Source: Aeromicrobium fastidiosum
Lineage (GTDB): Bacteria; Actinomycetota; Actinomycetes; Propionibacteriales; Nocardioidaceae
Assembly: GCF_017876595.1 (NCBI RefSeq)
Contig: NZ_JAGIOG010000001.1
Location: 2,728,001 to 2,792,000, forward strand
Reading direction: 5' to 3'
DNA length: 64,000 nt
The notes beneath the pieces were generated by a model. The model saw only the letters and a program-made list of their open reading frames with translations. It was not told the DNA's origin and did not search any database. Position 1 is the stretch's first letter. Every line of letters begins with the position of its first letter. The translations under genes and the position numbers were made by a program. Positions 1 to 64,000 of the stretch are shown here, piece after piece.

Positions 1-983
1 AGCGCCGAGTACGAGCACGTCGACGACAAGGACCTCGACCGGCTCTTCTACCGCAAGCCGTGGTGGCAGAAGCTCATCGTCATGGCGGGCGGACCCATGG
101 TCAACATCGTCATCGCGGTGTTCCTGTTCGCGATCGTGTTCATGGGCTTCGGGGCCATCACGCCCACCACGACCGTCCGGGCCGTGTCCGACTGCGCGAT
201 CAGCGACGCCGAGGCAGGGCGCACGTGCCAGGCGACCGATCCTGAGACGCCCGCCAGCAAGGCCGGGCTCGAGGCCGGCGACCGCATCACGGGGTTCAAC
301 GGCGAGGCGATCAGCGACTGGAAGGAGCTGTCCGAGGTCATCCGCGCCAACGGCTCCCGCGAGGCCACGATCGACTTCGTCCGCGACGGGCGCGACCTGA
401 GCGCGACCGTCGCCACCTCGGTGCTGGCCCGCGCCGACACCGACGATCCCACCAAGACCGTCGAGGTCGGCTTCCTCGGCGTCCAGCCCACCGAGGAGAT
501 GCAGCGGCAGGGCCCCGTCTACGTCGCCCAGGTCATGGGCGACTACGTCCAGGGCGCCGCCCAGGCGATCTGGCACCTGCCTGAGCGCATGGTCGACGTC
601 ACCAAGGCGGCGTTCGGTGCCGAGCGCGATCCCGAGGGACCCATCAGCGTCGTCGGCGCGAGCAGGGTCGCGGGGGAGTCGTTCACGGTCGACGACCCCA
701 CGTGGTCCGAGCGCGCCCAGCGCGTCCTGGTGCTGCTGGCGGGCCTCAACCTGTTCCTCGCGATGTTCAACTTCATCCCGTTGCTGCCCCTCGACGGCGG
801 CCACATCGCCGGTGCCCTGTGGGAGGCCGTCCGACGCGGGTTCGCGAAGCTGCGAGGGGCGCCCGATCCGGGCCACGTCGACGTCGCCAAGATGCTGCCC
901 GTGGCGTACGCCATGGGGGCGCTCCTTATGCTGATGAGCGTGATCTTGATCTACGCCGACATCGTCAACCCGGTATCCCTCTC

Positions 984-987
<4 letters not shown>
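1..987 (+). CDS. rseP: Site-2 intramembrane zinc metalloprotease, RseP/Rip1 family (5' end missing)
   Basis: The frame is open from base 1, so the N-terminus with the HExxH zinc motif lies upstream of the window. The visible part starts with [20 protein letters not shown], which is characteristic of RseP. A transmembrane segment follows, then a PDZ domain ([14 protein letters not shown]...), and a C-terminal membrane segment with the third zinc-ligand motif ([11 protein letters not shown]). The family cleaves anti-sigma factors and other single-span proteins within the membrane (regulated intramembrane proteolysis). Its stop codon overlaps the ispG start (ATGA, 984-987), so the two are probably translationally coupled. 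The rseP-ispG pairing is usual in actinobacteria. Confidence 0.93.
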
Positions 988-2129
<1,142 letters not shown>

Positions 2130-2164
2130 TCCCGACCTTCGGCACGACCGCCCCCTGCCGGACG

Positions 2165-2170
2165 TAGGCT
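2165..2170 (+). promoter_or_regulatory. Putative -10 (TAGGCT) for the GNAT gene
   Basis: TAGGCT fits the actinobacterial TANNNT -10 pattern and lies 25 nt before a GTG preceded by GGGAGG (2185-2190), so this transcript would carry a short leader with a ribosome binding site. No convincing -35. Confidence 0.45.
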
Positions 2171-2194
2171 GGGGGCACCCGATCGGGAGGAACA

Positions 2195-3037
2195 GTGCTG
2201 AAGACCACGTCGCAGGTTCGCGCGCTCACGCCCGATGACCTGCCCGAGCTGCATCTTCTGCTCGACCGCGACCCGCTGGTCAACCTGTTCGTCCGCAACC
2301 GGGTCGACTCCACGCGGCTGCAGGCCCGCTGGCTGGGCGGCCAGGTGTGGGGCTACTTCGAGGACGGCGTGCTGGTCTCGGCGTGCCACGCCGGCACCAA
2401 CCTCGTGCCGGTGCAGGCGACCCGCAAGGCGCTGCGGGCGTTCGCCGAGCGCGTGCTGGGCGACAACGTCCGCCCGTCGTCGATCGTCGGTCCCCGCGAC
2501 GCCGTCCTGCCGCTGTGGGAGCTGCTCGAGCCGCGGTGGGGTCCCGCTCGCTCGCCGCGCCTCGCGCAGCCGTTCATGGTGCTCGACCGCGACAGCCGCC
2601 TGACCCCCGACCCGCGCGTGCGGCCCGTGCTGATCGACGAGTTCGACACGATCTACCCGGCGTGCGTCGCGATGTTCACCGAGGAGGTCGGCGTCGACCC
2701 GGAGGCCGGCAGCCGCAGCGGCTATCGCGCTCGCGTCGCGCAGCTCATCTCGCAGGGCTGGGCGTTCGCGATCATCGAGGACGGCCAGGTGCTGTTCAAG
2801 ACCGAGGTCGGTGCCGCGACGCCGCAGGCCTGCCAGCTGCAGGGCGTCTACGTGCATCCCGACCTGCGGGGTCGCGGCATCGCGGGTCCGGCTCTGTCGG
2901 CGGTCGTGCGCCTGGTGCGTCAGACCGTGGCACCCGTCGTGACGCTGTACGTCAACGACCACAACACGCCCGCTCGCCGCGCGTACGAGCGCGTCGGCTT
3001 CGAGCACACCGAGACCTTCGCGTCGATCCTGCTGTGA
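2195..3037 (+). CDS. GNAT-family N-acetyltransferase with N-terminal DUF4081-like domain
   Basis: A 280-residue protein next to ispG, matching the place and size of the mycobacterial Rv2867c group. The C-terminal half is a GNAT fold. The acetyl-CoA binding motif is visible as GVYVHPDLRGRGIAGPAL (about residues 212-229), followed by LYVNDHNTPARRAYERVGF, typical of the last strand and helix. The N-terminal half resembles a second, degenerate GNAT-like domain. The acceptor substrate is unknown. The GTG start at 2195 has GGGAGG just upstream; no later start keeps the conserved N-terminal domain intact. Confidence 0.85.
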   Translation: MLKTTSQVRALTPDDLPELHLLLDRDPLVNLFVRNRVDSTRLQARWLGGQVWGYFEDGVLVSACHAGTNLVPVQATRKALRAFAERVLGDNVRPSSIVGPRDAVLPLWELLEPRWGPARSPRLAQPFMVLDRDSRLTPDPRVRPVLIDEFDTIYPACVAMFTEEVGVDPEAGSRSGYRARVAQLISQGWAFAIIEDGQVLFKTEVGAATPQACQLQGVYVHPDLRGRGIAGPALSAVVRLVRQTVAPVVTLYVNDHNTPARRAYERVGFEHTETFASILL

Positions 3038-3077
3038 GGCGGCGTGGCGACCTGCCCGATGCCACGGTGCGGGCGGC

Positions 3078-3083
3078 TAGGGT
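3078..3083 (+). promoter_or_regulatory. Leaderless-type -10 (TAGGGT)
   Basis: TAGGGT ends 7 nt before the ATG at 3090, the spacing expected if transcription starts at the start codon. There is no Shine-Dalgarno upstream of that ATG. Confidence 0.55.
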
Positions 3084-3089
3084 GCCTGC

Positions 3090-3452
3090 ATGAGTCGCGA
3101 CATCACCGTCATGGGCGGGGCCTTCATCGGCATCGGCATCCTGCACTTCGTCCGTCCCGAGCCGTTCGAGAAGATCGTGCCGAAGGCGCTGCCCCGCAAG
3201 AAGGACCTCGTGCTGGCCTCGGGCGTCGTCGAGATCGCGGCGGGCGCCATGATGCTGCACCCCCGCACGCGGCGGCTCGGCGGTCTGGGCGCCGTCGCGC
3301 TGCTGGCGGGAGTCTTCCCGGCCAACCTCCAGATGACGGCCGATGCGCTGCGCAGCTCGCGCGCGCCCCGCTGGTACAAGGCCGGCACCATCGCACGTCT
3401 GCCCCTGCAGGCACCCATGATCCGCATCGCGCTGAAGGCCGCCCGCAGCTGA
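3090..3452 (+). CDS. Small DoxX-like membrane protein
   Basis: A 120-residue protein with about three or four hydrophobic stretches (around residues 6-20, 42-57, 66-82 and the C-terminal third). Its features, including GGAFIGIGILHFVRPEPFEKIVP near the N-terminus split by a conserved-looking HFVRP, resemble small DoxX/DUF-type membrane proteins found singly in actinobacteria. No catalytic residues can be assigned and the physiological role is unknown. It is transcribed alone from an apparently leaderless promoter and is followed by proS with its own promoter. Confidence 0.7.
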   Translation: MSRDITVMGGAFIGIGILHFVRPEPFEKIVPKALPRKKDLVLASGVVEIAAGAMMLHPRTRRLGGLGAVALLAGVFPANLQMTADALRSSRAPRWYKAGTIARLPLQAPMIRIALKAARS

Positions 3453-3487
3453 CCGCCCACGGGGCGAGAGCCGTGCGCGACGACCGA

Positions 3488-3493
3488 TAGGCT
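3488..3493 (+). promoter_or_regulatory. Leaderless-type -10 (TAGGCT) of proS
   Basis: TAGGCT ends 8 nt before the ATG at 3501. The spacing supports 3501 rather than the ATG at 3507 as the proS start. Confidence 0.55.
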
Positions 3494-3500
3494 CGTCGCC

Positions 3501-5246
3501 ATGCGCATGTCGAAGCTCTTCCTCCGCACGCTCCGCGACGATCCCGCCGACGCCGAGGTGCCGAGCCACAAGCTCCTGGTGCGCGCCGGCTACATCCGCC
3601 GGGTCGCCCCCGGCATCTACTCCTGGCTGCCGCTGGGGCTCAAGGTGCTCGGGAAGGTCGAGAAGATCATCCGCGAGGAGATGGCCGAGATCGGGTCGCA
3701 GGAGGTCCGGTTCCCGGCGCTGCTGCCCCGGGAGCCCTACGAGGCGTCCAACCGCTGGACCGAGTACGGCCCCAACCTCTTCCGCCTGAAGGACCGTCGC
3801 GGCAACGACATGCTGCTCGGTCCGACGCACGAGGAGATGTTCGCGCTGCTCGTCAAGGATCTCTACTCGTCCTACAAGGACCTGCCGCTGAGCCTGTTCC
3901 AGATCCAGACCAAGTACCGCGACGAGGCGCGCCCGCGAGCCGGCATCCTGCGCGGTCGCGAGTTCATCATGAAGGACTCGTACTCTTTCGACGTCGACGA
4001 CGCCGGGCTGGAGCGCTCGTACCAGGCCCACCGCGAGGCCTACGTCCGCATTTTCGACCGCCTCGGCTTCGAGTACGTCATCGTGCACGCCGACTCCGGC
4101 GCGATGGGTGGCTCTGCGAGCGAGGAGTTCCTGGCAGTCTCCGACACCGGAGAGGACACCTTCGTCCGCTCGCCCGGCGGCTACGCGGCCAACGTCGAGG
4201 CCGTCACGACGATCGCCCCCGCGCCGGTCCCGTTCGACGGTCTGCCCGCGGCGCACGCCGAGCAGACGCCCGACACCCCGACCATCGCGACCCTCGTGGC
4301 GCACCTCGACGAGGCGTTCCCTCGGGACGACCGTCCGTGGCACGCGTCCGACACGCTCAAGAACGTGCTCGTGATGCTGCGTCACCCCGACGGCACCCGC
4401 GAGCCCCTCGCGATCGGCGTGCCCGGCGATCGCGAGGTCGACGCCAAGCGCCTCGAAGCCGCTGTGTCGCCGGCCGAGGTCGAGCCCTTCGGCGAGGCGG
4501 AGTTCGTCGCGAACCCCGCGCTCGTCAAGGGCTACATCGGGCCCGGCGTGCTGGGCGCCGACAACGTGTCCGGCATCCGCTACCTGACGGATCCGCGCGT
4601 CGTCGACGGCACGCGGTGGGTCACGGGCGCCAACGAGAAGGGGTCGCACGTCATCGACCTCGTCGCAGGCCGCGACTTCACCTCCGAGGGGACGATCGAG
4701 GCCGCCGAGGTGCGCGCTGGCGACCCCGCACCTGACGGCTCGGGCCCGCTCGAGCTGGCTCGAGGCATAGAGATGGGCCACATCTTCCAGCTTGGTCGCA
4801 AGTACGCCGAGGTGCTCGACCTCAAGGTGCTCGACGAGAACGGCAAGCTCGTCACCGTCACGATGGGCTCGTACGGCGTCGGCGTCTCACGCGCGGTCGC
4901 GGCTGTCGCGGAGTACGCGCACGACGACGCGGGCCTGATCTGGCCCAAGGAGCTCGCGCCCTTCGACATCCACCTCATCGTGGCCGGCAAGGACGAGGCC
5001 GTCGTCGCGGGTGCCGAGCAGGTCTACGCCGATCTCGTGGGCGAGGGCTTCGACGTGCTGTTCGACGACCGGCCCGGCAAGGTGTCGCTGGGCGTCAAGT
5101 TCAAGGACGCCGAGCTGGTGGGCGTCCCGACGATCGTCGTGGTCGGCAAGGGCTTCGCCGACGGCGTCGTCGAGGTCAAGGACCGTGCCACGGGCGAGCG
5201 CCAGGACGTCCCCCTGGCCGAGCTGATCGCGACCCTCCGCGCCTGA
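3501..5246 (+). CDS. proS: Prolyl-tRNA synthetase, bacterial type with insertion domain
   Basis: ProRS charges tRNA-Pro with proline in the cytoplasm. The 581-residue product has the bacterial class II layout. The N-terminal catalytic motif region includes [20 protein letters not shown]. Motif 2 is visible as [18 protein letters not shown] near residues 137-154. An editing (INS) domain of about 180 residues comes next, then motif 3 ([16 protein letters not shown]). The C-terminal anticodon-binding domain contains [20 protein letters not shown]. The ATG at 3501 matches the promoter spacing; a second ATG two codons later is possible. Confidence 0.97.
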
Positions 5247-5258
5247 AGGGGCGAGAGG

Positions 5259-5663
5259 TCAGGGGAGACCCGGGAAGGCCTTCGGCTCCGCGCCCCACGT
5301 GAGCTCGGCAAGAGCCGAGCGACGCAGGTGGGTGATCGCGAGCGCCCTCAGATCGCCCTCGGCCTCTCCGGCCAGGGTCAGGGTCGCGGCGCTGATGCGG
5401 CTCTCGAGCGACTGCGCCGCCGCGCTCGCCTGCGCCCGTGTCGTGAGCGGGCCCGCGGCGTAGCCGAGCGCGGCCACGACCGGCTCGAGGCCCAGCGAGC
5501 GCACCGCGGCGAGCAACGCGTCGCGCGTGTCGCGGTGGGCCCGGTAGGAGGTGCCGGCGCGCTTGCGCAGTCCGTCGACGCGGGCACCGACGACGGGGTA
5601 GAGCCACACCGCCTCGTGCTCGAGCGCGAGCCAGGCCTGCACCGCCTGCTCGACGGGAGTCAT
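5259..5663 (-). CDS. Ferritin-like DUF4439 protein
   Basis: A 134-residue, mostly helical protein starting MTPVEQAVQAWLALEHEAVW. The pattern of Glu and His in the first helix (ALEHEAVWLY) and Arg/His-rich second helix is that of the DUF4439 ferritin-like family, whose mycobacterial member Rv2844 sits in the same place beside proS. Metal binding is inferred from the family and has not been demonstrated. I shortened the reading frame to the ATG at 5663: it overlaps the stop of the upstream gene (ATGA, 5660-5663), while the upstream extension is Arg-rich shadow sequence. Confidence 0.8.
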   Translation of the reverse strand: MTPVEQAVQAWLALEHEAVWLYPVVGARVDGLRKRAGTSYRAHRDTRDALLAAVRSLGLEPVVAALGYAAGPLTTRAQASAAAQSLESRISAATLTLAGEAEGDLRALAITHLRRSALAELTWGAEPKAFPGLP

Positions 5664-6142
5664 CGCAGCTCCCCGATGATGCGCTGGGCCTGGGCGTGAC
5701 CCGCCGACGCTGAGGCCAGCACCCGCACGAGGGCCGCCGAGCCGGCCGAGCGGGCGTCGCGGGCGCGGGCCTCGGCGGCCTCGCCGAAGGCGGTGTCGAG
5801 GGCCCGGAGGGCAGCTCGTGCATCTGCCGGGGGAGCGGTGGACGGGCTCGCGGTCGCGCCGCCCATCGCGGCGAGCTGCTCGCGGACCGTCCGGGCGACG
5901 GGCACGAGGTCGAGCGACGGGTGTGTGGCGACCGTGGCCTCGACGGCAGCCAGCAGACCTGCGGTGGACGTCGCCGCGCGGCGCAGGACACGGGTGTCGT
6001 CGGGGTCGGGCAGCGGCTTGGGATCGAGCCCGACGGCGTCGGCGACGTCGTCGAGGCGGCCCGTGCGCTCGCCCGCCACGAGGAGTCCGGCACCCACGGC
6101 GACGGCCGTGCCGGTGCCGATCAGCACACGGCGAGTCATCAT
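5660..6142 (-). CDS. Conserved Ala-rich exported/membrane-anchored protein
   Basis: A 160-residue protein with an N-terminal Arg pair and hydrophobic segment (TRRVLIGTGTAVAVGAGLLV), probably a signal sequence or membrane anchor, followed by an Ala-rich helical domain. It corresponds in position and composition to mycobacterial Rv2843, between proS and rimP. Function is unknown. The coupling with the downstream DUF4439 gene suggests a two-gene unit. The first of two adjacent ATGs (6142) lies 7 nt after a TAGCCT hexamer and fits a leaderless transcript. Confidence 0.72.
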   Translation of the reverse strand: MMTRRVLIGTGTAVAVGAGLLVAGERTGRLDDVADAVGLDPKPLPDPDDTRVLRRAATSTAGLLAAVEATVATHPSLDLVPVARTVREQLAAMGGATASPSTAPPADARAALRALDTAFGEAAEARARDARSAGSAALVRVLASASAGHAQAQRIIGELR

Positions 6143-6148
6143 CCCGGC

Positions 6149-6154
6149 AGGCTA
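6149..6154 (-). promoter_or_regulatory. Leaderless-type -10 (TAGCCT)
   Basis: On the minus strand TAGCCT ends 7 nt before the ATG at 6142. It faces the rimP promoter, giving a compact divergent region of about 140 bp. Confidence 0.55.
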
Positions 6155-6213
6155 TCCGACGTCCACCCACCGGCCACGACGTCGTGGCGGTCGGGGCACC
6201 CTCCAGCACCCGA

Positions 6214-6219
6214 TAGGGT
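6214..6219 (+). promoter_or_regulatory. Putative -10 (TAGGGT) of the rimP-nusA cluster
   Basis: TAGGGT lies 62 nt before the rimP ATG, which has its own ribosome binding site (GACGGAGGA, 6266-6274). It would give a leader of about 55 nt. Confidence 0.45.
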
Positions 6220-6280
6220 GGACCGAGGCACCACGGCGGGCGACACATCCCCGCCGACAACCGAAGACGGAGGACGCACC

Positions 6281-6736
6281 ATGACCGACAGTCTGGAGAC
6301 CCTCGTCGAGAGCACCGTGACGTCGCTGGGGCTCGATCTGGAGGCCCTCGACCTCACGCCCGCGGGCAACAAGCGGGTCCTGCGCATCGCGGTCGACCGC
6401 GACGGCGGGGTCGGCATCGACCACATCACCGACGCGACCCGCGCGCTGTCCGAGGTGCTCGACTCCTCCGACGTCATGGGCGAGCAGCCCTACACGCTCG
6501 AGGTCACCTCGCGCGGCGTCGATCGTCCGCTGACCGAGCCGCGGCACTGGCGGCGCAACGAGGGACGCCTCGTGCGCCTGCGGCTCGACGGGGACGACTC
6601 GTCCGTCGACGGGCGCATCGGTGCCAGCGACGACAACGGCGTCGAGATCCTCGGCCGCGCCGGAGAGACCCGCTACGCCTACACCGACATCACCTCAGCC
6701 CTCGTGCAGGTCGAGCTCAACCGTAAGGACACCTGA
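6281..6736 (+). CDS. rimP: Ribosome maturation factor RimP
   Basis: RimP assists late 30S subunit assembly. The 151-residue product has the two-domain layout: an N-terminal alpha/beta domain (VESTVTSLGLDLEALDLTPA, VDRDGGVGIDH, then the TLEVTSRGVDRPL signature around residues 69-81) and a C-terminal SH3-like barrel. The ATG at 6281 follows GACGGAGGA by six bases, and upstream sequence in this frame has no family similarity. The stop shares one base with the nusA ATG (TGATG), so the genes are probably coupled. This is the usual first gene of the nusA-infB cluster. Confidence 0.95.
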   Translation: MTDSLETLVESTVTSLGLDLEALDLTPAGNKRVLRIAVDRDGGVGIDHITDATRALSEVLDSSDVMGEQPYTLEVTSRGVDRPLTEPRHWRRNEGRLVRLRLDGDDSSVDGRIGASDDNGVEILGRAGETRYAYTDITSALVQVELNRKDT

Positions 6737-7773
6737 TGGACATCGACATGGCGGCGCTGCGCGCCCTGGAGCGCGAGAAGGAGATCCCCTTCGAGGCGAT
6801 CTGCGAGGCCATCGAGACGGCGCTGCTCTCGGCGTACCAGAAGACCGGCATCGCCAAGCAGCACGCGCGCGTCGAGCTCGACCGCGCGTCGGGCCACGTG
6901 ACGGTGTGGGCCAAGGAGCGCATCGAGGCACCGCCGGCACCCGAGCCCGTCGAGGGCGAGGAGCCCGCGCCGCGCCCGCCCGCGACGTTCACGCCCGAGT
7001 TCGACGACACCCCCGACGACTTCGGCCGGTTCGCCGCGACGATCGCTCGCCAGCTCATCATGCAGAAGATCCGCGACGCCGAGGACGAGTCGAAGTACGG
7101 CGAGTTCTCGGGCAAGGTCGGCGACATCGTCTCGGGCGTCATCCAGCAGGCCCGCAACCCTCAGGACGTCATGCTCGACCTCGGCCGGGTCGAGGCGATC
7201 CTGACCGGCACCGAGCGCGTGCCCGAGGAGAAGTACGCCCACGGCGAGCGCCTGAAGGCATACGTCTACGAGGTCGAGAAGGGACTGCGGGGCCCGCGGG
7301 TCAAGGTCTCGCGCACGCACCCCAACCTGGTCAAGCTGCTGTTCGCCCTCGAGGTGCCCGAGATCGCCGACAACTCGGTCGAGATCATCGCGATCGCCCG
7401 CGAGGCCGGGCACCGCACCAAGATCGCCGTGCGCGCCAACGTGCCCGGCGTCAACGCCAAGGGCTCGTGCATCGGCCCCATGGGCCAGCGCGTGCGCAAC
7501 GTGATGCACGAGCTGCATGGCGAGAAGATCGACATCGTCGACTTCAGCGACGACCCGGCCGAGTTCATCGGCCACGCGCTGTCGCCGTCGCAGGTGCGCA
7601 GCGTCACGATCGTCGACGAGTCGACCCGGTCGGCGCGCGTCGTCGTGCCCGATTTCCAGCTGTCGCTCGCGATCGGCAAGGAGGGCCAGAACGCCCGCCT
7701 CGCCGCGAAGCTGACCGGATGGCGCATCGACATCCGCTCCGACACCGAGGCACCGCGCGAGCAGGCCGACTGA
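6736..7773 (+). CDS. nusA: Transcription termination/antitermination factor NusA
   Basis: NusA binds RNA polymerase and modulates pausing, termination and antitermination. The 345 residues show an N-terminal polymerase-binding domain (DIDMAALRALEREKEIPFEA), an S1 domain (about 130-200, GKVGDIVSGVIQQARNP), and tandem KH domains with GXXG-type loops (NAKGSCIGPMGQRVRNV near 240 and AIGKEGQNARLAAKLTGW near 312). It lacks the C-terminal acidic repeats of enterobacterial NusA, as is normal in actinobacteria. It overlaps rimP by one base and is followed 3 nt later by ylxR. Confidence 0.97.
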   Translation: MDIDMAALRALEREKEIPFEAICEAIETALLSAYQKTGIAKQHARVELDRASGHVTVWAKERIEAPPAPEPVEGEEPAPRPPATFTPEFDDTPDDFGRFAATIARQLIMQKIRDAEDESKYGEFSGKVGDIVSGVIQQARNPQDVMLDLGRVEAILTGTERVPEEKYAHGERLKAYVYEVEKGLRGPRVKVSRTHPNLVKLLFALEVPEIADNSVEIIAIAREAGHRTKIAVRANVPGVNAKGSCIGPMGQRVRNVMHELHGEKIDIVDFSDDPAEFIGHALSPSQVRSVTIVDESTRSARVVVPDFQLSLAIGKEGQNARLAAKLTGWRIDIRSDTEAPREQAD

Positions 7774-7776
7774 CCG

Positions 7777-8109
7777 ATGGCGCAACCTCTTCGCCAAACG
7801 GGTAGACTGGTCGAGGTCGTCCGGACGTGCATCGGTTGCAGGCAGCGCTCGGACAAGACCGATCTGGTGCGATTCGTCGCAGTTCAAGGGTCCACGGCAA
7901 CGGTCGTGACGCCCGATCTGCGCGGAACGCTGCCGGGACGAGGGGCGCACCTGCACCCCACGACCCGGTGCCTGGATCTGGCGACACGCCGCAAGGCGTT
8001 CGGTCGGGCCCTTCGAGTCGAGGGGCCGCTCGACCTGGACGCCGTGGCCGGCATCGTCACGGATCGAGAACCTCAGCATGACCACGAGGAGCGCAACAGC
8101 GCTCCCTGA
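7777..8109 (+). CDS. ylxR: YlxR-family RNA-binding protein (DUF448)
   Basis: A small basic protein (110 residues as called) with the family hallmark VRTCIGCRQRSDKTDLVRFV, a short Cys pair and the GRGAHLHPTTRCLDLA motif. YlxR proteins bind RNA or RNase P and nearly always sit between nusA and infB. The start is uncertain. The ATG at 7777 gives a 14-residue leader before the conserved core, and no alternative start codon with a ribosome binding site is obvious. The hexamer TAGACT at 7803-7808, inside the N-terminal codons, could be an internal -10 element. Confidence 0.85.
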   Translation: MAQPLRQTGRLVEVVRTCIGCRQRSDKTDLVRFVAVQGSTATVVTPDLRGTLPGRGAHLHPTTRCLDLATRRKAFGRALRVEGPLDLDAVAGIVTDREPQHDHEERNSAP

Positions 8110-8155
8110 CCGAAATCGGAGCACTCGCTCATGTCCCACATGAATGGCCTCGGCC

Positions 8156-8183
8156 GATGAGTACTGCGCGATGAGTACTGCGC
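8156..8183 (+). repeat. Two tandem 14-bp direct repeats upstream of infB
   Basis: GATGAGTACTGCGC occurs twice without a gap (8156-8169 and 8170-8183), followed by a partial third copy (AATGAGCAC). It lies in the 140-bp leader between ylxR and infB and has no coding role. Confidence 0.8.
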
Positions 8184-8215
8184 AATGAGCACGTTCGTCA
8201 ACTAGTGGTCTGATC

Positions 8216-8245
8216 CTCCTTCGGGGTCGGACCCCCCTGAAGGAG
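8216..8245 (+). promoter_or_regulatory. Hairpin sequestering the infB Shine-Dalgarno
   Basis: CTCCTTC (8216-8222) pairs exactly with GAAGGAG (8239-8245), and GGGG (8223-8226) with CCCC (8234-8237), leaving a one-base bulge (T8238) and a 7-nt loop. The paired 3' arm contains AAGGAG (8240-8245), the only good ribosome binding site for the GTG at 8250. The folded leader would therefore hide it. Control of translation initiation is inferred. Confidence 0.6.
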
Positions 8246-8249
8246 AAAA

Positions 8250-11081
8250 GTGGCTGTCAGAGTCCACGAGCTCGCACGCGAGTTCGGCGTCGAGAGCAAG
8301 GTCGTCCTGTCCACCCTGAAAGACATGGGTGAGTACGTGAAGTCGGCCTCCTCGACCGTAGAAGCCCCCGTCGTCCGGCGCCTCAACGAGGAGCACGGAG
8401 AGGCCCTGCGCGCGCAGGGCGCCAAGAAGGCCGGCCGCAAGGCACCGGCCAAGACCGAGTCCGAGGCTGCACCAGCCGCCGCAGCTCCTGCTGCCGCTGC
8501 TCCCGCCGCACCTGCGACACCGGCTCCGGCAGCGCCGGCCGCTCCGGCCGAGGCACCTGCCTCCGCCGCCCCGGCCCGCACGCCCGGACCCGTCCCCGGA
8601 CCCCGCAAGGTCGTCCCCGACCCGGAGCCGGCTCCCGTCAAGGCAGCGCCGGCCCCCGCGGCCGAGGCACCTGCACCGTCCGCCCCGACGCCGGCAGCGC
8701 CCGCGGCTCCGGCTGCCAAGGCGACGCCGGGCCCCACGCCCGGACCGCGTCCGCCGGCTGCCGGCGGCGCACGCCCCGGCAACAACCCGTTCTCGTCCAC
8801 GCAGGGCATGCAGCGCAACACGCCGCGTCCGCCGGCCGCCCGTGAGGGCGGTGCAGCCCCCGCTCCGGGTGCTCCCGGCGGAGGCACGGGCATGCCTCGT
8901 CCCAACCCGGCCATGATGCCGCGCCAGTCGGGCCTCCCGGGCCCGTCGGCCGGTCGTGGCGGCCCCGGTGGTCGTCCCGGTGGCGCTCCCGGTCGTCCCG
9001 GCGGCGGTGCCCCGGGTCGTCCCGGCGGGGGCGGTGGCTTCGCCGGTCGTCCCGGTGGCGGCGCTGGTGGCGGTGCTCCGGGTCGTCCCGGTGGCGGCGG
9101 CTTCAGCGGACCTCCCCGCACGGGTGGCCCCGCAGGTCGCAACACCCGCGGTGGCACGCAGGGCGCGTTCGGTCGCGCCGGCGGACCCGTGCGTCGTGGA
9201 CGCAAGAGCAAGCGCGCGAAGCGTCAGGAATTCGACCAGATGCAGGCGCCCGCGATCGGCGGCGTCCGCGTCCGCAAGGGCAACGGCGAGACGGTTCGCC
9301 TGACCCGCGGCTCGTCGCTGGCCGACTTCGCCGACAAGATCGGCGCCGACTCCGCATCGCTCGTCGAGGTGCTGTTCCACCTCGGCGAGGTCGTCACGGC
9401 CACGCAGTCGGCCAACGACGAGACGCTGCTGCTGCTCGGCGAGGAGCTCAACTACACCGTCGAGGTCATCTCGCCCGAGGACGAGGACCGCGAGCTGCTC
9501 GAGTCGTTCGACATCGAATTCGGTGAGGACGAGGGCAACGAGGACGATCTCATCGCGCGTCCGCCGGTCGTCACGGTCATGGGTCACGTCGACCACGGAA
9601 AGACCAAGCTCCTCGACGCGCTGCGCAGCAGCAACGTGGTCGACAAGGAGGCCGGTGGCATCACGCAGACCATCGGTGCCTACCAGGTCGCGACCGATGT
9701 CGACGGCACCGAGCGTCGCATCACCCTGATCGACACCCCCGGTCACGAGGCGTTCACCGCCATGCGTGCCCGTGGTGCCCAGGCGACCGACATCGCGATC
9801 CTGGTGGTCGCGGCTGACGACGGCGTCATGCCGCAGACGGTCGAGGCGCTCAACCACGCCAAGGCCGCCGGCGTCCCGATCGTCGTCGCGGTCAACAAGG
9901 TCGACAAGCCCGACGCCGACCCGACCAAGGCCCGTGGCCAGCTCACCGAGTACGGACTCGTGCCCGAGGAGTACGGCGGCGACACGATGTTCGTCGACGT
10001 GTCGGCCAAGGCCGGCACCGGCATGGACGCGCTGCTCGAGGCCGTCATCCTCACGGCCGACGCCTCGCTCGACCTGCGCGCCAACCCGAAGCAGAACGCC
10101 GAGGGACTCGTCATCGAGGCGCACCTCGACCGTGGCCGCGGCCCCGTCGCGACGGTCCTCGTCCACCGAGGAACCCTCAAGGTCGGCGACTCGATCGTCG
10201 CCGGACCGGCCTTCGGCCGCGTCCGCGCCATGCTCGACGAGCACGGTGAGAACATCGAGGAGGCGACCCCGTCGCGTCCGGCCCTGGTGCTCGGTCTGAC
10301 GGCCGTGCCCGGTGCAGGTGACAACTTCATGGTGGTCGGCGACGACCGCCTGGCGCGTCAGATCGCCGAGAAGCGCGAGGCGCGCGAGCGCAACGCCCTC
10401 TTGGCTCAGCGCACGGGTCGCCGCACGCTCGAGGACTTCATGTCCTCGATGGAGAAGGGCGAGACCGACGAGCTGCTGCTCATCCTCAAGGGTGACGGTT
10501 CGGGTTCGGTCGAGGCGCTCGAGGACGCACTGGCCCAGATCGACGTCGGCGACGAGGTCGCGCTGCGGGTCATCGACCGCGGTGTCGGTGCGATCACCGA
10601 GACCAACGTCATGCTGGCCGCGGCGTCCAACGCCGTGATCATCGGCTTCAACGTCCGCCCGCAGGGCAAGGCGACGGAGCTGGCCGACCGCGAGGGTGTC
10701 GAGATCAAGTACTACTCGGTCATCTACAACGCGATCGAGGAGATCGAGGCATCGCTCAAGGGCCTGCTCAAGCCGGAGTTCGAGGAGGCGCAGCTCGGTA
10801 CCGCCGAGATCCGCGACATCTTCCGCTCCAGCAAGATCGGCAACATCGCCGGTTGCATGGTCACGAGCGGCACGATCAAGCGCAACGCCAAGGCGCGCCT
10901 GCTGCGCGACGGCTCCGTGGTCGCGGACAACCTCGACTTCAGCAGCCTGCGTCGCGAGAAGGACGATGTGTCCGAGGTGCGTGAGGGCTTCGAGTGCGGT
11001 CTCGTGCTCCGTGGCTACAACGACATCAAGATCGGCGACATCGTCGAGACGTTCGAGCTGCGCGAGAAGGCCCGCGCGTAG
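8250..11081 (+). CDS. infB: Translation initiation factor IF-2
   Basis: IF-2 is the GTPase that delivers initiator tRNA and joins ribosomal subunits. At 943 residues it is the long actinobacterial form. It begins with the conserved [20 protein letters not shown], then about 300 residues of low-complexity linker (Ala/Pro-rich, then Gly/Arg/Pro-rich with repeated GRPGGG units). The second IF2_N domain comes next, then the G domain with GHVDHGKT (G1), DTPGHE (G3) and NKVDKPDAD (G4), and the C-terminal beta-barrel domains. The start is a GTG with AAGGAG five bases upstream. That site lies in the leader hairpin described separately. Confidence 0.97.
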
Positions 11082-11093
11082 TCAGCACCACCT

Positions 11094-11149
11094 CGCGTTG
11101 CGTCATAGCTTCAGTGGTCCCAGACCAACCGAAGCTATGACGCAACGCG
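11094..11149. promoter_or_regulatory. 19-bp perfect inverted repeat between infB and rbfA
   Basis: The arms 11094-11112 and 11131-11149 are perfectly complementary over 19 bp (CGCGTTGCGTCATAGCTTC and its complement). Within the 18-nt loop a smaller TGGTC/GACCA stem forms. The 3' side runs into TCTTTCC and then the rbfA ribosome binding site (GGAGGAG, 11157-11163). It could be a weak terminator, an RNase processing site or an attenuator; the poor U-tract argues against a simple strong terminator. Confidence 0.8.
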
Positions 11150-11171
11150 TCTTTCCGGAGGAGTGAGCACG

Positions 11172-11639
11172 ATGGCAGGACCCCGCAACGCCAAGGTCGG
11201 CGACCGCATCAAGGTGATCGTCGCCCAGATGCTCGAACGACGCGTCAAGGACCCGCGCCTCGGGTTCGTGACCATCACGGACGTCCGCATGACCGGTGAC
11301 GGCCAGCAGGCGTCGGTGTTCTACACCGTGATGGGCGACGAGGTGCAGCGTCAGGACACCGCGAATGCGCTGCGCAGCGCGACCGGGCTCATCCGGTCCG
11401 AGGTCGGCAAGCAGCTCGGCACGCGCATCACGCCGTCGATCACGTTCTTCCTCGACTCGGTGCCGGAGACGGCCAAGGAGATCGAGGACCTGCTCGCGAA
11501 GGTCAAGGCCTCCGACGACGAGGTGCTGTCGCGGACCGCTGGTGCGCAGTACGCCGGCGACCCCGATCCGTACAAGAAGCCCGTGGCCGACGACGAGACC
11601 GACGGCGACGTCGACCCCGACAGGTCGGCCACCGCGTGA
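11172..11639 (+). CDS. rbfA: Ribosome-binding factor A
   Basis: RbfA is a KH-fold protein that helps mature the 5' end of 16S rRNA on the 30S subunit. The 155-residue product shows the core DRIKVIVAQMLERRVKDPRL, FVTITDVRMTGDGQQASVFY and the C-terminal RITPSITFFLDS motif. An acidic tail (DDETDGDVDPD) follows, as in other actinobacteria. I preferred the ATG at 11172 (8 nt after GGAGGAG) to the GTG at 11163, which would overlap that ribosome binding site. The stop overlaps the GTG of truB (GTGA, 11636-11639). Confidence 0.95.
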   Translation: MAGPRNAKVGDRIKVIVAQMLERRVKDPRLGFVTITDVRMTGDGQQASVFYTVMGDEVQRQDTANALRSATGLIRSEVGKQLGTRITPSITFFLDSVPETAKEIEDLLAKVKASDDEVLSRTAGAQYAGDPDPYKKPVADDETDGDVDPDRSATA

Positions 11640-12514
11640 CCGACGTCGGGTCGGGCCTGGTCATCGTCGACAAGCCGGCCGGGTGGACGTCCCACGACGT
11701 CGTCGGTCGCATGCGCCGCCTCGCGCAGACCAAGAAGGTCGGTCACGCGGGCACGCTCGACCCCATGGCCACGGGGGTCCTGGTGTTGGGCATCAACCGG
11801 GCGACGCGCCTGCTGGGCTACCTGACCCACGCCGACAAGGAGTACGTCGCGACCATTCGTCTGGGCCAGTCGACCGTCACCGACGACGCCGAGGGAGAGG
11901 TCATCGCGAGCACGTCGGCGGCGCACGTCGACGAGGCGGCCGTGCGCGCCGTGCTGCCCCGCTACACGGGTGACATCCAGCAGGTGCCGTCCTCGGTCTC
12001 GGCGATCAAGGTCGACGGCGTGCGGTCGTACGCCAAGGTGCGAGCGGGCGAGGAAGTCGCACTCAAGGCCCGACCCGTCACCGTCTCGACGTTCGACCTC
12101 GACGCCTTCAGGGCTGAGGGCGACGTCGTCGACGTCGACGTGCGCGTGGTCTGCTCCAGCGGCACCTACATCCGGGCACTGGCCCGCGACATCGGCGACG
12201 ACCTGGGCGTCGGCGGTCACCTGACGATGCTGCGCCGCACCCGCGTGGGCGGTTTCCCGCTACGCCTGGCCCGCACGCTCGAGGAGCTCGAGAACGAGCT
12301 GCACGTCATCAGCCTCGACGACGTCGCCCGTGCCAGCTTCGACTCGTACGACCTGCCCGAGCGCGAGGCCCAGGACGTCCGGTTCGGCCGTGCGCTGACC
12401 GGCATCGACCTCGGCGCCCCGCGCGCCGTGGCGTTGTTCGACCCGGCGGGGCAGTTCCTCGCGCTGTACGAGCAGCGGGGCGGTGTCGCCAAGCCCGTCG
12501 CGGTGTTCGTCTAG
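11636..12514 (+). CDS. truB: tRNA pseudouridine-55 synthase
   Basis: TruB makes pseudouridine 55 in the T-loop of tRNAs. The 292-residue product has the family start LVIVDKPAGWTSHDVVGRMR and the catalytic motif GHAGTLDPMATGVL, with D42 as the expected nucleophile. The RYTGDIQQVPSSVSAIKVDG and CSSGTYIRALARDIGDDLG motifs are also present, with a C-terminal PUA-like region. The GTG start is fused to the rbfA stop (4-base overlap), indicating coupling. Another gene follows immediately but appears to have its own promoter within the last codons of truB. Confidence 0.97.
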   Translation: MTDVGSGLVIVDKPAGWTSHDVVGRMRRLAQTKKVGHAGTLDPMATGVLVLGINRATRLLGYLTHADKEYVATIRLGQSTVTDDAEGEVIASTSAAHVDEAAVRAVLPRYTGDIQQVPSSVSAIKVDGVRSYAKVRAGEEVALKARPVTVSTFDLDAFRAEGDVVDVDVRVVCSSGTYIRALARDIGDDLGVGGHLTMLRRTRVGGFPLRLARTLEELENELHVISLDDVARASFDSYDLPEREAQDVRFGRALTGIDLGAPRAVALFDPAGQFLALYEQRGGVAKPVAVFV

Positions 12515-12517
12515 GGT
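12512..12517 (+). promoter_or_regulatory. Leaderless-type -10 (TAGGGT)
   Basis: TAGGGT overlaps the truB stop codon and ends 8 nt before the ATG at 12525. No ribosome binding site precedes that ATG. Confidence 0.55.
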
Positions 12518-12524
12518 CGGGGCC

Positions 12525-13766
<1,242 letters not shown>

Positions 13767-13829
13767 CCGCGCTGCTCTGACCCCTCTGCCCTGACGGTCC
13801 GGCCTGACGGTCCGGCCCATGAGAGCCCT

Positions 13830-13857
13830 CTCATCCGCGGCTCACGTGGGGCTCACG
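13830..13857 (+). promoter_or_regulatory. Putative response-regulator operator: three 11-bp-phased repeats
   Basis: CTCATC (13830), CTCACG (13841) and CTCACG (13852) are spaced exactly 11 bp apart, oriented toward the secreted-protein gene at 13908. Direct repeats at one helical turn are typical of OmpR-family regulator sites. A matching CTCATC pair with the same 11-bp spacing lies before the two-component operon at 18740-18756. A CATGAGAG/CTCTCATC dyad overlaps the first repeat. Confidence 0.5.
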
Positions 13858-13907
13858 GGGCGGCGTGAGTCTTGCTCTGTCAGCACGACCCCGACAGAGG
13901 AGACATC

Positions 13908-14279
13908 ATGAAGACACTCGTACGCGCCGGCATCGTCACCGTGGCCGCCACCGTGGGCCTGGGCACGGCAGGGTTCGCCGTGGCCAGTGCCAGCACCGCC
14001 GACACGCAGGAGCCCGTCGTCGTCAAGCGCGAGGACACCTCGTCGTCGTGGACGCAGTCGACCGACGTCGACGACGACCTGCGCGACGACCTCGACGACG
14101 TGGACGGCGTCGATTCGCCGACGGGCAGCACGGTCAACACCGTCAACACGACGGCGACCAAGAACACCGCGCCGACCAAGAACACGCCGACCAAGAACAC
14201 GCCGACGGGCAACACCGTCAAGACGGTCCCGTCGATGCCGACCAAGAACACCGCACCGACGTCCGCGACGGGCGACTGA
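13908..14279 (+). CDS. Secreted small protein with acidic and Thr-Asn repeats
   Basis: I do not recognise a family. The 123-residue product has a clear signal peptide (MKTLVRAG, hydrophobic core, cleavage near ASAS at about residue 30). A short acidic block (DVDDDLRDDLDDVDGVD) follows, and then a tail built of repeated TKNTPTKNT-like units encoded by tandem 15-bp DNA repeats around 14155-14220. GAGGAGA (13897-13903) precedes the ATG. The kinase gene starts 4 bp after the stop, so both are probably co-expressed from the promoter carrying the CTCAT/CTCAC repeats. The acidic block recalls the Asp-rich protein of the two-component operon. Confidence 0.7.
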   Translation: MKTLVRAGIVTVAATVGLGTAGFAVASASTADTQEPVVVKREDTSSSWTQSTDVDDDLRDDLDDVDGVDSPTGSTVNTVNTTATKNTAPTKNTPTKNTPTGNTVKTVPSMPTKNTAPTSATGD

Positions 14280-14283
14280 GTCG

Positions 14284-15135
14284 ATGTCCGACACCTGGGG
14301 CCTGGCCGGGGGCGACACGATCGCCCCCGGCCTCACGGCCGTCCGCGCCGTCGGCGGCGGCGAGGTCTACGAGGCGTGGCTGGCCTTCGACGAGCGCCTG
14401 CATGCGCCCGTCGTGGTCAAGCTGATGCGACCCGGCCACGTCGACGTCGAGAGCTCGCGCACGGGACTGCTGCGGGAGGTCGAGATGCTGTCATGCCTCA
14501 ACCATCCCGGTGTCGTCCGCCTCTTCGCCTACGACGACGAGGCGGAGCGCCCGTACCTCGTGCTGGAGAACATCGACGGGCCCAATCTCTCGTCGCTGAT
14601 CAGCAAGCACGGCTACCTGCCCCTGCACCAGCTGCTGCCGCTGGGCCTCGAGCTGAGCTCGGCCCTGCACTACCTGCGCCACGAGGGCGTCTGCCACCTC
14701 GACGTCAAGCCCAGCAACGTCATCATGGGGGCACCTGCCAAGCTCATCGACCTGAGCGTCGCGATGCCCGTCGTTGAGGCCCGGGCGCTCGACCACCCCG
14801 TCGGCAGCGACGAGTACATGGCCCCCGAGCAGTGCCTGCCGGGGGAGCAGGGGACGATCGACCACGCCAGCGACATGTGGGGCCTGGGAGCGACGATGTT
14901 CCGCGCCGCGGCCGGCTACCGGGCCTTCGACCGCGAGCCCCGGTGGCAGCAGCTGACGACGGATCCCGCGCCGTTGCCGCACTTCGTGCCGACCGCTCTC
15001 GGCGACCTGATCCTGGCCTGCCTGGCCCCCGATCCCACCGACCGGCCCCTGCCGTCCGACGTCGCCGGAGCGCTGGAGCCGATGCTGGAGCGTCTGCCGC
15101 AGGCCCGCCTGTCCGGCTTCAAGATCTCCCGCTGA
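14284..15135 (+). CDS. Soluble Hanks-type serine/threonine protein kinase, divergent
   Basis: A 283-residue single-domain kinase without membrane span or sensor domain. Visible motifs are a degenerate glycine loop (AVGGGEVYEAW), the ATP-anchoring Lys at 46 (VVVKLM), a helix-C Glu near 65, the catalytic loop HLDVKPSNV (D140, K142, N145) and an activation segment ending in YMAPEQ. The magnesium-binding DFG motif reads DLS (D156). Catalysis is plausible since the Asp is kept, but the substitution is unusual. It follows the secreted repeat protein by 4 bp. Substrates are unknown. Confidence 0.82.
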   Translation: MSDTWGLAGGDTIAPGLTAVRAVGGGEVYEAWLAFDERLHAPVVVKLMRPGHVDVESSRTGLLREVEMLSCLNHPGVVRLFAYDDEAERPYLVLENIDGPNLSSLISKHGYLPLHQLLPLGLELSSALHYLRHEGVCHLDVKPSNVIMGAPAKLIDLSVAMPVVEARALDHPVGSDEYMAPEQCLPGEQGTIDHASDMWGLGATMFRAAAGYRAFDREPRWQQLTTDPAPLPHFVPTALGDLILACLAPDPTDRPLPSDVAGALEPMLERLPQARLSGFKISR

Positions 15136-15147
15136 CGGTGCGGCTGA

Positions 15148-15200
15148 CCTTGAGACATCCGGGTCGTCCCAGTGACCACAAAGACTCACCGTCGGTGCCC
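15148..15200 (+). repeat. Intergenic palindromic repeat, copy 1 (degenerate)
   Basis: This copy starts CCTTGAGAC, contains GGGTCGTCCC and ends with an AGACTCA arm. It belongs to the family of four related elements in this window and is the most decayed near its 3' end. It lies just after the kinase stop codon. Confidence 0.65.
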
Positions 15201-15210
15201 ACGCCGACTG

Positions 15211-15264
15211 AGCTTGAGACTTTCGGGTGGTCCCGGCGACCCGAAAGTCTCAAGGTCAGTCCCA
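15211..15264 (+). repeat. Intergenic palindromic repeat, copy 2, probable bidirectional terminator
   Basis: The arms 15213-15228 and 15239-15254 form a perfect 16-bp stem (CTTGAGACTTTCGGGT and its complement) around a 10-nt loop. It is followed by the family trailer GTCAGTCCC. It sits between the convergent kinase gene and the minus-strand gene ending at 15256, where a bidirectional terminator is expected; no U-tract is present. Confidence 0.75.
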
Positions 15265-16125
15265 GCCGGCGCTGCGGAGCAGACGGGTCAGCTGGTCGGC
15301 GACGAGCGCCTTCTGGTGACGGGTCGCGTACGACGTGAACGCGATCAGGCGTGGCCCGCCGATGACGACCTCGTTGGCCCGGACGACGTCGGCGCTCCAC
15401 TGCTGCACCTCGAGATGGGGCAGTCCGTGGATCTCGACAGCGACGTCCCACGCGTCCCACCCGGCATCGAGGTAGTAGCGACCGGTCGGGCTCCGGACGG
15501 CTCGCTGCCGGGACGGCGCTGGCAGCCCGGCACCTCGACGGATGTCATCGAAGTCGCGCTCGGGCAACGACTGCACCCCGCCGCCGGCATCGAGCACCGA
15601 TTCCCGCACGAGCGCCCGCCGCCGCATCGGTCCGCGCCGCGCCAGTGCATCGTGGACGGTCCGGGCGGCGACCAGACCCTGCTGGAACGCGGCGAGCACG
15701 ATCGCCACAGCCTGCCGGTCAGAGGTGGCCCACGCCGCCGCGTCCACGACGCTGCGCGCCGACCTCGTCCGACGTGGCACGAGCAGCGGGTGGACGTCGA
15801 GGTCGCCGAGCTCGGTGCTCCAGTGGGGGACGAGCCCGGCCAGACCACTGCTGGGCCGCTTCGAACCCTCCGGCTGGACGACATCGGTGTGCGGTGGTGC
15901 GAAACCGGTGAACCCGTCGAGCCGCAACGCCGACAGTCCCGCCAGTGCCGACCGCGGCGCGCACGCGTGGAGCCGGACCACGTCGAGCTCGTCACGACTC
16001 AGAGGCCCGTTGTGGTCGACCACGACGCCACGCGCCGGACGCTGCCACCGACCCGCGGCGATCGCGTGGCGGACGGCGGACCGCCCATGGTCGGCGACTG
16101 CAGTGCCTGTCCTCATGACCGTCAT
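15256..16125 (-). CDS. AbiEi antitoxin-like protein with C-terminal DUF559/VSR-like domain
   Basis: A 289-residue protein. The N-terminal region (HGRSAVRHAIAAGRWQRPARGV...) resembles the winged-helix of AbiEi-type proteins. The C-terminal 80 residues (YYLDAGWDAWDVAVEIHG ... RLIAFTSYATRHQ) resemble the small restriction-endonuclease-like domain of DUF559/VSR proteins, with D and E positions at the expected strand. Such proteins are common and often multicopy in actinobacteria; their function is undemonstrated. No AbiEii-like toxin gene lies beside it. The start could also be the ATG at 16113. Confidence 0.6.
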   Translation of the reverse strand: MTVMRTGTAVADHGRSAVRHAIAAGRWQRPARGVVVDHNGPLSRDELDVVRLHACAPRSALAGLSALRLDGFTGFAPPHTDVVQPEGSKRPSSGLAGLVPHWSTELGDLDVHPLLVPRRTRSARSVVDAAAWATSDRQAVAIVLAAFQQGLVAARTVHDALARRGPMRRRALVRESVLDAGGGVQSLPERDFDDIRRGAGLPAPSRQRAVRSPTGRYYLDAGWDAWDVAVEIHGLPHLEVQQWSADVVRANEVVIGGPRLIAFTSYATRHQKALVADQLTRLLRSAGWD

Positions 16126-16219
16126 CGGGTCAGCGTGCCGCCGTCTGCGAGGTACGTCGCGTTCGCCGAGGAGTCCTGTGGAGATGCCGGGACGCCGTCC
16201 CGGTCTGTGGACCGACTGA

Positions 16220-16272
16220 TCCTGAGACCTTCGGGTCGTCCCGGCGACCTCAAGGTCTCACGATCCGTCCCT
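16220..16272 (+). repeat. Intergenic palindromic repeat, copy 3
   Basis: TGAGACCTT (16223-16231) pairs with AAGGTCTCA (16252-16260), and GGTCG with CGACC inside, giving 9 + 5 bp with a 2x2 internal loop. The trailer GATCCGTCCC matches the other copies. It lies directly downstream of the response-regulator gene and may end that operon. Confidence 0.7.
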
Positions 16273-16283
16273 ACCGTCCAAGG

Positions 16284-16943
16284 TCAGTCCACGCGGTAGC
16301 CGAGGCCGCGGACGGTCGTCACGAGGCCGGCACCCAGCTTCTTGCGGAGGTAGCCGATGTAGACGTCGACGACGTTGGAGCCCGGATCGAAGTCGTACCC
16401 CCACACCTGCGACAGCAACTGCTCCCGCGACAGGACGAGACCACGGTTGCGCATCAGCACCTCCGCCAGGGCCAGCTCACGAGCCGACAGCTCGACCTCC
16501 CGGTCGGCGACGAAGGCCCGCCGGCGGCGCAGGTCGAGCCGCACCTCGCCGACGACCAGCTCGTCGTCGGGTGCTGCCTCGCCGGGCGGGCGCAGCCGCA
16601 GCCGCACCCTGGCCAGCAGCTCGCCGAACCGGAACGGCTTGGACATGTAGTCGGCGGCCCCGCCCTCCAGCGCAGCGATCGTGTCGGTCACCGAGTCGCG
16701 CGCCGTGAGCACGATGACCGGCAGCGCGGGACGCTCCGCCGTCACGCGCTCGAGGATCGCGTAGCCGTCCATGCCCGGCAGGCCGATGTCGAGCACGATC
16801 AGGTCGAACTCGCCGGTCAGGGCGTAGTCGAGCCCCGTGACGCCGTCGTCGACGACGGTCGGCGTGAAGCCCTCCGCCTTGAGGCCCTTGGCGACGAACG
16901 AGGAGATGCGCGCCTCGTCCTCGACGATCAGGATCCGGTTCAT
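16284..16943 (-). CDS. OmpR/PhoB-family response regulator
   Basis: A 219-residue two-domain regulator. The receiver domain has the acidic pair (E8, D9), the phosphoacceptor D52 (LIVLDIGLPGMDG), T80 and K102 (MSKPF). The C-terminal winged-helix domain carries the usual ELSARELALAEVLMRN and VVDVYIGYLRKKLG motifs. Its start overlaps the stop of the histidine kinase gene (ATGA, 16940-16943), so it is the last gene of a three-gene operon. By motif matching it is the likely reader of the CTCAT-type repeats at 18740-18756 and 13830-13857. Confidence 0.94.
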   Translation of the reverse strand: MNRILIVEDEARISSFVAKGLKAEGFTPTVVDDGVTGLDYALTGEFDLIVLDIGLPGMDGYAILERVTAERPALPVIVLTARDSVTDTIAALEGGAADYMSKPFRFGELLARVRLRLRPPGEAAPDDELVVGEVRLDLRRRRAFVADREVELSARELALAEVLMRNRGLVLSREQLLSQVWGYDFDPGSNVVDVYIGYLRKKLGAGLVTTVRGLGYRVD

Positions 16944-18373
16944 GACTGCTGGCCTGCTTCCGTGCGTGGGGGGAGGGGGAGTCGGAGACGGAACGTGGCG
17001 CCCGGGGAGGCTCCGACGTCCGACGGGTCGAGGACGACGTCCCCGTGGTGCGCCTCGGCGATGGCGCAGACGATCGACAGGCCGAGCCCGAATCCCTCGT
17101 CGGACTCGTCGCCGCGGGTGAACCGCTCGAAGATCTGCGGTGCGAGCGCCGGATCGACCCCGGGGCCGGTGTCACGCACCCAGAGCTCGACCCGGCCGTC
17201 GTGCAGCCGGGAACCGATGCCGATCTCGTCGCCGGGCTGCGTGTGACGGGCCGCGTTGGCCGACAGCTGCAGCAGCGCCTGCGTGATGCGCTGCCCGTCG
17301 AGCGGCACGGTCGTGCGGGCCACGGCGTCAAGCACCCAGCGCCGTTCGGCCAGGGCCCGGGCGCGGTCGACGGCCCCGAGGGTCAGCGTCTCGACGTCGG
17401 CGGATGCCAGTCGGACGAAGTCGGGGCGCTGCGCCTTGGCGAGCATCAGGAGGTCGTTGACCAGACGCGTCATCCGCTCGATCTCGTCGAGCAGCAGGTC
17501 GCGCGTGGCGGCGACGTCGTCGGGGTCGTCGAGGTCGAGCACCTCGAGATGACCCTGCAGCACGGTCAGCGGCGTGCGCAGCTCGTGCCCCGCGTCGTCC
17601 AGCAGCTGACGCTGGGTCACGAAGGCCGACTCGAGCCGGTCGAGCATGTCGTTGAACGTCCGCTGCAGGTCGGAGAGGTCGTCGTGGCCCGTGACCTCGA
17701 TGCGCCCGCCGAGGTCGCCGTCGCTGATGCCGCGGGCGGTGTCGCGCAGCCGCCTGACGGGACGCAGCAGGCGTCCGGCGCTCCACGACGCGAGACCTGC
17801 GATGGCCAGCACCGACAGCGCTGCCAGGAGCGCGTACGTCGTCATCAGGTCGTGCAGGTCGCTGCGGCTGCCGCTGACGTCGTGGACGACCACGAACGAG
17901 CCCCGCTGGTCGCCGGCGACGACCGGCAGCACCGCGATGCGGTACTCGCGCCCGGCGATCTCGGCGGTGCGCGAGCCGCCGTCGCGCGACATCTCGGCGA
18001 CGACGCGCGGGAACTCCTCCGACTGCTGCAGAGCGGGGTCGGGCGCTCCTTGGTAGACGGGCTTGCCGGAGCTCGGGAACGCGAACAGCTGTTCGTTGTC
18101 ATCAGGCAGGTTGCGCTCGAGGAACACCTCGAGCAGCCGGTCGGCGGACGCGAACGGAGCTCCCGTCTGCGGGTCGACCTCGTTCTGCTGGAGGGCTCGG
18201 AACTCGCCGATCTCCTGGGTCAGGCTCGTGTCGATGGCCCGGTCGATGCGGCGCGACTCGACGACGTAGAGGGTCAGGCCGACCGCGACCAGGGCCAGCG
18301 AGGTGAGCAGCGCGATCGTGACGGTGAGGCGTTGCCGCACCGACAGGCGCGACAGGGCGGGGGTGAAGGGCAT
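16940..18373 (-). CDS. Sensor histidine kinase
   Basis: A 477-residue membrane kinase. One span lies at about residues 16-38, an extracytoplasmic sensor region at about 40-176 and a second span at about 177-198. A HAMP linker (LLRPVRRLRDTARGISDGDL) follows, then the HisKA dimerisation domain with H263 (DDAGHELRTPLTVLQGHL). A HATPase domain includes the N-box-like LLQLSANAARHTQPG and the G boxes LWVRDTGPGVD and GFGLGLSIV. It signals to the overlapping response regulator. The stimulus is unknown; the preceding Asp-rich exported protein is a candidate partner. Confidence 0.94.
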   Translation of the reverse strand: MPFTPALSRLSVRQRLTVTIALLTSLALVAVGLTLYVVESRRIDRAIDTSLTQEIGEFRALQQNEVDPQTGAPFASADRLLEVFLERNLPDDNEQLFAFPSSGKPVYQGAPDPALQQSEEFPRVVAEMSRDGGSRTAEIAGREYRIAVLPVVAGDQRGSFVVVHDVSGSRSDLHDLMTTYALLAALSVLAIAGLASWSAGRLLRPVRRLRDTARGISDGDLGGRIEVTGHDDLSDLQRTFNDMLDRLESAFVTQRQLLDDAGHELRTPLTVLQGHLEVLDLDDPDDVAATRDLLLDEIERMTRLVNDLLMLAKAQRPDFVRLASADVETLTLGAVDRARALAERRWVLDAVARTTVPLDGQRITQALLQLSANAARHTQPGDEIGIGSRLHDGRVELWVRDTGPGVDPALAPQIFERFTRGDESDEGFGLGLSIVCAIAEAHHGDVVLDPSDVGASPGATFRLRLPLPPRTEAGQQS

Positions 18374-18379
18374 CGTCGG

Positions 18380-18706
18380 TCAGTCGTCATCGTCGTCGTC
18401 GGGACCGTCGGGACCGTCGGGGTCGTCGTCATCGTCGTCGTAGTCGCGGGGGGCCGGGACGGTGCGGTCGAACGGCTCGTCGTCGTCATCGTCGTCATCC
18501 CCCGGCACCGGTGAAGGGGACGGGGACGTCGTCGGCGCGGGCGACGGAGCGGGAGGCGTCGTCTCGGGCCCGGGGGTGATGACGATCGGCGTGGTGTCCT
18601 GCGGGGACGGATCGGCGTCCGCAGCGACCCGCGCGACGGCCAGGGCAGCCAGCACGATCGCCACGACGGCGAGCGCGGCGGCCTGGAGCCGACGGGACGA
18701 GGACAT
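18380..18706 (-). CDS. Asp-rich exported or membrane-anchored small protein
   Basis: I do not recognise a family. The 108-residue product begins MSSSRRLQAAALAVVAIVLA, a signal sequence or single anchor. A Pro/Ser/Thr-rich stretch follows and then an extremely acidic C-terminus with three poly-Asp runs of 6-7 residues, encoded by GAC/GAT microsatellite-like DNA at 18383-18505. It ends 6 bp before the histidine kinase gene, making it the first gene of the operon. Cation binding or acting as an accessory sensor are guesses. An ATG at 18724 is an alternative start, but it leaves no room for a promoter after the operator. Confidence 0.68.
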   Translation of the reverse strand: MSSSRRLQAAALAVVAIVLAALAVARVAADADPSPQDTTPIVITPGPETTPPAPSPAPTTSPSPSPVPGDDDDDDDEPFDRTVPAPRDYDDDDDDPDGPDGPDDDDDD

Positions 18707-18739
18707 GGCCCAACCCTGCCGCATGCACCCCGCGGCGTC

Positions 18740-18756
18740 GATGAGGTGCCGATGAG
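18740..18756 (-). promoter_or_regulatory. Putative autoregulatory operator of the two-component operon
   Basis: Read on the minus strand, CTCATC occurs twice with 11-bp spacing (first bases at 18756 and 18745), preceded by CTCT, and lies 34 nt before the ATG at 18706. Orientation toward the gene and spacing match the repeats at 13830-13857. Confidence 0.5.
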
Positions 18757-18814
18757 AGAGTTCTTAGGTTCGACCAGCCACGGCGGGCGGCGGCGCGTGT
18801 GGCACAGTTTTCCC

Positions 18815-19756
18815 GTGACGATCTGGCGTGACTTCCCCGGAGCTTCGACTGCGGCACGCACCTCGCCGTCCGCCGTCACGGTCGGCAACTTCGACGGCGT
18901 CCACCGCGGTCACCAGCACGTCATCGAGCGCACGCGCGACCTGTCCCGCGGCCTCCCGGTCATCGCCGTCACGTTCGAGCCCCACCCGCTCGCGGTCGTG
19001 GCCCCCGAGAGGGCACCCAAGCGGCTCGCGACGACCGAGCGCCGCGTCGAGCTGTTGCTTGCAGCTGGTGCCGACGAGATCCGCATCCTCGACTTCACGC
19101 GCGAGATGGCCGCTTGGTCGCCGCAGGAGTTCGTCGACCGGGTGCTCCGCGACGAGCTGCGGGCCTCCCTCGTGGCGGTCGGCGACAACTTCCGCTTCGG
19201 CAACCGGGCCACGGGCGACACCGCCTTCCTGCGCGAGGCCGGGCAGCAGGCCGGGTTCACGGTCGATGCCCTCGACCTCGACGGTGGTGCCGAGCCGTAC
19301 TCGTCGACGCTCGTGCGGGCACATGTCGCGGCAGGACGCATGCGCGAAGCGGCCGACGTCCTCGGCCGTCCGCACGAGGTCGCCGGAGTCGTCCGCAAGG
19401 GCGACCAGCGAGGCCGCGACCTCGGATACCCGACGGCCAACGTGCCGGTCGACGAGGCGTATGCCGTCCCGCCCGACGGCGTCTACGCCGGATGGCTCGT
19501 GCGGGCCGACGGTGCGCGACTGCCCGCCGCGATCTCGGTCGGCACCAACCCGACGTTCGACGGGGTCGAGCGACGCGTCGAGTCGTACGTGCTCGACCGC
19601 ACCGACCTCGACCTGTACGGCGAGGCGATCCGGGTCGAGTTCGTCGACCTGCTGCGCGGCATGGTCCGGTTCGACGGCGTCGACGAGCTGCTCGTGCAGA
19701 TGGCCGACGACGTCGAACGCACGCGGGCCGTGCTCGACCTTCCGTCAGCCGACTAG
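18815..19756 (+). CDS. ribF: Bifunctional riboflavin kinase / FAD synthetase
   Basis: RibF phosphorylates riboflavin to FMN and adenylylates FMN to FAD. In the 313-residue product the N-terminal nucleotidyltransferase domain shows [17 protein letters not shown] (HxGH-type motif) and FEPHPLAV. The C-terminal kinase domain shows [15 protein letters not shown] and [11 protein letters not shown] chose the GTG at 18815 ([10 protein letters not shown]...), the conserved family start; upstream in-frame codons are in the divergent promoter region. The stop codon shares the CTAG at 19753-19756 with the stop of the convergent lipoprotein gene. Confidence 0.95.
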
Positions 19757-20625
19757 CGGACTGCCGCCGCCACGACGTCGGCGACCGCCTGCATGCCGCG
19801 GGCGTTGGGGTGGAAGACGATGCCGTCGCCCGGGGTGGGGGACGTGCCGTTGGTCCACGCCGCGTCGCCGGCGCAGGCGTCGTGGCCCTCGGACGCGGTG
19901 CGCAGCGACACGTACCGCACGCCGGCCCGGTCGGCGGCGCTCGCGAGGGCGGCGTCGAGGGCGGCCTCGGCCGTCACGACCGACGAGACGTCGGCGGCGG
20001 GGATGCGCACCTCGGGGCACGTGCCGGTCGTCGGCATGATGCGTGGGTAGCCGACCAGGACGACGTCCGCGTCGGGCGCATCGCCACGCACCGATCCGAG
20101 CAGGTCGGCAAGGTCGGCCGTGGTCTGGTCGAGCACCCCCGGCAGCTCGTCGGAGACGTACGCCCGGCACGTCGAGCTGCCGGTCGCGCAGGCACGGATG
20201 AGCGCGACGAACAGGCTCCCGTCGTTGCCGCCGGCGCTGACCGTGACGAGGCCGGTGTCGCGGGGGACCGCCCCCGACGCGACGGTCGCGGCGAGGTCGG
20301 TGGTCGTCGCGCCCGTGCAGCTCACGTCCGTGAGGTCACGGTCGAGCGTCGTGGCCACGAGTGCGGGCCAGTTGGCGTTGGAGCGCTGGCACAGACCTGC
20401 GTCGGTGCTCTGCGGGTCGATGCCGGGCCCCGCGGTGAACGAGTCGCCGAGCGCCACGTACGCGTCGCGGTCGGGGGAGGACGTGGTCGCGCTCGCAGAC
20501 GGCGATGTGGACGACGTCGGGCTGGGGCCGTCCGACGAGGTGCCGCCGGAGCTGCACGCGCCGAGGACGGCCAGCAGGAGCGTGGTCGACGCGGCGAGGA
20601 CGCCACGACTCCACCGGACTCTCAT
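19753..20625 (-). CDS. SGNH-hydrolase lipoprotein (GDSL esterase/lipase)
   Basis: A 290-residue predicted lipoprotein with a signal peptide ending in a lipobox (VLGAC, Cys24) and a Ser/Thr/Pro-rich linker to about residue 50. The catalytic domain starts at [11 protein letters not shown] (nucleophile S62). The GGND block is present (SAGGNDGS), and a C-terminal FHPN supplies the His. Six Cys after the lipobox suggest three disulfides, as in secreted actinobacterial SGNH lipases. The true substrate is unknown. I moved the start to the ATG at 20625, 8 nt after a TAGCCT hexamer, because upstream codons lack similarity. Confidence 0.87.
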
Positions 20626-20632
20626 GGTCACG

Positions 20633-20638
20633 AGGCTA
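20633..20638 (-). promoter_or_regulatory. Leaderless-type -10 (TAGCCT)
   Basis: On the minus strand the hexamer ends 8 nt before the ATG at 20625, supporting that start for the SGNH lipoprotein. Confidence 0.55.
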
Positions 20639-20658
20639 GCCACCGCTCCAAGCGTCGA

Positions 20659-20687
20659 TTGGCCCTGCGAACATCGCCGCTGATAGT
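20659..20687 (+). promoter_or_regulatory. Putative rpsO promoter
   Basis: TTGGCC (20659-20664) and GATAGT (20682-20687) are separated by 17 bp and lie about 90 nt before the rpsO GTG. Reasonable match to a housekeeping promoter. Confidence 0.5.
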
Positions 20688-20778
20688 CTGGTCGCTGCCG
20701 TGTGATCGGCCACGGATCGATAGTGCCCCGGTGGATGTGCCCGGGCGCGCCGTGCAACGGAACCCCTCAAGGAGAAAC

Positions 20779-21069
20779 GTGTCGAAGAAGACTGCTGCGC
20801 CCACAGTTGCGGGCGTCGCCAAGGAAGACATCATCAAGCAGTACGCACTCAGTGACAACGACACCGGATCCCCCGAGGTCCAGATCGCGCTGCTGACCGG
20901 GCGCATCGCCCACCTGACGAACCACCTGCAGGAGCACAAGCACGACCACCACAGCCGTCGTGGCCTGCTGCTGCTCGTCGGTCAGCGTCGTCGCCTGCTC
21001 AACTACCTGCAGAACACCGACATCGAGCGCTACCGCTCGCTGATCGAGCGTCTCGGTCTGCGTCGCTAG
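20779..21069 (+). CDS. rpsO: 30S ribosomal protein S15
   Basis: S15 binds the central domain of 16S rRNA early in 30S assembly. The 96-residue product contains the signature [40 protein letters not shown] and [12 protein letters not shown]. It is slightly longer than the usual 89 residues, with a short N-terminal extension ([11 protein letters not shown]). The GTG start is preceded by AAGGAG (20769-20774). It is followed by a strong palindrome and then pnp, the usual rpsO-pnp pairing. Confidence 0.96.
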
Positions 21070-21077
21070 CACCACCC

Positions 21078-21111
21078 GGAGGCGGTCACTTCACGTGAAG
21101 TGACCGCCTCC
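21078..21111. terminator. 34-bp perfect palindrome after rpsO
   Basis: GGAGGCGGTCACTTC (21078-21092) pairs with its exact complement (21097-21111) around ACGT. The sequence is symmetric through the centre. It lies 8 bp after the rpsO stop and lacks a U-tract. It could terminate transcription, block exonucleases or be an RNase III processing site in the rpsO-pnp transcript. Confidence 0.7.
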
Positions 21112-21139
21112 GTCACAACTCCACACCGCAACACTCCCG

Positions 21140-21310
21140 ACGAGCGCCGCCAGGCACGATGGTGCGAACCTCAGAAGTGCTCGGTCCTCGGTAGTGGCCC
21201 TCGGGACGCTCGTTCAGAGCCGCCCCCGCAGGCCTCGATCGAAGACCGGCATGGTTCCGCCGCCCACCGGCACTCGTCCCAACAGGCAGGCCCCAGGCCT
21301 GCGGAAGGGA
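21140..21310 (+). ncRNA. Candidate Actino-pnp leader RNA
   Basis: A long untranslated leader (about 200 nt) precedes pnp. In Actinobacteria the PNPase gene is known to carry a conserved structured leader (the Actino-pnp motif). Here several GC-rich pairings can be drawn, for example GTCC/GGAC around 21183-21213 and paired CCGG/GGCC elements near 21245-21305. I assign it by position and composition, not by a covariance-model match; the boundaries are approximate. Confidence 0.45.
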
Positions 21311-21315
21311 CTTCC

Positions 21316-23538
21316 ATGTCCGAACTCCACTCCGTCGAGACAGTCATCGACAACGGTGCCTTCGGCACCCGCAGCATCCGCTTCGAGACGGGCGTCCTCG
21401 CCCAGCAGGCCGCCGGCTCGGTGTCGGCGTTCCTCGACGACGACACGATGCTGCTGTCGGCCACGACAGCCGGCAAGCACCCCAAGGACCACTTCGACTT
21501 CTTCCCCCTGACGATCGACGTCGAGGAGCGGATGTACGCCGCCGGCCGCATCCCGGGCTCGTTCTTCCGTCGTGAGGGCCGTCCCTCCGAGGACGCGATC
21601 CTGACGTGCCGCCTGATCGACCGCCCGCTGCGCCCGACCTTCAAGAAGGGTCTGCGCAACGAGGTCCAGGTCGTCATCACGGTGCTGGCGCTCAACCCCG
21701 ACACCCCGTACGACGTCCTGGCGATCAACGCCGCCTCGGCGTCGACGCAGATCTCGGGCCTGCCGTTCACCGGCCCCGTCGGCGCCACGCGCGTCGCGCT
21801 GATCGACGGGCAGTGGGTCGGCTTCCCGACGCACAGCCAGCTCGAGAACGCCGTGTTCGACATGGTCGTCGCCGGCCGCATCACCGCCGACGGCGACGTC
21901 GCGATCATGATGGTCGAGGCCGAGAGCACCGAGGTCACCTGGGACCTCGTCCAGAGCGGCGTCCAGGCACCCACCGAGGAGATCGTCGCCGGTGGCCTCG
22001 AGGCCGCCAAGGCGTTCATCAAGCAGCTGTGCGAGGCGCAGATCGAGCTCGCGTCGACCGCCGCCAAGCCGGTCCGCGACTTCCCGATCTTCCTCGACTA
22101 CGAGGACGACGCCTTCGAGGCCGTCGAGGCCATCGCCAAGGCCCCGCTGGCCGAGGCCGCGACGATCCTGCACAAGGCCGAGCGCGAGGACCGTGAGGCC
22201 GAGATCAAGGCCGACGTCATCGACCAGCTGGGCGAGAAGTTCGCCGGTCGCGAGAAGGAGCTCGGCGCTGCCGTCCGTTCCGTTCTCAAGTCGGTCATCC
22301 GCGAGCGCGTCCTGCGCGACAAGGTGCGCATCGACGGCCGTGGACTGGAAGACATCCGCGCCCTGAGCGCCGAGGTCGGCATCGTCCCCCGCGTGCACGG
22401 CTCCGCGCTGTTCCAGCGTGGCGAGACCCAGATCATGGGCATCACGACCCTCAACATGCTGGGCCTCGAGCAGAAGCTCGACACGCTCTCGCCCGAGACG
22501 TCGCGCCGCTACATGCACAACTACAACTTCCCGCCCTACTCGACCGGTGAGACCGGCCGGGTCGGTTCGCCGAAGCGTCGCGAGATCGGCCACGGTGCCC
22601 TCGCGGGCCGTGCGCTGCTGCCCGTGCTGCCGACGCGCGAGGAGTTCCCCTACGCGATCCGTCAGGTCTCCGAGGCGCTGAGCTCCAACGGCTCGACGTC
22701 GATGGGCTCGGTCTGCGCCTCGACGCTGGGTCTGCTCAACGCGGGTGTCCCGCTGCGCGCGCCGGTCGCCGGCATCGCGATGGGCCTCATCTCCGGTGAG
22801 GTCGACGGCAAGCAGACGTTCGTCACGCTGACCGACATCCTCGGAGCCGAGGACGCCTTCGGCGACATGGACTTCAAGGTCGCCGGAACGCGCGAGTTCG
22901 TCACGGCCCTGCAGCTCGACACCAAGCTCGACGGCATCCCCGCCGACGTGCTGGCCGGTGCCCTGAAGCAGGCCTACGGCGCCCGCGTCGCGATCCTCGA
23001 CGTCATGGCCGAGGCCATCGACGAGCCCGACGAGATGAGCCCCTACGCGCCGCGGATCATCACGATCAAGATCCCCGTCGACAAGATCGGCGAGGTCATC
23101 GGCCCCAAGGGCAAGATCATCAACCAGATCCAGGACGAGACCGGCGCGAACATCTCGCTCGAGGACGACGGCACGGTCTACGTCGGCGCCGAGAACGGCG
23201 AGGCTGCCGAGGCCGCGCGCGACGCGATCAACGCGATCGCCAACCCGACGATGCCCGAGGTCGGAGAGCGCTACCTCGGCACCGTCGTCAAGACGGTCGA
23301 CTTCGGCGCGTTCGTGTCGCTGTCCCCGGGCCGCGACGGACTGCTGCACATCAGCAAGCTGCGTGACCTCAACGGTGGCCAGCGCGTCAACAACGTCGAG
23401 GACGTCGTCAAGGTCGGTCAGAAGATCCAGGTCGAGATCGCCGAGCTCGGCGACCGCGGCAAGCTCTCGCTGATCCCGGTCGTCGACAAGGCCGACGAGC
23501 CCGAGGCCCCCGCGGCCGAGGAGCCGGCCGACGCCTGA
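21316..23538 (+). CDS. pnp: Polyribonucleotide nucleotidyltransferase (PNPase)
   Basis: PNPase degrades RNA 3' to 5' by phosphorolysis and can also add tails. The 740-residue product has the full layout: two RNase PH domains (the second containing the catalytic [18 protein letters not shown] and [18 protein letters not shown] motifs) joined by a helical domain, then a KH domain ([19 protein letters not shown]). An S1 domain ([18 protein letters not shown]) precedes an acidic tail. I placed the start at the ATG 21316 ([12 protein letters not shown]), after GGAAGGGA. Longer in-frame versions would translate the structured leader. Confidence 0.97.
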
Positions 23539-23550
23539 TCGTCGCTCACA

Positions 23551-23586
23551 CGAAAGGCCCCGCTGCTCCGGCAGCGGGGCCTTTCG
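23551..23586. terminator. Strong bidirectional terminator hairpin
   Basis: CGAAAGGCCCCGCTGC (23551-23566) pairs perfectly with 23571-23586 around a TCCG loop. The A-rich and T-rich outer ends supply short U-tracts in both directions. It lies between the convergent pnp and the small gene at 23614. Confidence 0.9.
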
Positions 23587-23613
23587 CGTACCTGCTCGGG
23601 CGGGCAGTGGTCG

Positions 23614-23799
23614 TCAGGAGATGCGCCGGTCGCTCCTCAAGAGGCTGGCCAGCATCTCGCGCAGCGTGGCGCGGCGGACGACGCGCTGGGACGCCCGCTC
23701 GGCCGTGGCGCGACCGATCTCGGCGTCGTGGGAGAGGGTGCCCTCGTGGTGCCCCGTGTCGGTCCGCGGCGACGCATGGAGCTCGAATCCGCTGAACAT
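23614..23799 (-). CDS. Hypothetical 61-residue protein, His/Arg-rich
   Basis: I do not recognise it. The product starts MFSGFELHASPRTDTGHHEG and ends in a basic amphipathic helix (SQRVVRRATLREMLASLLRS). The ATG has GAGGAG eight bases upstream, a TACAGT hexamer (23836-23841, minus strand) could be its -10, and it ends just before a strong terminator. Together these support a real single-gene transcript. The same frame stays open far upstream inside kynU, but only as a shadow. No signal peptide or membrane span. Confidence 0.6.
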   Translation of the reverse strand: MFSGFELHASPRTDTGHHEGTLSHDAEIGRATAERASQRVVRRATLREMLASLLRSDRRIS

Positions 23800-23886
23800 G
23801 GCTGCTCCTCGAGGTTGGCGTTCCGGGGTCCGCCCACTGTAGGCCTGGGAGGTCTCTCTGGTCGAGGCCCGTGACAGGATCGGCGC

Positions 23887-25086
23887 ATGACGACGTCCCC
23901 CCACGAGCTCGACTCCGCCGATCCGCTCGCGGCCATGCGTGACCGGTTCGTGATCGACGACGACCTGGTCGCCTACCTCGACGGCAACTCGCTGGGACGC
24001 CTGCCGCGGGCGACGCTCGACCGTCTGGCGGCGTTCGTCCGCGAGGAGTGGGGCGGACGGCTGATCCGCGGCTGGTCCGAGGGCTGGGTCGAGCTGCCGG
24101 TCACGGTCGGCGACGAGCTCGGTGCTGCCCTGCTCGGTGCGGCGGCAGGGCAGACCGTCATCGCCGACTCGACGTCGGTCTGCATCTACAAGCTGCTGCA
24201 CGCCGCGGCGGGTCTGCGTCCGGGCCGCGACGAGATCGTGATCGACGCGACGAACTTCCCGACCGACCGCTACCTCGTCGAGGCGGTCGCCGAGGCGCGC
24301 GGCATGACGGTGCGCTGGATCGAGCCCGATCTCGTCGACAACGTCACGGCCGACGTGCTGGCCGGGGCGCTGGGCGATCGCACGGCCGTCGTCCTGCTGA
24401 GCCACGTCGACTACCGCTCGGGCACGCTGCTCGACCTGCCGGGGCTCACCGAGGCGGTCCACGCGGCCGGTGCACTGGTGATCTGGGACCTCTGCCACTC
24501 CGCGGGCGTTGTGCCGATCGCGCTCGACGCGTCCGGAGCCGACTTCGCGGTCGGCTGCACCTACAAGTACGTCAACGCAGGTCCCGGCGCACCCGCCTAC
24601 GTGTACGTCGCGCAGCGGCACCTCACGCACGCACGGCAGCCCATCGAGGGCTGGTGGAGTGCCGCCGACTTGTTCGGGATGTCCGACACCTACGAGGCGT
24701 CGCCGTCGATCCGCAGGATGCTCAGCGGCACGCCGTCCGTCGCGGGCATCCTGGCGGTGCAGGAGGGTGTCCGGCTCATCGCCGAGGTGGGTGTCGAGGC
24801 GATCCGTGCCAAGTCCGAGCTCATGACCGGCCACGCGATCGAGCTGCTCGACGAGCTGGGGCTCGAGCTCGTCACGCCGGGGGATGCCGCGCTGCGAGGC
24901 AGCCACGTCACGGTCAGGCATCCGGACGCCCGGGCCATCACGGCCCAGCTGATCGAGCGCGGCGTCGTGCCCGACTTCAGGGAGCCCGACCTCATCCGTC
25001 TCGGCCTGTCGCCGCTGACGACGTCGTACGCCGAGCTCGCCGCGGCGACACGCATCCTGGGCGAGGTCGTCGCGCCGATAGGCTGA
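23887..25086 (+). CDS. kynU: Kynureninase
   Basis: Kynureninase is a PLP enzyme cleaving kynurenine to anthranilate and alanine in tryptophan breakdown. The 399-residue product fits the family. It shows YLDGNSLGRLP near the N-terminus, the cofactor-region motifs NFPTDRY and SHVDYRSG, D201 in WDLCHSAG contacting the pyridine ring, and the Schiff-base Lys at 227 in GCTYKYVNAGPGAP. No tryptophan dioxygenase or formamidase gene is nearby, so the rest of the pathway must be elsewhere. A CAGGAT hexamer ends 7 nt before the ATG, suggesting a leaderless start. Confidence 0.93.
   Translation: MTTSPHELDSADPLAAMRDRFVIDDDLVAYLDGNSLGRLPRATLDRLAAFVREEWGGRLIRGWSEGWVELPVTVGDELGAALLGAAAGQTVIADSTSVCIYKLLHAAAGLRPGRDEIVIDATNFPTDRYLVEAVAEARGMTVRWIEPDLVDNVTADVLAGALGDRTAVVLLSHVDYRSGTLLDLPGLTEAVHAAGALVIWDLCHSAGVVPIALDASGADFAVGCTYKYVNAGPGAPAYVYVAQRHLTHARQPIEGWWSAADLFGMSDTYEASPSIRRMLSGTPSVAGILAVQEGVRLIAEVGVEAIRAKSELMTGHAIELLDELGLELVTPGDAALRGSHVTVRHPDARAITAQLIERGVVPDFREPDLIRLGLSPLTTSYAELAAATRILGEVVAPIG
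25079..25084 (+). promoter_or_regulatory. Leaderless-type -10 (TAGGCT) of dapB
   Basis: TAGGCT overlaps the kynU stop and ends 7 nt before the dapB ATG at 25091, which has no ribosome binding site. dapB can thus be transcribed independently of kynU. Confidence 0.55.
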
Positions 25087-25090
25087 CCGC

Positions 25091-25834
25091 ATGACACGGG
25101 TCGCGGTGCTGGGTGCCAAGGGGCGCATGGGTTCGGAGTCGGTGCGGGCGATCACCGCGGCGGACGGACTGGAGGTCGTGGCCGAGATCGACCAGGGCGA
25201 CCCGCTCGACCTCATCACGTCCTCGGGTGCCGAGGTGGCCCTCGACTTCACGCAGCCGGGTGTCGCCCTCGACAACGTCACGTGGTGCGTCGAGCACGGC
25301 GTGCACGTCGTCGTCGGCACCTCGGGCTTCGACGACGACCGCATCGAGGCCGTGCGCGCGCTGCTGGGCGACGAGCCCGCCACGGGCGTCCTGATCGTCC
25401 CGAACTTCTCGATCGGCGCGATCCTCATGATGCGCTTCGCCGAGACGGCAGCGCCGTTCTTCGAGTCGATCGAGGTCATCGAGATGCACCATCCCGACAA
25501 GATCGACGCCCCCTCGGGCACGGCGGTGCGCACCGCCGAGCTCATGGCCGCCGCACGCGAGACCGCCGGATCGGCACCCCTGCCGGACGCGACGACGACC
25601 GACCCCGACGGCGCCCGCGGTGCCAAGGTCGGCGGCATCCCGGTGCACGCCGTGCGCGCGCGGGGCTTCGTGGCCTCTCAGGAGGTGCTGTTCGGGGGCG
25701 CGGGCGAGGGCTTCGCGATCCGCCACGACTCGCACGACCGCAGCTCGTTCATGCCCGGCGTGGTGGCGGCGGTCTCGGGCGTGGCCTCCCGTCCCGGTGT
25801 CACGGTCGGCCTCGACGCCGTCCTCGGCTTGTAG
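25091..25834 (+). CDS. dapB: 4-hydroxy-tetrahydrodipicolinate reductase
   Basis: DapB performs the NAD(P)H-dependent second committed step of the lysine/diaminopimelate pathway. The 247-residue product has the N-terminal Rossmann motif VAVLGAKGRMG, the catalytic signature EVIEMHHPDKIDAPSGTA with its His pair and Lys, and the C-terminal FAIRHDSHDRSSFMPGV. It is the length of the actinobacterial enzyme. The partner enzyme dapA lies 4.3 kb downstream, separated by thyA-dfrA and other genes, a frequent arrangement in this phylum. Confidence 0.97.
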   Translation: MTRVAVLGAKGRMGSESVRAITAADGLEVVAEIDQGDPLDLITSSGAEVALDFTQPGVALDNVTWCVEHGVHVVVGTSGFDDDRIEAVRALLGDEPATGVLIVPNFSIGAILMMRFAETAAPFFESIEVIEMHHPDKIDAPSGTAVRTAELMAAARETAGSAPLPDATTTDPDGARGAKVGGIPVHAVRARGFVASQEVLFGGAGEGFAIRHDSHDRSSFMPGVVAAVSGVASRPGVTVGLDAVLGL

Positions 25835-25855
25835 CCCGCCCCGAGGGGCTGGGTG

Positions 25856-26161
25856 TCAGAGCTGGCGGACGAGCGCGGCGACGGCGGCCGACACCACGAC
25901 CATCGGCAGGAACGGCACGCGTAGCGTGAGCAGCACCGCGGCGACGCCGAGGGCCAGCAGGCGGGCGTCCACCTGCACCGACGCGCCGTCGGCGAGCACC
26001 TGCACGGCGATCAGGGCGCCCAGCAGCCCCGCGGGGATCAGCTCGACGGCCCGGACGGTCAACGGGTGCTGCAGCACCGACGGCGGGACCGACAGCCCCG
26101 CGTACTTGAGGGCGAAGCAGCCCACGACCATGACCGCGATGCCGGCCCACACGCCCGTCAC
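25856..26161 (-). CDS. azlD: AzlD-family branched-chain amino acid export subunit
   Basis: A 101-residue, very hydrophobic protein with four predicted spans (about 4-20, 40-56, 63-82 and 84-99). The small AzlD/LIV-E subunit works with AzlC in export of branched-chain amino acids. The GTG at 26161 overlaps the azlC stop (GTGA, 26158-26161), which fixes the start. It is the last gene of a four-gene minus-strand operon in which every junction is a 4-base overlap. Confidence 0.87.
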   Translation of the reverse strand: MTGVWAGIAVMVVGCFALKYAGLSVPPSVLQHPLTVRAVELIPAGLLGALIAVQVLADGASVQVDARLLALGVAAVLLTLRVPFLPMVVVSAAVAALVRQL

Positions 26162-26829
26162 GATGCGGCCCGCGTCCGCCACAGCATGCCGAGCAGGACG
26201 GCCACGCCGCCGCCGAGGACGATCGGCAGCCCGGCGCTCGTGACCGGTACGAGGCCCAGCGCCACCGCGGCACCGACGAGCGCGACGATCCGGCCCTTCC
26301 AGGTCGCCAGCCGGGGCCACAGCAGGCCCAGGAAGGCCGCACCGACGGCGGCATCGAGCCCGTAGGTGCGCGGGTCGCCGATCGCGTCGCCGGCGAGCGC
26401 GCCGACGAACGTCGTGAGGTTCCAGAGCACGAAGATCGAGATGCCCGTCCAGTAGAACCCCAGGCGCGCCTGCCGCCGCGTGTCGCGGGTGACGGCCATC
26501 GCGGTCGACTCGTCGATCACGACGTGGGCGCTGGCCAGTCGGGCGAGCGGGTCGAGGTCGAGGCGAGGTGCCAGGCTCACGCCGTAGAACAGGTTGCGGC
26601 TGCCGAGCAGCGTCGCGGTGAGCGCCCCGGTCAGGGGATTGCCGCCGGAGGCGACGATGCCGACGAACGCGAACTGCGACGCTCCCGTGAACACCAGCAG
26701 CGAGATGAGGCAGGTCTGCAGCACGCTGAGCCCCGACGCGGTCGAGATGGCGCCGAACGAGACGCCGCACGCACCCGTGGCGAGCCCGACGCCGAGCGAG
26801 TCGACGACGATGCTGCGGTCGGACGTCAT
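26158..26829 (-). CDS. azlC: AzlC-family branched-chain amino acid permease
   Basis: A 223-residue membrane protein with the AzlC signature LGVGLATGACGVSFGAISTA at the N-terminus and FTGASQFAFVGIVASGG near 47-63. DESTAMAVTR also appears, then further hydrophobic spans. AzlCD (LIV-E) exports branched-chain amino acids and analogues. Its start overlaps the stop of the preceding acetyltransferase gene (ATGA), and its stop overlaps the azlD start, so the subunits should be made in step. The substrate is inferred from the family. Confidence 0.9.
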   Translation of the reverse strand: MTSDRSIVVDSLGVGLATGACGVSFGAISTASGLSVLQTCLISLLVFTGASQFAFVGIVASGGNPLTGALTATLLGSRNLFYGVSLAPRLDLDPLARLASAHVVIDESTAMAVTRDTRRQARLGFYWTGISIFVLWNLTTFVGALAGDAIGDPRTYGLDAAVGAAFLGLLWPRLATWKGRIVALVGAAVALGLVPVTSAGLPIVLGGGVAVLLGMLWRTRAAS

Positions 26830-27359
26830 ACGAGGCTGGTGTGGAGCCGCACCTGCTTGACGGTCGCGCCGGTCGCCGACTCGAGCTCGCGATGGGCGCC
26901 GTCGGGTGCCCAGCCCGACTCCGTCACGAACGAGCGGAGCGCGTCGTCACCCGTGCCGATCCACCACACGGCGCGGCTGAACTTGTCGGCCACGAGCGTG
27001 TCGATCGCAGCCTGCAGCAGGCGGGACCCGTGCCCGTTCCGTTGGTGGGCCGCATCGACGACGAGCTCGCCGACCTCGCCGTCGACCACCTGGTCGCTGT
27101 CGGGGTCGAACGACGGGTGGACGAGGGCGAACCCGCGCACCTCGGCCCGCTCGAGCGCCACGAGCACCCGCAGGCGGGCGTCGTGCGGCGAGCTGATCAG
27201 CGAGGTCCACCGCTCGGTGAGCTGGACGGGGTCGAGCGCCTCGACCTCGGCCGCCGCGTCGCCGAAGCTCGTCCGCCACGAGGCCAGCTGGATGCGCACG
27301 ATCGCCGCGGCGTCGGCCGGCCACGCGAGGCGGGCACTGACGTCGGCATGGACGCTCAC
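26826..27359 (-). CDS. GNAT-family N-acetyltransferase
   Basis: A 177-residue single-domain GNAT protein. The acetyl-CoA loop is visible as VDAAHQRNGHGSRLLQAAID (residues about 93-112; the Q/R-x-x-G-x-G pattern), with a C-terminal VTESGWAPDGAHREL strand. The GTG start at 27359 overlaps the stop of the upstream gene (GTGA, 27356-27359), and its stop overlaps azlC. Lying between a membrane protein and an amino-acid exporter, it could acetylate an amino acid or analogue, but this is only contextual. Confidence 0.83.
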   Translation of the reverse strand: MSVHADVSARLAWPADAAAIVRIQLASWRTSFGDAAAEVEALDPVQLTERWTSLISSPHDARLRVLVALERAEVRGFALVHPSFDPDSDQVVDGEVGELVVDAAHQRNGHGSRLLQAAIDTLVADKFSRAVWWIGTGDDALRSFVTESGWAPDGAHRELESATGATVKQVRLHTSLV

Positions 27360-27856
27360 GTGTCGAGGAAGCTCTCGACGAGGCGCGACTCCGCGCCCTG
27401 GGAGTCGACCATCGCCGCGGTCAGCGAGGTGTTGCGCGGGCTCGGCCACACCTCGTACGTCAGCACCAGCATGCCCGGGAAGCCGGCGACGACCAGCGGC
27501 CAGCCGCCGTGGTCGGCCACGAACGCCACGACGACGGCCACCAGCATCGGCGTCTCGCAGAAGATGAGCTTGCGGACGGTCTGCGCGGCGAAGATGCCGA
27601 CGGCATCTCGCTCGGCCTCGGCAGGATCGGTGTCGGCCGGCAGGGGAGAGGCGCTGAGCCACACCCGCTCGGACAGGAAGGCACCCGCAGCCACGAGCAC
27701 GAGCAGGACGACGGTGAGCCAGATCGGCGTGAACGGCGCATCGTCGCCGCCGAGCATGAAGAACAGCAGCACCAGGAAGCCGCCGGTGAGCCCGATCTGG
27801 AGGAGCGCGAAGCTGCGGACCTCGGCGGGGGTCGCGTCGTACTCAACACTCGGCAT
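27356..27856 (-). CDS. Hypothetical four-span membrane protein
   Basis: I do not recognise a characterised family. The 166-residue product has hydrophobic segments at about 18-37, 45-62, 104-118 and 121-136. A short acidic connector (PLPADTDPAEAERDAVG) lies between the second and third, and the C-terminus is soluble. It is the first gene of the operon leading through a GNAT to azlC-azlD. The ATG at 27856 (MPSVEYDATPAEV) is preferred to an upstream in-frame ATG at 27910, which would overlap the divergent thyA start. Confidence 0.65.
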   Translation of the reverse strand: MPSVEYDATPAEVRSFALLQIGLTGGFLVLLFFMLGGDDAPFTPIWLTVVLLVLVAAGAFLSERVWLSASPLPADTDPAEAERDAVGIFAAQTVRKLIFCETPMLVAVVVAFVADHGGWPLVVAGFPGMLVLTYEVWPSPRNTSLTAAMVDSQGAESRLVESFLDT

Positions 27857-27896
27857 GGGGAGAGTTTCGCATACCGTCCGGACGCTCCGGGATTGA

Positions 27897-27902
27897 TAGT
27901 GT
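27897..27902 (+). promoter_or_regulatory. Leaderless-type -10 (TAGTGT) of thyA
   Basis: TAGTGT, within an extended TTGATAGTGT, ends 7 nt before the thyA ATG at 27909; there is no Shine-Dalgarno. Confidence 0.55.
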
Positions 27903-27908
27903 GGCGAC

Positions 27909-28703
27909 ATGCGGGCCTACCTCGATCTCGTCCAGCGCATCCTCGACGAAGGGGTCGCCAAGGGTGATCGCACCGGCACCGGCACCCGCAGCGTCTTCGG
28001 CCACCAGATGCGGTTCGACCTCTCCGAGGGCTTCCCCCTCGTGACGACCAAGAAGATCCACGTCCGGTCGGTCGTCGCCGAGCTGCTCTGGTTCATCAAG
28101 GGCGACACCAACACGCGCTACCTGCGCGACAACGGCGTGACGATCTGGGACGAGTGGGCCGACGGCAACGGCGATCTCGGCCCGGTCTACGGCTTCCAGT
28201 GGCGCACGTGGCCGACCCCTGACGGCGAGCACATCGACCAGCTGGCCCAGGTCATCGAGCAGATCAAGGCCAATCCCGACTCGCGCCGCCACGTCGTCAG
28301 CGCCTGGAACGTCGCCGACCTCGACGCCATGGCGCTGATGCCGTGCCACGCGTTCTTCCAGTTCTACGTCGCTGACGGCAAGCTGTCGTGCCAGATGTAC
28401 CAGCGCTCGGCCGACGTCTTCCTCGGCGTGCCGTTCAACATCGCCTCGTACGCGCTGCTGACGCACATGGTCGCCCAGGTCGCGGGTCTCGAGGTGGGCG
28501 ACTTCGTCCACACCCTCGGCGACGCGCACCTGTACGTCAACCACCTCGACCAGGCGCGCGAGCAGCTCACCCGCGAGCCGCGAGCGCTGCCCGAACTGTC
28601 GCTCGACCCGTCCGTCCAGTCGATCGACGACTTCACGCTCGACTCGATCACGATCACGGGCTACGACCCGCACCCGCTCATCAAGGCGCCCATCGCCGTA
28701 TGA
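27909..28703 (+). CDS. thyA: Thymidylate synthase
   Basis: ThyA methylates dUMP to dTMP using methylene-tetrahydrofolate, releasing dihydrofolate. The product has 264 residues, the same as the E. coli enzyme, and keeps the catalytic Cys at 146 ([12 protein letters not shown]). The Arg-phosphate region ([12 protein letters not shown]), the WGQ-like FQWR and the C-terminal [11 protein letters not shown] are also intact. The stop overlaps the dfrA ATG (28700-28703), pairing it with the enzyme that regenerates its folate product. Confidence 0.98.
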
Positions 28704-29206
28704 GCGAGCGCCGTACGAGCACGCGCGGCCCCATCGTCACGATCGTCGTGGCGATCGGCGACAACGGCGTCATCGGCCGCGACGGCGACCTGCCGTGGCC
28801 GCCGACGGGCGACCTCGCCCACTTCAAGGCCCTGACGATGGGGCACCCGATGATCATGGGACGCACGACGTTCGAGTCGATCGGGCGGCCTCTTCCCGGA
28901 CGCACCTCGATCGTCCTGACCCGTGACGGCTCGTGGACGTCCGAGGGCGTCGAGGTGGCTGGTGACCTGCCGTCCGCCCTGGCGACGGCGGCGTCGCTCG
29001 ACGACGAGGTCTTCCTGATCGGCGGGGCGCAGGTGTACGCCGAGGCGCTGGCGACGGGAGTGGTCGACCGGATGGTCGTGACCCGCGTGCACCAGTCGCC
29101 CGACGGCGATGCCTGGTTCCCGGACGTCGACTGGTCGCACTGGCCCGAGACGTCGCGCGAGCCCCACGACGGCTTCGACATCGTCACCCACGACCGCGAT
29201 TCGTGA
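28700..29206 (+). CDS. dfrA: Dihydrofolate reductase
   Basis: DHFR reduces dihydrofolate to tetrahydrofolate. The 168-residue product shows [20 protein letters not shown] (substrate and Met20-loop region, with Asp/Trp neighbours), [16 protein letters not shown] and the NADPH-binding [13 protein letters not shown]. The ATG at 28700 overlaps the thyA stop and gives a short N-terminal extension ([10 protein letters not shown]) before the first strand. The pair makes the dTMP folate cycle a translationally coupled unit. Confidence 0.96.
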
Positions 29207-29264
29207 CGAACTGCACCGGTCCGGACGCCGGACCCGTGCAGGACGTCACACATCGCGGGGACGG

Positions 29265-30053
29265 CTACAGCAGGATGCCGAGCTGTCGGCTCTGCGCCAC
29301 GAGGTTGCCGTCCTCGTCCCACAGCTCGCAGTCCTCGTCGTGGAAGCCGTCGACGACGTGGCGCGTGCTCAGCCGCGTCGCGATCCAGCCGGGACGCGGG
29401 ACGCGGTGCAGGAACACCGTGAGCTGCACCGTCATCGACTTCTGGTGCCCGTCGCCGAGCTCGAGCACCGGCGGGGCGAACGAGTCGCACAGCAGCGCCA
29501 GGGCCGGCAGGTCGATCGCGCGTCCGTCGTGGAGGCGCTGCCACAGCGCGATCGACGGGTCGCCGGACGGTGCGCCGGCCGCCCAGCCCGGCATCGAGGC
29601 GAGCCGGTAGTCGATGCGGCCGAAGAGCCCGTCGGCCGGCATGCCGTGGTCGAGCGGATCGGCGCACCGGTCGGGCGGGGGCAGCTGCGGAGGCGCGCCG
29701 AGCTCGCTGGTCGGGCCGTCCGGCCGGGGTCCGAAGCTCGCCGTCATCGTGGCGATCTGCCGCTCGCCCTGCCAGAGCGTGGCGCTGCCCGTCTGCACGC
29801 GGCGTCCCTGACGGGCCGACGCCGTGCGGATCTCGGCCGGCCCCGGCACGGGTGCCGTGAGATACGTGATGGCCGCCACGAGTGGGTCGTCGGCACCTGT
29901 CTCGTCGTGCAGCCCGCGCAGCATCGTGGCCAGGATGTAACCGCCGTTGGGCGTGCCGAGCGGCGTGTTCCACCGGTCGGTCAGGGTCGCGTCACGGACT
30001 CCGTCGCCCCGGCTGACGGATGCGGTGTCGAGATCGTAGTAGTCCGCAGTCAT
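29265..30053 (-). CDS. TesB-like acyl-CoA thioesterase (double hotdog fold)
   Basis: A 262-residue protein with two hotdog halves. The N-terminal half has TPNGGYILATMLRGLH (the GGY/helix region) and ITYLTAPVPGPAEI. The C-terminal half has TVFLHRVPRPGWIATRLSTRHVVDGFHDEDCELWDEDG, split by a Pro-rich linker. This is the actinobacterial TesB/4HBT_3 thioesterase-like arrangement; hydrolysis of acyl-CoA is inferred. I start it at the ATG 30053 (MTADYYDLDTASV), since the longer frame runs through dapA in shadow. It is divergent from dapA. Confidence 0.82.
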   Translation of the reverse strand: MTADYYDLDTASVSRGDGVRDATLTDRWNTPLGTPNGGYILATMLRGLHDETGADDPLVAAITYLTAPVPGPAEIRTASARQGRRVQTGSATLWQGERQIATMTASFGPRPDGPTSELGAPPQLPPPDRCADPLDHGMPADGLFGRIDYRLASMPGWAAGAPSGDPSIALWQRLHDGRAIDLPALALLCDSFAPPVLELGDGHQKSMTVQLTVFLHRVPRPGWIATRLSTRHVVDGFHDEDCELWDEDGNLVAQSRQLGILL

Positions 30054-30094
30054 GGACTCATCCTGCCGGTAGCGGGGGAGCGGCCGGCAGACGG

Positions 30095-30100
30095 TAGCCT
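30095..30100 (+). promoter_or_regulatory. Leaderless-type -10 (TAGCCT) of dapA
   Basis: TAGCCT ends 8 nt before the dapA ATG at 30108; no ribosome binding site is present. Confidence 0.55.
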
Positions 30101-30107
30101 CGGGGGT

Positions 30108-31025
30108 ATGACGTCGCCGCTCGCTTCTGAGGCCGCGCCCTTCGGGCGTGTGCTGACCGCCATGGTCACGCCGTTCACCGTCGACGGTGAGCTCGACCTC
30201 GATGCCGCCCAGAAGGTGGCCTCGCACCTGGTCGACCACGGCAACGACGGCCTCGTCGTCAGCGGCACGACGGGCGAGTCGCCCACCACGACGGTCGAGG
30301 AGGACGGACGCCTGCTGGCAGCCGTGCTCGAGGCCGTCGGCGACCGCGCCACGGTCGTCGCGGGAGTCGGCACCAACGACACCCGGCACTCCGTCGAGCT
30401 GGCCGAGCAGGCCAAGAAGCACGGCGCCCACGGTCTGCTGATCGTGACGCCCTACTACAGCAAGCCGCCGCAGTCGGGCATCCTGCACCACTTCACCGAG
30501 GTGGCCCGTGCGGGCGACGACACCCCGGTCATGCTCTACGACATCCCGGGCCGCTCCGGCGTCCAGATCGCCGACGAGACCTATGTCGCGATGGCCGACA
30601 ACCCGTTGATCGTCGCGATGAAGGACGCCGTCGGCGACCTCGACCGCGGTGCATGGCTGATGGCCGAGACCGGCATCGCGATCTACTCCGGCGACGACCC
30701 GCTCAACCTGGCCTGGCTGGCCATGGGCGCCGCCGGCGTCGTCAGCGTCGTCAGCCACGCCGCCGGTCGCCAGTACGCCGAGATGGTTGCGGCCGTCGAC
30801 GCCGGCGACCTCACGACCGCCCGCGCGGTCAACCTCCGACTTCAGCCCGCCGTCCGGGCGTTGATGAACCACACGCAGGGCGCGATCACGGCCAAGGCAG
30901 CCATGCAGCTGCTCGGCGTGCTCGACAACCGCACCATGCGTGCCCCTCTGCTCGCCGCGTCCGAGGAAGAAGTCGCGATCGTTCGTGACGGCCTCGTCGC
31001 AGCTGGCCTCCTTGAGCAACACTGA
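30108..31025 (+). CDS. dapA: 4-hydroxy-tetrahydrodipicolinate synthase
   Basis: DapA condenses pyruvate and aspartate semialdehyde, the first committed step of diaminopimelate/lysine synthesis. The 305-residue TIM-barrel shows GTTGESPTTT, the YDIPGRSG motif with Y144, and the Schiff-base Lys at 172 (IVAMKDAVGD). It fits the GTG/ATG-proximal leaderless start at 30108 better than any upstream extension. RNase J follows 22 bp later, a pairing (dapA-rnj) conserved in actinobacteria. Confidence 0.97.
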   Translation: MTSPLASEAAPFGRVLTAMVTPFTVDGELDLDAAQKVASHLVDHGNDGLVVSGTTGESPTTTVEEDGRLLAAVLEAVGDRATVVAGVGTNDTRHSVELAEQAKKHGAHGLLIVTPYYSKPPQSGILHHFTEVARAGDDTPVMLYDIPGRSGVQIADETYVAMADNPLIVAMKDAVGDLDRGAWLMAETGIAIYSGDDPLNLAWLAMGAAGVVSVVSHAAGRQYAEMVAAVDAGDLTTARAVNLRLQPAVRALMNHTQGAITAKAAMQLLGVLDNRTMRAPLLAASEEEVAIVRDGLVAAGLLEQH

Positions 31026-31047
31026 CTCGAAAGCTGAACACACCTAC

Positions 31048-32727
31048 ATGAGCCACATGCACCTGGAGCTCGACGCTCCGCCCGCGCTGCCCGAAGGCGG
31101 CCTCCGCGTCATCCCCCTGGGAGGACTCGGTGAGATCGGCCGCAACATGACGTCGTTCGAGTACGGCGGCAAGATCGTCATCGTCGACTGCGGCGTCCTC
31201 TTCCCCGAGGAGACCCAGCCCGGCGTCGACCTGATCCTGCCCGACTTCGGACCCATCCGCGACCGCCTCAAGGACGTCGTCGGCATCGTCCTGACGCACG
31301 GCCACGAGGACCACATCGGCGGCGTGCCGTACCTGCTGCGCGAGCGCGGCAACATCCCCATCATCGGCTCCAAGCTGACGCTGGCGTTCCTCGATCCGAA
31401 GCTCAAGGAGCACAAGCTCAAGGACGCCCCCAAGTACGAGGTCTCCGAGGGCGACATCATGGACCTCGGGCCGTTCGAGCTCGAGTTCGTGGCGGTCAAC
31501 CACTCGATCCCCGACGCCCTGGCCGTCGCGATCAAGACCCCGGCCGGCGTCGCGCTGCACACCGGCGACTTCAAGATGGACCAGCTGCCGCTCGACGGCC
31601 GCATCACCGACCTGCGGGCCTTCGCGCGTCTCGGCGAGGAGGGGGTCGACCTCTTCTTGACCGACTCCACCAACGCCGAGGTTCCGGGCTTCACGACGTC
31701 CGAGCGCAACATCACGCCGGCGATCGACGCGGTGTTCCAGAACAGCACGGGCCGCATCATCGTGGCCTCGTTCGCCTCGCACATCCACCGCGTGCAGCAG
31801 GTCATCGACGCCGCCGCCAAGCACGGTCGCAAGGTCGCGTACGTCGGACGCTCGATGGTCCGCAACATGCAGATCGCCCGCGAGCTGGGCTACCTGCACG
31901 TGCCCGACGGCGTCGTCGTCGACCGCATCGACGCGGCACCGCCCAACAAGATGGTGCTGATGTCGACCGGCTCGCAGGGCGAGCCGATGGCAGCCCTGTC
32001 GCGCATGGCCAACAACAGCCACCAGCAGGTCAGCCTCGAGCCGGGCGACACCGTCCTCATGGCCTCGTCGCTCATCCCGGGCAACGAGAACGCGATCTAC
32101 CGTGTCGTCGACGGCCTGACCAAGCTCGGCGCCAACGTCGTCCACAAGGGCAATGCGCTGGTGCACGTCTCGGGCCACGCCTCGGCCGGCGAGCTGCTCT
32201 ACTGCTACAACATCGTGCAGCCCACCAACGTGCTGCCGGTGCACGGCGAGATCCGTCACCTGCACGCCAACGCCAAGCTTGCGACGCAGACCGGCGTCCC
32301 CAACGTCATCCTGGCCGAGGACGGCTACGTCATCGACCTGGTCGACGGTCACGCGTCCATCACGGGTGCGGTCGACGTCGGCTACGTCTACGTCGACGGC
32401 TCGTCGGTCGGCGACCTGACCGACTCCGAGCTCAAGGACCGCCGCGTGCTGGCCGAGGAGGGCTTCGTCTCGGTCGTCGTCGTCATCGACTCGGCCACCG
32501 GCAAGATCCTGTCGGGCCCCGAGATCCACGCTCGCGGCATCGCCGAGGACGACAAGGCGTTCGACGAGATCGTGCCCAAGCTCGTGGCTGCTCTCGAGGA
32601 GGCCCTGTCCGAGGGCACGCGCGACAACCGCCAGCTGCAGCAGGTCATCCGCCGGGTCATCGGATCGTTCGTGGGCCGTCGCCTGCGCCGGCGTCCGATG
32701 ATCCTGCCGGTCGTCATCGAGGCCTGA
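31048..32727 (+). CDS. rnj: Ribonuclease J
   Basis: RNase J is a metallo-beta-lactamase/beta-CASP nuclease with endo- and 5'-exonuclease activity in mRNA decay and rRNA maturation. The 559-residue product begins near PEGGLRVIPLGGLGEIGRNM. The zinc motif is LTHGHEDHIGG (H84, H86, D88, H89). The TGDFKMD motif follows, then the beta-CASP domain (STGSQGEPMAALSRMANN, HVSGHASAGELL) and a C-terminal domain. I took the ATG at 31048; no clear ribosome binding site is visible, and ATG 31057 is an alternative. Confidence 0.95.
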   Translation: MSHMHLELDAPPALPEGGLRVIPLGGLGEIGRNMTSFEYGGKIVIVDCGVLFPEETQPGVDLILPDFGPIRDRLKDVVGIVLTHGHEDHIGGVPYLLRERGNIPIIGSKLTLAFLDPKLKEHKLKDAPKYEVSEGDIMDLGPFELEFVAVNHSIPDALAVAIKTPAGVALHTGDFKMDQLPLDGRITDLRAFARLGEEGVDLFLTDSTNAEVPGFTTSERNITPAIDAVFQNSTGRIIVASFASHIHRVQQVIDAAAKHGRKVAYVGRSMVRNMQIARELGYLHVPDGVVVDRIDAAPPNKMVLMSTGSQGEPMAALSRMANNSHQQVSLEPGDTVLMASSLIPGNENAIYRVVDGLTKLGANVVHKGNALVHVSGHASAGELLYCYNIVQPTNVLPVHGEIRHLHANAKLATQTGVPNVILAEDGYVIDLVDGHASITGAVDVGYVYVDGSSVGDLTDSELKDRRVLAEEGFVSVVVVIDSATGKILSGPEIHARGIAEDDKAFDEIVPKLVAALEEALSEGTRDNRQLQQVIRRVIGSFVGRRLRRRPMILPVVIEA

Positions 32728-32735
32728 CCGCCGCG

Positions 32736-33335
32736 ATGGTCGAGCCCCTCGCCTACGACGCGATCGTGCTCGCGGGGGGACGCTCGACCCGCATGGGCGA
32801 CGTCGACAAGCTGCAGGTGGTCGTCGACGGCGCGACCCTGCTGACGCATGCCCTGGCGGCCGTGGCGGACGCCCGTCGGGTCGTCGTCGTGGCCCCGGAG
32901 GGCACCGCCGGCCTGCCGGCGGGCGTCCTCCGCGTGCAGGAGGACCCGCCATTCTCGGGTCCCGCGGCGGCGATGGGCACGGGACTTCGGGCCCTGGGCG
33001 ACGCCGCGGCCGAGCACGTGGTCGTCGTGGCCGCCGACGTTCCCCGCGTGGGCGACGCGGTCGACGCCCTGCTCGCGGGGCTGGCCGCGCACCCCGACCA
33101 CGATGGCGTCGTCGCGCGCACGCCCGACGGTCGCCGCCAGCCGCTGCTGGCGGGCCACCGCACGCGGTCGCTCGTCGCGGCGCTCGCAGCGCACGAGCCC
33201 CTGGCCGATCTGTCGGCGACCCGGGTGACGAGCGGCCTCGACCTCGTCGAGCTCGATCTCGACGCCGAGGTCGTCTCCGATGTCGACACCCCCGCCGACC
33301 TTGACCGACTCACCCGGGAGAGCCCGCATGGATGA
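32736..33335 (+). CDS. mobA: Molybdenum cofactor guanylyltransferase
   Basis: MobA attaches GMP to molybdopterin, producing the MGD cofactor needed by the nitrate reductase encoded 2 kb downstream. The 199-residue protein has the nucleotidyltransferase P-loop variant AIVLAGGRSTRMGDVDK (residues 9-25), the VVAADVPRV metal-binding Asp block, and a terminal DVDTPADLDRL motif seen in MobA/MobA-like proteins. Similar transferases handle other nucleotides, so the specificity rests on context. The stop overlaps the following small gene by 8 bases. Confidence 0.85.
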   Translation: MVEPLAYDAIVLAGGRSTRMGDVDKLQVVVDGATLLTHALAAVADARRVVVVAPEGTAGLPAGVLRVQEDPPFSGPAAAMGTGLRALGDAAAEHVVVVAADVPRVGDAVDALLAGLAAHPDHDGVVARTPDGRRQPLLAGHRTRSLVAALAAHEPLADLSATRVTSGLDLVELDLDAEVVSDVDTPADLDRLTRESPHG

Positions 33336-33582
33336 ATCAGCGTTGACGGGCTGGGCCTCGGGTCTCGCCGCCGACCTCGGCATCGAGCAGGCGCTCGACG
33401 TCGACACGATCCTCGACCTTGCGTCCGATGCCGCGCACGGGGTCATGCGGCCCGCGGCGCCCCTGACGACGTACCTCGTCGGCGTGGCCGTGGGCCAGGC
33501 AGGCGGCGACCCTGCCCGGGTCGCCGAGGTGCTCGAGCACGTCCGGGCCGCGATCGACGCCTGGGACACCCCCGACCCGTGA
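33328..33582 (+). CDS. DUF6457 small protein
   Basis: An 84-residue helical protein starting MDESALTGWASGLAADLGIE. The pattern VDTILDLASDAAHGVMRPAAPLTTYLVG matches the small DUF6457 family that accompanies mobA or molybdenum-cofactor genes in actinobacteria. The 8-base overlap with mobA and this association suggest a role in cofactor handling, but no biochemical function is known. It ends 150 bp before narK, with the nitrate promoter between. Confidence 0.75.
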   Translation: MDESALTGWASGLAADLGIEQALDVDTILDLASDAAHGVMRPAAPLTTYLVGVAVGQAGGDPARVAEVLEHVRAAIDAWDTPDP

Positions 33583-33627
33583 CCCGCGAACTTCTCACAG
33601 TGCGGTGACCCCGACCGTGCGCGAAGT

Positions 33628-33682
33628 GTTACGCGTCGCTGACGCCGCGACACATCCGCTCGAAACACGCGCTCCCTAGGTT
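33628..33682 (+). promoter_or_regulatory. narK promoter with GlnR-like half-sites
   Basis: GTTAC (33628-33632), CTGAC (33639-33643) and GAAAC (33662-33666) lie upstream of a TAGGTT -10 (33677-33682). The GAAAC starts exactly 15 bp before the -10, as does GACAC at nirB and GAAAC in the box at 43752. One spacing is off by a base from the canonical 11-bp phasing, so GlnR binding is tentative. Confidence 0.4.
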
Positions 33683-33732
33683 CGGTGACACGAGATCCGG
33701 CGACCGCCGGGTCACCGACCACGGAGCGTTCC

Positions 33733-35286
33733 ATGACCAGTGCCGTCACCAGCCCTCCTGACCACGCGCCGGCCCCGCCGGTCCCATCCGCGCGCCGTAC
33801 CGGGCGCTGGATCGACGAGTGGGATCCCGAGAACCCCGCGCAGTGGGACGCCGGCGGCAAGCAGATCGCCCGTCGCAACCTGATCTGGTCGATCTTCGGC
33901 GAGCACCTGGGCTTCTCGGTCTGGCTGCTGTGGAGCGCGGCGGCGGCGCTGCTGGCCAAGGTCGGCTTCGCGTTCACCCCGCTTCAGCTGTTCTGGCTCA
34001 TCGCGGTGCCCAACCTGGTCGGCTCGCTGCTGCGCCTGCCCTACACGTTCGCCGTCCCGAAGTTCGGCGGCCGCAACTTCGCGGTGTTCAGCGCGCTCAT
34101 GCTGGTCGTGCCGACGCTGCTGTTCGCCTGGTTCGTGCAGCGTCCCGACACCCCGTACTGGGTCTTCATCGTCATCGCCGCCACCGCAGGCGTCGGTGGA
34201 GGCAACTTCGCCTCGTCGATGGCCAGCATCAACTTCTTCTTCCCGGCCCGGCTCAAGGGCACGGCGCTGGGGCTCAACGCCGCGGGCGGCAACCTGGGCG
34301 TCGCGGTCATCCAGTTCTTCCTGCCGATCATCGTCGGGGGTGCCGGGGCGTTCGGCCTGGTCAAGGCCAGCCAGAGCGGCATCATGCTCGAGCGGGTCGG
34401 CTACCTGTACGCCGCGCTGGCGGTCGTCGCGGCGCTGACGGCCTACTTCTTCATGAACAATCTCTCGGCGGCGTACTCCAAGCCCCGTGAGCAGCTCGCG
34501 GTCGTCAAGTACCAGCACACCTGGGTCATGTCGTTCCTGTACATCGGCACGTTCGGCTCGTTCATCGGCTACTCGGCCGCGATGCCGCTGCTCATCAAGA
34601 TCAACTTCTTCAACCAGCCGGTCCCGACGATCCCCGGCATCGGCATCAACTTCGCGTTCTACGGCTTCCTCGGCGCGCTCGTGGGATCGCTGACCCGGCC
34701 GTTCGGCGGCTGGCTGGCCGACCGCTTCGGCGGCGCCCGCGTGACGCTCTGTGCCTTCATCGGGATGATCGCCGGGACGGTGCTCGTGATGGTGGCGCTC
34801 GCGCAGCTCGACGCGGTGCCGAAGCCCCCGGCTGGCGCACCCGCGCCCGACCCCGCCACGTTCCAGTACTCCGACGCCGTGCGGGCCGCGGTCGACCACA
34901 ACTCGGACATCTTCCCGTGGTTCCTGGCCGCCTTCCTGGTCGTGTTCGCAGCCACCGGCATCGGCAACGGCTCGACCTACCGGATGATCCCGCTCATCTG
35001 GAAGGCGTACGCCACGCAGGCCGGACCGGACGGGACGCCCGCGCGCGTGGCCGCCGAGCGCCGCTCGACCAAGGAGGCCTCGGCCGTCATCGGCATCGCC
35101 GGCGCGATCGGCGCGCTGGGCGGGTTCTTGATCCCGATCACGTTCAGCGCCCCGTGGATCGCCGATCCCGTCGACGCGGTCAAGAGCGCATTCGTGGTGT
35201 TCACGGCGTTCTACGTCATCTGCCTGGCCGTGACGTGGGCGTTCTACCTGCGGCCGCGCTCGGTCATGGCGAAGGCCGGTGTGTAG
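33733..35286 (+). CDS. narK: Nitrate/nitrite transporter, NNP family (MFS)
   Basis: A 517-residue major-facilitator protein for nitrate uptake and/or nitrite exchange. It has the actinobacterial N-terminal extension (RWIDEWDPENPAQW), about twelve spans, and the NNP signature NFASSMASINFFFPARLKGTALGLNAAGGN split across the fifth helix region. The second signature is GIAGAIGALGGFLIPI. A soluble loop of about 50 residues (PPAGAPAPDPATFQYSD...) separates late spans. I chose the ATG at 33733, since the in-frame GTG at 33685 lies almost on the transcription start. It leads the assimilatory nitrate gene set. Confidence 0.93.
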   Translation: MTSAVTSPPDHAPAPPVPSARRTGRWIDEWDPENPAQWDAGGKQIARRNLIWSIFGEHLGFSVWLLWSAAAALLAKVGFAFTPLQLFWLIAVPNLVGSLLRLPYTFAVPKFGGRNFAVFSALMLVVPTLLFAWFVQRPDTPYWVFIVIAATAGVGGGNFASSMASINFFFPARLKGTALGLNAAGGNLGVAVIQFFLPIIVGGAGAFGLVKASQSGIMLERVGYLYAALAVVAALTAYFFMNNLSAAYSKPREQLAVVKYQHTWVMSFLYIGTFGSFIGYSAAMPLLIKINFFNQPVPTIPGIGINFAFYGFLGALVGSLTRPFGGWLADRFGGARVTLCAFIGMIAGTVLVMVALAQLDAVPKPPAGAPAPDPATFQYSDAVRAAVDHNSDIFPWFLAAFLVVFAATGIGNGSTYRMIPLIWKAYATQAGPDGTPARVAAERRSTKEASAVIGIAGAIGALGGFLIPITFSAPWIADPVDAVKSAFVVFTAFYVICLAVTWAFYLRPRSVMAKAGV

Positions 35287-35292
35287 CGCGCC

Positions 35293-37437
35293 ATGACCGA
35301 CACCCACTGCCCCTACTGCGCCCTGCAGTGCGCGCAGACGATCACGCCCGGCGGCGACGACGATGCCGTCGCCGGGCAGGTCGTCGTCGAGCCGCGCGCG
35401 TTCCCGACCAATGCCGGGGGGATGTGCCAGAAGGGGTGGACGAGTGCCGAGCTGTTGCGGGTTCCCGATCGCATCACGACGCCGCTGCGGCGGGTCCCTT
35501 CGACAGGCTCAGGGAGCGGAGGCAGCTCAGGGAGCGGGGGCGGCTTCGAGGAGGTGAGCTGGGACGTCGCGCTCGACGACATCGCGGCCCGCGTGCGGGC
35601 GATCGGCGAGCAGGACGGCGCCGACGCCGTCGCGGTGTTCGGCGGGGGCGGCCTGACCAACGAGAAGGCCTACCAGCTCGGCAAGTTCGCCCGGTTGGCG
35701 TTGCGGACCCGCAACATCGACTACAACGGACGCTTCTGCATGTCGTCGGCAGCGGCGGCGGCGAACCGCTCGCTGGGTGTCGACCGGGGCCTGCCGTTCC
35801 CGCTGACCGACCTGGCCGACGCCGATGCCGTCGTGCTGTTCGGCAGCAACCTCGCCGACACGATGCCTCCCGCGGTGCAGCACCTCGGGGGAGCGCGTGA
35901 GCGCGGCGGCCTCGTGGTCATCGACCCGCGACGCAGCGCGACCGCCAGGCTGACCGACGAGGGGGCCGGCGAGCACCTGCAGCTCGTGCCGGGCACGGAT
36001 CTCGTCCTCGCGCTGGGCCTGCTCCACGTGGTCCTGGCCGAGGGGCTTGCCGACGCCGACTACCTGGCGGCCCGGGTCGACGGTCTCGACGACGTCCGTC
36101 GCAGCGTCGCGGAGTGGTGGCCCGAGCGGGTCGCCGCCACCACGGGCGTGCCGGAGACACAGCTGCGGCGCATCGCCCGGATGCTGTCCGCCGCGAGCCC
36201 GCACCGGGGCGGCCGGGGTGCCTTCCTGCTCACGGGCCGGGGTTCGGAGCAGCACGCCGACGGTACCGACACCGTCACGGCCGTCATCAACCTCGCGCTG
36301 GCCCTGGGCCTCGTGGGTGCCGAGCGCGGTGGCTACGGGGCGATCACCGGGCAGGGCAATGGCCAGGGCGGACGCGAGCACGGCCAGAAGGCCGACCAGC
36401 TCCCGGGCTATCGGATGATCACCGATCCGGCGGCCCGCGAGCACGTCGCGGCGGTGTGGGGCGTCGATCCCGGGACGATCCCCGGCCCCGGTGTGCCGGC
36501 GGTCGAGCTGCTCACGAGCCTCGGTCAGCCCGGGGGACCACGTGCCCTGTTCGTGCACGGCAGCAACGTGCTGGTCAGCTCGCCCGACGCCCAGGTGGTG
36601 CGCCGGCGGCTCGAGGCGCTCGACCTGCTGGTGGTGTGCGACTTCGTGCCCTCCGAGACCGCGCTGCTCGCCGACTACATCCTCCCAGTGACCCAGTGGG
36701 CCGAGGAGGAGGGCACCATGACGGGGCTCGAGGGACGCGTCCTGCGCCGCCGCCGGGCCGTCGAGCCGCCTGCGGGCGTCCGCTCCGAGCTGGAGGTCTT
36801 CGCCGAGCTGGCCGCGCGCCTCGACGCGCCGGGCACCTGGTCGGTCGAGCCCCGTGAGGTCTACGACGAGCTGCGCCGGGCCAGCGCCGGAGGCCGGGCC
36901 GACTACGCCGGCATCTCGTACGACCGGCTCGACGCCGGCGAGGCGCTCTACTGGCCCTGCCCCGACGAGCAGCACCCCGGCACGCCCCGCCTGTTCGCCG
37001 ACACGTTCCCGACGCCGTCGGGACGGGCGCGGATGGTCGCGGTGCGCGCCGTCGGACCCGACGAGCCGCTGCGTGCCGAGGCCCCGGTCTGGCTCGTGAC
37101 GGGCCGCGTGCTGCAGCACTACCAGTCGGGGGCGCAGACCCGGCGGGTCGCCAAGCTCAACGACTCCGCACCGCGGGCGCACGTCGAGATCAACCCCGTG
37201 CTCGCGGCTCGCATCGGGCTGGAGGGCATCGACGACGTCCGCATCACGTCCAAGCGCGGCTCGATCGTCGCGCAGGCACGCATCAGCGCCGACATCCGCC
37301 CCGACACGGTGTTCGTGCCGTTCCACTTCGCCGACGAAGGCATGGTCAACGCGGTCACGAACGCCGCGACCGACCCCGTCTCGGGCATGCCGGAGTTCAA
37401 GGTGTGCGCCGTGCAGATCCGCAGGGAGGACGCATGA
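35293..37437 (+). CDS. nasA: Assimilatory nitrate reductase, molybdopterin catalytic subunit
   Basis: A 714-residue Mo-bisMGD oxidoreductase. The N-terminal [4Fe-4S] ligands are C6, C9, C13 and C45 (CPYCALQC ... GGMCQKGW). The cofactor domains show YNGRFCMSSAAAAANRSLG, VLFGSNLADTMPP and GQGNGQGGREHGQKADQLPG. The C-terminal molydopterin-dinucleotide domain has WLVTGRVLQHYQSGAQTRR. It lacks the C-terminal [2Fe-2S] BFD domain of some NasA proteins; the next gene supplies one. Residues 69-84 form a Gly/Ser linker encoded by an inserted repeat (35497-35516). The stop overlaps the next start. Confidence 0.92.
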   Translation: MTDTHCPYCALQCAQTITPGGDDDAVAGQVVVEPRAFPTNAGGMCQKGWTSAELLRVPDRITTPLRRVPSTGSGSGGSSGSGGGFEEVSWDVALDDIAARVRAIGEQDGADAVAVFGGGGLTNEKAYQLGKFARLALRTRNIDYNGRFCMSSAAAAANRSLGVDRGLPFPLTDLADADAVVLFGSNLADTMPPAVQHLGGARERGGLVVIDPRRSATARLTDEGAGEHLQLVPGTDLVLALGLLHVVLAEGLADADYLAARVDGLDDVRRSVAEWWPERVAATTGVPETQLRRIARMLSAASPHRGGRGAFLLTGRGSEQHADGTDTVTAVINLALALGLVGAERGGYGAITGQGNGQGGREHGQKADQLPGYRMITDPAAREHVAAVWGVDPGTIPGPGVPAVELLTSLGQPGGPRALFVHGSNVLVSSPDAQVVRRRLEALDLLVVCDFVPSETALLADYILPVTQWAEEEGTMTGLEGRVLRRRRAVEPPAGVRSELEVFAELAARLDAPGTWSVEPREVYDELRRASAGGRADYAGISYDRLDAGEALYWPCPDEQHPGTPRLFADTFPTPSGRARMVAVRAVGPDEPLRAEAPVWLVTGRVLQHYQSGAQTRRVAKLNDSAPRAHVEINPVLAARIGLEGIDDVRITSKRGSIVAQARISADIRPDTVFVPFHFADEGMVNAVTNAATDPVSGMPEFKVCAVQIRREDA
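35497..35516 (+). repeat. REP-like element within the nasA coding sequence
   Basis: CCCTTCGACAGGCTCAGGGA is a partly palindromic sequence of the kind dispersed between genes in many high-GC bacteria. It is followed by a duplicated GCTCAGGGAGCGG segment (35508-35538). Here it is in frame and codes for part of a Gly/Ser-rich linker. Confidence 0.6.
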
Positions 37438-38903
37438 AGGTCGTGGTCGTGGGGGCCGGCATGGTCGGCCACCGGTTCGCCGACGAGCTGGGCCGCCTGG
37501 CCCCGCACGTCGACGTCGACGTGCTCGGCGACGAGTCGTACGAGCCCTACAACCGGGTCATGCTGACCGAGCTGGTCGCGGGTCGCATCGACCTCGCGGG
37601 GCTGTCGCTGCCGACGCCCGACAGCGGACGGGTGCGCGTGCGCGCGGGCGCCACGGCGCTCGAGATCGACCGGACGCGCCGCACGGTCGTGACGGCCGAC
37701 GGCGACTTCGACTACGACGTCCTGGTGCTGGCGACGGGTGCCCGCGCCCGGGTCATCGACGTCCCGGGCCTCGGCGGGACGCTGCCGCGGGGAGCGCACG
37801 TCGTCCGCCGGGTCGACGACGCCCGCGACATCACCGCGGCGACCCTCAACGCATCGACCGCGGTCGTGATCGGTGCCGGACCGCTCGGCGTCGAGGCGGC
37901 GTGCGCCCTGCGGCACCGGGGAGTCGCCGTCACGCTCGTGGCCCCGACGGGTCTGCTCGCACGTGACCTCGACGCCGTGGTGGCCTCCGTGGCCCGCGAC
38001 CAGGCGACGTCGCTCGGCATCGACGTCGTGACAGGCACCGGCGTCGCATCGGTGGGCGTGCGGGACGGCCGCGTCGACGGCGTCCACCTCGACGACGGCC
38101 GCACCCTGGCGACGGGGCTCGTCGTGCTGGCCTGCGGCTCGGTGCCCGACACGACGCTCGCCGCTGCGGCGGGTCTCGAGACCAACCTGGGCGTCGTCGT
38201 CGGCGACGACCTGCGCTGCACCGTCGACCCCGCGGTGTTCGCGATCGGCGACTGCGCCGAGACACCGGCCGGGGTCAGTGGCCTGGTCGCGCCCGGCTGG
38301 GCCCAGGCCCGGGCGCTCGCCCGCAGCCTCGCCCGCGACGAGCCGGTCGAGCTGCCGACGATCGCGGGATCGGCGATGCGGCTCAAGGCCGTCGGCATGA
38401 GCGTCGTGACGATGGGCGTGCGGTCGTCCACTGCGCTGCCCACCGACCGCGTCGTGTCGCTGGCCGACCACGGTGCCCGTCGTCACGTCGAGCTCGTCGC
38501 TCGCGGCGACACCCTGGTCGGCGTCACCTGCGTCGGCTCGCCCGAGCTGGCGGCTCACCTGTCGACCCAGCTCGACCGACCCGGGATGCTACCGGCCGAC
38601 CCCATGCAGCTGCTGATGGGGGCGTCCGGGCCCGGCGCGGTCGAGAGCGCCTCGCCGACCACGATGCCGGCCGCCACGACGGTGTGCCGGTGCAACGGCG
38701 TCACCAAGGGCGATCTCGTCCACGCGTGGGACGCCGGATGCACGACGGTCGAGGCGCTGGCCGGATCGACGCTCGCCACGACAGGGTGCGGGGGATGCAC
38801 CAAGCTCGTGTGCGGCATCGTCGACTGGTTGCAGGCGACCGACCCCGCGCCGTCCTCACAGACCACCTCCGGCGTCCGTGAGACAAACGTTCCGACGAGG
38901 TAA
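37434..38903 (+). CDS. nasB: NirB-like FAD-dependent reductase subunit of nitrate reductase
   Basis: A 489-residue flavoprotein of the type that feeds electrons to assimilatory nitrate reductase. It has an N-terminal FAD-binding GXGXXG (VVVVGAGMVGHRFADEL), a second NAD-binding motif (AVVIGAGPLGVEAACAL), the FAIGDCAETP FAD motif, and a C-terminal BFD-like [2Fe-2S] domain with C418, C420, C452 and C455 (CRC ... TGCGGC). It lacks the siroheme part of NirB, so it is not a nitrite reductase. The ATG overlaps the nasA stop. The symbol follows the usual pairing and is an inference. Confidence 0.82.
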   Translation: MKVVVVGAGMVGHRFADELGRLAPHVDVDVLGDESYEPYNRVMLTELVAGRIDLAGLSLPTPDSGRVRVRAGATALEIDRTRRTVVTADGDFDYDVLVLATGARARVIDVPGLGGTLPRGAHVVRRVDDARDITAATLNASTAVVIGAGPLGVEAACALRHRGVAVTLVAPTGLLARDLDAVVASVARDQATSLGIDVVTGTGVASVGVRDGRVDGVHLDDGRTLATGLVVLACGSVPDTTLAAAAGLETNLGVVVGDDLRCTVDPAVFAIGDCAETPAGVSGLVAPGWAQARALARSLARDEPVELPTIAGSAMRLKAVGMSVVTMGVRSSTALPTDRVVSLADHGARRHVELVARGDTLVGVTCVGSPELAAHLSTQLDRPGMLPADPMQLLMGASGPGAVESASPTTMPAATTVCRCNGVTKGDLVHAWDAGCTTVEALAGSTLATTGCGGCTKLVCGIVDWLQATDPAPSSQTTSGVRETNVPTR

Positions 38904-38942
38904 CACGCAGATCGCTGCCACGACACACGCAGTTCCTAGCGT
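38900..38942 (+). promoter_or_regulatory. nirB promoter, leaderless, with GlnR-like half-sites
   Basis: GTAAC (38900-38904) and GACAC (38922-38926) precede a TAGCGT -10 (38937-38942), which ends 8 nt before the nirB ATG. GACAC starts 15 bp before the -10, the same spacing as the half-sites at narK and at 43785. The region lies across the end of the preceding gene. Confidence 0.45.
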
Positions 38943-38949
38943 TCAGGGC

Positions 38950-41568
38950 ATGACGATCGATCAGCACGTTACGGACTCCCCGGCCACGCCACGCCGCAAG
39001 AAGCTCGCCGTCGTCGGCGCCGGCATGGTCGCCCACCGACTGGTCGAGGCGCTGGTCGAGCGGGACGCCGACCAGACGTGGGACATCGAGGTCTTCGGCG
39101 ACGAGACGCGTCCGCCGTACGACCGTGTCGCGCTGACGTCGTTCTTCAACGACCGCGATCCCGACGACCTGCTGCTCGGCGACGGGAGCCTCTGGAAGCG
39201 CCCCGGCGTCCGTCTCTACCGCGGCTCCGTCGTGAGCCGCATCGACCGCGAGGCCAAGGTGCTGCACGCCCGCAACACGACGTTCGAGTACGACCGGCTC
39301 GTGCTGGCCACGGGCTCGTACGCGACCGTGCCGCCGGTCGAGGGCTCGGACCTGCCGGGATGCTTCGTCTACCGCACCGTCGACGACGTCGCCGAGCTGC
39401 GTCAGTGGGTGCTCGACCGGGAGGCGGCCCTGGGCCGCAAGGTGAAGGGTGCCGTGGTCGGCGGCGGTCTGCTGGGTCTCGAGGCCGCCGGTGCGTTGAC
39501 GGCTCTCGGTGCCGACACGACGGTCGTCGAGTTCGCCGAGTGGCTCATGCCGCTGCAGGTCGACCGCGCCGGCGGCGGCGCGCTGCGTCGCATCATCGAG
39601 CAGCTGGGCGTCTCGGTGCGCACGTCGACCGCGACGTCGAAGCTGAAGGCCGGCCGCGACGGCAAGGTCACCCGCATGCAGTTCGCCGACGGCGAGAGGA
39701 TCGCGGCCGACGTCGTGGTGTTCGCGACCGGTGTGCGTCCGCGCGACGAGCTGGCGCGCGAGAGCGGCCTCGCGGTGGGGGAGCGCGGTGGGGTCGTCGC
39801 CGACCCGGGCTGCCTGACCAGCGACGAGTCGATCTTCGCGATCGGCGAGGTCGCCCAGATCGCCGGACGCGTGTGGGGCCTGGTCGGTCCCGGCTACACG
39901 ATGGCCGAGGTCGTCGCCGATCGCCTGCTGGGCGGCACCGCGACGTTCGAAGGAGCTGACCTGTCGACCAAGCTCAAGCTGCTGGGGGTCGACGTCGCGA
40001 GCTTCGGCGACGCGTTCGCCGCGACCAACGGGAGCCTCGAGGTCGTCTACGCCGACCCGACCGCCGGCGTCTACAAGAAGCTCGTCATGAGCGATGACGC
40101 CCAGACGTTGCTGGGCGGGATGCTCGTCGGCGACGCCAGCGCGTACACCAACCTGCGGCCCATGGTCGGCCGCGCGCTCGGCAGCGACCCCACCGGCTGG
40201 CTGCTGCCCGAGGGGATGGAGCCCCCGGGGGCCGGGGCGGCGCTCCCCGACGACGTCAACGTCTGCTCGTGCAACAACGTGACGGCCGGACAGATCCGGT
40301 GCGCCGTCACCGACGAGGGGTGCACCGACCTCGCGGGCGTCAAGGCGTGCACCAAGGCCGGCACGAGCTGCGGCTCGTGCGTGTCGCTGGTCAAGAAGCT
40401 CGTCGACGTCCAGCTGGCCGAGGCCGGCATCGAGGTCAGCACGGCGCTGTGCGAGCACTTCGCGTTCACCCGCGCGCAGCTGTTCGACATCGTCCGTATC
40501 AGCGAGATCTCGACCTTCAGCGAGCTCATCGAGCAGCACGGCACGGGACGCGGCTGCGACATCTGCCGTCCGGTCGCGGCATCGATCCTGTCGACCCTGC
40601 GGCACGGGCACGTCCTCGACGGCGAGAACGCCGCCCTGCAGGACACCAACGACCACGTCATGGCCAATCTCCAGAAGGACGGCACGTACTCGGTCGTCCC
40701 GCGCATCCCCGGGGGCGAGGTCACGCCCGAGGGGCTCGTGGCGATCGGGCAGGTCGCGGTCGACTACGGCCTCTACACCAAGATCACGGGCGGTCAGCGG
40801 ATCGACCTGTTCGGCGCCCGCATCGAGCAGCTGCCGGCGATCTGGCGACGTCTGGTCGACGCGGGCTTCGAGTCGGGCCAGGCGTATGGCAAGTCGCTGC
40901 GCACCGTGAAGTCGTGCGTCGGGCAGTCGTGGTGCCGCTACGGCGTGCAGGACTCGACGACCCTCGCGATCGACCTCGAGAACCGCTACCGCGGCTTGCG
41001 GTCGCCGCACAAGATCAAGCTCGGGGTGTCGGGGTGCGCCCGCGAGTGCGCCGAGGCCCGCGGCAAGGATGTCGGCATCATCGCGACCGACCAGGGCTGG
41101 AACATGTACGTCGGCGGCAACGGCGGGTTCACCCCGCGCCATGCGCAGCTCTTCGCCGAGGACCTCACGACCGACGAGCTCGTGCAGGCGATCGACCGGT
41201 TCCTGATGTACTACGTGCGCACCGCTGACCGGCTGCAGCGCACGGCACCGTGGCTCGAGTCGGTCGAGGGAGGCCTCGACGCGGTCCGCGCGGTGGTCCT
41301 GGACGACAGCCTGGGCATCGGGGCAGACCTCGACGCCGCGATGGCCTCGCACGTCGACACGTACGAGGACGAGTGGGCCGCGACCCTGGCCGACGAGGCG
41401 AAGCTGGCGCAGTTCGTCTCGTTCGTCAACGCCCCCGACACCCCGGACCCCGATCTCGCCTATGTTGAGGAGCGCGGCCAGCGACGTCCGGCCGACGAGG
41501 CGGAGCGTGCCGTGCTGATCGCCGGCGCGAGCATCCCGGTGCGGCCCACGACGGAGGTGACGGCATGA
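38950..41568 (+). CDS. nirB: Nitrite reductase (NAD(P)H) large subunit
   Basis: NirB reduces nitrite to ammonium with siroheme and [4Fe-4S]. The 872-residue product has an FAD/NAD reductase N-terminus (LAVVGAGMVAHRLVEALVER, AVVGGGLLGLEAAGALTAL), a central BFD-like [2Fe-2S] domain (VCSCNNVTAGQI ... GTSCGSC), and two ferredoxin-reductase-like siroheme domains. The cluster ligands are C656 and C662 (SCVGQSWC) and C696 and C700 (GCAREC). The ATG at 38950 matches the leaderless promoter. The stop overlaps nirD. Confidence 0.97.
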   Translation: MTIDQHVTDSPATPRRKKLAVVGAGMVAHRLVEALVERDADQTWDIEVFGDETRPPYDRVALTSFFNDRDPDDLLLGDGSLWKRPGVRLYRGSVVSRIDREAKVLHARNTTFEYDRLVLATGSYATVPPVEGSDLPGCFVYRTVDDVAELRQWVLDREAALGRKVKGAVVGGGLLGLEAAGALTALGADTTVVEFAEWLMPLQVDRAGGGALRRIIEQLGVSVRTSTATSKLKAGRDGKVTRMQFADGERIAADVVVFATGVRPRDELARESGLAVGERGGVVADPGCLTSDESIFAIGEVAQIAGRVWGLVGPGYTMAEVVADRLLGGTATFEGADLSTKLKLLGVDVASFGDAFAATNGSLEVVYADPTAGVYKKLVMSDDAQTLLGGMLVGDASAYTNLRPMVGRALGSDPTGWLLPEGMEPPGAGAALPDDVNVCSCNNVTAGQIRCAVTDEGCTDLAGVKACTKAGTSCGSCVSLVKKLVDVQLAEAGIEVSTALCEHFAFTRAQLFDIVRISEISTFSELIEQHGTGRGCDICRPVAASILSTLRHGHVLDGENAALQDTNDHVMANLQKDGTYSVVPRIPGGEVTPEGLVAIGQVAVDYGLYTKITGGQRIDLFGARIEQLPAIWRRLVDAGFESGQAYGKSLRTVKSCVGQSWCRYGVQDSTTLAIDLENRYRGLRSPHKIKLGVSGCARECAEARGKDVGIIATDQGWNMYVGGNGGFTPRHAQLFAEDLTTDELVQAIDRFLMYYVRTADRLQRTAPWLESVEGGLDAVRAVVLDDSLGIGADLDAAMASHVDTYEDEWAATLADEAKLAQFVSFVNAPDTPDPDLAYVEERGQRRPADEAERAVLIAGASIPVRPTTEVTA

Positions 41569-41915
41569 CGACGACCACGACGACCACGTGGACCCGCGTG
41601 TGCGCCCTCGACGCGTTGGTGCCCGACAGGGGCGTCGCGGCACTCGTCGATGGCCACCAGGTGGCGGTCTTCCGGCTCGGCGGCTCTGGCGACGTGCACG
41701 CGATCGACCACCACGATCCCTTCAGCGGGGCCAACGTCATGGCGCGCGGCCTGGTCGGCAGCCGCCAGGACGTCCCGACCGTCGCATCGCCGATGCACAA
41801 GCAATCGTTCGACCTCACGACGGGCCAGTGCCTCGACGACGCCGACGTGACGCTGCGGGTGTGGCCGACGAGGGTCGTCGACGGCTGGGTCGAGATCGGC
41901 GGCGGGACGGCGTGA
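41565..41915 (+). CDS. nirD: Nitrite reductase small subunit
   Basis: A 116-residue Rieske-fold protein that lacks the iron-sulfur Cys pairs, as NirD subunits do; the equivalent positions read HHDPFSGANV and SPMHKQSFDLTTG. It assembles with NirB. The N-terminus is a run of Thr codons (MTTTTTTTWTRV), DNA prone to length variation. Both ends overlap neighbours by 4 bases (ATGA with nirB, GTGA with the next gene), making nirB, nirD and the regulator a coupled unit. Confidence 0.95.
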   Translation: MTTTTTTTWTRVCALDALVPDRGVAALVDGHQVAVFRLGGSGDVHAIDHHDPFSGANVMARGLVGSRQDVPTVASPMHKQSFDLTTGQCLDDADVTLRVWPTRVVDGWVEIGGGTA

Positions 41916-43030
41916 CGACCCTCGGCCCGGTGCTCGCGGGCACCCAGATCCTCGTGACGGCGCAGCGTCGGGCGTCCGACCTGTCGCTGGCGCTGGGGCG
42001 ACGCGGTGCCGAGGTGACGGTCGCGGCCTCGCTGGGGGTCGAGTCGCACATCGACGAGGACACGCTGCTCGCGCAGACCCGCCAGATGATCGCGACCGGC
42101 ACCGACATCGTGGTCGTCACGACCGGCATCGGCTTTCGCGGCTGGCTCGACACAGCCGAGGCAGCCGGCATCGGCCACGACCTCGTCGAGGCGTTGCAGG
42201 CCGTGCGGCTCGTCGCGCGAGGTCCCAAGGCGCGCGGCGCGCTGCAGGCGGCCGGTCTGACCCCCGACTGGGTCGCGGAGTCCGAGACGTCCGCCGAGAT
42301 CGCCGACTTCCTGGTCGCCGAGGGCGTCGAGGGGATGACGATCGCGGTGCAGCACCACGGTGCCGGCGACGACGGGCTCGAGAAGCGGCTCGCCGCCGTG
42401 GGGGGACGACCGTTCGGCCTGGTGGTCTACCGCTGGGGTCCTCCGCCCGACCCCGCGGCCGTCGACCGGTCGGTGCGCGACGCGGCCTGCGGTGCCTACG
42501 ACTCCGTCGTGTTCACCTCGGCGCCGGGCGCGTCGGCGTGGCTCGGCGCGGTGCGGGCCGCGGGTGTCGAGGACGAGCTGCGGCGGCTCGAGAAGGACCG
42601 TCGTGTCGTGCTGGCAGCCGTGGGTCACGTGACGGCCGATCCGCTGCGCAGCGCCGGCTTCGACCCGTTGCTGCCCGATCGCGCTCGCCTGGGGGCGCTC
42701 GTCCGGTCGCTGGTCATGTACCTCGGCGACGCCTCCGTGAGCGTGTCCACGACAGCCGGCGACCTGCGCGTCCGGGCGACGGCCGCGACGCTCGACCACG
42801 CCGTGCTGCCGGTCTCGCCCAGCGGGCTCGCGATCCTGCGGATGCTGGCCAGCGAGCCCGGCGTCGTCCGGTCGCGCGAGGAGCTGCTCGCGGTGCTGCC
42901 CGGCGAGTCCGACGACCCGCACTCGGCCGAGGTCGCGGTGGCCCGGCTGCGCGAGGCGATCGGACGTCCGATCGTCCAGACCGTCGTCAAGCGCGGCTAC
43001 CGGCTCGCGGTCGGCGAGGTGGCGTCATGA
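41912..43030 (+). CDS. nnaR: HemD-like nitrate/nitrite assimilation regulator NnaR
   Basis: A 372-residue fusion. The first about 270 residues resemble uroporphyrinogen-III synthase (ILVTAQRRASDLSLALGRRG, VVFTSAPGASAWL). Residues about 296-370 form an OmpR-type winged-helix DNA-binding domain (SPSGLAILRMLASEPGVV, VAVARLREAIG, VVKRGYRLAV). The architecture and place match NnaR of Streptomyces and Mycobacterium, a GlnR co-regulator of nitrite and nitrate genes (Rv0260c group). Whether the HemD part still makes uroporphyrinogen III for siroheme is open. GTG start, overlapping nirD. Confidence 0.88.
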   Translation: MTTLGPVLAGTQILVTAQRRASDLSLALGRRGAEVTVAASLGVESHIDEDTLLAQTRQMIATGTDIVVVTTGIGFRGWLDTAEAAGIGHDLVEALQAVRLVARGPKARGALQAAGLTPDWVAESETSAEIADFLVAEGVEGMTIAVQHHGAGDDGLEKRLAAVGGRPFGLVVYRWGPPPDPAAVDRSVRDAACGAYDSVVFTSAPGASAWLGAVRAAGVEDELRRLEKDRRVVLAAVGHVTADPLRSAGFDPLLPDRARLGALVRSLVMYLGDASVSVSTTAGDLRVRATAATLDHAVLPVSPSGLAILRMLASEPGVVRSREELLAVLPGESDDPHSAEVAVARLREAIGRPIVQTVVKRGYRLAVGEVAS

Positions 43031-43755
43031 CGATCTCCCTGGTGGCCACGAGCCACGGCACCGACGTCCCCGCGGCGCAGTCGGCGATCACGGCCCTCGT
43101 CGACGCGGTCGCCGAGGCGGCACCCCACCTCGACGTCCGCGAGGCGTTCGTCGACGTCCAGCGTCCCCGGGTCGACACGGCGCTCGACCTCGTCGACGGG
43201 CTGGCCGTCGTCGTGCCGCTGCTGCTGGCACCCGGCTTCCACGTGCGGGTCGACATCCAGGGAGCGGCCCAGCGCGAGTGGGTCGTGGCGGCCGGCACCC
43301 TCGGCGTCGACGACCGGCTCACCGACGTCATGCTGCGTCGCCTGGCACAGGCCGGCGCGACGCGCGACGACGTCATCGTGCTCGGGACGGCCGGGTCGAC
43401 CGACCCGGCCGCCCTGCGCAGCATCGACGCGGCGGCCGAGTCGCTCGCCCGCGCGTGGGGTGCACCGGTCGCCGTCGGGCACGTCGGGGGAGCAGGGACG
43501 CCGATGGCCGACGTCGTGCGAGCCGTCGCGCAGCCCGGTCGGCGCACCGTGATCGTGTCGTACCTCATGGCACCCGGGTTCTTCTTCGACCGCATGCACC
43601 GGTGCGGTGCCGACGTCGTCACGGGCCCGCTCCTCGACGACGGCCCCGTCGCGACCGAGCTCGTCTCGCTCGTGCTCGACCGCTTCGCCGAGGCGGCCGA
43701 ACGGCTCGATTGGTCGGCGGCGGGCCAGGGCGCGGCCGCGCCGGCGCACTTGTAA
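43027..43755 (+). CDS. CbiX-type sirohydrochlorin chelatase-like protein, copy 1
   Basis: A 242-residue protein with the chelatase start SLVATSHGTDVPAAQ (His10 is the expected metal-binding residue), VREAFVDVQRPRV and VIVSYLMAPGFFFDRM. The family inserts iron or cobalt into sirohydrochlorin; here iron insertion for the NirB siroheme is likely. It matches mycobacterial Rv0259c, also next to the HemD-like regulator. The ATG overlaps the nnaR stop by 4 bases. The TAA stop lies inside the downstream GlnR-type box. Confidence 0.83.
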   Translation: MTISLVATSHGTDVPAAQSAITALVDAVAEAAPHLDVREAFVDVQRPRVDTALDLVDGLAVVVPLLLAPGFHVRVDIQGAAQREWVVAAGTLGVDDRLTDVMLRRLAQAGATRDDVIVLGTAGSTDPAALRSIDAAAESLARAWGAPVAVGHVGGAGTPMADVVRAVAQPGRRTVIVSYLMAPGFFFDRMHRCGADVVTGPLLDDGPVATELVSLVLDRFAEAAERLDWSAAGQGAAAPAHL

Positions 43756-43805
43756 CCAAAACCAGCACCTGAGTTAACCGACGCGAAACAGCGGTCGCCC
43801 AGTCT
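43752..43805 (+). promoter_or_regulatory. GlnR-type box and -10 upstream of the second chelatase unit
   Basis: GTAAC (43752), CAGCA (43763), TTAAC (43774) and GAAAC (43785) are separated by exactly 6 bp each. This matches the actinobacterial GlnR layout GTnAC-n6-GnAAC-n6-GTnAC-n6-GAAAC. A CAGTCT hexamer (43800-43805) follows, 15 bp after the start of GAAAC. This is the best nitrogen-control site in the window. Confidence 0.62.
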
Positions 43806-43852
43806 GGTGGTGCTGATGGGGAGACCCTGGTCCGACGGTCGAAGGGGTGCAC

Positions 43853-44086
43853 ATGCTGCTCGATGGCACCACGGAGACGATGTCGGACCGCGGGTTCCAC
43901 GTCGGGCACCCGCGCCGCGCCGTTCACGCAACGACGCACCGCCGGGGGTCCGCGACCGTCAGGGGGGTGCGCGCTGCCGGCGGAACCATCGGGGGTGTCC
44001 CGTCGGCAGCAGCGCATCCCGACGGCCTCGTGCCCACCGCGGACATCTCGGGCTCCGCGGTCGGCCACGCCTGGGGGTCTCGATGA
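43853..44086 (+). CDS. Possible small protein coupled to the second chelatase
   Basis: I recognise no family. The 77-residue frame starts at an ATG preceded by GAAGGGG (43841-43847). It keeps about 86% G/C at third positions and ends in a TGA that overlaps the next ATG (44083-44086), the same junction type as every other pair in this cluster. The product is His/Arg/Gly-rich with no signal peptide or membrane span. It may be a true small protein or a leader ORF controlling its neighbour. It would be the first product from the GlnR-box promoter. Confidence 0.4.
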   Translation: MLLDGTTETMSDRGFHVGHPRRAVHATTHRRGSATVRGVRAAGGTIGGVPSAAAHPDGLVPTADISGSAVGHAWGSR

Positions 44087-44808
44087 ACCGCACGCTCATC
44101 CTGTGCGCGCACGGTTCGGAGGCCTCCAGGGGGCGTGCGGCCTTCTCCGGCCTGGTCAACGCCGTGCGCCGCGAGGCCCAGGACCTCGACATCGTCGACG
44201 CCTTCGTCGACGTGCAGGAGCCGCGCATCGCGCAGGTGGTCGTCGAGACCGCCGGACCTCGTGCCCTCGTGCCGCTCATGCTGGCCTACGACCGTCCCGT
44301 CGGCGTCGACATCGTGCGCGCCTCCCACCTCGACCCGGCCGTCACGGTGACGGCGCCGCTGGGCCCCGACTGGGTGCTCGCCGAGGTCGGGGTGCGACGG
44401 CTCTTCGAGGCCGGTGCGCGCTCCGACGACACGATCGTGCTGGCCGCGGACACCGCCACCGACGACCGTGCGGTGTCCGACGTCGGCAAGGCGGCCAGGC
44501 TTCTGAGCGCGGTCTGGGGCGGCCGGGTGCACGTCGGGACGCTGGGCGGCCCGGACACCCACCTCGGTGACGCCGTCGACGTCGCCCGCGCCTACGGCCG
44601 GCGGGTCGTGGTGTCGAGCTACGTCCTGACGCCGGGGGCCGTGCACGACCAGATGATCGCGGCCGGTGCCGACGTCGTCACGGCGCCGATGCTCGACGGG
44701 GGGCCGCCCGATCCCCGCATCGTGAGCCTCGTCCTGGCCCGTGCGCGGTCGCGCGGCGGGTGGGCACCCGTCGGGGGAGACCCCGGACCCCGCCTCGCCC
44801 ATAGCTGA
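44083..44808 (+). CDS. CbiX-type sirohydrochlorin chelatase-like protein, copy 2
   Basis: A 241-residue paralogue of the gene at 43027. It has TLILCAHGSEASRGRAAFSG at the N-terminus, VDAFVDVQEPRIAQV, DIVRASHLDP and VVVSSYVLTPGAVHDQM. The His in AHGS is kept. It is in a separate transcription unit under the GlnR-type box. Two chelatase-like genes in one nitrite cluster may be partly redundant, or one may act on another tetrapyrrole. I started it at the ATG 44083; a longer frame from 43807 is mostly Arg-rich shadow. Confidence 0.8.
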   Translation: MNRTLILCAHGSEASRGRAAFSGLVNAVRREAQDLDIVDAFVDVQEPRIAQVVVETAGPRALVPLMLAYDRPVGVDIVRASHLDPAVTVTAPLGPDWVLAEVGVRRLFEAGARSDDTIVLAADTATDDRAVSDVGKAARLLSAVWGGRVHVGTLGGPDTHLGDAVDVARAYGRRVVVSSYVLTPGAVHDQMIAAGADVVTAPMLDGGPPDPRIVSLVLARARSRGGWAPVGGDPGPRLAHS

Positions 44809-44832
44809 TGGTCAGCGGTGGAGCCGACGGTT

Positions 44833-44884
44833 CCTGCGACGTCGGGGTCGTTGGGACGCCCTGAACGTCTCAAGATCGGTCCCC
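44833..44884 (+). repeat. Intergenic palindromic repeat, copy 4 (degenerate)
   Basis: This copy begins CCTGCGACGTCGGGGTCGT and ends GTCTCAAGATCGGTCCC, aligning in the same orientation with copies 2 and 3. It lies just downstream of the second chelatase gene. Confidence 0.6.
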
Positions 44885-44947
44885 CTTCCCGGCAACAGCA
44901 GGCACGGCCTCCCCGCGTGCCTGACGCGCAACCTTCGACCTGTGCTT

Positions 44948-44953
44948 TACCCT
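44948..44953 (+). promoter_or_regulatory. Leaderless-type -10 (TACCCT) of ftsK
   Basis: TACCCT ends 8 nt before the ftsK ATG at 44961; no Shine-Dalgarno is visible. Confidence 0.5.
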
Positions 44954-44960
44954 TTGGATC

Positions 44961-47456
44961 ATGGCGTCCCGAACGACTTCCCCGCCGCGCAAGCGGCCGT
45001 CCGGCAGCCAGGCCCGCAAGAAGCCGACCACGAGCAAGCGCAAGCCCCAGGCCCGCAAGCCTGCCGCCCGCAAGCCCGTGGCCCGCAACACCGGGCCTGG
45101 TCCCTTTGCTGTCGTCCTCACGGCGCTGCTGCGCGTCTCGACGGCCCTGTGGCTGGGCCTGGCCGGCGTCGTCGGGGCGATCGCCCGCAGCATCGGGCAC
45201 GGCGCCCGCGACCTCGACCCCGAGCAGCGCCGTGACGGTCTCGGCTTCGGGCTGCTGGCCCTGGGCATCGTCACCGCGGGCTCGGTGTGGTCCGACATGC
45301 CCGGCGCGGTCGGCAACGCGTTCCGGGACGTCACGTCCAGCGCTGTCGGCCTGCTGGCGTGGGCCGTCCCGATCCTGCTGATGGTGCTGGCCTGGCGCAC
45401 CCTGCGTCATCCCGACCGCAATGGCCCCGCCGGACGGCAGGTCATCGGCTGGGGTGCCATGAGTGGCGGCGTGCTGGGACTCGTGCACATCGCCCACGAC
45501 GTCCCCCGGCCGAGCGACCAAGACCCCGACACGATGCGCGAGGCCGGCGGCGCGATCGGCTTCCTGTTCTCCGCGATCCCGATGGACCTGCTCAAGAGCG
45601 CCTACATCGTGTCGCCGATCCTGGTGCTCGTCGTGCTCTTCGGCGTTCTCGTCGTGACCGACACCCCGGTCTACGCGATCCCCGACCGTCTGCGCGAGAT
45701 CCGCGACCTGGCGCTGGGCCGCAAGCCGGACGCCGAGGAGTCGGCGGCCGATCTGCCCCCCGTGGAGCCGAAGAAGCGCCGTCACCCCCGTACGACGCCC
45801 GACGAGCCCTACGACAACCCGTTGGTCGACGGGCCGGACGACGAGAAGCCCGCCCCGGCGCGCGTCTTCGAGCCCGAGCCGGTCGCTCCCGTGCTGATCG
45901 ACCTCGACGACGACGAGCCGGAGGCCGAGGTCGAGCTCCCGCCGATGGAGCCCATCCCGGCGCGCGCCGAGCAGCTGGCCCTGTCGGGCGATGTCGTCTA
46001 CTCGCTGCCCGACAGCACGATGCTGCGCGAGGGCTCGCCGCACAAGGCGCGTTCCAAGGCGTCCGACGCGGTCGTCGAGCGGCTCACCGAGGTGCTCGAG
46101 CAGTTCCAGATCGACGCGGCCGTCACGGGCTACACACGTGGTCCGACGGTCACGCGCTACGAGGTCGAGCTGGGCCCCGCGGTCAAGGTCGAGAAGGTCA
46201 CGGCACTCAGCAAGAACATCGCCTACGCCGTGGCGTCCAACGAGGTGCGCATCCTCAGCCCGATCCCCGGCAAGTCGGCGATCGGCGTCGAGATCCCCAA
46301 CGTCGACAAGGAGATGGTCTCGCTCGGCGACGTCCTGCGCTCGGCCAAGGCGCGCAGCGACCACCACCCCATGGTCATCGGTCTCGGCAAGGACGTCGAG
46401 GGCGGCTACGTCGTGGCCAACCTCGCCAAGATGCCGCACCTGCTGGTCGCCGGCGCGACGGGCTCGGGCAAGTCGAGCTTCGTCAACTCGATGATCTCGT
46501 CGATCCTCATGCGCTCGACGCCCGAGGAGGTGCGCATGATCATGGTCGACCCCAAGCGGGTCGAGCTGACGGCGTACGAGGGCGTCCCGCACCTCATCAC
46601 GCCCATCATCACCAACCCCAAGAAGGCCGCCGAGGCGCTGCAGTGGGTCGTGCGCGAGATGGACATGCGCTACGACGACCTCGCCAACTTCGGATACCGG
46701 CACATCGACGACTTCAACAAGGCCGTCAAGGCCGGCAAGGTGCAGCTGCCGCCGATGAGCGAGCGCGTGCTCGCGCCGTACCCTTACCTGCTGGTCGTCG
46801 TCGACGAGCTCGCCGACCTCATGATGGTCGCCCCGCGGGACGTCGAGGACTCGATCGTCCGCATCACCCAGCTGGCGCGCGCGGCTGGCATCCACCTGAT
46901 CCTGGCGACGCAGAGGCCGTCTGTCGACGTCGTGACGGGTCTGATCAAGGCCAACGTGCCGAGCCGCCTGGCCTTCGCGACGTCGTCGTTGGCCGACAGC
47001 CGCGTCATCCTCGACCAGCCGGGTGCCGAGAAGCTCGTCGGCCAGGGTGACGGTCTGTTCCTGCCCATGGGCCAGAACAAGGCCATGCGCATGCAGGGGG
47101 CCTGGGTCACCGAGGCCGAGATCCACACGATCGTCGAGCACTGCAAGACGCAGCTGCAGCCGACGTACCGCGAGGACGTCACGGCTGTCGCCGCGGCCAA
47201 GCGCGAGATCGACGACGACATCGGCGACGACATGGACCTCGTGCTGCAGGCCATCGAGCTGTGCGTCACGACCCAGTTCGGCTCGACGTCGATGCTGCAG
47301 CGCAAGCTGCGCGTCGGCTTCGCCAAGGCCGGGCGACTCATGGACATCCTCGAGAGCCGGGGCATCGTCGGACCCAGCGAGGGCTCCAAGGCCCGCGACG
47401 TGCTGGTCAAGCCCGACGAGCTCGAGCAGTGCCTCGCGACGATCCAGGTCGGCTGA
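44961..47456 (+). CDS. ftsK: DNA translocase FtsK
   Basis: FtsK is the septal DNA pump that clears chromosome termini and activates XerCD recombination. The 831-residue protein has a Lys/Arg-rich N-terminus and four hydrophobic spans between about residues 50 and 235. A short Pro/acidic linker leads to the RecA-like motor with Walker A GATGSGKSS near residue 498, MIMVDPKRVEL, the Walker B-like LLVVVDELADLMM and LATQRPSVDVVTG. A C-terminal winged-helix gamma domain (ELCVTTQFGSTSMLQRKLRV) completes it. It starts the ftsK-pgsA-cinA-clgR cluster known from mycobacteria. Confidence 0.96.
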   Translation: MASRTTSPPRKRPSGSQARKKPTTSKRKPQARKPAARKPVARNTGPGPFAVVLTALLRVSTALWLGLAGVVGAIARSIGHGARDLDPEQRRDGLGFGLLALGIVTAGSVWSDMPGAVGNAFRDVTSSAVGLLAWAVPILLMVLAWRTLRHPDRNGPAGRQVIGWGAMSGGVLGLVHIAHDVPRPSDQDPDTMREAGGAIGFLFSAIPMDLLKSAYIVSPILVLVVLFGVLVVTDTPVYAIPDRLREIRDLALGRKPDAEESAADLPPVEPKKRRHPRTTPDEPYDNPLVDGPDDEKPAPARVFEPEPVAPVLIDLDDDEPEAEVELPPMEPIPARAEQLALSGDVVYSLPDSTMLREGSPHKARSKASDAVVERLTEVLEQFQIDAAVTGYTRGPTVTRYEVELGPAVKVEKVTALSKNIAYAVASNEVRILSPIPGKSAIGVEIPNVDKEMVSLGDVLRSAKARSDHHPMVIGLGKDVEGGYVVANLAKMPHLLVAGATGSGKSSFVNSMISSILMRSTPEEVRMIMVDPKRVELTAYEGVPHLITPIITNPKKAAEALQWVVREMDMRYDDLANFGYRHIDDFNKAVKAGKVQLPPMSERVLAPYPYLLVVVDELADLMMVAPRDVEDSIVRITQLARAAGIHLILATQRPSVDVVTGLIKANVPSRLAFATSSLADSRVILDQPGAEKLVGQGDGLFLPMGQNKAMRMQGAWVTEAEIHTIVEHCKTQLQPTYREDVTAVAAAKREIDDDIGDDMDLVLQAIELCVTTQFGSTSMLQRKLRVGFAKAGRLMDILESRGIVGPSEGSKARDVLVKPDELEQCLATIQVG

Positions 47457-47457
47457 C

Positions 47458-47895
47458 GTGGACGACGCCTTCGAGATCCGGCGCCGCACGGGGCTCTACC
47501 TCGTGCTGGTGCTGCTGTGCCTGGCACTCGCCGGGGGGTTCGGGTGGCTCGCGCTCGACCGCCGGGAGCCCCTGCACGGGGTCATCGCGGGCGTGCTCCT
47601 GGTGCTCGGGCTCAACCTGGCCCGGGGACTGCGCGACGCGCGCACGCCGCTGTTCGTCGCGGACGACCACGGTGTCCGTCTGCGCGGCGAGCGCGGCTGG
47701 GTCGGCCTGCTGTGGAGCGAGCTCGGCGAGATCAAGGTCGAGCCTCGCGAGGGCGTCCGGCACGATCCCCGCATCAAGGTCGTGAGCACCGACGGTCGAC
47801 GCTTCTACACGTCGCCGCTCGGCCTCGCGACGAGCTCGTCGCCGCAGGAGGCGGAGGTCCAGTTGGCGCGCCGCCGCGAGGCTGCCGCATACTGA
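47458..47895 (+). CDS. Hypothetical two-span membrane protein with PH-like domain
   Basis: A 145-residue protein. Two hydrophobic spans occur at about residues 12-31 and 38-54, followed by a soluble beta-rich segment (FVADDHGVRLRGERGWVGLLWSELGEI split in the middle, KVVSTDGRRFYTS) resembling bacterial PH-like domains. The GTG at 47458 begins one base after the ftsK stop, suggesting an operon. I do not recognise a characterised homologue. Its place between ftsK and pgsA suggests an envelope function, without further evidence. Confidence 0.7.
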   Translation: MDDAFEIRRRTGLYLVLVLLCLALAGGFGWLALDRREPLHGVIAGVLLVLGLNLARGLRDARTPLFVADDHGVRLRGERGWVGLLWSELGEIKVEPREGVRHDPRIKVVSTDGRRFYTSPLGLATSSSPQEAEVQLARRREAAAY

Positions 47896-47929
47896 GGAGT
47901 CGTTTCAGCCGCGCCGAGGAGAGGCAGCC

Positions 47930-48550
47930 ATGGACGGGGCAACCCAGCCGAGCAACCTGAACATCGCCAACGTCCTCACGGTCGCGCGGATCGCAGGTGT
48001 GCCGCTGTTCGGGTGGCTGCTGCTGACGCAGGGCGGTGAGTCCGTCGGCTACCGCGTCGCCGCATGGGTCGCGTTCGGTCTGCTGATGATCACCGACCGC
48101 ATCGACGGAGACCTGGCGCGCAAGTACGACCTCGTCACCGACTTCGGCAAGCTCGCCGACCCGATCGCCGACAAGGCACTGACCGGCATGGCGTTCGTCG
48201 GCCTGGCGATCATCTTCAACGACGAGTCGTTCGGCTGGCTGTTCTGGACCATCACGATCGTGGTGCTGGTGCGGGAGTGGGGCATCACGGTCATGCGCTT
48301 CTTCATCAAGAAGTACGACGTCATGCCGGCCAGCCAGGGCGGCAAGATCAAGACGACGCTGCAGGCGTTCGCGATCGGCGGCTTCGTGCTGCCGCTCGAG
48401 ATCTGGAACAACCCCTTCACCGACCTGCTGCTGTTCATCACCTGGGTGCTGATGGCCGCTGCGGTGGTGGTGACGGTCGTGACCGGCGCGATGTACGTCC
48501 GCGACGCCCGCACGATCCGCCGCGACGCCCGGGCCGCTGCTCGGTCATGA
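47930..48550 (+). CDS. pgsA: CDP-diacylglycerol-glycerol-3-phosphate 3-phosphatidyltransferase family protein
   Basis: A 206-residue integral membrane enzyme of the CDP-alcohol phosphatidyltransferase family, making phosphatidylglycerol phosphate. The signature D-x2-DG-x2-AR-x8-G-x3-D-x3-D is complete as DRIDGDLARKYDLVTDFGKL plus ADPIAD (residues about 56-81). Several hydrophobic spans surround it. The PASQGGKIKTTLQ motif downstream is typical of PgsA. Mycobacterial pgsA3 lies in the same neighbourhood. The stop overlaps the cinA-like start (ATGA, 48547-48550). Confidence 0.93.
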   Translation: MDGATQPSNLNIANVLTVARIAGVPLFGWLLLTQGGESVGYRVAAWVAFGLLMITDRIDGDLARKYDLVTDFGKLADPIADKALTGMAFVGLAIIFNDESFGWLFWTITIVVLVREWGITVMRFFIKKYDVMPASQGGKIKTTLQAFAIGGFVLPLEIWNNPFTDLLLFITWVLMAAAVVVTVVTGAMYVRDARTIRRDARAAARS

Positions 48551-49044
48551 GCCCGACCGCCGAGGCCGTCGATGCGATCGGCGCTCTGCGGGGTGCCGGT
48601 GCGACGGTCGCGACGGCGGAGTCGCTCACGGGCGGGCTCGTGTGCGCGACGCTCGTGGCGGTGCCGGGAGCGTCCGAGGTGGTGCGCGGCTCGGTCGTGG
48701 CCTATGCGGCCGACGTCAAGACGTCCACCCTCGGGGTCCCCGTCGAGCTGATCGCCGAGCGGGGCACGGTCGACGCCGACGTGGCCGCCGCGATGGCGCT
48801 GGGAGTGCGCGAGCGCCTCGGCGCGACCTACGGCATCTCCACGACCGGGGTCGCCGGGCCAGGGCCCGACGAGGGCAAGCCCGCGGGCACGGTGCACGTC
48901 GCCGTGGCTGGCCCTGACGGCGTCCGCACGCGGCTCCTGCAGCTGTCCGGCGACCGCGACGGCATCCGCACCGGGACGGTCGCCGCGCTGTTGTCGTGGC
49001 TGGTCGCTAGGGTGGGGGAAGAATCTCAGCACGGTCGAGGTTGA
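48547..49044 (+). CDS. pncC: CinA-family nicotinamide-nucleotide amidohydrolase
   Basis: A 165-residue protein equal to the C-terminal domain of CinA, as in stand-alone PncC enzymes that deamidate NMN to nicotinate mononucleotide. Motifs visible are VATAESLTGGLVCATL (catalytic Ser/Thr region), GSVVAYAADVKTSTLGV and TTGVAGPGPDEGKPAGTV. Activity is inferred from the family. The ATG overlaps pgsA by 4 bases. The promoter of the next gene lies within its 3' end. Confidence 0.9.
   Translation: MSPTAEAVDAIGALRGAGATVATAESLTGGLVCATLVAVPGASEVVRGSVVAYAADVKTSTLGVPVELIAERGTVDADVAAAMALGVRERLGATYGISTTGVAGPGPDEGKPAGTVHVAVAGPDGVRTRLLQLSGDRDGIRTGTVAALLSWLVARVGEESQHGRG
49008..49013 (+). promoter_or_regulatory. 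Putative -10 (TAGGGT) for clgR
   Basis: TAGGGT lies inside the 3' end of the cinA-like gene, 65 nt before the clgR ATG. It would give clgR its own leadered transcript. Confidence 0.4.
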
Positions 49045-49077
49045 GCACTACATGGCAGGCAAGGACGGAGGCACCCG

Positions 49078-49377
49078 ATGACCGCGATGCGACAGCTCGT
49101 CGGCGAGGTGCTCCGCGCCCGCCGCATCTCGCAGGGCCTCACGCTGCGTGACGTCTCGGGCAAGGCCCGGGTCAGCCTCGGCTACATCTCCGAGGTCGAG
49201 CGCGGCCAGAAGGAGGCCAGCTCCGAGCTGCTCGCCGCCCTGGCAGGAGCGCTCGACGTGCCACTGTCCAAGGTGCTGCTCGACGTCAGCGCGATGCTCG
49301 AGCTCGAAGAGGCATCGGTCGACCAGATCGCGAGCATCTCCTCGATCGCCCCCGACGTGTCCGTCTCCGCCGCTTGA
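49078..49377 (+). CDS. clgR: ClgR-type XRE-family transcription regulator
   Basis: A 99-residue protein made almost wholly of an XRE-type helix-turn-helix ([20 protein letters not shown] then [19 protein letters not shown]). The recognition-helix region is that of ClgR, which activates clp protease and stress genes in Corynebacterium, Streptomyces and Mycobacterium. Location after pgsA and cinA and near recA is as in mycobacteria (Rv2745c). GGACGGAGG precedes the ATG at 49078. ClgR is normally a Clp substrate; the C-terminus ends in VSVSAA, an Ala-Ala tail that fits this. Confidence 0.82.
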
Positions 49378-49414
49378 CGCGCTCGTTCGTCCCAGCACGT
49401 CACGGCGGTGCCCG

Positions 49415-49609
49415 ATGAGGCACAGCGAGTTCTGGGAGCTCATGGACCGTCACCTGGGTCGCGGCTACGCGCGCGTATGGGCCGACAGTCACGTCATGAG
49501 CATCCTCGGCGGTCGCACCGCCACCGAGGCGCTCGACGCCGGCGAGGACCCCAAGACCGTCTGGCGAGCCGTCCACGCCACGCGTGGTCTGCCCGCCTCC
49601 GAGCGCTGA
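49415..49609 (+). CDS. DUF3046 protein
   Basis: A 64-residue protein MRHSEFWELMDRHLGRGYAR... with DSHVMSILGGRTATEALDAG and a C-terminal RAVHATRGLPASER. This is the DUF3046 family, which is restricted to actinobacteria and usually sits a few genes before recA (Rv2738c in mycobacteria). The function is unknown. In this genome the beta-glucoside operon is inserted between DUF3046 and recA. Confidence 0.85.
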   Translation: MRHSEFWELMDRHLGRGYARVWADSHVMSILGGRTATEALDAGEDPKTVWRAVHATRGLPASER

Positions 49610-49633
49610 GCCGGCCGAGCCTCAGGCGTCCGC

Positions 49634-50710
<1,077 letters not shown>

Positions 50711-50796
50711 GGATTGACGTCCCTTCACCGGCTGGTACGTGCCGGACGATCCGAGTGATGGTGGTCACACCGTACGTGGGTCGTCGTGGTCTGTCG

Positions 50797-50802
50797 AGAC
50801 TA
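50797..50802 (-). promoter_or_regulatory. Putative -10 (TAGTCT) for the ATPase gene
   Basis: On the minus strand TAGTCT is the best -10 candidate before the ATPase gene, about 85 nt from its ATG. No good -35 at standard distance. Confidence 0.3.
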
Positions 50803-50825
50803 ATTGCCCTCTCGGACAACATATT

Positions 50826-50839
50826 TGGGAACGCTCCCA
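50826..50839. promoter_or_regulatory. LacI-family operator 1 (CebR/BglR type)
   Basis: TGGGAACGCTCCCA differs by one base from the perfect palindrome TGGGAGCGCTCCCA recognised by CebR-like repressors in Streptomyces. It lies between the divergent ATPase and binding-protein promoters. Confidence 0.8.
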
Positions 50840-50847
50840 AAATTGGG

Positions 50848-50877
50848 TTGACGTGCTGATGTGACCTGGCTCATACT
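50848..50877 (+). promoter_or_regulatory. Promoter of the beta-glucoside uptake operon
   Basis: TTGACG (50848-50853) and CATACT (50872-50877) are separated by 18 bp, a good housekeeping promoter. The expected start site falls in operator 2, so repressor binding would block initiation. Confidence 0.7.
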
Positions 50878-50881
50878 TCCG

Positions 50882-50895
50882 TGGAAGCGCTCCCA
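50882..50895. promoter_or_regulatory. LacI-family operator 2 (CebR/BglR type)
   Basis: TGGAAGCGCTCCCA, one base from the perfect palindrome, covers the predicted transcription start. Its centre is 56 bp from operator 1, allowing cooperative binding or looping. Confidence 0.8.
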
Positions 50896-50921
50896 CCGGG
50901 GGAGTCGGAGGAAGGTACGAC

Positions 50922-52211
50922 GTGAATCGCACACAGCGCATCGCCGCCGCTGCAGCCTCAGCCCTCGTGGTGGGAGTGCTGGCAGCCGGCTGCGGAGGAT
51001 CGGGTGACGAGAGCTCGGACGGCACGATCACCCTGCGGGTCAACCTGTTCGGCCAGTTCGGCTACAAGGATCTCTACCGGCAGTTCGAGAAGGAGCACCC
51101 CGGTGTGAAGATCGTCGAGACCGCTGAAGGTGATCTCGGCAAGTACAACACCAAGCTCTCCCAGCAGATCGCGGCGAACGCATCAGCCGGTGACGTCGTG
51201 GCGATCGAGGAGGGCCAGACGGTCAACTTCCTCCAGACACCCGACAAGTTCGTCAACCTGCAGGAGCACGGTTACGACGCGATCAAGGGTGACTACCTGC
51301 CGTACGTGGCCAATGCCACGACGACCTCGGACGGCTCGGCGACGATCGGTCTCGGAACCGACGTCGGCGGCCTGGCGATGTGCTATCGCCGCGATCTGTT
51401 CGAGCAGGCCGGCCTGCCCACGGATCGCGAGGAGGTGGCCAAGCTGTGGCCCACGTGGGAGGACTTCATCACGACGGGCGAGAAGTTCCAGCAGGGCATC
51501 GGCGACGACAAGATCCACTTCGTGGACGCCGCCACCAACACGTACAACTCGATCCTCATGCAGGGCAGCGACGAGACGTACTTCGACCGCGACAACAAGC
51601 TCGTGGTCGAGTCCAATCCCGCGGTCAAGAACGCGTGGGACATCGCCAACGAGATGATCGATGCCGGTCTCACGGCCAAGATCGTGGCGTTCTCCAAGGA
51701 GTGGGACGCGGGGTTCAAGAACGGCTCGTTCGCGACCGTCGCCTGCCCCGCCTGGATGACGGGCAACATCAAGGGCCAGGCCGGTGATGCCCTCGCCGGC
51801 GTCTGGGACATCACGACGGTTCCCGGAGGCAGCGGCAACTGGGGTGGCTCGTGGCTCGCGGTACCCAAGTCGAGCAAGCACCAGAAGGAGGCCGTCGAGC
51901 TGATCAAGTTCCTCTCCAGCGCCGAAGGTCAGATGGGTGCCTTCGAGGCGGAGGGGCGACTGCCGTCCCTCCCGGCCCTGTACGACACTCCGGAGCTCAA
52001 GGACGCGACGAATCCCTACTTCAACGACGCGCCCGTCGGTCAGCTCTTCGTGGCCGGCGCGAAGAACCTGAAGCCGGTCTACCTCGGTGCCAAGAACGTC
52101 CCCGTCCGTGACGCCTTCGAGAACGTGCTCCGCAGCGTCGAGAACGGTCAACGATCGGCCAAGGAGGGCTGGCCGGAGGCCGTGAAGGCCGCGGAGAAGG
52201 CCGCCAAGTAG
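50922..52211 (+). CDS. Sugar ABC transporter substrate-binding lipoprotein
   Basis: A 429-residue solute-binding protein of the CUT1 type. The signal peptide ends in the lipobox LAAGC (Cys24). The mature protein has LRVNLFGQFGYKDLYRQFEK, IGLGTDVGGLAMCYRRDLFEQAGL and ATVACPAWMTGNIKGQ, like cellobiose/beta-glucoside binding proteins such as CebE. The GTG at 50922 follows GGAGGAAGG by 6 bases. The neighbouring GH1 beta-glucosidase and CebR-like operators indicate cellobiose or another beta-glucoside as ligand; this is not proven by the sequence. Confidence 0.9.
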   Translation: MNRTQRIAAAAASALVVGVLAAGCGGSGDESSDGTITLRVNLFGQFGYKDLYRQFEKEHPGVKIVETAEGDLGKYNTKLSQQIAANASAGDVVAIEEGQTVNFLQTPDKFVNLQEHGYDAIKGDYLPYVANATTTSDGSATIGLGTDVGGLAMCYRRDLFEQAGLPTDREEVAKLWPTWEDFITTGEKFQQGIGDDKIHFVDAATNTYNSILMQGSDETYFDRDNKLVVESNPAVKNAWDIANEMIDAGLTAKIVAFSKEWDAGFKNGSFATVACPAWMTGNIKGQAGDALAGVWDITTVPGGSGNWGGSWLAVPKSSKHQKEAVELIKFLSSAEGQMGAFEAEGRLPSLPALYDTPELKDATNPYFNDAPVGQLFVAGAKNLKPVYLGAKNVPVRDAFENVLRSVENGQRSAKEGWPEAVKAAEKAAK

Positions 52212-52232
52212 CGCATCCGCGCACATCGAGCC

Positions 52233-52272
52233 CCGGTGCCCGCATCCGTCATCCGGTGGGTGCGGGCACCGG
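52233..52272. terminator. Intercistronic hairpin after the binding-protein gene
   Basis: CCGGTGCCCGCA (52233-52244) pairs with TGCGGGCACCGG (52261-52272) around 16 nt, with a further CGAG/CTCG pairing outside. No U-tract. Such hairpins after binding-protein genes often stabilise the upstream message or cause partial termination, raising binding protein over permease. A GACCAGACGA tandem repeat follows at 52281-52300. Confidence 0.65.
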
Positions 52273-52317
52273 CTCGGCCGGACCAGACGAGACCAGACGA
52301 GCGCAGGAAGGGAACAC

Positions 52318-53229
52318 GTGAAGATCCGCGATCGGCTCACCAAGACCGAGGCCCGCGTCGCCCCGTACGCCTTCATCTCCCCGTTCTTCATCGTGTTCGC
52401 GATCTTCGGGCTGTTCCCGTTGATCTACACGCTGTGGGTGTCGCTCCATGACTGGAGCCTGCTGGCGGGCAACCAGGGCTTCGTGGGGCTCGACAACTAT
52501 CGCGAGCTGGCACAGGACGCCGATTTCTGGCGGGCGCTGACCAACACGCTCGGCATCTTCGTGCTCGCGACCGTGCCGCAGCTGGTCCTCGCGACCGTGC
52601 TCGCACAGGTGCTCAACAGCAAGTTGCGTGCCAAGACGTTCTGGCGGATGGGGGTGCTGCTGCCCAACGTGACGTCCGTGGCCGCGGTCGGCATCATCTT
52701 CGGGCTGATCTTCGCCCGTGACTACGGCGTCGTGAACTGGGGCCTGGGGCTGGTCGGCGTCGGCCCCGTCGACTGGCAGGGCCACCGGTGGTCGTCCTGG
52801 CTGGCGATCTCGGTCATGGTCGACTGGCGGTGGACGGGTTACAACGCGCTGATCCTGCTCGCGTCCCTCCAGGCCGTGCCGAAAGAGCTCTACGAGGCTG
52901 CGCGCATCGACGGAGCATCGGCGTGGCGCCAGTTCTGGTCGGTCACGGTGCCGATGCTGAGGCCCACGATCATCTTCGTGTCGATCGTCGCGACGATCGG
53001 CGGCATCCAGCTGTTCACCGAGCCACTGCTGTTCGGCGCCGGTGTCAACGCCATCTCCGGGGGCTCGACGGGGCAGTTCCAGACCGTTGCGATGTATCTC
53101 GTGCAGCAGGCCTTCACCGGTCAGCGCTTCGGCTACGCCTCGACGGTCGCCTGGGTGCTCTTCCTGCTCGTCGCGGTCTTCGCGGTCATCAACGTGGCGC
53201 TGCTGCGCCGGATCAGGTCGGTGGACTGA
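52318..53229 (+). CDS. Sugar ABC transporter permease (MalF/CebF type)
   Basis: A 303-residue permease with six predicted spans. The start has the RVAPYAFISPFFIVFAIFGL first helix, and the cytoplasmic EAA loop reads YEAARIDGASAWRQFWSVTV, which contacts the ATPase. The GTG start has AGGAAGGGA upstream. It follows the binding protein after a hairpin and precedes the second permease by one base, giving a heterodimeric channel. Confidence 0.93.
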   Translation: MKIRDRLTKTEARVAPYAFISPFFIVFAIFGLFPLIYTLWVSLHDWSLLAGNQGFVGLDNYRELAQDADFWRALTNTLGIFVLATVPQLVLATVLAQVLNSKLRAKTFWRMGVLLPNVTSVAAVGIIFGLIFARDYGVVNWGLGLVGVGPVDWQGHRWSSWLAISVMVDWRWTGYNALILLASLQAVPKELYEAARIDGASAWRQFWSVTVPMLRPTIIFVSIVATIGGIQLFTEPLLFGAGVNAISGGSTGQFQTVAMYLVQQAFTGQRFGYASTVAWVLFLLVAVFAVINVALLRRIRSVD

Positions 53230-53230
53230 C

Positions 53231-54052
53231 ATGAGGACCAAGAACCCGCTGATGTACGTCGGCCTGTCGGCCGTGGTGCTGCTGTCCGTCGGCCCCCTCT
53301 ACTTCATGCTCGTCATGGCGTCGCGGGTCAACGACGAGATCGTGGCCCTGCCGCCGCCGTTCTCGCTGGGCGGCGAGCTGTTCCCCAACCTCGACCGCGT
53401 GTTCGGCAACGCCGACGTGCTGTTCGGCCAGGCGCTGCTCAACAGCCTGCTGGTCGCCTCGGTCGCGACGGTCTGCGTCGTCGTGACGTCGTCCTTGGCC
53501 GGATTCGCCTTCGCCAAGCTGAAGTTCAGGGGCCGCAATGCGCTGCTGCTGTTCGTCATCGGCACGATGATGGTGCCGGTTCAGCTGGGACTCATCCCGC
53601 TCTACATGCTGATGACCAAGCTGGGGCTGAGCGGCGGGCTGCCGTCCGTGACGTTGCCGTTCGTGGTCGCGGGATTCGGCGTGTTCATGATGCGGCAGTT
53701 CGCCGAGCAGGCGATACCCGACGAGATGATCGAGGCCGCGCGTGTCGACGGGGCCTCGACGTTCCGCATCTTCTTCAGCATCGTGTTCCCGGCTCTGCGT
53801 CCGGCCGCAGCCGTGCTGGGCCTGCTGACGTTCATGGAGCGGTGGAACGACTTCCTGTGGCCGTACCTCACGCTCGACGCCGAGCACCCCACGGTGCAGG
53901 TCGCGCTCTCGCGGCTGTCGAGCGGCTACTACTCCGACCAGTCACTCATCATGGCCGGCACGTTCATCGGCACCCTGCCGCTCGTGGTGGTCTTCATCGT
54001 TTTCGGCCGCCAGATCATCGGCGGCATCATGGAAGGTGGGCTCAAGGCATGA
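53231..54052 (+). CDS. Sugar ABC transporter permease (MalG/CebG type)
   Basis: A 273-residue permease with six predicted spans. It opens with an N-terminal span ([19 protein letters not shown]). The EAA loop [20 protein letters not shown] follows, and a C-terminal span region is seen at [17 protein letters not shown]. It pairs with the preceding MalF-type subunit. The ATG comes one base after that gene's stop and its own stop overlaps the beta-glucosidase ATG (54049-54052), so transport and hydrolysis are coupled. Confidence 0.93.
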
Positions 54053-55410
54053 CCCTCGACATCTCAGGACTCCCGGCCGGCTTCAGCTGGGGCGCTGCGA
54101 CCTCGTCGTACCAGATCGAGGGTGCGGTGGACGAGGACGGCCGCACGCCGTCGATCTGGGACACCTTCGCCGCCACGCCCGGTCGGGTCGCGAACGGCGA
54201 CGACGGATCGGTGACGATCGACCACTACCACCGCTGGCGCGAGGACATCGACCTGATGGCCGAGCTGGGGCTCGACGCCTATCGGTTCTCCGTCGCCTGG
54301 CCGAGGATCCAGCCGGACGGCGAGGGCGCTGGCAACGCGCCGGGCATCGCCTTCTACGACCGGCTGGTCGACGGGCTGCTGGAGCGGGGCATCACGCCGT
54401 GGGCGACGCTCTACCACTGGGATCTGCCCGAGGCGCTCGAGCAGGCCGGCGGTTGGCCCGTGCGCGACACGGCGAGTCGATTCGCCGAGTACGTCGCGAT
54501 CACGGCCGAGGCGCTCGGCGACCGGGTCAAGCACTGGATCACGCTCAACGAGCCGTGGTGCGCGGCCTTCCTCGGCTACGCCAGCGGCGTCCATGCGCCC
54601 GGGCGGACGAACGGTGCCGACGCGGTCGCTGCCTCGCACCACCTGATGCTCGGTCACGGCCTCGCGGTGCAGCGTCTGCGTGACGTCGTGCCGGACGCCC
54701 AGGTGGGTGTGACGGTCAATCTCTACCCGGTCACGCCGGTCGACGACTCGGGTCGGCACGACGACGCGGTGCGACGGATCGACGGGCTGATGAACCGCTG
54801 GTTCCTCGATCCGCTGCTGAAGGGCAGCTACCCGAAGGACGTGCTGAATGACCTGGCACCGGTCACCGACGCGTCGTTCGTCCTCGACGGCGACACCGGC
54901 ACGATCGCGCAGCCGCTCGACTTCCTCGGCGTCAATTACTACACGCGGCACGTGGTCGGCGCCGGGAACTGGCCGGGCAGCGCGGACGTCCGGTTCCAGC
55001 TCGAGAACGGGCTGCCGCGCACGGCGACGGGATGGGACGTCGACCCGCAGGGTCTGGTCGACATCCTCACCCAGGTGCAGCGCGACTACCCGCCGATCCC
55101 GATCTACCTCACCGAGAACGGGGCGGCGTTCGACGACGAGGTCGTCGACGGCGTGGTCCACGACGCGGAGCGCGTCGACTACATCGAGACGCACCTGGCC
55201 TCGCTGGCCGAGATGTGCCGCCGTGGCATGGACGTCCGCGGGTACTTCGCGTGGTCGCTGATGGACAACTTCGAGTGGGCCGAGGGCTACGACAAGCGCT
55301 TCGGCATCGTCCACGTCGACTACGAGACGCAGGTGCGGACGTTCAAGGACAGCGCTCATCGGTACGCCGACCTCATCCGGGAGCACCGAGCCGGGATACT
55401 GGGCTCGTGA
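54049..55410 (+). CDS. GH1 beta-glucosidase
   Basis: A 453-residue cytoplasmic glycoside hydrolase of family 1. It has the family start [20 protein letters not shown]. The acid/base is Glu168 in TLNEPW and the nucleophile Glu356 in [11 protein letters not shown]. The sugar-binding [18 protein letters not shown] lies near the C-terminus. There is no signal peptide, so it acts on imported disaccharide such as cellobiose or aryl-glucosides, releasing glucose. It overlaps the permease stop by 4 bases. Confidence 0.95.
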
Positions 55411-55432
55411 GCACGAACACGCGGGCGCGCGG

Positions 55433-56473
55433 ATGAGCTTGGACGAGACGCGCACCCAGCAGCCGACGCTTGAGCAGGTCGCGGCCCGCGCCGGGGTCGG
55501 GCGGGGCACGGCGTCGCGGGTCATCAACGGCTCGCCGCAGGTCAGCGAGCGCACGCGCGAGGTCGTGATGCAGGCGGTCCGCGAGCTCGGCTACGTGCCG
55601 AACCAGGCAGCCCGCACGCTCGTGACCCGGCGCACCGGCACCGTGGCGCTCGTGATCGCCGAGTCCGAGGAGCGCATCTTCGGCGAGCCGTTCTTCGCCG
55701 GCGTCGTCCGTGGCATCTCGTCGGCGCTCAACGAGGCATCACGCCAGCTCGTGCTGTCGCTCGTGCACAGCACCGACCAGGCCGAGCGGCTCGGGGGATA
55801 CCTCACCCGCCAGCACGTCGACGGGGTCTTGCTGCTGTCGTTGCACGACGACGAGCCGTTCCCGGTCGACCTCGATGCCAGGGGCCTGCCGGTCGTCGTC
55901 GGCGGTCGGTCGGCCCACTGGGCGGGGTCTTACGTAGACGTCGACAACGTCGACGGGGCCCGGCAGGCCGTCGCCCACCTCGTCGACACGGGTCGGCGCA
56001 CGATCGCGACGATCTCGGGACCCCAGGCGATGGCATCGGGGCGGGACCGTCGCGACGGCTACGTCGCCGCGATCGAGGCGGCGGGGATGGAGCTCGACGG
56101 CGACCTGGTCGTGGAGGGCGACTTCAGCGAGCACAGTGGCTGGAGCTGCATGGAGGAGCTTCTGGCGCGTCGTCCCGACATCGACGGTGTCTTCGCCGCC
56201 AGCGATCTGATGGCCATGGGCGCGATGCGCTCGCTGCGCGCCCAAGGCCGACGCATCCCCGACGACGTCGGTGTCGTCGGCTTCGACGGCACGACCGCGT
56301 CCGAGACGACGGACCCGCCGCTGTCGACGGTGCGTCAGCCACTGGTCGAGCTCGGACGGAGCATGGCCGAGATGCTGCTGCGCCACGTCGACGCCGATGA
56401 GCACCGACCCGAGCAGATGGTGCTGCCGGTCGAGCTGATGCTGCGACGCAGCAGCGTCCGCGACGACGGCTGA
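55433..56473 (+). CDS. LacI-family repressor of the beta-glucoside operon
   Basis: A 346-residue repressor. The N-terminal HTH reads TLEQVAARAGVGRGTASRVINGSPQVS with hinge helix YVPNQAARTLVTRRTG (motifs near residues 12-38 and 54-69). A periplasmic-binding-type sensor domain with GVFAASDLMAMGAMRSL and the C-terminal TVRQPLVELGRSMAEM follows. It is the last gene of the operon and probably binds the two TGGGAGCGCTCCCA-like operators at 50826 and 50882, as CebR/BglR do. Inducer specificity is unknown. Confidence 0.9.
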   Translation: MSLDETRTQQPTLEQVAARAGVGRGTASRVINGSPQVSERTREVVMQAVRELGYVPNQAARTLVTRRTGTVALVIAESEERIFGEPFFAGVVRGISSALNEASRQLVLSLVHSTDQAERLGGYLTRQHVDGVLLLSLHDDEPFPVDLDARGLPVVVGGRSAHWAGSYVDVDNVDGARQAVAHLVDTGRRTIATISGPQAMASGRDRRDGYVAAIEAAGMELDGDLVVEGDFSEHSGWSCMEELLARRPDIDGVFAASDLMAMGAMRSLRAQGRRIPDDVGVVGFDGTTASETTDPPLSTVRQPLVELGRSMAEMLLRHVDADEHRPEQMVLPVELMLRRSSVRDDG

Positions 56474-56520
56474 GGGCGCACGTCCGCCACGATCTAAGGG
56501 TCCGGCGTGTCGGCGCGCCA

Positions 56521-56544
56521 TCGAACACCTGTTCGGGCTAGAGT
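56521..56544 (+). promoter_or_regulatory. LexA (SOS) box and -10 of recA
   Basis: TCGAACACCTGTTCGG (56521-56536) matches the Gram-positive/actinobacterial LexA consensus CGAACNNNNGTTCG. A TAGAGT hexamer (56539-56544) follows directly, so LexA would occlude the promoter. The leader to the recA ATG is about 115 nt. Confidence 0.85.
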
Positions 56545-56666
56545 CGTGCACAGGTTGGATGCCAGAGGGGCGGTATCCACAGACGGGTCGATGAGGCCCA
56601 CTTATGTCTGAGGGTCCTTCTAGCGTCGTCGATGACCGGCCACCCACGAGCAGAGACGGACACACC

Positions 56667-57746
56667 ATGGCACAGCCCAACAGCTCCATCGCGACGAGCA
56701 AGGACAAGGACAAGTCCCTCGAGAACGCGATGGCCCAGATCGACCGCGCCCATGGCAAGGGAGCCGTCATGCGACTGGGCGACCAGGCCCGCGCGCCGAT
56801 CGAGGTCATCCCCACCGGCGCGACGACGCTCGACATCGCGCTCGGCATCGGCGGTCTCCCGCGCGGCCGTGTCGTCGAGATCTACGGTCCGGAGTCGTCG
56901 GGTAAGACGACGGTCGCCCTGCACGCCGTGGCCAACGCCCAGCGCGCCGGTGGCGTCGCGGCGTTCATCGACGCCGAGCACGCGCTCGACCCCGACTACG
57001 CCCGCAAGCTCGGCGTCGACACCGACGCCCTGCTGATCTCCCAGCCCGACAGCGGTGAGCAGGCGCTCGAGATCGCCGACATGCTGATCCGCTCGGGTGC
57101 GCTCGACATCATCGTCATCGACTCCGTGGCGGCCCTCGTGCCCCGCGCCGAGATCGACGGCGAGATGGGCGACAGCCACGTGGGTCTGCAGGCCCGGCTC
57201 ATGAGCCAGGCGCTGCGCAAGATGACCGGTGCCATCAACGGCTCGGGCACCACGGCGATCTTCATCAACCAGCTGCGCGAGAAGATCGGCGTCATGTTCG
57301 GATCGCCCGAGACGACGACGGGCGGCAAGGCGCTGAAGTTCTACGCCTCGGTCCGTCTCGACGTCCGCCGCATCGAGACGCTCAAGGACGGCACCGACAT
57401 GGTCGGCAACCGCACCCGCGTCAAGGTCGTCAAGAACAAGCTGGCCCCGCCGTTCAAGCAGGCCGAGTTCGACATCATGTACGGCCAGGGCATCAGCCGC
57501 GAGGGCAGCCTGATCGACGTGGGTGTCGACATCGGCCTGGTCCGCAAGGCCGGTGCCTGGTACACCTACGACGGCGATCAGCTCGGCCAGGGCAAGGAGA
57601 AGTCCCGCCAGTTCCTCAAGGACAACCCCGATCTGGCCGAAGAGCTCGAGAAGCGCATCATGGAGGCCAAGGGCATCGGCCCGCAGGCCGACAAGCCTGC
57701 GCTCGAGGTCGTCGACGGCCCCGATCTGCCGGCCACCGAGTTCTGA
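56667..57746 (+). CDS. recA: Recombinase RecA
   Basis: RecA forms filaments on single-stranded DNA for homologous recombination and triggers LexA self-cleavage. The 359-residue product has Walker [10 protein letters not shown] (74-82), [10 protein letters not shown], the [20 protein letters not shown] loop L1 region, [20 protein letters not shown] (loop L2) and a C-terminal acidic tail. There is no intein. The ATG at 56667 ([10 protein letters not shown]) is preferred to an upstream in-frame ATG at 56604 that lacks homology. A LexA box precedes the gene and recX follows 12 bp later. Confidence 0.97.
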
Positions 57747-57758
57747 CGGTCCTGACCC

Positions 57759-58277
57759 ATGGCGCGGACGCCTGTCGAGGAGATGACCTCCGAGGAGCTG
57801 GCCGGCTTCGCCAAGGAGATCGTCATCCGCAAGCTCAGCGAGCGTGCGCACAGCCGCAGCGACCTCGCTCAGGCACTTGCCAAGAAGCAGGTGCCTGAGG
57901 GGGTCGTCGAGGCGACCCTGGCCAAGTTCGAGGCGGCCGGGCTGATCGACGACGAGGACTTCGCCCGCTCGTGGGTGCAGGCCCGCCAGCGCGGCAAGGG
58001 GCTCAGCTCGCGGGCCCTGGCCAATGAGCTGCGCACCAAGGGCGTCGACGACGAGATCTCCAAGGAGGTCATCGGCGAGCTCGATCCGGAGGCCGAGGTC
58101 GAGGCCGCCCACCGGCTGGTGCGCACCAAGCTGCGGTCGATGTCGCGCTTCGACGACACCACCAAGACCCGCCGGCTCGTCGGCATGCTGGCCCGCAAGG
58201 GCTACCCGTCCCAGCTGGCCTTCCAGGTCGTCCGTGAAGAGCTGGGTGCCGAGGTCGAGCCGCTCGAGAGCATGTGA
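57759..58277 (+). CDS. recX: RecA regulator RecX
   Basis: RecX is a small helical modulator that inhibits or remodels RecA filaments. The 172-residue product shows the three-helix repeats typical of the family: HSRSDLAQALAKKQVPEGVV, GLIDDEDFARSWVQARQRGK and GLSSRALANELRTKGVDD, ending with LARKGYPSQLAFQVVREEL. It lies 12 bp after recA and is expected to be co-transcribed under LexA control. Confidence 0.94.
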   Translation: MARTPVEEMTSEELAGFAKEIVIRKLSERAHSRSDLAQALAKKQVPEGVVEATLAKFEAAGLIDDEDFARSWVQARQRGKGLSSRALANELRTKGVDDEISKEVIGELDPEAEVEAAHRLVRTKLRSMSRFDDTTKTRRLVGMLARKGYPSQLAFQVVREELGAEVEPLESM

Positions 58278-58309
58278 GGCGAGCGGTCGTCACGGGTCAC
58301 AGGGAGGGG

Positions 58310-58855
58310 TCAGAGCGAGTCGCGGGTCTGCTCGATGGCCCTGGCCTCGGCGTCGAAGAAGGTCAGGCCCCAGTCGGCGACCCGTGCCGCATAGGCCACC
58401 GACTCGCGGTCGCCGAGCATCTCGCGCACTGCTTCGAGCTCGCGCCGACGCTCGTCCAGCGCCTTCTCGTAGCGGTCGAGCATCGTGGTGACCTCGTCGG
58501 TGCCCATCATGGCTCCGAGCATGAGCCGCAGTGCAACGGGATGCTTGAGCACCGGGAAGTCGTCCGACGGCTCGCGCAGCCAGGCGTGCAGCGCCGCGCG
58601 CCCGGCCGGCGTGATCCTGAAGTGCTTGGTGGTGCGGCGGCCCGAGGAGTCCTCGTCGACGCTGACGTAGGAGTGGGAGGTCAGCTTCTCGAGCTCGGTG
58701 TAGATCTGGCTCATGGCCGGCGAGACCCAGTAGAAGCGCAACGTGAAGTCAGCGCGCTGCTTGAGCTCGTAGCCGGTCAGTCCGTCCTCGGACCCGCTGT
58801 CGATGACCAACAGGCTCAGCAGGGCGTACGACGTCGTTGACAGTGATGGAGTCAC
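58310..58855 (-). CDS. PadR-family transcription regulator
   Basis: A 181-residue regulator with an N-terminal PadR winged helix (YALLSLLVIDSGSEDGLTGYELKQ; FYWVSPAMSQIYTELEKLTS; then the wing SSGRRTTKHFRITPAGRAAL). A C-terminal dimerisation helix pair (MLDRYEKALDERRRELEAV) follows, as in the Vir-like subgroup. The start is a GTG 7 nt after a TACGCT hexamer, so the mRNA is probably leaderless. It is divergent from the BNR-repeat gene, with an inverted repeat in the 43-bp gap. The ligand is unknown. Confidence 0.88.
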   Translation of the reverse strand: MTPSLSTTSYALLSLLVIDSGSEDGLTGYELKQRADFTLRFYWVSPAMSQIYTELEKLTSHSYVSVDEDSSGRRTTKHFRITPAGRAALHAWLREPSDDFPVLKHPVALRLMLGAMMGTDEVTTMLDRYEKALDERRRELEAVREMLGDRESVAYAARVADWGLTFFDAEARAIEQTRDSL

Positions 58856-58861
58856 GGGCCT

Positions 58862-58867
58862 AGCGTA
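58862..58867 (-). promoter_or_regulatory. Leaderless-type -10 (TACGCT) of the PadR gene
   Basis: On the minus strand TACGCT ends 7 nt before the GTG at 58855, and it abuts the inverted repeat that is the likely PadR operator. Confidence 0.5.
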
Positions 58868-58886
58868 CTGTTCCTACCAGGAATAG
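58868..58886. promoter_or_regulatory. Inverted repeat, putative PadR operator
   Basis: CTGTTCCT and AGGAATAG flank ACC (58876-58878) with seven of eight positions complementary. The site fills the 43-bp gap between the divergent PadR and BNR genes, so one bound dimer could control both. Confidence 0.5.
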
Positions 58887-58898
58887 CGAGGCTGCGTC

Positions 58899-59981
58899 AT
58901 GACTGACACGATCCTGCTGGCCGGCACCCGCAAGGGCCTGTTCATCGGTCGCTCCGACGAGCACCGCTCCGCGTGGACCTGGGACGCTCCGACGTTCCCG
59001 ATGGAGGGGGTCTACTCCGTCGCGATCGACGACCGCGGTGACACGCCGCGACTGCTCGCTGGCGCCACGAGCATGCACTACGGGCCACAGGTGTTCAGAT
59101 CTGACGACCTGGGCCGCACGTGGGACGAGTCGCACTCGGGCACCGTCCGGTTCCCGGAGGGCCTCGGGGCGTCGGTCGAGCGGGTGTGGCAGCTGCAGCC
59201 CTCCCCGGCGGACGGCCGTGTGGTGTGGGCCGGCACCCAGCCGTCGGCGCTCTTCCGGTCAGACGACGGCGGTGAAACGTTCGAGCTCGTCCGCAGCCTC
59301 TGGGACCACCCCCACCGTCCGCAGTGGGGCGAGGGCTTCGGTGGTCAGGCGATCCACACCGTCGTTCCGCACCCGACCGAACCCGACATCGTCACGGTCG
59401 CGATGTCGACCGGGGGCGTCTACCGGTCGTCCGACAGGGGCGAGACTTGGCAGCCGCACAACCGGGGCATCACGACGGAGTTCCTGCCGGGGGAGCCGCC
59501 GGAGTTCGGCCAGTGCGTGCACAAGGTCGCGGTCGACGCGGGCGACCCCGACCGGCTCTACGCGCAGAACCATGGGGGAGTGTTCCGCTCGGACGATGCC
59601 GGCCGCAGCTGGACGTCGATCGACGAGGGCCTGCCGTGCGACTTCGGCTTTCCGATCGTCGCGCACCCGCACCGAGCCGGCACCGTCTACGTCTACCCGC
59701 TGCTCGGCGGCGACCAGCGGTTCTCTCCGGGTGGACGCCCCGCGGTGTGGAGGTCGCAGGACGCCGGCCACACCTGGGAGGAGGTCGCGACCGGTCTGCC
59801 GCCCGAGGCGTGGACCTCGGTGCTGCGCGACGGCTTCAGCACCGACCGGGCCGACCCGGCCGGCCTCTACATCGGCACCCGCCACGGCGCGATCTGGGCC
59901 AGCAATGACGAGGGGTCGACGTGGACGGAGATCCGGTCGAACCTGCCCGACGTGCTGAGCATCCGCGCCGCGGTGCTGTGA
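58899..59981 (+). CDS. BNR/Asp-box beta-propeller protein (sialidase-like fold)
   Basis: A 360-residue cytoplasmic protein (no signal peptide) with six Asp-box motifs, S-x-D-x-G-x-[TS]-[WF]: SDDLGRTW, SDDGGETF, SSDRGETW, SDDAGRSW, SQDAGHTW and SNDEGSTW. These are spaced about 50 residues apart, giving a six-bladed propeller. Such proteins are often annotated as exo-alpha-sialidase or glycosyl hydrolase, but the Arg triad of true sialidases is not evident, so enzymatic activity is doubtful. Its expression is probably governed by the divergent PadR regulator. Confidence 0.8.
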   Translation: MTDTILLAGTRKGLFIGRSDEHRSAWTWDAPTFPMEGVYSVAIDDRGDTPRLLAGATSMHYGPQVFRSDDLGRTWDESHSGTVRFPEGLGASVERVWQLQPSPADGRVVWAGTQPSALFRSDDGGETFELVRSLWDHPHRPQWGEGFGGQAIHTVVPHPTEPDIVTVAMSTGGVYRSSDRGETWQPHNRGITTEFLPGEPPEFGQCVHKVAVDAGDPDRLYAQNHGGVFRSDDAGRSWTSIDEGLPCDFGFPIVAHPHRAGTVYVYPLLGGDQRFSPGGRPAVWRSQDAGHTWEEVATGLPPEAWTSVLRDGFSTDRADPAGLYIGTRHGAIWASNDEGSTWTEIRSNLPDVLSIRAAVL

Positions 59982-60007
59982 CGGCTCGACGCCGGCCGCG
60001 AGCGAGA

Positions 60008-60025
60008 GTTACTTGCCGGTAACCT
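60008..60025 (+). promoter_or_regulatory. Inverted repeat overlapping a leaderless -10
   Basis: GTTAC (60008-60012) and GTAAC (60019-60023) form a dyad with 6-bp spacer. TAACCT (60020-60025) is a -10 ending 7 nt before the ATG at 60032. A repressor bound to the dyad would block the promoter; GTTAC/GTAAC dyads are often TetR-type sites near lipid genes in actinobacteria. Confidence 0.45.
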
Positions 60026-60031
60026 ACTGCC

Positions 60032-60490
60032 ATGTCATCCACCCTCGCGCTCTACAAGAAGGTCACCGCGTTGCCCCAGGGCAAGCGCATCTTCTCGGTC
60101 CTGTTCTCGCAGAAGGCTCCCTACTTCGCCTCGGTGCACCTGACCGTCGAGGAGATGAAGCCGCACCTGGGGCAGGTCGTGGTCCCCAAGCGTCGGTCGG
60201 TGCAGAACCACATCGGCACGGTCCACGCAATCGCGGCGTGCAACGGTCTCGAGGCGGCGATGGGTCTGCTCGCCGAGGCCACGTGCCCGCCCGACATGCG
60301 CTGGCTGCCCAAGGGCATGGACGTGCAGTACCTCGCCAAGTCGACGACCTCGCTGACGTGCACGGCCGAGACGACCGAGGCCGACTGGGCCGGTGCGCCT
60401 GACGTGCCCGTGACGGTCAAGGCCGTCACCCAGGACGGCACCGTCACGGTCGCCGGCACGATCCACCTCTGGGTCACGCCGAAGAGCTGA
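60032..60490 (+). CDS. DUF4442 hotdog-fold protein
   Basis: A 152-residue hotdog-fold protein. HIGTVHAIAACNGLEAAMGL (residues about 61-80) is the central helix of DUF4442/YiiD-type thioesterase-like proteins, followed by MRWLPKGMDVQYLAKS. Action on acyl-CoA or another thioester is plausible but unproven. It is monocistronic or leads into a lipoprotein gene 32 bp later. Its leaderless promoter overlaps a GTTAC/GTAAC dyad, consistent with control by a fatty-acid-type repressor. Confidence 0.78.
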   Translation: MSSTLALYKKVTALPQGKRIFSVLFSQKAPYFASVHLTVEEMKPHLGQVVVPKRRSVQNHIGTVHAIAACNGLEAAMGLLAEATCPPDMRWLPKGMDVQYLAKSTTSLTCTAETTEADWAGAPDVPVTVKAVTQDGTVTVAGTIHLWVTPKS

Positions 60491-60522
60491 GACGATCGGT
60501 GGCCGGCGGACACGCTGCAGGT

Positions 60523-61413
60523 GTGCGCCGTCCAGTTCTGCTCCTCGCATCTGCGATCTTCGCCCTCGCCATCGCGAGTGGCTGCTCGTCGTCCGGCAGC
60601 GATGCCGTGCAGCCGCCTGTCGACACCTCGGCCCCGACGGTGGCGCGGCCTGCGATGACCGCGGAGCGCCTGCTCGGCCGGTGGGGCGCGGACCCCGACA
60701 CTGCCCAGCGTCGGGGCGAGCCGTGGGTACGGTTCGCCCACGACGGCACGCTCACGGGGTCCGACGGGTGCAACCGGGTGGCCGGGCGGTGGATGTTGGA
60801 CCGTGACGGCACGACCGTCAGGTCGGACGTCCGGCTTGCCTCCTACGTGGCGTGCCCGTCTCGACCGCGCGTCCTCCTGGATCGACTGACGTTCGACGGC
60901 GCCGACCTGACGTATCAGCGCGAGCGCGCTGGCCCCGGGGCGATGACGAAGTCCGCGGCGCCCCAGATCGTGATGTACCTGATCGAATCGGGCTCTGGCT
61001 CGCTGCGACCCGTCCCGATACCGGTCGAGCCCGCCGACGCGTCCACGCTCCGGCAGCGGGCCGCGGCCGGGGTCGCGGCGCTGCTGGCGGCGGCCGAGTC
61101 CGGCGAACGCTACTCGAGCCTGTGGGGCCGGATGTGCGGCCTGGGTACGGGAGTCGAGTCGGTCGAGCCGCCGTCGGAGGGGAGGCCGGTGGTCGTCCGG
61201 CTGACCGGCGAGGGCGGCGCTCTGTGCGACCTGAGTCGTGGGGCCCTCGTGCTGAGGGAGCAGCAGCTCGCCTGGACGGTCGTGACCAACCTCGACGTCG
61301 ACCCCGGGACGTCCGTCCGCGTGCTCGGGCCTCGAGGCGATCGGCACCTCAGCGACGTCGTGCCCGATGCGGCTCACCTCGCCGAGGGGTCGGCGGGCCC
61401 GGAGAGCCCCTAA
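60523..61413 (+). CDS. META-domain lipoprotein
   Basis: A 296-residue lipoprotein. The signal peptide (MRRPVLLLASAIFALAIASG) ends at a lipobox Cys at residue 21. A META/HslJ-like domain follows with LLGRWGADP, FAHDGTLTGSDGCNRVAGRW and a Cys pair, and then a C-terminal part of about 150 residues I do not recognise. Function is unknown; HslJ relatives are linked to envelope stress. The GTG at 60523 gives a normal-length lipoprotein signal. The GTG at 60499 would add eight residues. Confidence 0.7.
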   Translation: MRRPVLLLASAIFALAIASGCSSSGSDAVQPPVDTSAPTVARPAMTAERLLGRWGADPDTAQRRGEPWVRFAHDGTLTGSDGCNRVAGRWMLDRDGTTVRSDVRLASYVACPSRPRVLLDRLTFDGADLTYQRERAGPGAMTKSAAPQIVMYLIESGSGSLRPVPIPVEPADASTLRQRAAAGVAALLAAAESGERYSSLWGRMCGLGTGVESVEPPSEGRPVVVRLTGEGGALCDLSRGALVLREQQLAWTVVTNLDVDPGTSVRVLGPRGDRHLSDVVPDAAHLAEGSAGPESP

Positions 61414-61485
61414 CCCCCACGGAATGTTGACAGGCAGTCACGAGACCTCGAGACTGTGCTCACCTCTGACCGACGGGACGGAACC

Positions 61486-62097
61486 GTGAAGCGGATCTGG
61501 CTGGGCATCGCAGCGCTGGCGGGCTTCGGCCTGAGTGCTGCCGCAGGTACGGTTCTCGTGCACGGCGTCGACACGGACGTGGCAGCGTGGACTCCGCCTC
61601 CTCCCGTGAGCCAGGTCCGGTCGGCCGGCGGCGAGAGCGGCGAGATCGAGCCCGTGATCGACGTCGACGGTGGTCACGCCACGGTGCGGGTGGTCGACCC
61701 GGTGCTGGTGCTGAACAGCGACGGATCGACCGCCGTGGGTGCCCAGCTGGAGGGCGGGATCCTCGACGTCGCACTCATGGATGTCTCGATCTGGGTCGAC
61801 CGATTCCCCATCCACGTCACGTCGACGGAGATGTGGCTCCCGGTCCTGGCCGGCGAGCGATCGCAGGTGGGAGCAGCCTCAGACGCCGGCGGGTTCCTGG
61901 TGCCCACCGGCATCAGCGACGGCACTCACGCAGAGGTCGCGTTCCGCTTCGACGACGGGACGTGCGTGCTCACGACGGTCGTCGCCGTGGCACGCACGAA
62001 CAAGCACCGCATGATCTATCCCAGGAGCAACAGGACCATCGGACCGGAGACCGTCGACGACCCGCAGTCGCCAGCCTCAGCCTGCGACGCCACGTAG
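61486..62097 (+). CDS. Hypothetical exported or membrane-anchored protein
   Basis: No recognised family. The 203-residue product has an N-terminal anchor or signal (KRIWLGIAALAGFGLSAAAG), a Pro-rich linker (WTPPPPVSQV) and a beta-rich domain of about 150 residues with two Cys, one in RFDDGTCVLTT and one near the C-terminus. The GTG at 61486 is preferred to GTG 61456, which would put ten charged residues before the signal. It starts 72 bp after the META lipoprotein gene and is convergent with the next gene. Confidence 0.55.
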   Translation: MKRIWLGIAALAGFGLSAAAGTVLVHGVDTDVAAWTPPPPVSQVRSAGGESGEIEPVIDVDGGHATVRVVDPVLVLNSDGSTAVGAQLEGGILDVALMDVSIWVDRFPIHVTSTEMWLPVLAGERSQVGAASDAGGFLVPTGISDGTHAEVAFRFDDGTCVLTTVVAVARTNKHRMIYPRSNRTIGPETVDDPQSPASACDAT

Positions 62098-62120
62098 CGA
62101 CGGTCGCCTTTCCGGCCGGG

Positions 62121-62798
62121 TCACGATCCCCGGAACGGCGAGATCGTGGCGACGATGATGCTGATGGCTGCAGCGACCAGCATGAGCTCCAGCCCGCACT
62201 TCGTGAAGAAGGGGCGCGTGGCCCAGGCGTCCTCGTCGAGGATGACGGCGTCGGGCGGCGGGAGCGGTGCGGAGAGGTGTCTCATCAGCACCACCGTCGA
62301 GAGCATGCCGGTGGTGAGTATGCCGAGCATCGAGCTGACCGGTATCGCGGCGGAGCAGACGGCGAGTCCGACGATCAGGAGTCCGACGGCTGCCAGGTAG
62401 CCGAGCATGATGGCCGCGATCGTGCGGAAGGGCGCTGCTGACGCGCACCGATTCGCGCCAAGGATGCGCCGAACCTTCTCGGCAGCGACCTCGGACGCGG
62501 CTGTCGCCGTGCCGGCCGCAGGGGTCTGCAACACGGCCATGGTCCCGGTGATGGTGAGGGCCAGCCCGCTACGGGCGCTCGCGAGCTTCAGGGACTTCAA
62601 CGACACGAGCGGGATCGCCAGGAGGTCGTCGGCGTTACCGGCCGTCCAGTCGTCGCCCGCGATGTGGATCATCGGCAGGTCGTCACGATAGGGCTGCTCG
62701 AACGCCATCGCGTCGCACAGCTCGCGCAGGGCCGCAGGGCCCAGCCGGACGCGGCGGTGCGGCTCGTGGATCCTGTTGAGGGTCTGCTGCGGTGCCAC
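62121..62798 (-). CDS. Hypothetical membrane protein with three predicted spans
   Basis: No recognised family. The 225-residue product has a soluble N-terminal half of about 115 residues (LRELCDAMAFEQPYRDDLPM; SLKSLKLASARSGLALTIT). Three hydrophobic spans follow at about 123-145, 150-167 and 206-222. The GTG start at 62798 has AGAGGA upstream, and TACTCT (62828-62833, minus strand) is a likely -10. It points away from the next gene, with about 160 bp of divergent region between. Confidence 0.58.
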   Translation of the reverse strand: MAPQQTLNRIHEPHRRVRLGPAALRELCDAMAFEQPYRDDLPMIHIAGDDWTAGNADDLLAIPLVSLKSLKLASARSGLALTITGTMAVLQTPAAGTATAASEVAAEKVRRILGANRCASAAPFRTIAAIMLGYLAAVGLLIVGLAVCSAAIPVSSMLGILTTGMLSTVVLMRHLSAPLPPPDAVILDEDAWATRPFFTKCGLELMLVAAAISIIVATISPFRGS

Positions 62799-62961
62799 GA
62801 CGTTCCTCTCGTCCGGGCCGGAGCGCCAGAGTAGCCACGGTGCGGGTCACCCCGCGCCGAATCGCAACAGGGTGTGACGTACCCGCGACGCCCGGGGGTC
62901 CGGCACGCGGATGGAGTCGTTGCCGCCGTGAGCCGCTCGACGTCCCGTCAGGAGTGATCTG

Positions 62962-63879
62962 ATGATTCGCCATCCGTCCGTCGACCACGTGATCCGCCGT
63001 TCTGCCCCAGGTGACTGGCAGGATGTGCGCATGTCTGTCGCAACCGTGGAGCACGTGCCTGCGGTCGGCGGCCGTCGCGAGCGCCGCGCCGTCGGTTGGC
63101 TCACCGTGGGGCTGCTGCTGGGTCCGATAGGGCTGTGCGTCGGCTGGTACCACGTGCTCACGGCACCACGCTGGCCGTGGCGCGACAAGATCATGGCCGC
63201 AGTGCTGCCTGTGCCGCTGGCGATCATCTCGATCATCGGGCGGGCCGAGCTCGATGCCGAGACGTGCCGGCAGTCGGCCGACGGCTCCATCGCCTGCGCA
63301 ACTCACGCCACGTGGACGATCGCGGCGTGGGCTGTCCCGGTCGTGATGTTGATCCTCCTGGCGCTGATGATCAGGCACCTCAACCGCTCGGCACGGTCGT
63401 CCGACACGCATCCCGTGACATCCACGACGGCAGCCGTGGTGCTGGCTCTCGTCGCGGCCTGGGCCGCTCCGATGCTCGTCGACAGGGCCGAGGACACGTG
63501 GTCGTACGGTGAGCGGGACGCCGTGGTCGGTGCGGCTGCGGACGCCGACGCGGCGGGGGAGGCCTACGCGGTGGTCGATGAACAGACTCAGAGCGACTGG
63601 GCATCGGACTCGGGCGCCCGACCCACCGAGGACGAGATGGATCGGCTGGTCGGCGTCGGCAACCGCCGGTTCGACCTATTGTTCGAGGAGCTCGCGGCCG
63701 AGCGATGGGACGAGGACGGCGCTCCGAGCATCTCCGACGCCGACCGTGGCACGTGCCACGTCTTCCCGGTCGTCCCCAGCGGTGACCCGGACGACGTGCA
63801 GGACGTGACGGCCCTCGCCCGGCTCTGCTACGGCCCCGCGGAGTGGACGTCGGTCATCTCCCTCGACGACGGGTACTGA
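62962..63879 (+). CDS. Hypothetical membrane protein with exported C-terminal domain
   Basis: No recognised family. The 305-residue product has a soluble N-terminus and hydrophobic spans at about 46-63, 78-93, 118-138 and 152-171. An acidic C-terminal domain of about 130 residues follows (DADAAGEAYAVVDEQTQSDW) with two Cys (TCHVF, LCYGP) that could form a disulfide outside the cell. AGGAG at 62950-62954 supports the ATG at 62962; ATG 63031 is an alternative that skips 23 residues. Confidence 0.55.
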   Translation: MIRHPSVDHVIRRSAPGDWQDVRMSVATVEHVPAVGGRRERRAVGWLTVGLLLGPIGLCVGWYHVLTAPRWPWRDKIMAAVLPVPLAIISIIGRAELDAETCRQSADGSIACATHATWTIAAWAVPVVMLILLALMIRHLNRSARSSDTHPVTSTTAAVVLALVAAWAAPMLVDRAEDTWSYGERDAVVGAAADADAAGEAYAVVDEQTQSDWASDSGARPTEDEMDRLVGVGNRRFDLLFEELAAERWDEDGAPSISDADRGTCHVFPVVPSGDPDDVQDVTALARLCYGPAEWTSVISLDDGY

Positions 63880-63886
63880 CCACGAC

Positions 63887-63933
63887 GATCCTGATGCACC
63901 GACACCGATGGGCTGTCGGGATGCATCAGGATC
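63887..63933. terminator. Long hairpin terminator before miaB
   Basis: GATCCTGATGCA (63887-63898) pairs perfectly with TGCATCAGGATC (63922-63933), and CCGACA (63899-63904) with TGTCGG (63914-63919) inside. This gives 18 bp with a 2-base bulge. It lies 8 bp after the preceding stop. Confidence 0.8.
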
Positions 63934-63967
63934 CGCGGCCGGCCGCGCCGCGTACGATTGACCAGTC

Positions 63968-64000
63968 ATGACGAAGACCTACGAAGTGCGCACCTACGGC
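63968..64000 (+). CDS. miaB: tRNA-2-methylthio-N6-dimethylallyladenosine synthase, N-terminal fragment
   Basis: Only the first 11 codons (MTKTYEVRTYG) are inside the window. They match the conserved start of actinobacterial MiaB, the radical-SAM enzyme that methylthiolates A37 of tRNAs, and miaB normally follows recA-recX in this phylum. A TACGAT hexamer ends 10 nt before the ATG, so the leader would be absent or only a few bases. Confidence 0.8.
   Translation, partial: MTKTYEVRTYG

Follow-up and report, generated by a model that had tools for sequence, protein, structure and literature searches.

A candidate autoregulated two-component regulon of envelope and secreted proteins with 11-bp-phased operators in Aeromicrobium and related Nocardioidaceae

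Among described systems, BqsRS/CarRS of Pseudomonas aeruginosa is portrayed in excerpts of PMC4682146 as an activator of TTAAG(N)6TTAAG arrays, one promoter carrying four units of which the last overlaps the -35, and excerpts of PMC12666569 place an ExxE motif on a helix of the extracytoplasmic part of BqsS. UzcRS of Caulobacter crescentus appears in portions of a review (PMC8963506) as a metal-responsive activator with half-sites N6 apart (5'-CATTAC-N6-TTAA-3'), for which 52 of 66 genes code for exported or membrane proteins. The same portions describe UipA of Microbacterium, an actinobacterial uranyl-binding protein anchored in the membrane, which has tandem PepSY domains and a negatively charged face. 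CutRS of Streptomyces, an actinobacterial two-component system for secretion stress, was considered as a known counterpart and dropped because the CutR consensus TAWATAAA (excerpts of PMC12802291) differs from the CTCAY words at 11-bp steps described here. Among the matches listed from the open-licence PMC literature, searched by title and start of abstract, no report on the present system was found.

The locus lies in a 64,000-nucleotide window (the whole stretch of DNA analysed) from Aeromicrobium fastidiosum and consists of two converging gene units, one on each strand (Table 1). Between the kinase unit and the sensor unit sits an unrelated gene (15256-16125). An earlier note on this DNA had described a secreted protein with a kinase, and an Asp-rich protein with a histidine kinase and an OmpR-type regulator, behind an 11-bp-phased CTCAT/CTCAC/CTCAC triple and a CTCAT pair in the same orientation to their genes; this gene content is confirmed, with Pfam domains in the kinase, regulator and histidine kinase, and both arrays were verified in the sequence on their respective strands. 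On the kinase side the units start at 13830 (CTCATCCGCGG), 13841 (CTCACGTGGGG) and 13852 (CTCACGGGG) on the plus strand in exact 11-bp steps, and on the sensor side at 18756 (CTCATCGGCAC) and 18745 (CTCATC) on the minus strand, again with a step of 11. The ATGAGAG preceding the kinase-side array is possibly a degenerate fourth half-site. Judged by eye, as were the signal peptides and the small-protein families, the distance from array to -10-like element is equal within 1 bp for the two arrays. The start codon of the Asp-rich protein falls 6 nt past the -10-like element of the sensor operon, and its mRNA is probably leaderless. Profile searches gave no Pfam match for the Asp-rich or the KRED protein, and no NCBIfam match for the KRED protein.

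Table 1. Features of the locus, with positions counted from the first nucleotide of the window.
Feature	Position	Strand	Remarks
Triple operator CTCAT-N6-CTCAC-N6-CTCAC, kinase unit	13830..13856	+	sequence and comparison
Operator pair CTCAT-N6-CTCAT, sensor operon	18741..18756	-	sequence and comparison
ATGAGAG, conserved slot at -11 from first CTCAT	13819..13825	+	kept across groups
CTAAGAAC, conserved slot at -11, sensor unit	18760..18767	-	read by eye
GAGTCT, -10-like element, kinase unit	13867..13872	+	37 bp from first CTCA; by eye, putative promoter
CAGGGT, -10-like element, sensor operon	18713..18718	-	by eye
Small secreted acidic protein	13908-14279	+	123 aa; signal peptide, conserved KRED stretch, Asp cluster, Thr/Asn repeat tail
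Soluble Hanks-type Ser/Thr kinase	14284-15135	+	283 aa; intact catalytic motifs, 4-nt gap before start
OmpR-family response regulator	16284-16943	-	219 aa; PF00072 and PF00486
Membrane histidine kinase (sensor)	16940-18373	-	477 aa; HAMP, HisKA, HATPase_c; extracytoplasmic PAS/Cache-like region ~34-174, ExxE 54-57
Asp-rich exported protein	18380-18706	-	108 aa; single N-terminal membrane/signal segment

As far as the excerpts on BqsRS/CarRS go, this system shares with it tandem pentamers, a 6-bp gap and arrays reaching the -35 region (here placed from the -10-like element), as well as an ExxE in the extracytoplasmic domain of the sensor, found in 35 of 37 sensors here, where chance occurrences are possible in acidic helices. 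The two differ in phylum and in operator word (CTCAY here, TTAAG in BqsRS/CarRS); likewise, the half-sites that the review portions give for UzcRS differ from CTCAY-N6-CTCAY. BqsS is activated by Fe2+ in vitro, whereas a cation signal here is a proposal. Additional here relative to BqsRS/CarRS are the Hanks-type kinase, the KRED protein, and the Asp-rich and RTX targets. UzcRS is not known to be accompanied by a kinase cassette of this sort.

By sequence counts, the repeat excess is modest on the window alone and very strong across genomes. The pattern CTCAYN6CTCAY occurs three times in the window against 0.54 expected (at least three in 1 of 100 shuffles), and 18 times in the 3.93-Mb genome against 4 for the reversed pattern, with 4 of the 18 coming from two identical inverted copies elsewhere in the genome. 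The exact triple was matched 3 times in the host genome and 43 times across the 49 genus genomes, where its reverse had no match. A CTCA pair at 11 bp lies ahead of the sensor operon at 26 of 29 Aeromicrobium loci, and the triple lies ahead of the kinase unit at 21 of 24, with a two-unit array at two more; in G003 the search used found no array there. Of the 15 named-collection loci, 14 lie outside the genus; the other, L138, is from an Aeromicrobium genome that the genus set already contains. Twelve of the 15 have an exact kinase-side triple, two carry one TTCA unit and L138 has two units; on the sensor side, 12 of the 13 loci read show the exact pair. Gene order is also kept: kinase, regulator and sensor adjoin in convergent order at 14 of 15 loci, the fifteenth being interrupted by a contig end.

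Outside the genus, at least 11 of the 12 CTCA letters of the kinase-side triple are present in 37 of 40 family genomes from 16 genera: 30 loci score 12/12, seven 11/12 and three 10/12, a level that reversed sequences reach in 5 of 40. These 40, some of which overlap the named-collection loci, were drawn from 97 non-genus kinase genomes and comprise 24 of the 26 outside g7 (a contig end lies too close to the start of the other two, G069 and G082) and 16 hand-picked from the 71 of g7. At the same loci, spacings of 8, 9, 10, 12, 13 and 14 reached at least 11/12 in 0-1 of 40, a spacing of 22, which shares units with 11, in 4, the reversed sequence in 1 and the other strand in none. Our count over the wider family found the true triple in 169 of 245 genomes, some of the matches being simple tandem repeats, and the reversed triple in 16. 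The situation that the earlier note had named as a refutation, relatives that keep the genes without the repeats, is the opposite of what nearly all loci read display. Exceptions are the sensor-bearing genomes G011 and G025, in which both the operator and the Asp-rich gene are missing ahead of the sensor operon although the regulators retain the same recognition helix, and G012, which has a single good unit there.

The operator also follows the sensor. Within the genus, exact triples occur in 26 of the 32 genomes that have the sensor and in 1 of the 17 that lack it (Fisher p = 3e-7), and remote triples in 13 of 32 and 1 of 17 (p = 0.018), values that overstate independence because the genus genomes are related; the sensor was scored present at 200 bits or more, including fragments in G032 and G036. 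Two further targets of the operator lie elsewhere in the host genome. Remote exact triples stand before genes that encode secreted proteins of the PepSY and RTX calcium-repeat (PF00353) types, and among close orthologues of these two the operator reached at least 11/12 in 15 of 15 from sensor-bearing genomes, while in G047, the only sensor-less genome with a close PepSY orthologue, the score was 7/12, which is background. The overall tally at PepSY and RTX loci is 19 of 19 versus 0 of 6, the six being sensor-less (G029 among them) and three weak RTX loci without operator (L180, L181, L196) standing outside the tally; operators were read at ten RTX-search loci, and PepSY matches below 34 bits (L162-L172) were left out. 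Weaker RTX-repeat matches lacking the operator occur in the sensor-bearing G045 and as a second copy in G020. Triples ahead of a 456-aa aminotransferase-like gene in G007, G026 and G039 are a misfit for a secreted-protein regulon. Remote pair matches with no third unit are mostly not before secreted-protein genes and look chance-like. The twenty remote places examined in the wider family were a hand-picked, non-random choice among the matches listed.

The PepSY target is a tandem PepSY protein and in this resembles UipA as the review portions describe it, the likeness being one of description rather than of sequence. The only solved relatives found were 2lra and 2kgy, each a 'possible exported protein'. 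We take both to be M. tuberculosis Rv0603, which adjoins the TcrA sensor system. The parts of PMC10743970 consulted held no operator motif for the TcrA region (Rv0600c-Rv0603c). A PepSY_MTB family search matched 1 of 14 control genomes, that of B. subtilis, under the cut-off.

Together, repeat conservation, remote triples and sensor dependence support the link between the units and make the island the core of a larger regulon. The earlier proposal that a single regulator governs both units gains support from repeats ahead of the operon that encodes the regulator itself, a conserved recognition helix and the near-absence of the triple where the sensor is missing; the circuit extends past these two units to the remote PepSY and RTX targets. 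On sequence grounds the locus is very probably an autoregulated two-component regulon of envelope and secreted proteins under the adjacent OmpR-type regulator, with operator, gene order and near-dependence on the sensor established by comparison.

The direction of control and the signal, which we infer, lead to the following proposal. The membrane kinase would read an extracytoplasmic signal and phosphorylate the regulator, whose dimers would bind head-to-tail on 5-bp CTCAY half-sites at 11-bp steps. The third unit starts about 15 bp ahead of a weak -10 element, a geometry that suggests activation by recruitment of RNA polymerase. Predicted targets are the regulator's own operon, which also encodes the exported Asp-rich protein, the unit of secreted KRED protein and soluble Hanks-type kinase, and the remote RTX and PepSY genes; the acidic exported proteins may then bind the cation outside the cell and so damp the signal.

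The Ser/Thr kinase matches PF00069 at 1.2e-33, and the Hanks-type invariant Lys (K46), HxD (H138, D140), Asp at the DFG position (D156) and APE Glu (P181-E182) are present in 43 of 43 aligned loci (one genome counted twice). It was rejected as a PknB/Stk1 PASTA kinase, the kinase domain being its sole Pfam domain and its NF033483 score 99.8 of 450 bits, and no transmembrane segment was found (top 19-residue hydropathy mean 1.62). It may act within the signalling pathway itself, over and above its co-regulation. There is a sizeable chance, short of even, that the kinase and KRED genes are instead passengers of the regulon whose products have no part in two-component signalling, as would suit the eight sensor-bearing genus genomes in which no kinase orthologue was found (some fragmentary) and G012, G041 and G042, where the triple and a small acidic gene adjoin the sensor and the kinase is absent. 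Against this, the sensor is present in all 24 kinase-bearing genus genomes, kinase gene order is kept outside the genus and the catalytic residues are invariant in the aligned loci. That the kinase relays the response to other cytoplasmic proteins or tunes the regulator is doubtful as a specific role.

For the signal, a multivalent cation or a related surface-charge or envelope stress is the most likely choice, held tentatively; four proteins of the regulon, taken as whole precursors, are strongly acidic (pI 4.05-4.48) and include RTX calcium repeats and PepSY. A trigger in protein-secretion or cell-wall stress, as for WalK, CssRS or CutRS, with the acidic proteins as by-products or a surface coat, is a possibility somewhat on the weak side. 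It draws on the sensor structure: because the 50 matches listed for the full-length model were histidine-kinase and related proteins and uninformative on the sensor domain, this domain was modelled alone, which gave two Foldseek matches at 0.001 or below and had the extracellular domain of WalK/YycG as its nearest structure (Z 10.8, rmsd 3.7, 126 residues). The modelled domain has a Cache/PAS-like arrangement, and our assignment goes no further than that. Stress would also fit targets that are secreted proteins of varied kinds, and a pair match in G033 and L093 (no third unit, no -11 slot) that precedes a secreted protein resembling a resuscitation-promoting (cell-wall) enzyme; yet among the genes that follow the exact triples read, inspection by eye revealed no protease, foldase or cell-wall enzyme. 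The best NCBIfam matches were the heavy-metal regulator/sensor families TIGR01387 and TIGR01386, in which membership was rejected at scores under the curated cut-offs (198.9 of 279.2 and 195.6 of 292.55 bits). A more ambitious scheme, unlikely as a whole, would have a new three-branch surface-sensing circuit, a convergent counterpart of BqsRS found in roughly half of the family genomes searched, in which a phased-repeat regulator, a Hanks-type kinase cross-phosphorylating the regulator or its partners, and cation-binding Asp-rich, RTX and PepSY proteins feeding back on the sensor serve actinobacterial cation homeostasis.

The regulator has the receiver and Trans_reg_C winged helix of the OmpR/PhoB family and a HisKA/HATPase_c membrane partner whose H263 is invariant across 37 aligned sensors. 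Its binding to the repeats is a prediction, and the repeats could in principle serve another, unlinked OmpR-family paralogue that controls both units: the host genome holds 14 histidine-kinase matches, and in the sensor-less G014 and G001 a PepSY-type gene lies beside another sensor gene with, by eye, TTCAG-type repeats instead, so related regulators with similar words exist. This is very unlikely, given that the operators precede the adjacent regulator's own operon and are nearly gone from sensor-less genomes, and that, where the operator word is the same, 41 of 42 regulators share a nearly identical recognition helix (the 42nd sequence is cut off). That CTCAY pairs are merely common, their phasing accidental or due to shared local composition, would suit the small window-only excess but is refuted by the reversed-triple and spacing controls and has practically no probability.

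On the preferred reading of an autoregulated regulon under the adjacent regulator, unannotated acidic secreted proteins of Nocardioidaceae become members of a defined candidate regulon, one whose regulator is named and whose operator is open to footprinting, and for which sensor-less related species offer a natural comparison. It makes a clean case for studying the wiring between two-component and Ser/Thr kinase signalling, and for asking whether low-complexity Asp-rich exported proteins are extracytoplasmic cation buffers. The cassette appears to be a genuine, as yet uncharacterised cell-surface response circuit.

The cassette consists of two convergent units lying face to face in the window of a genome that is a single 3.93-Mb contig; the histidine kinase (sensor) and regulator genes share an ATGA overlap. 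A 289-aa gene (15256-16125, minus strand) with no match in Pfam or NCBIfam lies between the kinase and regulator genes, with related repeats GAGAC-TTCGGGT-GTCCCGGCGACC on either side (15152-15262 and 16224-16270), and together they look like a small inserted element. Judged by gap sizes, extra room at this place exists only in the window's genome, G044 and G018; G044 carries a 73% identical counterpart there, and G018 has no match to the gene.

Features of the two cassette units and their operators (window coordinates)
Feature	Position	Strand	Remark
ATGAGAG slot	13819	+	precedes triple of kinase unit
Triple CTCAT/CTCAC/CTCAC	13830/13841/13852	+	upstream of small acidic gene
Secreted acidic protein, 123 aa	13908-14279	+	first gene of kinase unit
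Soluble Ser/Thr kinase, 283 aa	14284-15135	+	begins 4 nt past small secreted gene
CTAAGAAC slot	18767	-	precedes sensor-operon pair
Pair CTCAT/CTCAT	18756/18745	-	upstream of Asp-rich gene
Asp-rich exported protein, 108 aa	18706-18380	-	first gene of sensor operon
Histidine kinase	18373-16940	-	second gene of sensor operon
OmpR-family regulator	16943-16284	-	third gene of sensor operon

The 11-bp phasing of CTCAT/CTCAC repeats reported in the earlier note was confirmed: the exact triple (three CTCAY units at 11-bp steps) has 43 matches, which fall in 27 of the 49 genomes of the genus, Aeromicrobium; reversed, it is absent from all 49. The pair CTCAYN6CTCAY occurs three times in the window versus 0.54 expected, and 18 times genome-wide versus 4 for the reversed pattern; four of the 18 come from identical inverted copies (L009 and L015, G000:C1:243500-252000 and 2541500-2549500), possibly rRNA operons. 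By our own counts, CTCTCAYN6CTCAY matched 74 times versus 7 reversed, 50 of these matches lying at the cassette, and the triple was found in 169 of 245 family genomes (reversed, 16), the true matches including some simple tandem repeats.

At a cut-off of 200 bits, 32 of the 49 genus genomes have a sensor orthologue; 24 have a kinase orthologue, all among those 32. A CTCA pair at 11 bp precedes the sensor operon at 26 of 29 correctly oriented loci, all 26 with the short Asp-rich ORF, and the small gene of the kinase unit is preceded by three units at 21 of 24 loci, two units at 2 and none at 1. Family-wide, 121 of 245 genomes, from 18 of 26 genera, carry the kinase, and in the class (394 genomes searched) so do four from three other families. 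One of these, G470, has kinase, regulator and sensor together, with arrays matching 11/12 CTCA letters on the kinase side and 9/12 on the sensor side; another, G278, has two back-to-back 11/12 arrays with the kinase on one side and a divergent sensor-like gene on the other. The search used found no array in the remaining two. For 40 of the non-genus genomes with the kinase (97 in all), the reading covered 900 bp upstream of the kinase (822 bp at one locus), and the best triple at 11-bp spacing scored 12/12 in 30, 11/12 in 7 and 10/12 in 3. The same loci reversed gave one at 11/12 and five at 10/12; at spacings of 8, 9, 10, 12, 13 or 14 bp at most one locus reached 11/12 or better, and at 22 bp, which shares units with the 11-bp array, four did. 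A simple pattern, KR[ED][DE], located a small ORF in 25 of the 40. In a named collection of 15 loci (L138 being a genus member, and several genomes also among the 40), 14 have kinase, regulator and sensor together, and the exact pair stands in 12 of 13 sensor promoters read, the 13th having only 177 bp of flank; an in-phase degenerate third unit, NCCAY, is frequent there.

Aligned gap-free from the first CTCA, the promoter groups share a word 11 bp before the first CTCAT (the -11 slot; ATGAGAG or (C/A)TAAGAAC) and, as judged visually, a weak -10-like hexamer from +37 or +38, counted from the first CTCA. The sensor promoter keeps this distance even with a degenerate third unit. PMC4682146 reports the same layout for BqsR arrays, and it is compatible with activation by dimers that extend to the -35 region. 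The Asp-rich gene transcript is probably leaderless.

The triples extend beyond the cassette. Twenty-two of the 43 lie at the kinase-unit position (including G036, a cut contig with no kinase visible), four precede small acidic genes adjoining the sensor (G012, G019, G041, G042), one is in sensor-less G040, and 16 are remote in sensor-bearing genomes, before six RTX orthologues, five PepSY orthologues, one secreted bactofilin-like gene, three aminotransferase-like genes and one place without a clear target. Besides the kinase unit, the only exact triples of the window's genome precede a 175-aa secreted RTX calcium-repeat protein (L010; PF00353, 5e-30) and a 200-aa tandem-PepSY lipoprotein (L012; PF03413, NF051432). 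The same genome has an open frame of ~3424 codons with many RTX repeats (G000:C1:82339-86091). At L087, L092 and L108 (G007, G026, G039), a conserved CTCAC triple lacking the -11 slot precedes a 456-aa aminotransferase-like gene. Remote pairs lacking a third unit look mostly like chance; one CTCTCA pair of this kind (L093, G033) precedes a secreted protein that we take to resemble a resuscitation-promoting factor. Twenty remote triple places in other family members were picked by hand. At 14 of them the gene downstream has a recognisable signal peptide, its product being PepSY, RTX, KRED-like or bactofilin-like or belonging to a small secreted ~130-aa family. Of the other six, three have no -11 slot and resemble chance matches, and the last three stand upstream of genes for a phosphotransferase-like, a short Arg-rich and an unassigned protein. 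Triples stand before secreted proteins that look bactofilin-like by eye at L257, L258, L259 and L088, and before ~130-aa small secreted proteins with, by eye, a core like KDDGRFEVEVDIDDA at L249, L252, L255, L261 and L262, in five Nocardioidaceae genomes.

The triple is present in 26 of 32 sensor-bearing versus 1 of 17 sensor-less genus genomes (p = 3e-7), and a remote triple in 13 of 32 versus 1 of 17 (p = 0.018); the genomes are related, and these p values and the orthologue counts are non-independent tests. All nine close PepSY orthologues in sensor-bearing genomes score 11/12 or better (five exact), that of sensor-less G047 scores 7/12, which is background, and more distant PepSY genes reach 11/12 in 4/4 cases with the sensor versus 0/4 without. 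All six RTX orthologues have the exact triple; an RTX relative in sensor-less G029 scores 8/12, as do two weak RTX matches in sensor-bearing genomes. After shuffling, 0.1% of upstream regions score 11/12. At L156 and L157 (G014, G001), which lack this sensor, PepSY-type genes adjoin another sensor kinase and the upstream repeats are, by eye, TTCAG-type rather than CTCAY, which suggests an operator word matched to the regulator nearby.

The best solved match of the regulator is PrrA. Of 42 regulators, 41 share the recognition helix SN[VI]VDVY[VI]GYLR[RK]K, including those of two genomes without an operator before the sensor operon. Catalytic residues of the kinase are invariant across 43 aligned loci (one genome twice). 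The extracytoplasmic domain of the sensor, modelled by itself (pLDDT 93.5), is similar to PAS/Cache domains, its top match being WalK/YycG (Z 10.8, rmsd 3.7, 126 residues); the model's likeness to CusS (Z 8.3) and PhoQ (Z 7.7) may reflect a common arrangement only. The first helix of this domain bears an ExxE pair in 35 of 37 sensors, a feature shared with iron-sensing kinases (PMC12666569); it offers a lead rather than proof.

We favor multivalent cations or surface charge as the signal, because the four regulon proteins measured, calcium-repeat and PepSY proteins among them, are acidic (pI 4.05-4.48) and because BqsRS and UzcRS, the closest analogues in function, both respond to metals. Envelope or secretion stress is nearly as likely. 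The cassette system would work in the manner of BqsRS but is not counted as a BqsRS member, its operator word being different. Among the open-licence PMC papers listed by the searches, none was on this system, judged by title and opening of the abstract. The proposal of the earlier note that one regulator links both units is supported at the level of genome comparison, which shows a single operator code conserved alongside a single two-component system and standing ahead of exported acidic proteins and a kinase. The regulator would bind these operators directly and activate its targets, with feedback within the circuit.
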